Shown: positions 1 through 34,408 of the stretch, piece after piece | Layout: the number at the start of each line of letters is the position of its first letter | Numbering within the stretch: position 1 is the first letter of the stretch | DNA from: Nitrospirota bacterium | GTDB taxonomy: Bacteria > Nitrospirota > Nitrospiria > Nitrospirales > UBA8639 | Length of the DNA stretch: 34,408 bases | Assembly: GCA_027623995.1 (NCBI GenBank) | Contig: JAQBUF010000037.1 | Location: 1 to 34,408, forward strand | Reading direction: 5' to 3' | The notes under the pieces: model-generated | Database searches by the model: none | What the model was told of the DNA's origin: nothing | Seen by the model: the letters and a program-made list of their open reading frames with translations, nothing else | Made by a program: the position numbers and the translations under genes

Positions 1-70
1 ATGCGGGAGAACTGCACGTACGGTTCGGAGGGAGGGGGAGCGCAACTCAATGCGCCCTCCCTACCCCTAT
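1..70 (+). mobile_element. 3' end of a group II intron (domain V partial + domain VI)
   Basis: The first 27 bases match the distal part and 3' strand of a bacterial group II intron domain V. The 3' strand ACGGTTC would pair with a GAGCCGT lying just left of the window, and a GAGAA loop closes the GCGG/CTGC stem. Bases 28-70 can fold as domain VI: G-rich 30-43 pairs with 52-66, leaving a bulged A at 63. That is seven bases before a CTAT end, where the branch-point adenosine normally sits. The intron 3' splice site is therefore placed at about base 70. The intron-encoded reverse transcriptase should lie left of the window. The remaining 71-249 holds no gene that I can see. Confidence 0.7.
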
Positions 71-249
71 CAAAAGAAAAGCCCGCAAGGCGCAACCCTA
101 CACGGATGAAGCGTAATACTGATTAGACATCCTGACAGCTGATCACACCAGATACCCCTTTTCCATCCACATTGCAACTGATCCGAAGAGACCAGGAAAG
201 TAGGTTGCGTTGATGATGTGCCCCTCGTACACTTCATTCTAGGACTCCT

Positions 250-1425
250 ATGAACATTGATTCTTTAAAAAAATGTGTTAACGCCAAATCCGTCCCTCAC
301 TTGGGATTGTATATTCACATTCCGTTTTGTCGGGTGCGATGCCAGTTCTGTGCGTTTTATGTGCAGATTCCTCAAGAGAAGAGGGTTCAGGCATTTCTTG
401 CTGGGCTTGCTCAGGAAATTGAACTTTATGGATGGGATATGGGTTTGGGCAATATTTCCGTTTCATCAGTGTACTTCGGTGGGGGCACGCCAACGGTGTT
501 ATCGGCAAAGCAATTAGTCGCTGTGCTGGATGACATCCAAAGGTGGTTTGCTGTCTCGGATGATGCTGAGATTTCGATTGAGGCCCATCCAGGAACGATG
601 AATCGTGAGGATTTACACATACTGCGTTCGAGAGGATTTAATCGGATCAGCATTGGTGCGCAATCCTTTGATGATGAGGAATTGCTTCAGTTGGGCGGTC
701 GTGTGGTAAGTCAGGCCACGGAAACAGCAGTGGCTCTTTCGCGGCAAGCGGGGTTTGAAAATATTAGCCTTGATCTTATGTATGGGTTCCCTGGACATTC
801 GACCAGTTCGTGGCAACGAACCTTGGATGCCACCTTGGCGCTCGAACCTAGGCACCTTTCCTGTTATGCCTTCACCGTGGAGGAAGGTTCGCATTTTTAC
901 GATAAAGTTGAACAGGGAATAATTCTTGCCCCAAATGAGGAGGTACAGGCCTCACTGGCGTTGTTCACTGCTGATTATCTGAACGCTGCTGGGTTTGAGC
1001 AGTACGAAATATCAAATTTCTGTCAGCCAGGATTTTCTTGCCAGCATAACCTTCGGTATTGGCAGGGCGAATCGTATTTGGGGTTAGGTCCTAGTGCACA
1101 ATCGTTTGTGAGTGGAGTGCGGTTTGGTAATCCATCGGACCTGGATTTCTATTGTGTGACTATTGCCCAAGGAGATTTACCCGTGGAGCAAATGGAGGTG
1201 CTTGATTCCCAAGAGGTTCAACGTGAGCATATTGTCTTTGGGTTAAGAACCATGAAAGGGGTCCTACTCAGTCAGGTGAAATCCCTATCCGAAATAAATG
1301 GGGAATGGGGCAGGGCTGTCCATCGGTTACACCTGCAGGGGTTGCTGAGGGAAGAAGAAGGGTATGTGCGGTTGAGTCAAAAAGGACTGCAGTATGCGGA
1401 TACGGTTGCGGTGGCACTCCTCTAG
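250..1425 (+). CDS. hemW: Radical SAM heme chaperone HemW (HemN-like)
   Basis: A 391-residue protein of the HemW/coproporphyrinogen-III-oxidase-like radical SAM family. The iron-sulfur ligand motif CxxxCxxC is seen as Cys27, Cys31 and Cys34, followed by aromatic residues. The SAM-binding glycine motif (YFGGGTP) comes after it, and the QSF and GPSAQSF segments are typical of the family. HemW binds heme and is thought to deliver it to haem proteins; it lacks the extra N-terminal cysteine arrangement of true HemN. The length is normal. The ATG at 250 follows an AGGA element eight bases upstream. The neighbour downstream is convergent and unrelated. The family call is secure; HemW versus another HemN-like paralogue is inferred from length and motif. 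Confidence 0.88.
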   Translation: MNIDSLKKCVNAKSVPHLGLYIHIPFCRVRCQFCAFYVQIPQEKRVQAFLAGLAQEIELYGWDMGLGNISVSSVYFGGGTPTVLSAKQLVAVLDDIQRWFAVSDDAEISIEAHPGTMNREDLHILRSRGFNRISIGAQSFDDEELLQLGGRVVSQATETAVALSRQAGFENISLDLMYGFPGHSTSSWQRTLDATLALEPRHLSCYAFTVEEGSHFYDKVEQGIILAPNEEVQASLALFTADYLNAAGFEQYEISNFCQPGFSCQHNLRYWQGESYLGLGPSAQSFVSGVRFGNPSDLDFYCVTIAQGDLPVEQMEVLDSQEVQREHIVFGLRTMKGVLLSQVKSLSEINGEWGRAVHRLHLQGLLREEEGYVRLSQKGLQYADTVAVALL

Positions 1426-1437
1426 AGGCTGCCACCC

Positions 1438-1746
1438 TTAATGGTGTTCAGATTGGCTGACTTCTTCAGAATTTTTTTTGTCCATTATTCGACATAAATC
1501 ATCAAGGCAGCGACCCGCACATTCCAATATTTCCCGAATCATGGTTTCAGGGTGCTTGGTACGTCGAATCGTCCATTGGCACACATATTCCAAGACATGT
1601 TGGCGATCAAAGGTTTGGGAGGATGTTTGGGATAATGCGGTGAGTTCTTCTAGTCCTGTTTTGACAATATCTTCGACAATATCCCAGCTGTAGGAAGTCC
1701 TAGCCGTGACATATTGGGTGACCAGTTGAATGTCTTGTTGATCCAT
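1438..1746 (-). CDS. Hypothetical protein, 102 aa
   Basis: A small, mostly alpha-helical, acidic protein that I do not recognise. It has no signal peptide or membrane segment. The middle carries an aromatic/charged stretch (VCQWTIRRTKHPETMIREI) and a Cys pair near residues 82-87. The gene converges on hemW with only 12 bases between the two stop codons. Its upstream side opens onto the AT-rich stretch 1747-2272. The ATG at 1746 gives an uninterrupted frame, and codon use resembles the neighbours. It is kept as a real gene because no better frame covers the interval, but no function can be offered. Confidence 0.6.
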   Translation of the reverse strand: MDQQDIQLVTQYVTARTSYSWDIVEDIVKTGLEELTALSQTSSQTFDRQHVLEYVCQWTIRRTKHPETMIREILECAGRCLDDLCRIMDKKNSEEVSQSEHH

Positions 1747-2272
1747 GATTTGGTCGAGTCCCGCTGGAAGTTTTATGAATAATGAGTGTTTATTGGTGAG
1801 AACTCCCGGTGCGATTGTATAAGGTCTAAAAGAGCGTGATCAACATTTAATCAATAGTTGAATGGATTCATTATACGTACATGCATAAAAAATAGGCATT
1901 TTGTTCCGGTATGCATGGTTCGTGTTTTGGGTTGATTTATAAACATGGTTATCCACATCTTGTTAATAGATTTTGTGGACAGCCAATAAAATTAAAATTG
2001 TAAATAATGAAAATTTATAAATATGAAGTTTTGGTGTAGATAATTTCATAAACGCCAATTATTTATAGTGTTTTCAATGTTGATAATGGCTAAATATAAG
2101 CCAGGCGTGATGTTTCTAACGTTTGGAAACTAAAAGTAAGACTTGAAGGGGATAATGATGATTTTAATTGGTTATCCACAGTATTCATGATGGTATTGTT
2201 ATTGACCCCTTCGAATCGCCCAATAACAACTAGATGGCGGTGAGACTGTTGCACTTTTTTACAACAAATTGT
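1747..2272. other. AT-rich gene-free region with DnaA-box-like sites
   Basis: No open frame here is convincing. The stretch is strikingly AT-rich between about 1850 and 2160. It has two perfect DnaA boxes, TTATCCACA, on the plus strand at 1949-1957 and 2172-2180. Two one-mismatch boxes lie on the minus strand at 2035-2043 (TTATCTACA) and 2078-2086 (TTATCAACA). A weaker two-mismatch site is at 1974-1982. Such a cluster in AT-rich DNA resembles a replication-origin-like or DnaA-titrating region. No dnaA or dnaN gene is next to it in this window, so the origin reading is only a hypothesis. Seeing the sites is certain; function is not. Confidence 0.45.
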
Positions 2273-2800
2273 TTATAAGGAGGTCCCCAACTCCCAAATT
2301 TTTTGAATGCCTAGCACCGCAAGGGTTAAGGTTCCTCCCACAACAGCAAAGAGAGCGACAATAAGGCAGATGACAAAAACCCAGTCACCAAGGGTTGCGC
2401 GGGTTGTGGATTGGGTGGTATAGCGGCGCAGCAATTGTGCGTTTTTTTCGTTGCTTCGACACCAAATAGAAAATAGGTCCCCAAGGCCTGGAATGACTCC
2501 AATTACGGTATTGATGCCCAAATTGAGCGCCATGCGAGTCAGGATGATTTTGGGAACCTGGAGTTGGGCCGCAAGAAATAAGATTGAGGATCCTATAAGG
2601 TTGGCAATAACATCGCCGACACCAGGGATCAGTCCTAAGAGGGGGTCAAGGCCTATACGGATGCGGGTGCCAGGAATACAAAAGGCCGAGTCGAGCAACT
2701 GGGCAATGAAATCGGCAAAAGCCCGAATCTGTTCTCGTTTGGGGTCATTATCGAGGACGGGCTCAACAATTGGCCGTCGATACTTGGTGTGATCATTCAT
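2273..2800 (-). CDS. DUF4112 domain membrane protein
   Basis: A protein of about 175 residues matching the DUF4112 family: a DFIAQLLDSAF segment, then IRIGLDPLLGLIPGVGDVI, then a second related glycine/proline motif (GVIPGLGDLFSIW). Two or three hydrophobic stretches, including a C-terminal one (WVFVICLIVALFAVVGGTLTLAVL), indicate an inner-membrane protein. The family function is unknown. ATG at 2800 is preferred over an upstream in-frame TTG at 2815. It is transcribed away from the DUF2779 nuclease gene, so the 140 bases between 2800 and 2941 probably hold both promoters. Confidence 0.8.
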   Translation of the reverse strand: MNDHTKYRRPIVEPVLDNDPKREQIRAFADFIAQLLDSAFCIPGTRIRIGLDPLLGLIPGVGDVIANLIGSSILFLAAQLQVPKIILTRMALNLGINTVIGVIPGLGDLFSIWCRSNEKNAQLLRRYTTQSTTRATLGDWVFVICLIVALFAVVGGTLTLAVLGIQKIWELGTSL

Positions 2801-2889
2801 AGTGTGGTAGGTCAAGCAATCAACCTTGGCGTATATTTAAGAAATCAGGCTTGATGGAGATTGTCAAGCCATCATGTTTCTCTCATCCT

Positions 2890-2895
2890 TATAAT
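2890..2895 (+). promoter_or_regulatory. Candidate -10 element of the DUF2779 gene
   Basis: A perfect TATAAT lies 45 bases before the ATG at 2941. No good -35 hexamer is seen at normal spacing (TTGTCA at 2861 is 23 bases away). The element falls inside the in-frame upstream extension that begins at TTG 2861, which argues that the extension is untranslated leader. Confidence 0.35.
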
Positions 2896-2940
2896 TTTCA
2901 TATCCGTAAGTATAACGCACCAACTTTATGAAATATTCTC

Positions 2941-4435
2941 AATGACGACGTTTATTCCGCGAACTCCTCGATTGTCCAAGTCTCGCTTTTTGTCAGGGCA
3001 GCAATGCGATAAACGGCTGTACTTTGAAGTCTATGCTCCTGAATTCGCCACAAAAATCGATGCTCAGCGACAGGCGATGTTGAACATGGGAAAGCAAATT
3101 GGCGACACCGCTCAGTTATGTTTTCCCGGTGGAGAGTTAGTCACAGAGGGATATCGGCAATCAGCTGCCGCTTTAGAGAAGACGGCTGCTCTCATGGCTG
3201 ATCCAGAGATTCCTGCCATTTTTGAAGCCGCCTTTCAATTCGAAGACACGATGATTCGGGTGGATATTTTAGAAAGAAGTGGGGAGCAGTCGTGGCGGTT
3301 AATCGAAGTCAAAGCGTCTTCTCGCGTCAAAGCCGTGCATCATGCGGATCTTTCTGTGCAGGCCTATGTGTTGCAGGGGTGTGGTATCCCAATTTCGAAC
3401 ATCTGCCTCATGCATATGAATCGGCATTATGTCTTTCAAGGGGGTGATGTTGATCTGCGCCAATTGTTTATGGTGGAAGATCTTACGGAGGATGTGCGGC
3501 CTCGATTAACGGAGATTCCAAATCGATTAGCGCAACTGCGGGAGATGTTAACCCGCGAGACCGCACCAGAGATTGAACCGGACGGTCATTGTCATTCGCC
3601 CTATGAATGCCCATTTTGGGAACATTGCACCAAAGATAAATCAGATCGTTGGATTTTTCACTTGCCGGGCACCAAAGAAGTCGTCAGGCGAATGAGGAAG
3701 CAGGGAATTGAGCATATTGATGACATTCCCTCACGCGTGAAATTGTCCATGTTACAGCAGCGGATGAAGGACAATGTGGAATGGTGTTCTCCTGAGCTTC
3801 AGCAGGTGTTGGAGTCAGTCCAATATCCCGTCCATCACTTGGACTTTGAAACATTTATGCCGGCGATACCTTTATATCCACGTACGCGCCCCTATCAGCC
3901 CATTCCAACTCAGTGGTCCAATCATATCGAATCAGAAGATCTCAATTTACGGCATGAGAAGTTTTTATATACGGACCCGAGGGATCCACGAGAAGAATTG
4001 GCTGTGGCCCTGATTTCCTCATTAGGAACGGAAGGGAGTATTTGTGTGTATTCCGATTATGAGAAGTATGTGTTAACCGCCTTAGCCGAGGCCTTGCCTG
4101 CCTTGCGCGCAGAACTTCTTCAAATAACCCACCGGCTGTGGGATCTTCTTGCTGTCATCCAAAATCATTATTACCATCCGGGGTTCAGCGGATCATTTTC
4201 GATCAAGTCTGTGCTTCCCACTCTGGTACCATCGTTGAGTTATCAAAACTTAGATATTCAAAATGGGGCGACGGCTTCGGGAACCTACCATCATATGGTC
4301 TTTCAAGAGACGGATTGGGTAGAGCGACAGCGTTTGGAAACGGCCTTAGAGGAATACTGTGCCCTAGATACCTTGGGAATGGTTGAATTACGTCGAGTCT
4401 TATCCGAAAAGGCTCAGCCGATTCCTGAAGGATAG
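2941..4435 (+). CDS. DUF2779 protein: Cas4-like nuclease fused to DEDD exonuclease-like domain
   Basis: A 498-residue protein. The N-terminal half carries PD-(D/E)XK/Cas4-like features: Asp108 in a RVDIL strand, Glu122-x-Lys124 and Gln140 in QAYVLQ. It also has an iron-sulfur-type cysteine set (Cys22 near the N-terminus, then Cys217, Cys223 and Cys229). The C-terminal half is DUF2779, which looks like an RNase-H/DEDD 3'-5' exonuclease fold: LDFET at 300-304 (Exo I), an Asp in HRLWDLL (Exo II) and YCALD near the C-terminus (Exo III). The likely role is nucleic acid processing or repair, but no specific substrate is known to me. ATG 2941 is chosen because a TATAAT box lies inside the longer TTG-started frame. 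No CRISPR array or cas gene is near. Confidence 0.75.
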
Positions 4436-4514
4436 CTTCATTCTTCGGTTGGCGCTCGTGACTACATTGAAAGTTGTGCCAGGGGCTCCTCTCTCTGCCC
4501 ATATATCTCTTCCA

Positions 4515-4543
4515 TTGACCCAATTAGACCACCTTGTTAGAAT
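4515..4543 (+). promoter_or_regulatory. Sigma-70-type promoter of the aroQ-efp-accBC-thiE operon
   Basis: TTGACC at 4515-4520 and TAGAAT at 4538-4543 are separated by exactly 17 bases. They lie about 100 bases upstream of aroQ in an otherwise empty interval. This is the best promoter-like pair before a run of five same-strand genes. Confidence 0.5.
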
Positions 4544-4652
4544 CCACGCACATGTCAGGTGACGGGCATGCACGGTAAATGAACATCGTTGTGCCAGGTC
4601 CTTCCTTGCCTGACACATGCTTCCATTATTCACACATTCAACAATGATGATC

Positions 4653-5108
4653 ATGATTCGGATTCTGGTCTTGCACGGTCCTAACCTCAATATGCTTGGG
4701 GTACGCGAAGAAGCACTCTATGGCCAACACACCCTTCATGATATCAATGGGTTGTTGGAAACATGGGCTAAAAAAGAAGGCGTGCAGTTAGAAGCCAAAC
4801 AATCAAACAGTGAGGGGGATTTAGTCACCTGGATTCAGGAGGCACGAGGACTGTTTGATGCCATTGTGATAAATCCTGCGGCCTATACTCATACGAGTAT
4901 TGCTTTACGGGATGCGGTATTGAGTGCGGAAGTGCCAACTATTGAGGTGCATCTTTCGAATATTCATCGACGAGAAGAATTCCGTCATCATTCATATTTG
5001 GCCGGGGTAGCGCTTGGACAGATTAGTGGATTTGGTGCCACGAGTTATCTGTTGGGAGTGCAAGCGGCAGTCGACCATGTGCAGTCGACACAATCTGCGT
5101 CGTCATAA
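4653..5108 (+). CDS. aroQ: Type II 3-dehydroquinate dehydratase
   Basis: Converts 3-dehydroquinate to 3-dehydroshikimate in the shikimate pathway; a cytosolic, typically dodecameric enzyme. The type II signature is clear: [12 protein letters not shown] at residues 8-19, catalytic Tyr23 in ALYG, the [11 protein letters not shown] motif, NPAAYTH, and catalytic His100 in EVHLSN. Length is 151 residues from ATG 4653, normal for the family. In-frame ATGs at 4617, 4644 and 4647 are possible, but homologues begin close to the [10 protein letters not shown] strand. It is the first gene of the operon with efp, accB, accC and thiE, an order (aroQ-efp-accB-accC) common in many bacteria. Confidence 0.93.
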
Positions 5109-5160
5109 TTAATTGGATTTGTGCGTATTTCATGTTTGTGAGTGAAAGGGAAAGTGAATC

Positions 5161-5721
5161 GTGATTTCAACTTCTGAGTTTCGAAATGGAACCCGGCTCA
5201 AATTAGATGGAGCCCCATTTTATATTGTCGAGTTTCAACAGGTGAAACCTGGAAAAGGTGGGGCCTTCGTTCGTACCCGCTTGAAAAATCTGAAAACAGG
5301 TCAAGTCTTGGATCGGACATTTCGTTCTGGTGAAAAACTTGAAGAACCCGATCTGGAAGAATGCGACATGCAGTTTTTATACGAGAGTGGCGGTTCCTTT
5401 ACCTTTATGGATACGTCTTCATATGAACAGTACACGTATGAAAAAAACCAACTGGGAGACAACACGGATTTACTCAAGGAAGAAACCATTGTGCAGATCC
5501 TGATTTATGAAGGAATGCCAATTTCTGTGGAATTGCCAACCTTCATGGATTTAAAAGTCGTGGAAACTGATCCAGGCATTCGTGGTGATACGGCCAGTGG
5601 GGGAACCAAACCGGCTGTGGTGGAAACTGGGGCCACGATTAAGGTCCCACTTTACCTAGAAATTGGCGAAGTCATCAAAGTTGATACGAGAAGTCGAGAG
5701 TATGTTGAGCGCGTGAGATAG
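5161..5721 (+). CDS. efp: Translation elongation factor P
   Basis: EF-P binds ribosomes stalled on polyproline stretches and stimulates peptide-bond formation. The 186-residue length and three-domain pattern are standard. The modification loop is seen as KPGKGGAFVRT with Lys32 at the tip, the position that carries beta-lysine, 5-aminopentanol or another group in different lineages. The C-terminal domain ends in GEVIKVDTRSREYVERV, the usual EF-P ending. The start is GTG at 5161, preceded by GAAAGGGAAAGTG with a good purine-rich ribosome site. It lies 52 bases after aroQ and 66 before accB. No EpmA/EpmB-type modification gene is visible in the window. Confidence 0.96.
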   Translation: MISTSEFRNGTRLKLDGAPFYIVEFQQVKPGKGGAFVRTRLKNLKTGQVLDRTFRSGEKLEEPDLEECDMQFLYESGGSFTFMDTSSYEQYTYEKNQLGDNTDLLKEETIVQILIYEGMPISVELPTFMDLKVVETDPGIRGDTASGGTKPAVVETGATIKVPLYLEIGEVIKVDTRSREYVERVR

Positions 5722-5787
5722 CCTCACTGGGTATCAACATCAATTACAATTATTAGGTTTCATTATTTTCCGCAAAGCTCAAATTTT

Positions 5788-6255
5788 ATGAAAAGTGAAC
5801 AACGTAAAGAAATTCAAGATCTCGTTGAAATTCTCACAGAACAAAATTTGACAGAGATTGAAATCGAACGCAAAGATCTACGAATTCGTGTTCGAAGGGA
5901 TGTTGTTCCAGCAGTGTCACCTCCAACACCCGTGGCGCCTTTTTCTGCGGAACGGGCAGCGACCCCCCACCTCACAATTGAAGCTCCTGAAATTGACAAT
6001 GCCCGGCTCTTAACCGTCACCTCTCCAATCGTTGGCACGTTTTATCGTTCTCCGTCCCCCGATGCTGATTCATATATCGAAGAAAACGACATTGTCAGCA
6101 AGGGGCAAGTGCTCTGTATTGTCGAGGCGATGAAGCTGATGAATGAAATTGAATGCGAAGCTGATGGGCGTCTTGTGAAAGTCTTAGTGGAAAGTGGGGC
6201 GGCTGTAGAATATGGCCAGCCCTTGTTTTTAATTGATCCCATTACTGTTTCTTAG
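5788..6255 (+). CDS. accB: Biotin carboxyl carrier protein of acetyl-CoA carboxylase
   Basis: Carries the covalently bound biotin that shuttles CO2 from AccC to the carboxyltransferase, the first committed step of fatty-acid synthesis. It has 155 residues: an N-terminal helical segment (about 1-40), a Pro/Ala-rich linker (about 41-65), and a biotinyl-lipoyl domain (about 73-155) with the biotinylation motif EAMKLMNEIE, where Lys116 is the modified residue. The thumb-like SPIVGTFYRSPSPDADSYIEEND segment is typical of bacterial AccB. The ATG at 5788 starts the canonical KEIQDLVEIL region. accC follows 110 bases downstream. The distant minus-strand bioD supplies a biotin precursor. Confidence 0.96.
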   Translation: MKSEQRKEIQDLVEILTEQNLTEIEIERKDLRIRVRRDVVPAVSPPTPVAPFSAERAATPHLTIEAPEIDNARLLTVTSPIVGTFYRSPSPDADSYIEENDIVSKGQVLCIVEAMKLMNEIECEADGRLVKVLVESGAAVEYGQPLFLIDPITVS

Positions 6256-6365
6256 TGGAATGTTATTGGGGTCTTTAGTGACGTCCCACCATGGTCCACC
6301 GATTCCTTGATCTTCCTTTGAAGCCCCAGGAAATATTTTGATCTTGCGTACTTGAAGGGTCGACT

Positions 6366-7715
6366 GTGTTTAAGAAAATTCTCATTGCCAATCGTGGTGA
6401 AATCGCCCTTCGTATCATTCGTGCATGCCGAGAGATGGGCATTAAGTCTGTGGCCATCTATTCGGAGGCAGATACGCGTTCACTGCATGTGCGCCATGCT
6501 GATGAACAGATCTGTGTTGGTCCAGCCGATAGTGCCCTGAGTTATCGAAATATCCCGAATGTGTTAAGTGCTGCCGAAATTACGGGGGCAGATGCCATTC
6601 ATCCAGGCTATGGATTTCTTTCCGAGAATGCGCATTTTGCCGAGGTCTGTGAGTCGATTGGCATTAAATTTATAGGACCCACATCCGAACACATTTCGTT
6701 ACTCGGCGATAAATCCAAAGCCAGAGAAACGATGATCAAACATGGTATTCCAGTCATGCCCGGGAGTGAAGGCGAAATCCATACTCTTGATGAAGCGCGC
6801 AGTGTGGCCAAAAAAGTAGGCTACCCAGTGATTGTCAAAGCTTCCGCTGGTGGAGGTGGGCGGGGAATGCGAGTGATCACCAAAGAAGAGGATTTGGATC
6901 GTGCGATCCTTGCGGCGCAACTCGAATCCCGAGCGGTGTTTGGTTCTGATGGCGTGTACCTCGAAAAATTCTTTATTGATCCTCGTCATATTGAAATCCA
7001 AGTGTTAGCTGATGAGCATGGTCACGTGATTCATTTAGGCGAACGGGATTGTTCCGTGCAGCGTCGATATCAAAAACTCGTCGAAGAATCACCATCGCCT
7101 GCGGTGGACGAGTCTTTGCGGAATGAGATGGGCAAGGTGGCGATCAAGGCCGTCAAATCCGTACATTATCGTAATGCCGGAACCGTAGAATTCTTACTTG
7201 ACCAAAATCGAAAATTTTTCTTCATGGAAATTAATACGCGGATTCAAGTGGAGCATCCCATTACGGAAATGGTCACAGGTATCGATTTGGTCAAAGAACA
7301 AATTCGTGTGGCCGCAGGGTTGCCTCTGACCCTTCGGCAAAAAGATATTAAGTTAGTCGGGCATAGCATTGAATGTCGGATTAATGCGGAATGCTCCGAT
7401 ACGTTTACCCCAAGTCCTGGCCCCGTGCCACGTTTTTATGCGCCTGGAGGTCCAGGTATCCGAGTCGATACCGCCATGGAATCCCCTGGTTATGTTGATC
7501 CGAGCTATGATTCCTTGATAGCCAAACTCATCAGTTATGGCCGTGATCGCGAAGAGGCATTGGCACGCGCTCAGCGCGGGCTCGATGAGTTCGTGATTGA
7601 AGGGATAAAAACGACCATCCCGGTATTACGCTTGATCTTAAGTGATCCAGATTTCCAAAAGGGCCGTGTGTCCACAGGATTTTTGGATCGCTTCATGGCG
7701 AAACGTAACGCCTAA
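6366..7715 (+). CDS. accC: Biotin carboxylase subunit of acetyl-CoA carboxylase
   Basis: ATP-dependent carboxylation of AccB-bound biotin with bicarbonate; a 449-residue cytosolic ATP-grasp enzyme of normal length. Family marks seen in order: FKKILIANRGEIALRIIRA at the start; HPGYGFLSEN; the glycine-rich ATP-grasp loop KASAGGGGRGMRV; EKFFIDPRHIEIQVLADEHG; and the active-site EINTRIQVEHPITE with the catalytic Glu/Asn/Arg. The start codon is GTG at 6366, fixed by alignment to the universal start of the family. thiE follows after only 17 bases, so the two are very likely cotranscribed. Confidence 0.97.
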   Translation: MFKKILIANRGEIALRIIRACREMGIKSVAIYSEADTRSLHVRHADEQICVGPADSALSYRNIPNVLSAAEITGADAIHPGYGFLSENAHFAEVCESIGIKFIGPTSEHISLLGDKSKARETMIKHGIPVMPGSEGEIHTLDEARSVAKKVGYPVIVKASAGGGGRGMRVITKEEDLDRAILAAQLESRAVFGSDGVYLEKFFIDPRHIEIQVLADEHGHVIHLGERDCSVQRRYQKLVEESPSPAVDESLRNEMGKVAIKAVKSVHYRNAGTVEFLLDQNRKFFFMEINTRIQVEHPITEMVTGIDLVKEQIRVAAGLPLTLRQKDIKLVGHSIECRINAECSDTFTPSPGPVPRFYAPGGPGIRVDTAMESPGYVDPSYDSLIAKLISYGRDREEALARAQRGLDEFVIEGIKTTIPVLRLILSDPDFQKGRVSTGFLDRFMAKRNA

Positions 7716-7732
7716 GGTTTTCTCATCCTTTT

Positions 7733-8380
7733 GTGAATACGCCCCTTCTGCATGGTCCCTATCTCCTCTTAGATGAACAATGGTCTTCTAAGATTTCATT
7801 ACTCCATGTCCTAGAAATCGCAGCTGCCTGTGGTGTTCGTTTGTTTCAATATCGAAACAAGATCGACTCGATGCTGGACTGTTTTCACAAAGGAATGTCG
7901 CTACGTAAAGCGGCGGCGGATGTCCAAGCCACCTTTATTGTGAATGATCGATGTGATTTGGCGTTAGCGCTGGATGCCGATGGCGTCCATCTCGGACAAG
8001 AGGATTTTCCCCTGGCGTTAGCAAGGCAAATTTTGGGGGAAAAGAAAATTATTGGAGTCTCGACCCATGGACCGGAAGAGGTGATTGCGGCGACGAAAGG
8101 AGGAGCAGATTATCTTGGCTTTGGTCCAATTTTTCCAACGACGACCAAGCCTGATCATGAACCTGTGGTTGGGATACATGGGTTGGAACAGATTCGTTCA
8201 TTAACTCCACTCCCTATTTTTGCGATTGGTGGGATTACCGTCGATGCGGTGCCAACCATTCAGGAGGCTGGTGGAAATGGTGTAGCGGTCGCTTCAGTCG
8301 TGTATCAATCAACAAATATGGAGCATGTGCTTCAACAACTGGTCAAGCTGTTTTCATTACCAATTCAGTCAGTTGGATGA
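7733..8380 (+). CDS. thiE: Thiamine-phosphate synthase
   Basis: Joins HMP-pyrophosphate and thiazole phosphate to give thiamine monophosphate. The 215-residue TIM barrel shows the family motifs FQYRNK, FIVNDRCDLALALDADGVHLGQED (diphosphate/Mg binding), GVSTHGPEE, DYLGFGPIFPTTTKPD, AIGGI, and a C-terminal GVAVASVVYQS. GTG 7733 starts the gene 17 bases after accC, making it the last gene of the aroQ operon. Its last 38 bases overlap the 3' end of bioD on the opposite strand. Placement of a thiamine gene behind accC is less usual than the aroQ-efp-accBC core. Confidence 0.93.
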   Translation: MNTPLLHGPYLLLDEQWSSKISLLHVLEIAAACGVRLFQYRNKIDSMLDCFHKGMSLRKAAADVQATFIVNDRCDLALALDADGVHLGQEDFPLALARQILGEKKIIGVSTHGPEEVIAATKGGADYLGFGPIFPTTTKPDHEPVVGIHGLEQIRSLTPLPIFAIGGITVDAVPTIQEAGGNGVAVASVVYQSTNMEHVLQQLVKLFSLPIQSVG

Positions 8381-9116
8381 TAGTCGAATCCTCGGCTAAC
8401 TTACTCACTCCTTCTTCCCAATGAGTCTCTATTAAAGGTTCAAATGGGAGTGGTCCGACAACAGGAATCCCACTTAATTCCCTGATCAATTGCACCGTTG
8501 AGTCTATTTGAAGCTGTTCCTTTTCTGAGGATTGAGATGATTGTGTAGGATTAAGCACGATGGCGATGATCGGGATACCAATGCCACGAAGTGCTTGAAT
8601 GGTCAACAAGGTGTGATTGACTCCTCCGAGCGTTGGGCGGCTGACGACAATGCATGGCAATTCGAGAAATGAGATTAAATCTCTCATCGATTGCTGCTCT
8701 GTCAGCGGCACCATGACCCCTCCCGCTCCTTCAACAAGTAAAAAATCAGAATTCTTAGAAAGTTCCCGATATCGTTCTTTAATTAATGCCAAATCCATTG
8801 GCTGGTGTGCCCGCCTGCTCGCGGCAAGAGGAGCCAATGGGTCGTGAAAGGCATATGGCGTCACCAGGTGTTTTGGATGATGTGGTGAAAGTAAATGTCG
8901 AAGTCGTGAGCCGTCAGCTTGGGATTCCTCTTCCGATGGACCCACGCCAGTTTCTACGGGTTTCATGACCCCGAGATGAATCCCTTTTCTTTGAAGTGCC
9001 ATACCCAGGGATGCCGTCACCACGGTTTTCCCGACATTGGTGTCTGTCCCCGTGATGAAAATTCCACTGGATCGTGAAATATTATCAGTTGGTGTGTCAC
9101 TCATAGCTAGACGCAT
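8343..9116 (-). CDS. bioD: Dethiobiotin synthetase
   Basis: ATP-dependent closure of the ureido ring of 7,8-diaminopelargonic acid to dethiobiotin, the penultimate step of biotin synthesis. The 257-residue protein has the BioD-type P-loop GTDTNVGKT (residues 23-31), the substrate-binding MKPVETG segment, the VEGAGGVMVPL motif and a later GGVNHTLLT stretch, in family order. ATG 9116 directly abuts the TAA stop of the upstream SDR gene (TAAATG); ATG 9104 is an alternative start. Close packing implies cotranscription with the SDR gene. The 3' end overlaps thiE by 38 bases on the other strand. Confidence 0.93.
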   Translation of the reverse strand: MRLAMSDTPTDNISRSSGIFITGTDTNVGKTVVTASLGMALQRKGIHLGVMKPVETGVGPSEEESQADGSRLRHLLSPHHPKHLVTPYAFHDPLAPLAASRRAHQPMDLALIKERYRELSKNSDFLLVEGAGGVMVPLTEQQSMRDLISFLELPCIVVSRPTLGGVNHTLLTIQALRGIGIPIIAIVLNPTQSSQSSEKEQLQIDSTVQLIRELSGIPVVGPLPFEPLIETHWEEGVSKLAEDSTIIQLTELVMKTA

Positions 9117-9890
9117 TTACCAGATTCGGCTATCGAGATTAAAGATTTGTCCGGAAATATCCTTCGCGGTAGCGAGGTGATAAATCTGGTTAGCCGTGTC
9201 CTGAAGATTTGGAGTGCGGCCCAAGAGATGGTCGTGACATGATTCTTGATTGGGGAAAATATCTCCACTGAGTGCAGACTGATGCCATCCTGGAAACACG
9301 GCATTCACCCGAATATTGGATGCTCCCCATTCTTGTGCCACTGATCGAACTAACCCCAATACGCCAGCTTTCGCGGCGGCATATCCTGCTTGGCCTGCGG
9401 TGCCTGTTGTACTCGCCAGTGAACTGAGGACCACAATTGATCCAAATCCTTGGTCCTGAAAAACTGGTCCGACCGTTCGAAGGCAATAAAATAAACTTGT
9501 CAGATTTGTTCGGATGAGGTCGTCCCATCCTTCGGAGGACATACGAACCGCAAGGGCATTCTTAGCTTGGCCAACCGTCCAAATTAACGCATCGAGTTTT
9601 CCCCAATTTGCTAGGAATCGTTGCATGAGATGTTCAACCTGTTTCAAATCTCTTGCGTCTGTTTGGAAGAGCGAAGCCTCTTCACCTTGGTGCGGGAAGT
9701 GTGAGTAAATTGTACGAGCGGCGAGTTCTTGTCGATGGTAGTGAATTCCCACGTTCCAGTTGGCCTCTGCGAATCGCAAACACACAGCACCTCCAATGGT
9801 ACCAGAACCACCCATGATCAATACGGAGGAGTTATTATTTTTCTCGGAGGAGTCGTCTCTTGGTGGCATATGTGTCGTGGGGTCATTCAT
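9117..9890 (-). CDS. SDR family oxidoreductase (FabG-like)
   Basis: A classical short-chain dehydrogenase/reductase of 257 residues with a Rossmann fold. The cofactor loop is GGSGTIGG (residues 27-34), a variant of TGxxxGxG. The catalytic set is Asn129, Ser156/157, Tyr170 and Lys174 (YAAAK). The best likeness is to FabG-type 3-oxoacyl-ACP reductases, but the substrate cannot be read from sequence. It sits immediately 5' of bioD, with stop and start codons touching. A role in making or modifying the pimeloyl moiety of biotin is therefore possible, by position only. The first 20 residues are a polar, non-conserved extension, so a later start is possible. Confidence 0.85.
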   Translation of the reverse strand: MNDPTTHMPPRDDSSEKNNNSSVLIMGGSGTIGGAVCLRFAEANWNVGIHYHRQELAARTIYSHFPHQGEEASLFQTDARDLKQVEHLMQRFLANWGKLDALIWTVGQAKNALAVRMSSEGWDDLIRTNLTSLFYCLRTVGPVFQDQGFGSIVVLSSLASTTGTAGQAGYAAAKAGVLGLVRSVAQEWGASNIRVNAVFPGWHQSALSGDIFPNQESCHDHLLGRTPNLQDTANQIYHLATAKDISGQIFNLDSRIW

Positions 9891-10079
9891 GGAATTTCAC
9901 TGCGCCCCTGATTATCTCCAACAGGCATTGGGAAGGCAAACTCCTTTGCTATCAAGTGTCTTGCGGCCAAAGAGTCTCTATGTTAGGTTGATTTGTTGGA
10001 AGAAATTGTGGAGTTCCTGCCTAGAGTCCGGTCAATCGACAATTTGAATTACTACACGATTTAGGGATACACGGTCAGG

Positions 10080-11024
10080 GTGTCCAATCCTAAAGATGAA
10101 CTTACCCAGGAAATTGTAGGAGGCGGTCTCGTGCATCATTTTCCACGTTTTCAGATGAAAATTGTTTGGGCATGTGTTGGGGGATTCTGGCTGGCGGTCG
10201 TATGTAACTTGGGGTTGGTGTACGGCCAACCTTTACCAACCTTGATTCAACAACCCGAAGAATTCTTTCCTGATCAAATTGGAAATGAGTGGCGATATCA
10301 GGGACGCATTAGTGAGGGTTCCGTCAATCAAATTGCTGATGCCACCTTTGAAAACATTTCCAAAGTCACGGGAACGGAGACAAAGGATGGCGTCAAAGTC
10401 ACGGTCTTTCATGATTCAAATGCTGGAGACCAAGGTCCAACCGATAGCTATTATCTTCGCGATGCTGCCGGTATTCGGTACTATGGTTCGAAGCCAGGCA
10501 CCAGGCTTGAGCAGCAATTAGTTCCGTATCAAATTATTCGGTTCCCCCTGGAGATCCCAAGTTTTTTTGAACAACTGAATCGAAAAAATTTGAATCTTGG
10601 GTTAGATCTTGATCATGATGGACAGGCTGAAAAGGTGGATGTTTTTGCCACGGTGACACTGCATGGCCAGGAAGCAGTCACGGTTCCTGTAGGGACCTAT
10701 CCGGATGCAGTGAAGATGGAAGCCCAGATGAAACTCTTGGTGCATTTATCGCGAGAGGGCACGCAGGTCCAAGGATTCGATTCCATGACCGTGTGGTTTG
10801 TAAAAGATGTGGGCTTGGTGAAATATATGGAACGGCAGATGATTCCCAATCCGCAAACGGGAAAAGATCGGATGATTGAAATTACGGAAGAGCTGCAAGA
10901 AGCCACATTGCACGGTGGGAAAAAACTATTGAGTCGGCGCAAAGCCTCGACGCATGGTGTTCTCACTGGTCATACCGCTGTGTTCCAAGTAGCCTTGCCC
11001 TCCCGCCTTGGTGCCCACCCCTGA
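10080..11024 (+). CDS. Secreted hypothetical protein with a chimeric C-terminus
   Basis: I do not recognise the family. From ATG 10155 the protein begins MKIVWACVGGFWLAVVCNLG and has a signal-peptide-like hydrophobic stretch ending near VYGQ. GTG 10080 would add 25 residues. The mature part is beta-rich, with a DLDHDGQAEKVDVFA segment and KDVGLVKYMERQ, which resembles periplasmic or outer-membrane-associated proteins of unknown function. The last 40 residues or so, from about TLHGGKK onward, are encoded by DNA that is a reverse-sense copy of the putA 3' end (10904-11024). The true ancestral C-terminus is therefore probably lost or replaced. Confidence is good for the gene and low for its end. 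Confidence 0.7.
   Translation: MSNPKDELTQEIVGGGLVHHFPRFQMKIVWACVGGFWLAVVCNLGLVYGQPLPTLIQQPEEFFPDQIGNEWRYQGRISEGSVNQIADATFENISKVTGTETKDGVKVTVFHDSNAGDQGPTDSYYLRDAAGIRYYGSKPGTRLEQQLVPYQIIRFPLEIPSFFEQLNRKNLNLGLDLDHDGQAEKVDVFATVTLHGQEAVTVPVGTYPDAVKMEAQMKLLVHLSREGTQVQGFDSMTVWFVKDVGLVKYMERQMIPNPQTGKDRMIEITEELQEATLHGGKKLLSRRKASTHGVLTGHTAVFQVALPSRLGAHP
10904..11024. repeat. Direct repeat copy A: displaced copy of the putA 3' end
   Basis: A 121-bp near-copy of 12135-12264. On the minus strand it still reads the PutA ending (SGVGTKAGGQGYLE...TSENTMRRGFAP) in frame to a stop. A 24-base stretch encoding QFMVQRVT is replaced by 15 bases encoding HSGMT. Outside that patch only scattered single-base differences are seen. 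Confidence 0.85.
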
Positions 11025-11301
11025 AGACCTGTCGAGAGAATGTAGGAATATTAGAATTGACCCCGCTGGCTTGTTTGTCACGCTTTAAAACGCACAATGA
11101 TTTCGGTTCTCTTAAGAATTCGCCATCCGCAGGCGGCGCAGGCGTTTGTGGTGTGTGATGTAACGAATCAGATGTCCGAGGGGCTGTCGCTGCTGGGGAC
11201 AACAGGCTCTATGAAAGTTTGGTGTAGGTGGTTTGACAGTGAACTAGAAATTGAAGGGAGGAAATACCAAATTCGTAATTTCTTCCTGGAATGTAAAAAC
11301 G
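11025..11301. other. Unassigned stretch inside the putA-repeat islet
   Basis: Short overlapping open frames exist on both strands (for example 11097-11363 plus and 10963-11202 minus). None has a ribosome site, family likeness or plausible composition. I see no hairpin-T terminator. It may be degraded DNA carried in with the HigBA module. Confidence 0.4.
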
Positions 11302-11580
11302 TCATGCTACGCGTTGGACTTCTTTATCGATTTGCCTCCCAATGGCACCTTCGGCAATCGTGAGATCATAGCGGGTCTGAAGATTCATCCAAAACAGCGC
11401 ATTATTTCCAAAGTACCTGGAAAGGCGGAGGGCGGTGTCCGGAGTAATCCCACGTTTGCCATTGAGAATCGAGGTGAGACGGCCAGAAGGAACACGCAAT
11501 GCCAACGCCAATTTGTTTGCGGATAACCCGCGTGCTTTCAGTTCACGCTTGAGAATTCGACCAGGATGGACGGCTACCAT
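11302..11580 (-). CDS. higA: HigA-family antitoxin (XRE helix-turn-helix)
   Basis: A 92-residue antitoxin of the HigA/VapI type. It begins VAVHPGRILKRELKARGLSANKLA, followed by an XRE helix-turn-helix (about residues 17-55, with LRVPSGRLTSILNGKRGITPDTALRLSRYFG) and the family ending ALFWMNLQTRYDL. It binds and neutralises HigB and represses the operon. ATG 11580 is chosen because AGGGGTGA lies six bases before it; a GTG at 11589 overlaps the higB stop and is less likely. Toxin-first gene order is characteristic of higBA. The pair lies inside an islet bounded by putA repeats. Confidence 0.92.
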   Translation of the reverse strand: MVAVHPGRILKRELKARGLSANKLALALRVPSGRLTSILNGKRGITPDTALRLSRYFGNNALFWMNLQTRYDLTIAEGAIGRQIDKEVQRVA

Positions 11581-11585
11581 GAATT

Positions 11586-11873
11586 TCACCCCTTGTGGTA
11601 ATTAACAATATCTACGTCGTACGCATTTTCACCCTTGAACCTGAAACACAAACGCCAGGGGCCATTTATGGTCATCGCCCACTGCCCCTTGCGACTCCCA
11701 GTAAGTTTATGTAACCCCACACTTTTTAATGGGCTCAGGTCGCTGAGGGAAGTAGCTGCATCCAAAGCTGCTATGAGATCTTGGGCTGCCTCAGTATCCA
11801 TGCCTGGGAATTTAGTCTTTTTGCCCTGTTCAAAGAACTTCTGGCTCGTGGTGTTTGCCCAGGATTTTATCAC
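11586..11873 (-). CDS. higB: HigB-family toxin (RelE/ParE superfamily)
   Basis: A 95-residue RelE/ParE-fold mRNA interferase of the HigB type. The signature is LSPLKSVGLHKLTGSRKGQWAMTINGPWRLCFRF followed by the C-terminal VDIVNYHKG. HigB cleaves mRNA at the ribosome and is inhibited by HigA, encoded immediately downstream. The predicted start is GTG at 11873, only six bases beyond a perfect TATAAT. The transcript would thus begin at or next to the start codon (leaderless). No other in-frame start nearby keeps the conserved IKSW beginning. Length and motifs are intact, so the toxin should be functional. Confidence 0.92.
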   Translation of the reverse strand: MIKSWANTTSQKFFEQGKKTKFPGMDTEAAQDLIAALDAATSLSDLSPLKSVGLHKLTGSRKGQWAMTINGPWRLCFRFKGENAYDVDIVNYHKG

Positions 11874-11879
11874 CTCTTT

Positions 11880-11907
11880 ATTATACTACGTTGAACGTAG
11901 TATGCAA
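11880..11907 (-). promoter_or_regulatory. higBA promoter with palindromic operator
   Basis: On the minus strand TTGCAT (11907-11902) and TATAAT (11885-11880) are 16 bases apart. A perfect palindrome at 11883-11903 (arms ATACTACGTT and AACGTAGTAT around one central G) fills the spacer and touches both hexamers. This is the expected place for HigA or HigBA complex binding and autorepression. Confidence 0.75.
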
Positions 11908-11956
11908 TACATTCTCCCTTACAATAGGACGAAAGAGAACAGAGGTGATTCTGAAT

Positions 11957-11980
11957 CTAAAAATGGCACCTTTGTGCCAG
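11957..11980 (-). terminator. Intrinsic terminator downstream of putA
   Basis: On the minus strand a TGGCAC stem, AAAG loop and GTGCCA stem are followed by TTTTTA. It lies about 180 bases beyond the putA stop and just before the higBA promoter. It would end putA transcripts and insulate higBA. Confidence 0.55.
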
Positions 11981-12134
11981 CATTGGTGAAGCGAAACTTG
12001 GCCAGTCGTATGATCTTCCGGTAACTGCGCATTCGCCGATGCGTACGATAGAGGGCGACAATGGTGAGGAAAACCGAGCGGGAAGCCATGAGGGCTCAAG
12101 GATGCGGTGAACAGATGTTCACTGTCAGTGATGT

Positions 12135-12264
12135 CACATTGCAGGGTGAAAAAAAACTATTGCGTCGGCGCAAAGCCTCGACGCATGGTGTTCTCACTGG
12201 TTACACGTTGGACCATGAATTGTTCCAAGTAGCCTTGCCCTCCCGCCTTGGTGCCCACCCCTGA
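12135..12264. repeat. Direct repeat copy B: native putA 3' end
   Basis: The intact 130-bp partner of 10904-11024. It covers the last 36 or so codons of putA and about 22 bases of 3' flank. The two copies bracket 1110 bp containing HigBA. The plus-strand frame ending GVLTG...SRLGAHP is also open here, but it is simply the antisense of putA. Confidence 0.85.
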
Positions 12265-15120
12265 CAGTCGATGCCCGCCAAAGGGTTGGCGTCCTACTAG
12301 CGAACCGGTGATCGGTCGATTGATGTAAAAGTTTCCTACATCAAAAGCCTCGCGTGCTCGTTGAATATTGCTTGGGCTTCGGGAGTAAATTCCCCCCGTC
12401 AACGCAAAATCTGATTGCATCGCCATGATCAACGCTTGTTCAAATGTCTGAGCTTTTAAGACAGCCACGACTGGTCCAAAAATTTCTTCTTGCGCTAACC
12501 GGTGGTGGGGTTGAATGTTTCCCACAATGACAGGACCTTGAAACCACCCTTCACCCTCGATTGTTTGGTCAAGCCACACATGTCCTTCTTGGTGAGCAAT
12601 CTCCACATATTCTCGAACCTTCTGTCGTGCGCGTTCGTCGATCATAGGTCCCATATGATTGCTGGGATCTTCAGGAGGTCCGATCTTTAAGCTGCGAGCG
12701 GCTTGAGTGAGTCGTTCGATAAAATCATCATGGATGGAATTGAGAACGATGACTCGAGAGCAGGCGGAACATTTTTGACCTTGATATCCGGTGAACGAAT
12801 ACAACACTCCCTGCACGGCTTCGTCTAAGTCTGCCGTGTCATCAATGATGATGGCATTTTTTCCACCCATCTCGGCGATCGCATGGGTGATATGATGTTG
12901 TCCGGGTTGAACTTTTGATGCCTGCTGAATGATGTGAAGGCCCACTTCTTTTGATCCCGTAAATGTGATGACATGAATCTGTGGATGAGCAACGAGCACC
13001 TTGCCAATATCGGGCCCGCCAGGGATGAAATGAAGAACGCCTTCCGGTAATCCCGCTTCTCGAAAAAGCTGATAGAGATGATAGCCCATCATCGGGGAAC
13101 GTTCCGATGGTTTGAATAGCACGGCATTGCCCGTGACCAAGGCGGAAGACACCAGGCCAGTGGGGATGGCTAATGAAAAGTTCCAAGGAGAAATCACGAC
13201 AGCCAATCCGCGAGGTCGCCATTCGAGATGATTTAACTCTCCAGGTTCTTGACCAAGGCGTTGAGGTCTGCCCAGGCGTCGCATGTCTCGCGCATAAAAT
13301 TCCAGAAAATCGATGGCTTCAGCAATATCCCCATCTGCCTCACGCCAAGGTTTCCCCGTTTCAAAAATTTCCCAGGCCGCTAATTCATGGCGGCGATGCC
13401 GCATGAGGTCGGCCACACGACAAAGATAATCCGCACGATAATCCGCCGTCGTGGTTCGCCAGTGTTTCCAAGTGTCATGAGCAGCTTGAATTACAGCTTC
13501 GACCCCTGCGGGTGCGTAACAGGGTATTCGCGCAATAATTTCGTTGGGCCGGCTTGGATTCGTGGATACTAATTCATCTTTGAATTGTCCAATGGAGGAT
13601 GGGACAGTGAATTGAACAGTGTTACCGAGTTCGCTCTTGACCTGTTCAAGAGCGTTCAGCATCGCCTGCCGAGCGGGTTCTCGAGAGAAATCCGTGTGAG
13701 GTTCATTTTTGAAAGATTCATGAGTGTCTGATGTCTGAATCCTATCATCATGACTGGTGGCATGAGATGTGTAAGGAGGAGCCAAAAGAATTTCGATCGG
13801 AGTCTCATTGTCGCGTTGCTTTGAGATAAAGGATTCATTCGATGTATTTTCCAATAACCGTCGGACGAGATAGGCCATGCCAGGAATGAGTTCTCCGACG
13901 GGAGTGTAGACGCGAACCCGTCTACCATATTTCACGACGGCATGTTGCAATGCATCGGCCATGCCATACAAGGATTGGTATTCATAATTGTCTGGAGCCA
14001 AACCGTTGGCTTGTGCGAGGGCTTCCGCATGAGCCAAGCTGCGTAAATTATGCGTGCCAAACGCCGGGCGGAATAGGGTGGGGTGGTCTAATAGTTTGCC
14101 ACTGATATATTCAAAGTTGGCATCGGTCTCCACTTTTTGCCGTAAAACTGGAATGGGCCATCCTCGCTGTTCATTTTGAATGTTTTCTGCATCCCAGTAG
14201 GCCCCTTTGACTAAACGAATCGTAATAGGCGTCCCACGTTGCTGAACCCAATCGACCATACGGTCGAGCGTCATATCCGCATCGCGAAGATACGTTTGGA
14301 GCGCAATCCCTGCACATGGGTAGGTGCGGTAGGCGGGTTCGGATAAGATACGCATGAAGATCTCATAGGTGAGGTCTTTCAGCTCGTACTGCTCCATATC
14401 AAACGTGATCGAGGCCGGTAGTTGTGACGCAAGATCAAGGATAGGGCGAAGTCTCGCGGCCACGCCAAGAAAACTGCCATCGGGGTCTGCTGGATCAAGC
14501 TGTGAATACAATGCCGAAATTTTTATGGAAAGATTGGCACGTGGAAGTAAACCGTGGTGGTCCTGTTCTAATAACGGACGATTCGGCCATCGTAGAGCTT
14601 GTTCATGATAGACTCGGAGAGCATCGAGACAATGATCTCGATACGAATCAGCTTCAGCTTCGCTGACGGTCGCCTCGCCAAGAAGATCGACCGAGGCGCA
14701 TCGGCCAGATCGCCAAAGCTTGCCCAGCACTGGCATGGCATTCGCCATGGAGTCCCCAGCCATAAACGTATGGGCCATGCGCATAAATTGCCGGCGAAGC
14801 ACAATAGCTCCAATATGCGCACCGATCCAAGAAGATGGAAGCTTTTGGAGCGACCACTTGAGGGGCTTAGGAAGAATCGGCGTTCCGCTAAAGTATTCAG
14901 CTAAGAGGCGGGTAAACTGTTCGTCAGTTTTTAGGGTTGGAAGGACATCAACAAATCGAAATAGTTGGACCTTAAAGTCCTCATCTCGCATCCCCCAATC
15001 CATCAGCAAATCATTCCACCACCGTTGGCTGAGAATGTTTGCGAGTCCAGAATTTGAGTGCGCTGCCAAGGCTCGGCCAATGGTTTGAATTGAGGGCTCG
15101 ATAAGCGCTTTAGTCATCAT
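12157..15120 (-). CDS. putA: Bifunctional proline dehydrogenase / L-glutamate gamma-semialdehyde dehydrogenase
   Basis: Oxidises proline to glutamate in two steps: an FAD-dependent proline dehydrogenase and an NAD-dependent aldehyde dehydrogenase in one 987-residue chain. The N-terminal ProDH barrel shows NLSIKISALYSQ, SITFDMEQYELKDLT, the LQTYLRDA segment and ITIRLVKGAYWD. The C-terminal ALDH domain (about 500-970) shows SPWNFSLAIP, the nucleotide-binding FTGSKEVG, the Glu-containing EMGGKN, and GQKCSACSR with catalytic Cys784. The ending SENTMRRGFAP is typical. There is no N-terminal DNA-binding RHH domain, so it is not the self-regulating type. The start follows a TATAAT at 15219-15224. 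A partial copy of its 3' end lies at 10904-11024. Confidence 0.96.
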   Translation of the reverse strand: MMTKALIEPSIQTIGRALAAHSNSGLANILSQRWWNDLLMDWGMRDEDFKVQLFRFVDVLPTLKTDEQFTRLLAEYFSGTPILPKPLKWSLQKLPSSWIGAHIGAIVLRRQFMRMAHTFMAGDSMANAMPVLGKLWRSGRCASVDLLGEATVSEAEADSYRDHCLDALRVYHEQALRWPNRPLLEQDHHGLLPRANLSIKISALYSQLDPADPDGSFLGVAARLRPILDLASQLPASITFDMEQYELKDLTYEIFMRILSEPAYRTYPCAGIALQTYLRDADMTLDRMVDWVQQRGTPITIRLVKGAYWDAENIQNEQRGWPIPVLRQKVETDANFEYISGKLLDHPTLFRPAFGTHNLRSLAHAEALAQANGLAPDNYEYQSLYGMADALQHAVVKYGRRVRVYTPVGELIPGMAYLVRRLLENTSNESFISKQRDNETPIEILLAPPYTSHATSHDDRIQTSDTHESFKNEPHTDFSREPARQAMLNALEQVKSELGNTVQFTVPSSIGQFKDELVSTNPSRPNEIIARIPCYAPAGVEAVIQAAHDTWKHWRTTTADYRADYLCRVADLMRHRRHELAAWEIFETGKPWREADGDIAEAIDFLEFYARDMRRLGRPQRLGQEPGELNHLEWRPRGLAVVISPWNFSLAIPTGLVSSALVTGNAVLFKPSERSPMMGYHLYQLFREAGLPEGVLHFIPGGPDIGKVLVAHPQIHVITFTGSKEVGLHIIQQASKVQPGQHHITHAIAEMGGKNAIIIDDTADLDEAVQGVLYSFTGYQGQKCSACSRVIVLNSIHDDFIERLTQAARSLKIGPPEDPSNHMGPMIDERARQKVREYVEIAHQEGHVWLDQTIEGEGWFQGPVIVGNIQPHHRLAQEEIFGPVVAVLKAQTFEQALIMAMQSDFALTGGIYSRSPSNIQRAREAFDVGNFYINRPITGSLVGRQPFGGHRLSGVGTKAGGQGYLEQFMVQRVTSENTMRRGFAPTQ

Positions 15121-15218
15121 GGCAACCTCATTCAGTTGTGCTTACCATATGGATCGTGGTCATTTTTGGTTCTTCCTCAAGACTCAGGGGTTACTACCGC
15201 AAGCCCACTGCTTCCAAT

Positions 15219-15224
15219 ATTATA
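15219..15224 (-). promoter_or_regulatory. Candidate -10 element of putA
   Basis: A perfect TATAAT on the minus strand about 100 bases upstream of the putA ATG. The -35 candidate (TTACTT, 17 bases further) is weak. No competing promoter-like pair is seen in 15121-15277. Confidence 0.4.
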
Positions 15225-15277
15225 CCTTTTCGGTTGGATCAAAGTAAGAAAACAGGGGGAGGGAAGGAAGGTGTAAA

Positions 15278-16540
15278 TCAGTTCTTAGGACAGGGTTTCA
15301 CGCGTCTTGCAGTGATGTTGCCATTCGGGCCCATGTTATTCACAAAGGTTCCGGATAAGGCTCGGTCGTTCTCGCTAAAAAGTAGGCTTTCCTCCTGCAT
15401 GATGCCACGGGGAAATTCCCACCGAATGTAAACCGTATTGCCTTGGACTTGGATTTTGGCTGGCTTTGGGTCAAGTCGGTCATATTGCGAGGGCGGCGGA
15501 TAGACCATCACCGTTTTGTGATCACCATGATTTTGATGGTTGTGGATAAGCCACTGCCAAGTGCCACAGAGTCGCATGAGGCCTTTAGTCTGCTTTTGAT
15601 CATCTTGCCATTGTCGTAGTTCATCCCAAATTGCTCTTGCCTGGTGTTTGCTTTCGAGTTGTTGTTTAAGAAGGGCCGCTCTCAGGTAGGTTTGCAGGTA
15701 AGGCAAATAATGGTGATGCAGATAGCGGGCAGCATAGGATGCTCGACGCTCAGGTGATATGAGGCTAGGGTCTAATAAAGATGAAACGTTCTTATCCCAA
15801 TACTCCTGAAGACGATGGGTAATGCCTTCTGCCCCTTCCTTTTCCGCGACCGCCAGTAATCCAAGATTGCCCTTGGGCCAAAGTGGGTATGTTTGAGAAA
15901 TTCCTAGAGCATACGTGACAAAATGAGGAAGCTCTTCCAAAACCGTGTCTGGAGTTTTTGCTAGATCAACATAGGTTTCTGTAAGCCCTAACACTCGCGA
16001 GAATTCCGATTGCAGTGAACGTTCTTTTACCCAAGAAAGGTGAGCAGTTGAAAACTCTTGGCTCGAGGCGGAGATACTTTCAAAGTTTTTGTCGAACTGT
16101 TTTTCGAATTCATAGCTGAAATGCCACTTTGCGACCTCCTTTCCCAGAGAAACCATCTTTTCTGTGAGAAAGGGTGCCAACTGTTGACCCTTGGGTCTTC
16201 GGGCTCGTGGGTTCTCATTTTGAGAAGCCGTGATAAAAGGCCCTATGGTTTTGTTCACAAAGTCTTGGGCTTGTTCATTGGAAGTGATTGCGGAGATTTC
16301 CGGTCTTGTGGTTGCTAAAAATTGCTCGAAGTCCAATTCTTTCGCGTGAAGAAGTGTTGGGGAAAAAATGGTAACTCCCCCACCGAGGGGTCCTAACATA
16401 AAGGCAAGGAGACAGAGTAATAAGGAAGTTGGTTTGTGCGTGGACGTCAAAGAAGACTGTCGTGTTAACAGATTTCTACCAATATGCCTGGGTAGGGAAT
16501 GAGAAGAACGTGAGGTGTGCTGAATGAGAGGCACAGTCAC
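15278..16540 (-). CDS. Secreted hypothetical protein, 420 aa
   Basis: I do not recognise the family. A long polar N-terminus leads to a hydrophobic segment (SLLLCLLAFMLGPLGGG) and a likely signal-peptidase site after LLHA, so a periplasmic or exported protein is expected. The middle is helical with many Leu/Gln/Lys. The last 90 or so residues, beginning MRLCGTWQWLI, look like a small beta-domain (VYIRWEFPRGIMQEESLLFSE, ALSGTFVNNMGPNGNITARRV) reminiscent of lipid- or ligand-binding beta-barrel tails; that is only a resemblance. The start GTG at 16540 lies nine bases from the stop of the dienelactone-hydrolase-like gene upstream, so the two are probably one operon. Confidence 0.7.
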   Translation of the reverse strand: MTVPLIQHTSRSSHSLPRHIGRNLLTRQSSLTSTHKPTSLLLCLLAFMLGPLGGGVTIFSPTLLHAKELDFEQFLATTRPEISAITSNEQAQDFVNKTIGPFITASQNENPRARRPKGQQLAPFLTEKMVSLGKEVAKWHFSYEFEKQFDKNFESISASSQEFSTAHLSWVKERSLQSEFSRVLGLTETYVDLAKTPDTVLEELPHFVTYALGISQTYPLWPKGNLGLLAVAEKEGAEGITHRLQEYWDKNVSSLLDPSLISPERRASYAARYLHHHYLPYLQTYLRAALLKQQLESKHQARAIWDELRQWQDDQKQTKGLMRLCGTWQWLIHNHQNHGDHKTVMVYPPPSQYDRLDPKPAKIQVQGNTVYIRWEFPRGIMQEESLLFSENDRALSGTFVNNMGPNGNITARRVKPCPKN

Positions 16541-16549
16541 ACTGTTGGG

Positions 16550-17365
16550 TTAAACCTGAAGCGCTTTGTCAATAAATGCGATCGTTTTTCCCCATGCCTT
16601 GTTGGCCGATTCTGCATGGTACACATCCGCTTGACCTTCATTAAAGAAACTGTGGGTCGTTCCAGGGTAAGTGACAATTTCAAGGCTTTTACCGGCTTCT
16701 TCAGCAGTCTTTTTCATTTCTTCAAGTTCTTCGGCTGAGACCGTGTCATCCTTCTCGGCGGCATGATAGAGCAGTGGGCAATACAAGTTTTGAATGAGAT
16801 CTAATTGGCTGGGCGGTTTGCCATAAAAGGAGATGGCGGCTCGCAAACGTTTTCGACGACAGGAAAATTTAATGGCCAGTGTGCCTCCAATTCCAAAGCC
16901 AATGATGGCATGGAAGTTCCGCTTTGTCAGGTCGAGGAGTGCATCTTCGGTGATATTCGTGTTCAACCATTCACAACTAGCATTGATGTCTTTCAGTACG
17001 GTTTCATGATCCATGCGTTCAACTAAGGCATCGGCCACTTCGGCATTGGCGGTAATCATCCCTCCTTGGCGCCCATACAGATTGGGGAGGAACACCACAT
17101 AGCCTTCACGGGCTAACCGGATGGCAAAATCCTTAATCTGGCCATTGAGTCCCCAGCGCTCGTGGAGGAGAACAATGCTTGGGAATATGCCCGGCACTTG
17201 AGGGAAAAATTGAACGCCTTCAACTTGGGCCTCCTTTGGGATCCTGGTTTGGGCATAGGGATCCACCATTTTATCCTTATGAGTGTCAAAAACCCCCTTA
17301 CTTGAGAACCGAACGGAGTTAAAACCAATTTGGTCAACGGTATAGGGTGTCACTCGTTCTGACAT
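16550..17365 (-). CDS. Dienelactone-hydrolase-family protein lacking the usual nucleophile
   Basis: A 271-residue alpha/beta-hydrolase of the dienelactone hydrolase family. It shows SIVLLHERWGLNGQIKDFA (Glu69), a LAREGYVVFLPNLYGR strand-helix, a nucleophile elbow at residues 156-161, an acid near Asp206/207 (HAAEKDD) and His238 in GTTHSFFN. Unusually the elbow reads GFGIGG: the Cys or Ser nucleophile position is Gly158 (codon GGA). The protein may be a non-catalytic member or use another residue. There is no signal peptide. It is probably cotranscribed with the secreted protein downstream. Confidence 0.82.
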   Translation of the reverse strand: MSERVTPYTVDQIGFNSVRFSSKGVFDTHKDKMVDPYAQTRIPKEAQVEGVQFFPQVPGIFPSIVLLHERWGLNGQIKDFAIRLAREGYVVFLPNLYGRQGGMITANAEVADALVERMDHETVLKDINASCEWLNTNITEDALLDLTKRNFHAIIGFGIGGTLAIKFSCRRKRLRAAISFYGKPPSQLDLIQNLYCPLLYHAAEKDDTVSAEELEEMKKTAEEAGKSLEIVTYPGTTHSFFNEGQADVYHAESANKAWGKTIAFIDKALQV

Positions 17366-17572
17366 GAGGATTTTCTACTTTCGTTATGAATTGAATACTA
17401 AAGAGATCACCTATTGAGGCCGAAAAGTACTATATCGACCGTGTCAAAGTCTTGTCAACGAAGTCTTGATATCTTGCAAATGGAGAACATGCATCAGAAA
17501 TATATAACCAGTGACGCTTCACGTAGAGCAAATATCCTCAGTGAACGTTTACTCAAAGTAAGGAAGACCCCT

Positions 17573-19867
17573 ATGCGTATGTCATTGTTAAAAACGGCGG
17601 TTTCATTGACCCTGACCTTAGTCTTGCTCGCAACCGGGTGGGGTTGTACGCAGATGTCAGCAGAGGAAAAGAAGGCCGAGCACGTGACACGGGGACAAGC
17701 CTATTTTACAGAGGAAAAATATCGAGAAGCCTTGATCGAATATAAAAATGTGGTGCAAATCGATCCCAAAGATGCGGGTGCGCATTATCAATTGGCACTG
17801 ATTCATATGAAACTTGGGGGGATGACGGAGTTACAAGCAGCGTTTGGTGAATTGGCGAAAAGCGTGGATTTGGATCCCTCGAATCAAGATGCCCAAATAA
17901 AACTCAGCGAATTTTACTTAATGACACGTCAACCAGAAAAGGCGCGTCAGCATGCGGATATTGTACTGGCCTCTGCTCCTCAAGACCCCAAAGGGCATTT
18001 GTTGCGAGGAAGAAGTTTGATTATTGAAAAAGAATTCAATCAAGGCGTTGAGGAATTTCAACAGGCGATTGAACTTGATGCTGATAATGTGAATACCTAT
18101 ATCGATTTGGCCAAAGCCTATATCGGCATGAAAGACACAGAAGCCGCATTCGATACGCTCAATCAAGGATTGGCCAAGCACCCCAAGTCCGTGGAATTGA
18201 TTCTTGCCTTGGGGGATATCAGTCTGGTGACTGGAAAAGCCGATGACGCGGAAGCACAATATCGAAAAGCCATTGAACTCGATCCGGAGAATGAAGCTCT
18301 CTCCATCAAGCTTGCACGATTTTATCAATTCCTCCGAAAGTGGGAGCAAGCCGAGGAAACCTTACTTCTAAATGTGAAGAACCATCCTCAAAGTGACGTC
18401 GCCCAGGTTCAAATGGGTGAGTTCTATGTCTATCTTGGGCAGCGTGATAAAGCCATTACTCATTTTCAACAGGCCCTTGATCTTAAGCCAGAGTCTGAGT
18501 CAGCTCAGGAAAAAATCATTACGTACTATCTTGATGGTGGGCAGATTGAACAGGCTGAACCTCTGATCCAAGCGATTCTTGAGAAGGATAAGAAAAATCT
18601 TTTGGGTCGAGTGACGAATGCGCGAGTCAAAGTCATGAAGGGTACCGTGGCAGAGGCGATTGCTGATCTGCAACGCGTGGTGAAAGAAGAACCACGTATG
18701 GCCATTGCGCATCATTATTTAGGGGTGGCTTTTGCGGCAAATAATGATGGGGCTCAAGCCGTGCGTGAACTCAGTGAGGCGGTCAAGCTCGATCCATCGA
18801 TGATTCCTGCCCGCAATGCCTTAGCTGGGATTCGTCTGGCCGAGGGATCCTATGATTTAGCTATTGAACAAGCGCAAGCGGCATTTAAGCTGAATCCTCG
18901 AAACCTTCCCTCTGTTCGGGTCTTGGCTGAAGCCTTTTTCCGAAAAGGTGAAATTGCGAAGGCGAAAAAAGTCTACGAAGCGATTGTCGGAAATATTCCC
19001 ACGGATGCCTCAAGTCATTACCGATTAGGGTTAATTTCTGGTCGAGATAAAGATTTGAAGGGCGCCCTAGGGCATTTTGAAAAGGCTGTGGAAGGGAACC
19101 CAAATTTTGTGCAGGCCGTTTCTCAAATTGCCGCAGTGTATCTTACTCTAGGGAAAGCTGAGCAAGCTCGTGAACGGGTCATGCAACAAATCAAAGTGGT
19201 GCCAGAGAATCCCTTATTCCATAACTTGCTGGGTGGGTTATGGATGCAAGCGAAGAACATGGAGGAGGCCGAACAGTCCTTTAGGGATGCGATTAATATC
19301 GATGATGCCGTCCAAATTTCCTATATGAATTTAGCGGAACTGTATCGACGAACTGATCGTGTGGATGAAGCTGTCAAGGAATATGAAATGGCGTTGGTGA
19401 AAAATCCAAAACTCGTCTCAGCCCATATGATGTTGGGGATGATTGCCGAAAAACGTGATGATCTTTCTGGCGCCAAACAGCATTATCAAGAATCCCTGAA
19501 GATTAACGAATCCTTTGCGCCGGCTGCGAATAACCTAGCGTGGATTCTGGCGGAAGAAGGGACAAACTTAGACGAGGCGTTATCCTACGCACAAATTGCC
19601 AGGGAACAGGCCCCCAGTGACCCCAACATTGCGGATACTTTGGGGTGGATCTATTACAAGAAAAATGCGTATTTAAAGGCCGTATCATTCTTGAACGAAG
19701 CGGCAGATAAATTGCAAGATAATCCCATCATCCACTACCACTTGGGTATGACTCAATTGAAAAAAGGGGATACGGCTGCGGCGAAAAAAGCGCTTAATAC
19801 CGCCTTGAAACTCAGCGACAAATTCCCTGGGGTCGAAGAAGCCAAGAAAGCATTGGCTGAATTGTAA
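17573..19867 (+). CDS. TPR-repeat lipoprotein (PrsT-like)
   Basis: A protein of about 764 residues. It has a hydrophobic export segment (TAVSLTLTLVLLATGWGC) ending in a probable lipobox cysteine; the box is imperfect, with Trp at -2. At least 15 tetratricopeptide repeats follow, recognisable by recurring A-x-YRKAIELDPxN motifs through to the end. Such arrays scaffold protein complexes in the envelope. The family resembles TPR lipoproteins (PrsT type) seen with exopolysaccharide/PEP-CTERM systems, but no such system is in the window. ATG 17573 is chosen over an in-frame ATG at 17414 because AAGGAAG lies six bases before it and it starts directly with a signal sequence. Confidence 0.85.
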   Translation: MRMSLLKTAVSLTLTLVLLATGWGCTQMSAEEKKAEHVTRGQAYFTEEKYREALIEYKNVVQIDPKDAGAHYQLALIHMKLGGMTELQAAFGELAKSVDLDPSNQDAQIKLSEFYLMTRQPEKARQHADIVLASAPQDPKGHLLRGRSLIIEKEFNQGVEEFQQAIELDADNVNTYIDLAKAYIGMKDTEAAFDTLNQGLAKHPKSVELILALGDISLVTGKADDAEAQYRKAIELDPENEALSIKLARFYQFLRKWEQAEETLLLNVKNHPQSDVAQVQMGEFYVYLGQRDKAITHFQQALDLKPESESAQEKIITYYLDGGQIEQAEPLIQAILEKDKKNLLGRVTNARVKVMKGTVAEAIADLQRVVKEEPRMAIAHHYLGVAFAANNDGAQAVRELSEAVKLDPSMIPARNALAGIRLAEGSYDLAIEQAQAAFKLNPRNLPSVRVLAEAFFRKGEIAKAKKVYEAIVGNIPTDASSHYRLGLISGRDKDLKGALGHFEKAVEGNPNFVQAVSQIAAVYLTLGKAEQARERVMQQIKVVPENPLFHNLLGGLWMQAKNMEEAEQSFRDAINIDDAVQISYMNLAELYRRTDRVDEAVKEYEMALVKNPKLVSAHMMLGMIAEKRDDLSGAKQHYQESLKINESFAPAANNLAWILAEEGTNLDEALSYAQIAREQAPSDPNIADTLGWIYYKKNAYLKAVSFLNEAADKLQDNPIIHYHLGMTQLKKGDTAAAKKALNTALKLSDKFPGVEEAKKALAEL

Positions 19868-19892
19868 GCGAAGATACTCAAGAGAATAAAAA

Positions 19893-19934
19893 TAAAAAAC
19901 CGGCTTCGTGGGCAACACGAAGCCGGTTTTTTTT
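19893..19934. terminator. Bidirectional intrinsic terminator between the TPR gene and thiI
   Basis: A 13-bp perfect stem (19898-19910 with 19916-19928) around the loop GGCAA. It is followed by eight T on the plus strand and preceded by seven A, which serve as the T-tract for the minus strand. It lies exactly between two convergent genes and would end both transcripts. Confidence 0.93.
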
Positions 19935-19950
19935 GTATGGCCGTATGTTC

Positions 19951-21123
19951 TTAAAATGAAAACTCTACGAGCTCGGCATTCTTTAATCCCGCATCCACCA
20001 TGTCCTGAATGGCCAAATGTTCCTCAGCTTTTCGAATGTAGTGCGACCGACATTTGGTGTTGGGGTGAGGGGGGACGAATAATGTGCAGCAATCCTGATC
20101 GGGTTCAATGGATGTTTCAAACGTCCCAATAGCCTGGGCTTCGTTAGTGATTTCAATTTTATCCATGCCAATGAGGGGACGGAGTATCGGGAGTGTGGGA
20201 ACCTCACTGACCACCTGAATATTTTCAGCAGTTTGCGAAGCCACTTGGCCCAGGCTATCCCCGGTGACCAGCCCCCAGGCCTGTTCTTTCGCAGCGATTT
20301 GATCGGCAATCCGCATCATCATCCGACGATAGAGAACCACCCTAATGGGAGCAGGAGAGTCAACGACAATTTGTCGCTGAATTTCACCAAACGGCACCAG
20401 AAATAATCGAGAGTAGAGTTGGTAGCGTGTGAGATGTTTTGCCAGGTCACGCACTTTTTCTTCAGAGGCTCGCGAGAGATAGGGTCTCCCGTGAAAGTGG
20501 ACAAAGGTGACCTTGCATCCACGCTTCATCATGCGATACGCGGCCACTGGAGAATCAATCCCTCCAGAAAGCAAACAGACCACCTTTCCACTCATGCCTG
20601 TGGGCAGCCCACCCGGGCCAGGTTGTCGACCCAAAGAAAAATATGTGGTGTGATCCACGATTTCAATGAAAATCGTCAGATCGGGCTTATTCAGTTGGAC
20701 GGGCTTGCCCGTGGCTTCATGTAGGTAGCCTCCAACTTCTCGATTGACCTCAACCGAAGTTTGAGGAAACCGTTTATCTCCACGCTTGGTGGTGACCCGA
20801 AAGGTATGAAAGGACTGAGTCGATAGTCGTGCTTCAATGGCCTGACACAGAGGCAATAAATCTGGCGTGGCATAGTCGATGGGAAGGGAATGGGCTTGGG
20901 CAAAATTGACGACCCCAAAGGTGTGGCGAATGCCTTCTTGGATGGCTTCCCAAGGAGTTTCGTCCTGAAAGCTCACCTTCACTCGACCAGGAAGTGATTG
21001 CACCTGAATGCCTTCATGATGACGTAAGGAGTTGCGAAGGTGTTGAATCATTCGTTGCTCAAAGAATCGACGGTTTCGACCTTTGAGCGCCAGTTCATGA
21101 TAATGGGCGAGAGCACAGGGCAT
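19951..21123 (-). CDS. thiI: tRNA 4-thiouridine / thiazole sulfur transferase ThiI
   Basis: ATP-dependent adenylation and thiolation of U8 in tRNA; in many bacteria it also supplies sulfur for the thiamine thiazole. The 390-residue protein has an N-terminal ferredoxin-like/THUMP region (about 1-165) and a PP-loop ATP pyrophosphatase domain with LLSGGIDSPVAAY (SGGIDS at 186-191). A C-terminal DCCTLFVPPHPNTK motif with paired cysteines follows. It lacks the rhodanese extension of the E. coli enzyme, so sulfur must come from another donor. The ATG at 21121-21123 overlaps the trxB stop by one base (TAATG), indicating coupled translation. Confidence 0.92.
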   Translation of the reverse strand: MPCALAHYHELALKGRNRRFFEQRMIQHLRNSLRHHEGIQVQSLPGRVKVSFQDETPWEAIQEGIRHTFGVVNFAQAHSLPIDYATPDLLPLCQAIEARLSTQSFHTFRVTTKRGDKRFPQTSVEVNREVGGYLHEATGKPVQLNKPDLTIFIEIVDHTTYFSLGRQPGPGGLPTGMSGKVVCLLSGGIDSPVAAYRMMKRGCKVTFVHFHGRPYLSRASEEKVRDLAKHLTRYQLYSRLFLVPFGEIQRQIVVDSPAPIRVVLYRRMMMRIADQIAAKEQAWGLVTGDSLGQVASQTAENIQVVSEVPTLPILRPLIGMDKIEITNEAQAIGTFETSIEPDQDCCTLFVPPHPNTKCRSHYIRKAEEHLAIQDMVDAGLKNAELVEFSF

Positions 21124-22040
21124 TATTCAGTGGCCTCCAGAAATCGTTCGGCATCAAGGGCGGCCATGCAACCGGTACCCGCTGCCGTAATGGCTTGTCG
21201 ATAATGAGAGTCCTGAACATCACCCGCCGCAAAGACTCCAGGAATATTCGTGGCCGTGCCATGGGTGGTTTGAATATAACCATTGGCATCTGTATCGATG
21301 TGTCCCTTAAAAATCTGAGTATTCGGCGTATGACCAATAGCGACGAATGCGCCTTTGCATTCGAGAACATCTGTTTGATTGGTGAGGGTATCGCGAAGGC
21401 GAATTCCACTGACCACAGTATCTCCCAGGATTTCTTCAGGTATTGAGTTCCAGCGGAATGACAACTTCTCGTTCTTCATGGCTTTATCTTGCATGATTTT
21501 CGATGCCCGAAGTTTGTCTCGGCGGTGAATGACTGTCACGTGACTGGCAAATTTCGTCAAAAACGTGGCTTCTTCCAATGCGCTGTCTCCGCCACCGATG
21601 ACCGCAATGGGCTGTCCTCTAAAGAAAAATCCATCACAGGTGGCGCAAGTGGAAACGCCATGTCCAAGCAAACGGCTTTCAGAAGGAAGGCCCAGAAGAT
21701 TCGCTGAAGCGCCGGTAGAAATTATAATGGATTTGGCTTGTATCGTTCGCTCGTCATTGATGGTGATGGTAAAGGGACGTTGACGAAAGTCCACCTTGGT
21801 CACATCAGCGGCTTCAAAGACCGTCCCAAAGCGTTCAGCTTGGGCACGCATATCCTGAATCAATTGAGGGCCCATAATCCCCGTGGGAAAGCCGGGAAAA
21901 TTTTCGACATCAGTGGTGAGGGTAAGTTGTCCCCCAGCTTGAGAACCTTCAAGCATATACGGCGACAGGTTTGCGCGTGCGGTATAAATGGCAGCCGTAA
22001 GCCCAGCAGGGCCTGATCCAATAATGACAACATTGTGCAT
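21123..22040 (-). CDS. trxB: Thioredoxin reductase
   Basis: An NADPH-dependent flavoenzyme that reduces thioredoxin. The 305-residue length is normal. Seen in order: the FAD loop IIGSGPAGLTAAIYTARA, the TDVENFPGFP segment, the redox-active CATC (Cys132, Cys135), the NADPH loop IGGGDSALEEA (about 148-158), and the C-terminal FAD motif GVFAAGDVQDSHYRQAITAAGTGC. It is the middle gene of a minus-strand coaE-trxB-thiI cluster. Coupling with thiI makes functional sense as both handle thiol/persulfide redox chemistry, although that link is inferred. Confidence 0.95.
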   Translation of the reverse strand: MHNVVIIGSGPAGLTAAIYTARANLSPYMLEGSQAGGQLTLTTDVENFPGFPTGIMGPQLIQDMRAQAERFGTVFEAADVTKVDFRQRPFTITINDERTIQAKSIIISTGASANLLGLPSESRLLGHGVSTCATCDGFFFRGQPIAVIGGGDSALEEATFLTKFASHVTVIHRRDKLRASKIMQDKAMKNEKLSFRWNSIPEEILGDTVVSGIRLRDTLTNQTDVLECKGAFVAIGHTPNTQIFKGHIDTDANGYIQTTHGTATNIPGVFAAGDVQDSHYRQAITAAGTGCMAALDAERFLEATE

Positions 22041-22139
22041 CTGACAATCCTTCGTTTGAAGATGAGTATAGGAGAATTAACCGAAGCCGTAGGTATGATA
22101 CCGATTTGATCAATGCTCTGAAAAGGTGTGTGAGAAAAT

Positions 22140-22802
22140 TTATGAGGAAAAAGTGCTCCTTGCCCGTGTCCGTGAAGGCTGAGGCCGATGGGAAGGGTGT
22201 TGGGCCTGTGCCGAAAGGTCTCGATAGAGTTGCCTTACGACTCTGCGAAGTTGTTCTCGAGATTGGGTCCCATCGATCAGGTCGTGTGCGAACTTTTTCT
22301 TTTCGCGCAAGGATAGTTGCCCTCGAATCCGAGCCAGGGCGTCCTTCCGCGAAATTCCGTCTCGTTCACAGGCCCTCACAATTTGCGTCCGTTGATCGGT
22401 CGTCACGAGGATCACGCGATCCATGCGTTCATGTGCCTTGGCTTCAATGAGCAAGGCCGCATCATAAATAATCACCGCATCTGGGTGTTGCATGCCAATA
22501 TGTTTGGTGATTTTAGCCTGTTCACGAGCGACCCGAGGATGCACGATCTGGTTGAGAATCTTGAGCTGCTTGGGGTTCCGAAAGACCAGTGCAGCCAACG
22601 CTTCTCGATTAAGCGTGTGGTCATCATGTAAAATACCCTTGCCGAATGTAGCGACAATGTCTTTCCATGCGGCTCGATCAGGCGCCACCACAGTTCTCGC
22701 CACCTGGTCCGCATCGATAATTTCTGCGCCACATTGTTGAAATAGCTTGGCCACCGTGGTTTTTCCCGATGCCAAGCCTCCTGTTAAGCCGACGACGATC
22801 AT
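22140..22802 (-). CDS. coaE: Dephospho-CoA kinase
   Basis: Phosphorylates the 3'-hydroxyl of dephospho-CoA, the last step of coenzyme A synthesis. The 220-residue P-loop kinase begins MIVVGLTGGLASGKTTVAK (Walker A at residues 8-15). It continues with IIDADQVAR, VHPRV, the lid-region VTTDQRTQIVRACERDGIS, and a C-terminal NxxS-like variant region. ATG 22802 is the conserved start; an upstream in-frame start at 22823 adds unrelated residues. The first 15 codons and the 5' flank are duplicated at 32806-33014. A 99-base gap separates it from trxB downstream. Confidence 0.93.
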   Translation of the reverse strand: MIVVGLTGGLASGKTTVAKLFQQCGAEIIDADQVARTVVAPDRAAWKDIVATFGKGILHDDHTLNREALAALVFRNPKQLKILNQIVHPRVAREQAKITKHIGMQHPDAVIIYDAALLIEAKAHERMDRVILVTTDQRTQIVRACERDGISRKDALARIRGQLSLREKKKFAHDLIDGTQSREQLRRVVRQLYRDLSAQAQHPSHRPQPSRTRARSTFSS

Positions 22803-22847
22803 AACGGAACATAGTAAAGGCATTTAGGCTGGACGTCGAGTGTGGGA
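22758..22847. repeat. Direct repeat, left copy: coaE 5' end and upstream flank
   Basis: About 90 bp covering the coaE start codon, codons 1-15 (through the Walker A lysine) and 45 bases upstream. It recurs in the same orientation at 32806-33014, where the copy is interrupted by a 115-bp insert. It is near-identical in the coding part (one mismatch), with a differing 7-8-base patch just before the start codon. Confidence 0.85.
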
Positions 22848-22920
22848 TGTCGAGGGCAAATTAGGACGAGTTGCGCTTAAACATTCCATTCGGCAACGTG
22901 GTAGGTACGTCCCAACCGTA

Positions 22921-22950
22921 TTGATTGCTGTCCCTCCTCATGTTCATAAT
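22921..22950 (+). promoter_or_regulatory. Candidate promoter upstream of the response regulator
   Basis: TTGATT (22921-22926) and CATAAT (22945-22950) are 18 bases apart. The predicted start is near 22957, about 120 bases before the regulator ATG and immediately before a terminator-like hairpin. Confidence 0.4.
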
Positions 22951-22970
22951 GATCTTACGATTAATAGGGA

Positions 22971-23004
22971 ACTCCAGCTCAGGACCATTGGAGTCTTTTT
23001 TTTT
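22971..23004 (+). terminator. Intrinsic terminator / possible attenuator before the response regulator
   Basis: ACTCCA (22971-22976) pairs with TGGAGT (22989-22994) around a 12-base loop, followed by C and nine T. No plus-strand gene lies directly upstream. It would therefore terminate either a very short transcript from the promoter near 22950 or read-through, which suggests leader attenuation. Confidence 0.55.
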
Positions 23005-23075
23005 GGCCGACCTGCTTAAGCGATGGGCATTGGGTTGCCTCAGTTTTCAACCAAAAGGCCGTTTAAGGAAAAATC

Positions 23076-24504
23076 ATGACAGCAAAAATTCTGATCGTGG
23101 ATGATGAAATCGATATCCGCTCTGGAGTGAGCCATCATTTGAAGGCGCTGGGTTATACCACTGTGATGGCTGAATCCGGAGAAGAAGCCCTCAGTATGTT
23201 TAAGAAACACCAGCCGGATGTCGTACTCCTCGATTTGGAGCTTCCCTATAAATCTGGGCTGGAAGTCCTCGGCGAAATGGGCAATATCCAAAAAGACAAC
23301 GAAAATTTTCATCAAGCAAATCCCCACCACATGAGTCCCTGCCAGCTCTCGGTTATCGTGTTGACTGCCCATGGAAGTCTTGAAAATGCGGTGGAGGCCA
23401 TGAAGTTGGGGGCCTATGACTTTTTGACCAAACCCTTTGAAATGGATCATCTGATCCTGGTCATTGAGAAGGCCCTGGAGCGAGAATAGTTGGTGCGAAA
23501 GGTGAAACTTCTCACCGAGGAAGTGGAATCCCCCTACGCAAGGATCATTGGCCATAGTGAAAAAATTCGATCAGTTACGGAAATGGCTCAGAAGGCTGCG
23601 GCATCAGACGCAACGGTATTGGTGTTAGGAGAAACGGGGACGGGCAAGGAACTCCTGGCGCGATGCATGCATAGATGGAGCTCAAGACATGAAGAACCCT
23701 TTGCCGTCATAAATTGTGCAGCCCTTCCTGAAACATTGCTCGAGAGTGAATTATTTGGACATGAAAAAGGAGCATTCACAGGAGCCGATCGTTTTCATCG
23801 AGGAAGAATAGAGGCGGCCCGTGGGGGAACGGTGTTTTTAGATGAAATCGGTGAAATGCCGCTCAAACTCCAAAGTCGATTTCTCCGGGTCCTTCAGGAC
23901 CATGAGATTCAGCGAGTTGGGGGGGGCGGGCAATGTAGCAGTGGATGTACGATTTATGGCCGCGACGAATCGAAATTTGAAAAAAGCCGTCAAAGAGGGT
24001 ACGTTTCGAGAAGATTTGTTTTATCGCCTTAATGTCGTATCCATCACCCTACCATCGTTGAAAGATAGACCTGAAGACCTCATCGAACTCGCCGAATTTT
24101 TTCTGACTCGACTTGTGCGTGACAAAAAACGACCAAAGGTATCACTCACCTCGCAGGCTGTTGAGGCCATCCTGCAATACTCGTGGCCTGGTAATGTGCG
24201 TGAATTAGAAAATGTATTGGCGCGAGCGGTCATTCTCAACACAGGACTAGAAATTACCTCCGAACAACTTCCGTTAGAGATAGCCATTCCCGACACGGGC
24301 CCTTTGGATAGGGCGGATCACAAGAAGATGCCTTACTATGAGGCGATTGAAAATTATAGCCGCGCACTTATTCTGAATGCGTTGCATCGGAACGACGGCA
24401 ACAAAACCAAAGCCGCGGAGGAGCTAGGTATCCAGCGAACATACCTCAACACAATCATGAAACGAAAAAACATTCAATGGAATGAATCTGATTCGGAAGA
24501 ATAA
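23076..24504 (+). pseudogene. Sigma-54-dependent response regulator (NtrC family), broken by a stop and a frameshift
   Basis: An NtrC-type regulator read in three pieces. The receiver (codons 1-137) has Asp10, phospho-acceptor Asp53, Thr97 and Lys119. It carries an unusual insertion of about 18 residues (71-88) before the LSVIVLTAHG strand. An in-frame TAG at 23487-23489 follows ALERE, where CAG (Gln) is expected. The AAA+ domain then continues with GETGTGKE and GAFTGA until a run of eight G (23919-23926) shifts the frame by +1. Removing one G restores [19 protein letters not shown]. The rest of the AAA+ domain, WPGNVRELENV and a FIS-type helix-turn-helix (KTKAAEELGIQRTYLNTIMKR) are intact to TAA 24504. 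It converges on the kinase gene, its likely partner. Confidence 0.85.
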
Positions 24505-24538
24505 GTTCGATGTTATCGGGTGAGGGGAGCAAACCCAA

Positions 24539-26833
24539 TCAAACCATCGCTGGGTTGGGTTGAGGTTCAACGGGCAAGGTGAACGAAAACCGACTCCCTT
24601 GGTGGGGAGTACTCTCAGCCCAAAGGTGACCTTTGTGCAGTTCAACTAAATGTCGGCTCAAAGCCAAACCAAGGCCTGCCCCGCGATTGTTCGAGGTGTT
24701 GTTTCCTGTGCGGTAAAACGGCAAAAAGATATTACCCAATTCTTCTGGCGAAATGCCGCATCCCGTATCGGCAACACTGACCACAAGCTTCCTATCCGCC
24801 CGACAGATTATCGAGATGATGATTTCTCCAGTTTCTGGCGTAAATTTCACGGCATTGTGAATGAGATTGGTCAAAATCTGAAACAATTTATCCCGGTCTC
24901 CCACCACACAAGGTACCTCAATGGGTGACGAACATCGGAGTGCAAGGGTTTTTTCACGAGCGAGGGAGGAAAGATCGTCGATGGCTTCCTGCACAACCTC
25001 TACGAGGGAGACGGAACTCAATGTTAATTTCATGCGACCGGTTTCAATTTGCGTGAGATCAAGGAGTTCAGAAATCATGCGGCGGAGTCGATCCACATTG
25101 ATGCGTACACGGCCTAACTGCTGCGTTTGTTCCGGCGTCATGGGCCCGTAGATACCTCGGAATAAATTCTCCACAAACACCTTGATAGACGTCAGCGGGG
25201 TCCGCAACTCGTGAGAGGCAATAGAAACAAAGGTGGATTTCAAACGGTCCAAGTCTTTCAGCCTGTCATTAGCCGTTTGTAGTTCTTCCGTGCGCTCTTG
25301 AACGCGGCGTTCAAGGGTACGTGTGAGCCCCTCAAGCTCCAAGTACGCATGGGCACGATCGATCGCAATGCCTAGTTTGGTCGCGATGGGATGAAGAAGG
25401 GACAAGTCCTCTTGTTCACAGCGAAGAGCACCCTTCGCGACGGCAAGGAATCACAGGATATGTTGGTCACTTTCAAGGGGAACAATGATAAAGGAAGTAA
25501 TGCCGTGGCTTTCCAGAGATTCGATCAGGGGAATGTCGGAAGGGGTGGAGAGCATCGAAAGGTCATGAGCGACTACAGAATGATGATGGATCAGAACTCG
25601 AGCCAACACTCCTCCATGTTCGTCGACTGGGAATTCTCGTCCCGCTATTTTTTCCATGAGGAGGCTGGGGAGACCGGAACCGTGAATGGAAGAAAGCATA
25701 TGCCGTTGATCATCATAGAGGCCAAGAGCGGCACAGTGGAATTCCGAGTGGTCGATCAATTGCTGTAAAGCCGTGGAGAGTAGAGCATCCAGCGAAGAAG
25801 AAGAGAGAGAAGAAATGGAAGTCCCAACGGTATGAATCGTCGTCAGTCGAGAAATTTGTTGTTCGACGGTGTGCTTTTCCTGTCGGAGGGCCTGAATCAT
25901 ATGATTAAAAGAAGTCGTGAGTTGCCCAATTTCGTCTTCGGCATTGGATGAAGGGAGGAAAGAAAGATTCCCCTTCGGAATCATGATGGCTTGTTGAGTT
26001 AAAGCCTTGAGAGGAACGGTCATTCGCCTGGCCACAAGCGCGGTCACAACCAAACCCACAACCACAATGAAACACGTAATCAGGATGCCCTGCCAGACGA
26101 GGTTATGAACCTCCTGCTGCAGGGACGCATCCGAAAGTCCGATTTGAATCAACCCCTGAACTGGCGCCCCCACCTCGCCTTGAAGGGTTTGAGAACCCGA
26201 GTCGGGCCGGAGCTCAAAAGACAGCAAAGGATCGAATGCCGGTTGAGGGACTGAACGAAGAATAGGGACAGAAAAATCAAACAGGGTTTCAACCAGCTCT
26301 GTGGAAAACGTGGCAAGCACCATCCCGGCTTTTCCGTGGTTGGCTGAAACCCGTTCTTCGCCCGTACTGGACTGGGAAAACGGGGTGATGGTGACTCCAG
26401 GAGAAGGACGCGCCAGGATCTTTTGTCGCAAGCCGGCATCAGCATACAGCGGAGTGGTGGCAGAACGGCTGAGACTATCCTGGCTGGAGAGTGTGCCTTT
26501 ACTCTGCGCCGCCAGAATCTGTCCGGAAGAATCGGAAAAGACCACATACACAACTTCCTGAACCGGGAAGGCGCCATCAATAAGTTGATTGAGTCCGAAT
26601 TCGTCTTTGAGAAAGAGATGATACCTTCCATTATGCGCTAAATTTTGTGCCAGCAGTTGACCGGTGTTCATCAGCGATTTCGTTTGATACCGAATTTGCA
26701 TCTCGATAAAGTACAGTCCAAGGAAAATGGATCCCAAAAGAATGACCAGACTCATCAGCGTGATCAGCTTCGTGCTGAGGGTAAACACTCGCCCAAGAGA
26801 AAATGAAGAGAGAGAACGACGCATAGGAATCAC
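24539..26833 (-). pseudogene. Membrane sensor histidine kinase interrupted by an in-frame TGA
   Basis: The layout is N-terminal transmembrane helix (LITLMSLVILLGSIFLGLYF), an extracytoplasmic sensor region of about 200 residues, a second helix (GILITCFIVVVGLVVTALVA), HAMP, GAF-like domain, coiled coil, HisKA (SIASHELRTP, His at full-frame residue 541) and HATPase (N, G1 DTGCGI and G2 GAGLGLALS boxes). A TGA at 25451-25453 (codon 461) interrupts the GAF domain. The frame then continues without shift as FLAVAKGALRCEQED and onward, so a GGA-to-TGA change is the simplest explanation. A separate kinase-only fragment could restart at TTG 25405. GTG 26833 or ATG 26824 begins the gene, three bases after the binding-protein gene, so it is in the same operon. 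Confidence 0.85.
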
Positions 26834-26836
26834 TTG

Positions 26837-27826
26837 TTAAGGAATAAAGAAAGGTTCATTGGTGTCATGTTTGGCAAAGGCCCCAGGTCCGCCAAAAAGC
26901 TCGGCAGCCAATTGCATGGATTGTGTGGATGGGGTCACACCGAGGAATTCCGCCGCGTTGAGATTTAAGGCTAATTGTGGTTGAGCAGGAGGTTGCGGGG
27001 AAGGGAGAGACCTCCCTTTCGTCAAATCCTGGCGAAGAATATCCCGAGCCAGCGAAGCAGCCTGACGACCGATGAGTTGATAATCCAGAGAAAGGGTTGC
27101 GAGTGCGCCGTGACGCATCAAACCAGAAGAAAAACCAAACACCGGAACGTTGAAATCAAGTGCTGTCCGCATCAAAAACCGGAGCGAATCCACATTGACC
27201 ACCGTAGGATCACGGAGGAGCCAGAGGGCATCCACCTGAGGCAGTAGGGTCCGAAGAGCCCCGGGGAGATCCGCAGGACGAGTTATGGGTGTGGCCACGA
27301 GAGTTAGGCCCAAGTCCTTGGCCGATTGTTGCGCGTGAAAAACAAACGGTGAGCTATCCAGACTATACACCAGTCCCACCCTGTTCAATTTCGGAAGGAC
27401 CGTGCGCATCGAAGCCAATTGGTCTTTGCTGGGAACGGTCATCAGAATCCCAGTCATGTTGGCGCTGGGCAAGGCATGGATCTCAGGGTTCAAGACCAAA
27501 CAAAACACGACCGGCTGGTCCACGATTTCAATTTTCGCCAGGTGTGCGGCTTTTCCGCCAACGACAAAGACCAGATCCGGATTCGAAGCCCGAATCCGCC
27601 GACCCAGTTCACGATCCGCTGACATCGGCTGACCCAAAACATATTCATGGACGGCAAAAGATGGGGACAGCCCGGAGCGAAAACCTTTCACAGCTTTGTG
27701 ATAGACAGGAAGTTCGCCGGATAAGAGAATGGCAATGTCCTGGGCGAAAGTGGGAGTTGCCAATAAGAGGGCGATCAAACAAAGGAGAAACTGAAGAGGA
27801 AATATACGACTCCTTACCCATGTCAT
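26837..27826 (-). CDS. ABC-type substrate-binding protein (PF04392-like), no transporter nearby
   Basis: A periplasmic binding protein of 329 residues starting MTWVRSRIFPLQFLLCLIALLLATPTFAQ, with the signal peptide cleaved after FAQ or TFA. Features: DIAILLSGELPVYHKAVKGF, a PDLVFVVGGKAAHLAKI strand-loop, TGILMTVPSKDQLA, VDALWLLRDPTVVN and FGFSSGLMRHGALATLSLDYQLIGRQAASLA. These match the ABC_sub_bind family of two-lobed binding proteins. No permease or ATPase gene is in the window. The kinase gene begins three bases downstream and the TonB receptor ends 128 bases upstream. The protein may therefore present a ligand to the kinase rather than to a transporter. ATG 27826 is chosen over upstream TTG or ATG codons because it begins the signal peptide. 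It is the only intact member of the cluster. Confidence 0.8.
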   Translation of the reverse strand: MTWVRSRIFPLQFLLCLIALLLATPTFAQDIAILLSGELPVYHKAVKGFRSGLSPSFAVHEYVLGQPMSADRELGRRIRASNPDLVFVVGGKAAHLAKIEIVDQPVVFCLVLNPEIHALPSANMTGILMTVPSKDQLASMRTVLPKLNRVGLVYSLDSSPFVFHAQQSAKDLGLTLVATPITRPADLPGALRTLLPQVDALWLLRDPTVVNVDSLRFLMRTALDFNVPVFGFSSGLMRHGALATLSLDYQLIGRQAASLARDILRQDLTKGRSLPSPQPPAQPQLALNLNAAEFLGVTPSTQSMQLAAELFGGPGAFAKHDTNEPFFIP

Positions 27827-27954
27827 TAAAGGGATACGGACGCACCCTGCCATCAAGGTCAAAGCCGGTTGCTGAAATATCAATGCCTGCATGTGGGAGG
27901 GCTGTAACATCAATGGGAGTCTCCCCAAATAGGATATTTCATATTGTCCACCAA

Positions 27955-29970
27955 TCAATTCCAAAATAGCAAAGGATTAAAGGTGCCTGCCGGCAACTGC
28001 ACCGTCAGCCAGCCCATCACGCGGCTGCCGATGACATCCCCTCTGGGATGCTCCTGATGTCGGTCGTTCAACGCATTAAAGATAGAGAGAGCCAATTCCG
28101 CTTGTCTGTTCCAAAAATAATAACCGACACGAAGATTCACAAGGGTATATTCACCGATCTTGGGATTGGGCGAAGCCACACCAAAGGGTGCCAAGGTCAG
28201 AAAAGCGCCCGTAAGCGGATACGTCACCGAACCATAATAGTGAATGGCCAACTCCATCGTGAACGTGTGGTTCCATTCTCCCCTCAATCCCCCGTTGATC
28301 TTAGCGCTTGGGCCAACTCGTCGGTTCTCTCCGGTGATGGTTTGGTGAATGTCCTGATACGCGTAATTGGCGAAGCCAGTAAGCCAAGAGGTTGCCAAAA
28401 ATTCAACGCCAAGTTCTCCGCCATAAATGTCCGCTTCTTTTCCATTTATGAAGGAGATGGAGGATCCGAAATCTGTTGGGGTGATGAGGTCGGATATGTG
28501 ATCATAAAAGATGTCACTGCGAATTCGCAGGCGATGGCGAAGAAACCAACCCTGGTAGCCCGCAGGAAAGGAAATGATTTGCTCTGGACTAAGGTTCGTC
28601 GATCCAATGACTGTCACGGGAGGGGGAGATGGACTTGGAGGGGGAAGGAGGGTCAGCACTCGCCCACGAAAGTAGGTTTCAATCAAGGAAGGTGGCCGAT
28701 AGGCGACGGAAATGCCTGCACTGAATGTCTGATTTTTGATGGGCTTAAACAGGATTGTCAATCGTGGACTAATGGTAGGCTTAATGAACGTGTCAAGTTC
28801 AAACCGAAAACCGGACACGACAGTAACTAAATCTGTCGCTACCCATTCATCTTGAAGATAAAACCCGAACCGGTTCTCTTTTCAAAATTGACCAGTGAGA
28901 TCTCCAGAGACCGTATTGAAGCGATAATTTCCCCCTAACGTCAGTCGATGGTCTTCAAAATTGAGAGTGTACTGCCCCAGGGCATTATAGGTATTGAAAG
29001 CAGCTGCCCGTACCGAACTTCCATTAGGCCCAATCTGTCTAAAAAGATTCAGCACCGCTGGGAACATTTCTTCGCTCGTCGAAGAATGCCTGTTCCACCA
29101 GAAGTGCAATAAAATATTCGAATTCTCATAGAGGAGATTGGCATATCCTTGGGAGGGCTCAGTGGCTAAGGTCGCGGCACCGACCGGCTGGCCATCAAAC
29201 CGGTTGGAATCAACAATCCCTCCCGATGCCGAGAGGGTGGATGTGGGGCCGAGAGTGTAATCAGTATGAAGGTTGAACTTATACGCCCGAAAGGCTAGGC
29301 CATCGCGGTTGTTCCATTGTTGGTTTTGGTCCCATCCTGTAGACACACGGTAGCGAAGTAGTTTATGGGCTCCGGCATGGACAGCCGCAGTTCGAATAGT
29401 GCCGAATTCTCCTGCGCCAATTTGGAACGTGGTGCCCTTCAGCTTCTCCGGTGATGTCGTAATGATGTTGACTACGCCGTCAAAGGCATTAAATCCATAG
29501 ACAGCAGAAGCAGGGCCCTTCAATACTTCTATTCGTGAAATTTCAGGTAAAGTGACGGGCAGCAGCGGCCAAAGAACGGTGCCTTGGCCGTCAAGATAAA
29601 TAGAACGTCCATCGATTAACACGAGAATACGGTTGGCAATTAGCTGATTGTTGCCACGGACACTGACATTGAAATCAGCGCCCGTAGTTTGCATGACTTC
29701 CATGCCCGGCACGCGGCGCAGGAGCGTGGGGATGTCGGTGGCGCCGGATTGTCGAATATCTTCCGCGGTAATCACATAAATATTCGATGGCGATTCCGAA
29801 ATCGGCTGTTCATGCCGCACTGCCGTCACGACTTTTTCCTCTTGCAAATACTGCAACTCCTCATCGAGCGACTGCGTCATGGCCAAAGGGCCAGACACAT
29901 TGGCACTGTCCGCGCGTGTGGCGGCCGAAGCTGGATGAGTTCCCAAGGAAAGGAACAGTAAAATACACAA
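27955..29970 (-). pseudogene. TonB-dependent outer-membrane receptor with an in-frame TGA
   Basis: The plug domain is clear: PSNIYVITAEDIRQSGATD, VPGMEVMQ, SVRGNNQLIANRILVLIDGRSIY, and ISRIEVLKGPASAVYGFNAFDGVVNIIT. A beta-barrel runs to the C-terminus NPLLFWN. The barrel is cut by TGA at 28882-28884 after GDLTGQF; the same frame resumes at once as KENRFGFYLQDEW. The 5' end is also uncertain. A signal-peptide-like segment (CILLFLSLGTHPASA) is present, but no in-frame ATG or GTG precedes it; TTG 29970 is the nearest start. Either the native start was lost or a further small lesion lies near 30000-30050. It is the first gene of the receptor, binding protein and kinase operon. Confidence 0.85.
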
Positions 29971-30078
29971 TCCTGTCGAGCGAAATATGCTGAGTGAACA
30001 ACCAAAAGATAGCTTCTCCTGGGTTTTTGACGCATAGGCTCTATACCATGAATAGACTAGCAGACAAATGGAGACATC

Positions 30079-30107
30079 TTTAGGTCTATGCCTTGGTGTG
30101 ATACTAT
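30079..30107 (+). promoter_or_regulatory. Weak candidate promoter of vapBC
   Basis: TTTAGG (30079-30084) and TACTAT (30102-30107) are 17 bases apart, about 58 bases before the antitoxin start. The -35 match is poor. Confidence 0.3.
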
Positions 30108-30164
30108 ACAGTCTGATTGGAACTGAATTGAGAAAACTCCATAAGCGAAGAATGAGGTAGGGCC

Positions 30165-30374
30165 ATGATTCAGATAAAGCGACAAATTGTAACTGACGAA
30201 AGCATGCAACCGGTTGCCGTATTGATTGATTATGCTGACTGGGAAAAGATTGAACGGCTACTTGCGGAAAAAACCGACGTAACGGCAAATGGGTCGCTCG
30301 AAAAACACCGCGGCATTCTAGATCTAACGGAAGACCCCTTGGAGTACCAACAACGGGTTCGGCGTGAATGGTGA
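30165..30374 (+). CDS. vapB: VapB-type antitoxin
   Basis: A 69-residue protein immediately before and overlapping a PIN-domain toxin. The N-terminal part (IKRQIVTDESMQPVAVLIDYADWEKIERLL) resembles Phd/YefM-type antitoxin dimerisation regions. The acidic, flexible C-terminus would wrap the toxin. The ATG at 30165 has AGGTAGG seven bases upstream. Its TGA overlaps the vapC ATG by seven bases (ATGGTGA), the usual coupling in such modules. It is transcribed divergently from the broken TonB receptor. The precise antitoxin family is inferred from the partner. Confidence 0.82.
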   Translation: MIQIKRQIVTDESMQPVAVLIDYADWEKIERLLAEKTDVTANGSLEKHRGILDLTEDPLEYQQRVRREW

Positions 30375-30751
30375 GCAAGGGCGCAGAAGATTCTCGGTTT
30401 CTCTTTGACACGAATGCCATCCTGTATTTTCTGGGCGGGGTGCTTGCCGATCCTCTCCCCAAAGGGCGTTTTTGGATTTCTGTCATCACGGAAATTGAAT
30501 TGCTTTCCTATCCCAGTTTGACCCCTGAAGAAGCGGCCAAAATTAAAGATCTTTTCTCGGATATTGCTATCATTGGCCTGACCTCCACGATAAAAGAGGA
30601 AGCCATTACCCTGAGAAGGAATAAAAATCTCAAAGTGCCTGATGCCATCATTGCGGCTTCAGCGAAAATTCTCCAAGCGACATTATTGACCAATGATCGA
30701 TCCATGAAAAATATTCCTGACATTTCCATACAAGCCTTACGACTCCGCTAA
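30368..30751 (+). CDS. vapC: VapC-type PIN-domain ribonuclease toxin
   Basis: A 127-residue PIN-domain protein. The Mg-binding acidic set is present: Asp14 in FLFDTNAIL, Glu42 in ISVITEIELLSYP, Asp in VPDAIIAASA and Asp in LLTNDRSM. Such toxins cleave tRNA or rRNA and are held inactive by the cognate antitoxin encoded just upstream. Start ATG 30368 lies inside the end of vapB. The length and motifs are complete, so the module appears functional although it is surrounded by decaying genes. It may help retain the island. Confidence 0.9.
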   Translation: MVSKGAEDSRFLFDTNAILYFLGGVLADPLPKGRFWISVITEIELLSYPSLTPEEAAKIKDLFSDIAIIGLTSTIKEEAITLRRNKNLKVPDAIIAASAKILQATLLTNDRSMKNIPDISIQALRLR

Positions 30752-30854
30752 GGTGAACAGCGCGGGTCTTCTCATTTTCCGCAGGGCGTCCCGTCTATTT
30801 TTAACGCAATTCCCACTTTTACCCTTTCGACCCCATAGGGTCGTCAAGCCATTC

Positions 30855-30944
30855 GTGTAGGTGCAGCATCTCATGCTGCTTCTTCCAGACGGCAACGGGC
30901 TCATGATGCGTGGAAAGAGGCACGATGAGATCGTGCAGCTACAC
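30855..30944. repeat. REP-like inverted pair of hairpins (BIME-like)
   Basis: Two related palindromes face each other. The first is GCAGCAT-CTC-ATGCTGC at 30863-30879, preceded by GTGTAGGT. The second is GCACGAT-GAG-ATCGTGC at 30920-30936, followed by AGCTACAC. The outer 25-base arms are imperfect inverse copies of each other across about 40 bases. This is the layout of a bacterial interspersed mosaic element. Confidence 0.65.
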
Positions 30945-31010
30945 AAGAAGGGAAGCCCACATGCGGACTCGCCTCCACCAATATTGTGAGCGATTCCGAA
31001 AGTCCCCATC

Positions 31011-31338
31011 GTTCATTCATTCCAAAATGCCAACGGACTTAACGTCCCAGCCGGCAACTGCACGGTCAGCCAGCCCATCACCCGGCTCCCGATGACATCG
31101 CCTAGGGGAGATGCTCGCGATGGCGATCGTTCAACGCGTTAAAGACCGAAATCGCCACCTCGGCTTGCTTGTGCCAAAATTGATAGGCGCAACGCAGGTT
31201 GATGAGCGTGTAGCTGGGAACGCGAGGATTGGGGGCGATTACCCCAAACGGGGCAAACGCGGTAAACGCCGACGAAATGGTATGCGTGGTGGGGTCCACA
31301 TAATGGACAAGCACTTCGGCACTCAAAAGGATGGTGAT
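31011..31338 (-). pseudogene. 3' stump of a second TonB-dependent receptor
   Basis: Minus-strand reading gives a barrel C-terminus closely matching the receptor at 27955-28250: TLINLRCAYQFWHKQAEVAISVFNALNDRHREH, then, after a frameshift at a TAG near 31107, GDVIGSRVMGWLTVQLPAGTLSPLAFWN. Likeness to the first receptor stops near 31338, where the ATG of the plus-strand collagen-like gene (31341) begins. No plug or signal peptide remains. It is clearly a decayed paralogue; roughly 110 codons survive. Confidence 0.8.
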
Positions 31339-31340
31339 TT

Positions 31341-32270
31341 ATGGAAAATGAAAACAAGATTGATAGGGCACAGAGATTTATTCATGCACGATCACTGATC
31401 CTTGGTGGCGTTTTGGTGATACTGAGCTTGGGAGCGTGGCCCTTCTCTGGAGTGGCTATGGGACCACCCAAACAAAAGGTGTCGGCACTCCAAATCAAAG
31501 AAGTGGTGGTGGATTTGGAGGTTGGAACCCTCACCATTCTGGGTCAGGACCTGGACTTGGGCAACACCTTAGACGTCACTCTTGGGGAATTGGGATCCCT
31601 GCTTATCGTGGGGATGCCAACCGACACCGAGATTGTCGCGGCGTTGCCCTCAACAATCTCCAATGGTGATTTTTTACTTACGGTTTCGACGGGTAATGCC
31701 CGGAACCAGAATGATGAATATGATCTGACGATTGGCGCAGTCGGGCCCGAAGGTCCCGTCGGGACTGCGGGAGACCCAGGGCCACCTGGAGCGCAAGGAC
31801 CGCCGGGGGCGATTGGTCCGCAAGGACTGCCGGGAGTGGTACTGGGTATTGTTGAGAACTTTACCGTCTCCAATTCCACCTCGTGTACCGTGACCTGTAC
31901 ACGGCCTGAAACAACACATACGGGTACAAATTGCCCACTCTTTGGCCCCTGCACACAGTTCGGCATATTGGCAGAAACACCGGCGTGCACCGCAACATGT
32001 AACGAGGTTCCTGCGGTGGCGGACTGCGGTACCGCACCCAACCGTTTTCTCGTCTCCTGCGTTACGGGGAGTCACAGTGGTGGGATGGCTAAATCTTGCG
32101 ACGGAGCAGCACCTCTAGCAACGGTGACCGTACCCTCGACGATCTGCACAAATTTGTCGGGTTTGTCTGGCTGCTCAACCCCAAGTACCTGCAGCTGCAC
32201 TACGCCGTCGGAAACAGGCACGGTGACCGACACACAAACGGCCACAGCTCTTTGTGCAGAGGCGAGTTGA
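31341..32270 (+). CDS. Secreted collagen-like, cysteine-rich protein
   Basis: A 309-residue exported protein. An N-terminal hydrophobic segment (SLILGGVLVILSLGAWPFSGVAMG) is followed by a beta-rich domain (about 45-130; IKEVVVDLEVGTLTILGQDLDLG, LLIVGMPTDTEIVAALP) resembling adhesin or tail-fibre modules. Then come about 11 Gly-x-y triplets (GPEGPVGTAGDPGPPGAQG onward) forming a short collagen-like stalk. The C-terminal domain of about 130 residues has 14 cysteines and many Thr/Ser. The most likely role is a surface or appendage protein. ATG 31341 follows AAAGGATGGTG. The ribosome site itself lies in the stump of a TonB receptor on the opposite strand. Confidence 0.8.
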   Translation: MENENKIDRAQRFIHARSLILGGVLVILSLGAWPFSGVAMGPPKQKVSALQIKEVVVDLEVGTLTILGQDLDLGNTLDVTLGELGSLLIVGMPTDTEIVAALPSTISNGDFLLTVSTGNARNQNDEYDLTIGAVGPEGPVGTAGDPGPPGAQGPPGAIGPQGLPGVVLGIVENFTVSNSTSCTVTCTRPETTHTGTNCPLFGPCTQFGILAETPACTATCNEVPAVADCGTAPNRFLVSCVTGSHSGGMAKSCDGAAPLATVTVPSTICTNLSGLSGCSTPSTCSCTTPSETGTVTDTQTATALCAEAS

Positions 32271-32506
32271 AAGCAGGAGAGAGGAGTCTTGCTGGCCATG
32301 GGAAAAGGTTTCAGTGTCTACCTTGCGTATCCCTGCCAGGATATCACGCCTTACTCGGTCGGACATTTACAAAGGCAGGGTGTGCATGACATTGGGATAG
32401 GGTGCCAGTGCGGTTCATTAAGGGACTTGCCTGCTGGGGTCTGGCGTGGGAGTTCAAAGGCGCAAAAGCAAACCCCTTGATTATACAAAAGGAAGGATTG
32501 TGATCC
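32271..32506. other. Intergenic region before the acyl carrier protein
   Basis: There is no supportable gene, terminator hairpin or recognisable repeat in these 236 bases. An AAGGA ribosome site for the acyl carrier protein lies at its right end. Confidence 0.4.
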
Positions 32507-32773
32507 ATGAAGGATGAAACGGTGCTTGATCAGGAATCTATTCAACAAGGGGTGCAGGATTGGTTAATCAACTATGTGGCTAATGAATTGAAGGTTGATC
32601 CGCCGTTGATTAATCCAACTCATACCTTTGACCAGCTGGGTTTGGATTCGGTCACCACGGTGGCCTTAACCGGGGAACTCGAAGGTGTGCTGGGGCGATC
32701 GCTTTCGCCCAGTTTGCCGTATGAGTACCCCAGCATTGAGGCGCTGGCGAATTTCTTAGCTCTTTCGGATTAG
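32507..32773 (+). CDS. Free-standing acyl carrier protein (polyketide-synthase type)
   Basis: An 88-residue four-helix carrier protein. The phosphopantetheine attachment motif is FDQLGLDSVTT with Ser48. The following LTGELEGVLGRSLSPSLPYEYPSIEALANFL is typical of carrier proteins associated with polyketide/nonribosomal enzymes or AMP-ligases, rather than housekeeping fatty-acid AcpP. No partner synthase, ligase or transferase is in the window. ATG 32507 follows AAGGA with good spacing. It is the last gene before the right-hand coaE repeat, so it may be cargo of the island separated from its partners. Confidence 0.88.
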   Translation: MKDETVLDQESIQQGVQDWLINYVANELKVDPPLINPTHTFDQLGLDSVTTVALTGELEGVLGRSLSPSLPYEYPSIEALANFLALSD

Positions 32774-32805
32774 GCATAATCTTTGGTGTAGAATTACACC
32801 CATCG

Positions 32806-33014
32806 GTTTTTCCCGATGCCAAGCCTCCTGTTAAGCCGACCACGATCATAGTCCCTTCATAGTGAAACTCCCCGCCCAAAGGGCGGGGCTTCTTAAAAAC
32901 CCAAAAAAAATTATTGCTTTCGTTGGCGCTGGGCTGCCATTCATCCCCATGCAAAGCAGGGGGCTTTCCTGGCAGGTCTAGTAAAGGCATTTAGTCTGAA
33001 CGTCGAGTGTGGGA
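32806..33014. repeat. Direct repeat, right copy: coaE 5' fragment, split by a small element
   Basis: 32806-32850 repeats the coaE start through codon 15 with one mismatch; on the minus strand it still reads MIVVGLTGGLASGKT and then diverges. 32979-33014 repeats the coaE upstream flank. The two halves are separated by the insert at 32864-32978. Same orientation as 22758-22847, about 10 kb away. It cannot encode a kinase. Confidence 0.85.
32864..32978. mobile_element. 115-bp hairpin-ended element (IS200/IS605-like non-autonomous candidate)
   Basis: The insert interrupts the coaE repeat and is bordered by TAGT on both sides (32860-32863 and 32979-32982). The left end has a strong hairpin, CCCCGCCC-AAA-GGGCGGGG, followed by CTTCTTAAAAA. 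The right end has a second one, CCCC-ATGCAAAGCA-GGGG, near 32945-32962. Subterminal hairpins of this sort are typical of IS200/IS605 relatives and their palindrome-associated derivatives. No transposase is encoded. The left hairpin could also end transcription of the acyl carrier gene. Confidence 0.55.
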
Positions 33015-33123
33015 GGGAACCGTGGCGGGGGCGAGAAACTTGACCGTCTCCTGAGACTTCCTGTATGTGCGTGGTAAGGGTGGATAATGCCTCAATACGA
33101 AATTTCACAGAGGTGGGAAACAA

Positions 33124-34167
33124 GTGGTGAATAAGAAAATTGCATCAATTAACGTCTTCATGATCGTGTTTTCTCTGTGGTTTGGGACCAGTATGGGTTT
33201 GGCCCAAGAGGGATTTATTCCTCATGGCACGGAGACCGCTGGTGGCGCGACCTGGGTCGTGGCCTTAGACGGGACCGGGCAATTTATCTCCATCCAAGAA
33301 GCTATTGATCAAGCACATAGCGGGGATACGATTTTCATCAAGGCCGGGCGGTATGTCGAAGATGTCACTGTCCATAGTAAGGAAGGCCTCAAAGTTATTG
33401 GCGAGGGCATGAAAAAAGTGTTCATTGCCGGATTAGAGCGAGTAGGAACCCTCCACATTGGGAAATGGCCATATGGCGCAACGAATGTTGAAATTAGCGG
33501 GATGACCATCCAACAACATGGCGGCCTTGGGGTGGGGATTTTTAACGGAGCGGGCGTGACACTTCGTGATATTGATGTCAATGGATTGATCTTTAGCCAG
33601 CAGGTCCAACGAGTTCGAATCGAGAATTGTATTGTGGGCGGAAGTGAAACCACAGGGATGGCCTTTGCCGATTCAGATGCCATTCTTATTGGCAATATTA
33701 TTCACGACAATGATCACGGCGTGTCCGTGGGTGGAACCTCAAAAGTGGAACTAAAAAATAACGTCATTACACGAAGCTTGTTTGAAGCGGTCTTAGTGGC
33801 CGATAATGGGCAGGCGAGCGTTGTGCAAAATACTTTGGTCAACAATGGGGGTGGAATTAAGTTTCAGGACGAAGGTTCAGGAGAATTTCGAGGCAATATT
33901 ATCAGTGATTCAAAAGTGGGTGTCGCCTATTCAGCCAAAACCAAAGTGATGAGGGCACATAATGCTTTTCACAACAATGGGATTCATGACCAAATGAACG
34001 GAAGTGCTATCTCAATGGAAGCGACAAACAAAGCCAATCAAGATCACTTCGTTTCTCCGAAGTTCGTTGCCCCCGACCGCGGAGACTTCAGACTCAAAAC
34101 AGATTCACCATTGTTAAATGTCGGTGAGTTTGCCCATCTCGGAGCACTTGGCCCTGTCAGTCAATAA
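33124..34167 (+). CDS. Secreted right-handed parallel beta-helix protein
   Basis: A 347-residue protein with a signal peptide (ASINVFMIVFSLWFGTSMGLAQ). It begins with a pectin-lyase-fold entry segment (WVVALDGTGQFISIQEAIDQAHSGDTIFIKAGRYVEDVTV), then successive parallel beta-helix rungs (NVEISGMTI, GVTLRDIDVNG, RVRIENCIVGG, KVELKNNVITRS, SVVQNTLVNN, EFRGNIISDS), and the common ending GDFRLKTDSPLLNVG. The fold suggests polysaccharide binding or processing, like NosD/DUF1565-type proteins; no clear catalytic lyase residues can be assigned. Start GTG 33124 has GAGGTGGG six to seven bases upstream. It lies just outside the right coaE repeat. Confidence 0.82.
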   Translation: MVNKKIASINVFMIVFSLWFGTSMGLAQEGFIPHGTETAGGATWVVALDGTGQFISIQEAIDQAHSGDTIFIKAGRYVEDVTVHSKEGLKVIGEGMKKVFIAGLERVGTLHIGKWPYGATNVEISGMTIQQHGGLGVGIFNGAGVTLRDIDVNGLIFSQQVQRVRIENCIVGGSETTGMAFADSDAILIGNIIHDNDHGVSVGGTSKVELKNNVITRSLFEAVLVADNGQASVVQNTLVNNGGGIKFQDEGSGEFRGNIISDSKVGVAYSAKTKVMRAHNAFHNNGIHDQMNGSAISMEATNKANQDHFVSPKFVAPDRGDFRLKTDSPLLNVGEFAHLGALGPVSQ

Positions 34168-34212
34168 CGTTCAAGCCAAGGCTCCAACCAATTTGCCTAT
34201 ATTTTTTTCACA

Positions 34213-34329
34213 TTAAAAATTGATCTGTGCGGTAAACCCACCGGAATACGTGATGGTGTTATACGCCCCATTCAGCCCAGTAATTGCTGGGGCATCAGTC
34301 ACGGTACGTGGTTCCCACAAAAGAATCAT
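34213..34329 (-). pseudogene. C-terminal stump of an outer-membrane beta-barrel protein
   Basis: The minus strand reads about 38 codons ending AYNTITYSGGFTAQINF, with the terminal Phe and alternating pattern of outer-membrane barrel proteins. An EPRT segment seen in TonB receptors precedes it. Upstream the same frame meets a TAG within about 20 bases, so only the tail survives. It is the third receptor-like fragment in the window. The call rests on a short ending only. Confidence 0.4.
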
Positions 34330-34408
34330 TGTGAACAGGTGTAATGCCAACTATGGTTATATGTTGTGATTATCCAATGTTTATAGGGGGTTAAGTGTGG
34401 TTTGATGT

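Follow-up and report, generated by a model that had tools for sequence, protein, structure and literature searches.

The described systems closest to the locus considered here are the Lcl bacterial collagen-like adhesins (NF046116), the IPT/TIG domains found in Met, plexin and EBF1 chains, and genomic islands with flanking direct repeats. The locus lies in a window of 34,408 nucleotides (the whole stretch of DNA analysed, from contig JAQBUF010000037.1 of the Nitrospirales assembly GCA_027623995.1), and none of the publications listed by a literature search is, judging by its listing, about its collagen-like gene or the island that carries it. Like genomic islands of this kind, the locus comprises an inserted block that has repeats at both flanks and is absent from relatives. 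Unlike typical islands, it yielded no recombinase, integrase or transposase in the 12 larger block ORFs scanned with Pfam or NCBIfam, a tRNA search of the window returned nothing, and the flanking repeat lies over the 5′ part of the protein-coding gene coaE. An Rfam scan of the window at gathering scores also returned nothing. The sole NCBIfam match of the collagen-like protein is to Lcl; it is confined to the GXY stretch (residues 130–166) and scores 20.9 bits where the cut-off is 500. The protein differs from Lcl in having 11 triplets only, an immunoglobulin-like (Ig-like) N-domain and a cysteine-rich tail.

We consider it likely that the locus was assembled through an insertion of about 10 kb, the loss of most of a second TonB receptor at 31326/31327, and the joining there of a collagen-like gene that came with its own Shine–Dalgarno sequence. 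The outcome would be a small Nitrospirales island in which a receptor cluster, a toxin–antitoxin pair and a surface-protein gene were pieced together, and whose junctions are sharply readable.

The block between coaE and the beta-helix gene

The block, its flanks and its contents other than the receptor stump and the collagen-like gene are as follows.

22140–22823, minus strand: coaE (dephospho-CoA kinase), native left neighbour (TIGR00152, 155.2 bits, cut-off 65.55)
22758–22847, no strand: left direct-repeat copy, coaE 5′ end and upstream sequence (blocks 22758–22803 and 22812–22847)
22848–32804, no strand: inserted block, about 10 kb (long coaE–beta-helix gap compared with relatives)
23040–27964, mixed strands: gene cluster (conserved order in G023 and G018, and family hits)
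23040, minus strand: unknown gene of the cluster (weak match in G023 and G018, 27–30%)
23842–24504, plus strand: C-terminal part of a sigma-54 activator, cluster member
24539, minus strand: histidine kinase, cluster member
25451, minus strand: HAMP protein, cluster member
26837, minus strand: ABC substrate-binding protein, cluster member
27955–30000 (5′ limit approximate), minus strand: TonB-dependent receptor, neighbour of the stump (own-genome search, translation, Pfam)
30165–30374, plus strand: RelB-like antitoxin (PF18506, 32.3 bits vs 27)
30368–30751, plus strand: PIN-domain toxin (PF01850, 49.5 bits vs 23.6)
30857–30879 and 30920–30942, no strand: inverted REP-like pair (genome-wide pattern count, fold)
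32507–32773, plus strand: free-standing acyl carrier protein (PF00550, 55.3 bits vs 20.8)
32805–33014, no strand: right direct-repeat copy, interrupted by about 120 nt of other sequence (blocks 32805–32850 and 32979–33014)
33124–34167, plus strand: beta-helix protein gene, native right neighbour (PF13229)

Comparison of gene order across the family shows that the receptor stump and the collagen-like gene belong to some 10 kb of DNA inserted between coaE and the beta-helix gene. Measured between matched ends, these two genes stand 10,300 nt apart here, compared with 166–647 nt in all 43 comparable relatives. The count draws on the 44 of 48 family genomes (the window's own included) in which both genes lie on one contig, and takes the best beta-helix match per genome, weak second matches being excluded; it omits G009, G019 and G037, where coaE is unmatched (the beta-helix match also being weak in the latter two), and G045, where the genes lie on different contigs. 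The beta-helix gene itself has a strong match in 46 of the 48 genomes, own counted, with 80% identity in G027, and coaE adjoins it in G027 and G026, both of the same genus, and in G013, of the same family.

The 5′ end of coaE is duplicated as a direct repeat flanking the block, with a 46-nt block 98% identical and a 36-nt block 94% identical between the copies. We infer that the block entered between coaE and the beta-helix gene and left the coaE 5′ end in two copies; the recombination route could have been a single crossover or the action of a recombinase since lost, either of which would leave such flanking repeats, and the whole looks like an ordinary island rearrangement. The genome is a draft of 110 contigs and the present one ends 241 nt beyond the beta-helix gene, a setting in which the block might be suspected of being an assembly chimera. 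Such a chimera is nevertheless highly improbable, given that the flanking genes are the very pair that stands close together in 43 relatives, that the two repeat copies are non-identical, and that the genome is rated 99.71% complete with 0.68% contamination. The interruption of the right repeat copy (32851–32978) contains a GC-rich hairpin and has TAGT at either end, as judged by eye. It is possibly a small mobile element and may resemble IS200/IS605-type ends; its fold was not clearly better than those of shuffled sequences (z −1.93 and −1.53).

The cargo of the block thus delimited consists of the TonB/ABC/sensor cluster, the RelB-like/PIN pair, the REP pair, the stump, the collagen-like gene and the acyl carrier protein. 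The order and strands of the cluster at 23040–27964 and of the receptor that follows it are kept in G023 and, up to the contig limit, in G018. The sigma-54 activator frame within it is short, encoding only the end of the interaction domain, the lid and a Fis-type HTH, and its match recurs in both genomes. The neighbouring TonB receptor is broken by one in-frame TGA at 28882–28884 and is otherwise full-length. The 23-base REP-like pattern is matched exactly at 58 places in the genome, compared with 0 for the backward control, and the fold of the region 30845–30960 (z −3.84) was equalled by 0 of 200 shuffles; palindromes of this family occur genome-wide in two main head variants, commonly as inverted pairs about 60 nt apart. 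The acyl carrier protein found 0 matches in the 47 other family genomes and a match in 9 of the 394 other phylum genomes drawn (47% for the best-scoring row). CAAAAGGA precedes its start as well as that of the collagen-like gene.

The receptor stump and its break point

The junction region holds the following features.

31018–31326, minus strand: stump, C-terminal remnant of a second TonB receptor with a frameshift near 31110 (blastn, tblastn, profile)
31327–31331, plus strand: Shine–Dalgarno core AAGGA of the collagen-like gene (sequence and receptor homology limit)
31341–32270, plus strand: collagen-like gene, ATG at 31341, frame intact
31734–31835, plus strand: GXY triplets, inside the collagen-like gene

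A reading made earlier from the sequence alone had recognised a minus-strand TonB receptor remnant resembling its paralogue, and this identification holds. The stump matches the 3′ end of the neighbouring receptor at 133 of 167 positions (blastn, E 4e-37), its frame of 74 codons encodes a protein 54% identical to that neighbour and 64% identical to a receptor of G044 (702-residue open frame), and it scores 101 bits against the receptor profile. Beyond the frameshift near 31110 the tail runs on in another frame to about 31018. The block contains two tandem TonB-receptor paralogues. A tblastn search with a 629-residue relative matched 31108–31326 over residues 539–611 only, leaving the stump without a plug domain and without a complete barrel. 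The missing 5′ part, about 85% of the receptor, was not found in its own genome, where the search gave the neighbour, the stump and one weak hit (29%) on another contig. Rightward of the break all receptor matches were short, with E values of 0.075 or worse; those near 32768–32818 (13–18 residues, E 0.075–0.95) were taken as chance. Gene conversion between stump and neighbour was considered and set aside: the tail is 87% identical and the preceding stretch 67%, and this difference of 20 points is not evidence of conversion because the differences in 120 other receptor pairs spread beyond it (mean 7.7, sd 11.3, maximum 35).

The break was located with a profile built from 17 receptor copies (the neighbour and one fragment among them), run against the stump frame extended to 31500. 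Its aligned part starts at the codon 31326–31324, and the tblastn match ends at the same base. The likeness had been thought to stop near 31338; a break there is, but it lies twelve bases further left, 14 nt upstream of the collagen-like ATG, whose assignment to 31341 on the plus strand was borne out by translation. The residue preceding the aligned limit is a glycine in 16 of the 17 receptor copies (by eye) and not in the stump. Because the looser envelope of the profile reaches 31344, six codons beyond the aligned limit, a few strongly diverged receptor codons past 31326 are possible. On these alignments the junction between stump and collagen-like gene is real.

Receptor DNA was then sought at 33 loci of collagen-like homologues, representing 27 places (six same-place pairs are included, L048–L051 match the query over 31–44 residues only, and upstream DNA is scant at some, with 5 nt in L046 and 261 nt in L050). 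With the stump and the C-terminal 290 residues of the neighbouring receptor as queries, there were 0 matches at E 0.001. Since no homologue locus matched, the junction is private to this genome among the loci searched, which agrees with a rearrangement here. The comparison of homologues' upstream DNA that had been suggested with the sequence-only reading thus found receptor-derived sequence at none of the 33 loci and gives no indication of an ancient arrangement. For the family loci, two places in G027 were also compared with the window's genes. Upstream sequences at the starts of 12 loci differ from that of the gene here, those of L031 and L041 being mutually alike; DNA matches to the upstream stretch in L039 (23 nt) and L042 (27 nt) are over 2 kb away from the collagen-like match and were dismissed as chance.

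The junction is observed directly, and a deletion or joining at 31326/31327 would have taken most of the second receptor and set the collagen-like gene beside the receptor's 3′ remnant. Of the earlier proposal that a foreign or rearranged gene had joined here, the rearrangement stands, with the 5′ part of the receptor, some 85% of it, not found in the genome, no receptor match at the 33 homologue loci and the insertion absent from 43 of 43 comparable relatives.

Ribosome site and transcription of the collagen-like gene

The collagen-like ATG is preceded by CACTCAAAAGGATGGTGATTT, in which the AAGGA core forms the first bases outside the aligned receptor homology. From the position of this core beyond the homology limit, the translation signal seems to have arrived together with the collagen side, the gene apparently retaining a ribosome-binding site of its own. 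The incoming side would thus have opened with its own Shine–Dalgarno sequence, and translation initiation would thereby have been kept. A different account was implied by the sequence-only reading, in which a foreign collagen-like gene was inserted and drew a new initiation region from antisense receptor DNA, the ribosome site with it. That account would accommodate an ATG only 14 nt from the break, a profile envelope extending to 31344, and 33 homologue loci without a receptor match. However, the AAGGA at 31327–31331 begins just past the aligned homology, contrary to what was claimed for the ribosome site, and the scan found no promoter-like site in 31011–31340; we judge the account quite improbable.

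Under the reading we favour, in which the gene came with its own Shine–Dalgarno sequence, transcription could arrive by read-through from the plus-strand toxin–antitoxin operon or start from promoters in the stump DNA, and a transcription start inside the stump is possible. One refinement, compatible with that reading, is that an antisense promoter in the stump drives the gene while its translation signals are its own. The roughly 14 nt of non-receptor DNA before the ATG would be insufficient for a promoter and a leader, which speaks for such a capture, but the scan gave no sigma-70-type match in 31011–31340 (0 sites there, and 2 in 30000–33200 against 2.6 expected), and read-through from the toxin–antitoxin genes or a silent gene is equally possible; we entertain the refinement only tentatively. 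If the stump does supply the promoter, the locus would offer a natural test case for the expression of promoterless incoming genes. It is rather unlikely that the collagen-like gene arrived promoterless, with a ribosome site only, and is now driven by a promoter lying antisense in the receptor pseudogene; were an antisense pseudogene promoter of this kind real, the decay of one surface-protein gene would have supplied the expression of another.

Relatives, origin and predicted form of the collagen-like protein

Of the 47 other family genomes, 5 contain collagen-like relatives; the N-domain here is 39–48% identical to those of five family copies, and the N-terminal part is matched in 6 of 235 order genomes, all of the same family and own included. 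GTDB contigs gave 21 loci of relatives from several phyla. The best relatives are 55–57% identical in protein sequence, no close relative being found, and a search of the 394 other phylum genomes drawn gave two weak matches (27%) to the cysteine-rich tail. In the family proteins at L002–L011 the N-domain runs into GXY repeats, as it does here, whereas their C-terminal tails differ and no receptor match adjoins them.

Whether the gene itself is foreign, as had been suggested, is neither supported nor contradicted by its composition or its phylogeny. The overall G+C of 0.554 exceeds that of the other listed genes (0.446–0.525, the stump at 0.560 apart), and may be due to glycine and proline codons; third-position G+C is 0.545, inside the range of the other listed genes (0.39–0.58), while that of the stump is 0.68 (75 codons), above that range. 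Composition is therefore mixed and gives no clear answer on foreignness. In an N-domain tree of 22 sequences, 4 of the 19 branches are starred and 12 are open. It gives the window's copy no supported neighbour and splits the 11 family copies instead of uniting them, with 5 changes, at least 2 of them forced by starred branches. With the window's copy unplaced and the family copies split, the tree shows neither transfer nor vertical descent. An origin from a mobile element was also considered and rejected, as neither plasmids nor phages gave a match and viral contigs yielded no confirmed relative.

Judged by eye, the N-terminus of the protein is hydrophobic; it is followed by the Ig-like N-domain, 11 GXY triplets and the cysteine-rich tail. 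The triplets are uninterrupted and end on a final G (residues 132–165), and the Pfam collagen family (PF01391) matches the same residues at 25 bits, below its gathering score of 27.2. Modelling the full-length protein from its single sequence was of no use (mean pLDDT 35.7); an alignment of 16 N-domains gave an all-beta model of the N-domain with a pLDDT of 87.3. In a Foldseek search with this model the first hit was a type II secretion chain, and the best 25 hits include Met, plexin and EBF1 chains (TM-score by query 0.49–0.63), although no hit reached E 0.001 and Pfam gave no match to the N-domain. Met and EBF1 contain IPT domains, and the predicted N-domain is probably an immunoglobulin-like fold of the IPT/TIG type. 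Most likely, the collagen-like protein is exported and sits exposed on the surface; its parts would be an Ig-like domain, a short stretch of collagen triple helix and a tail rich in cysteine.
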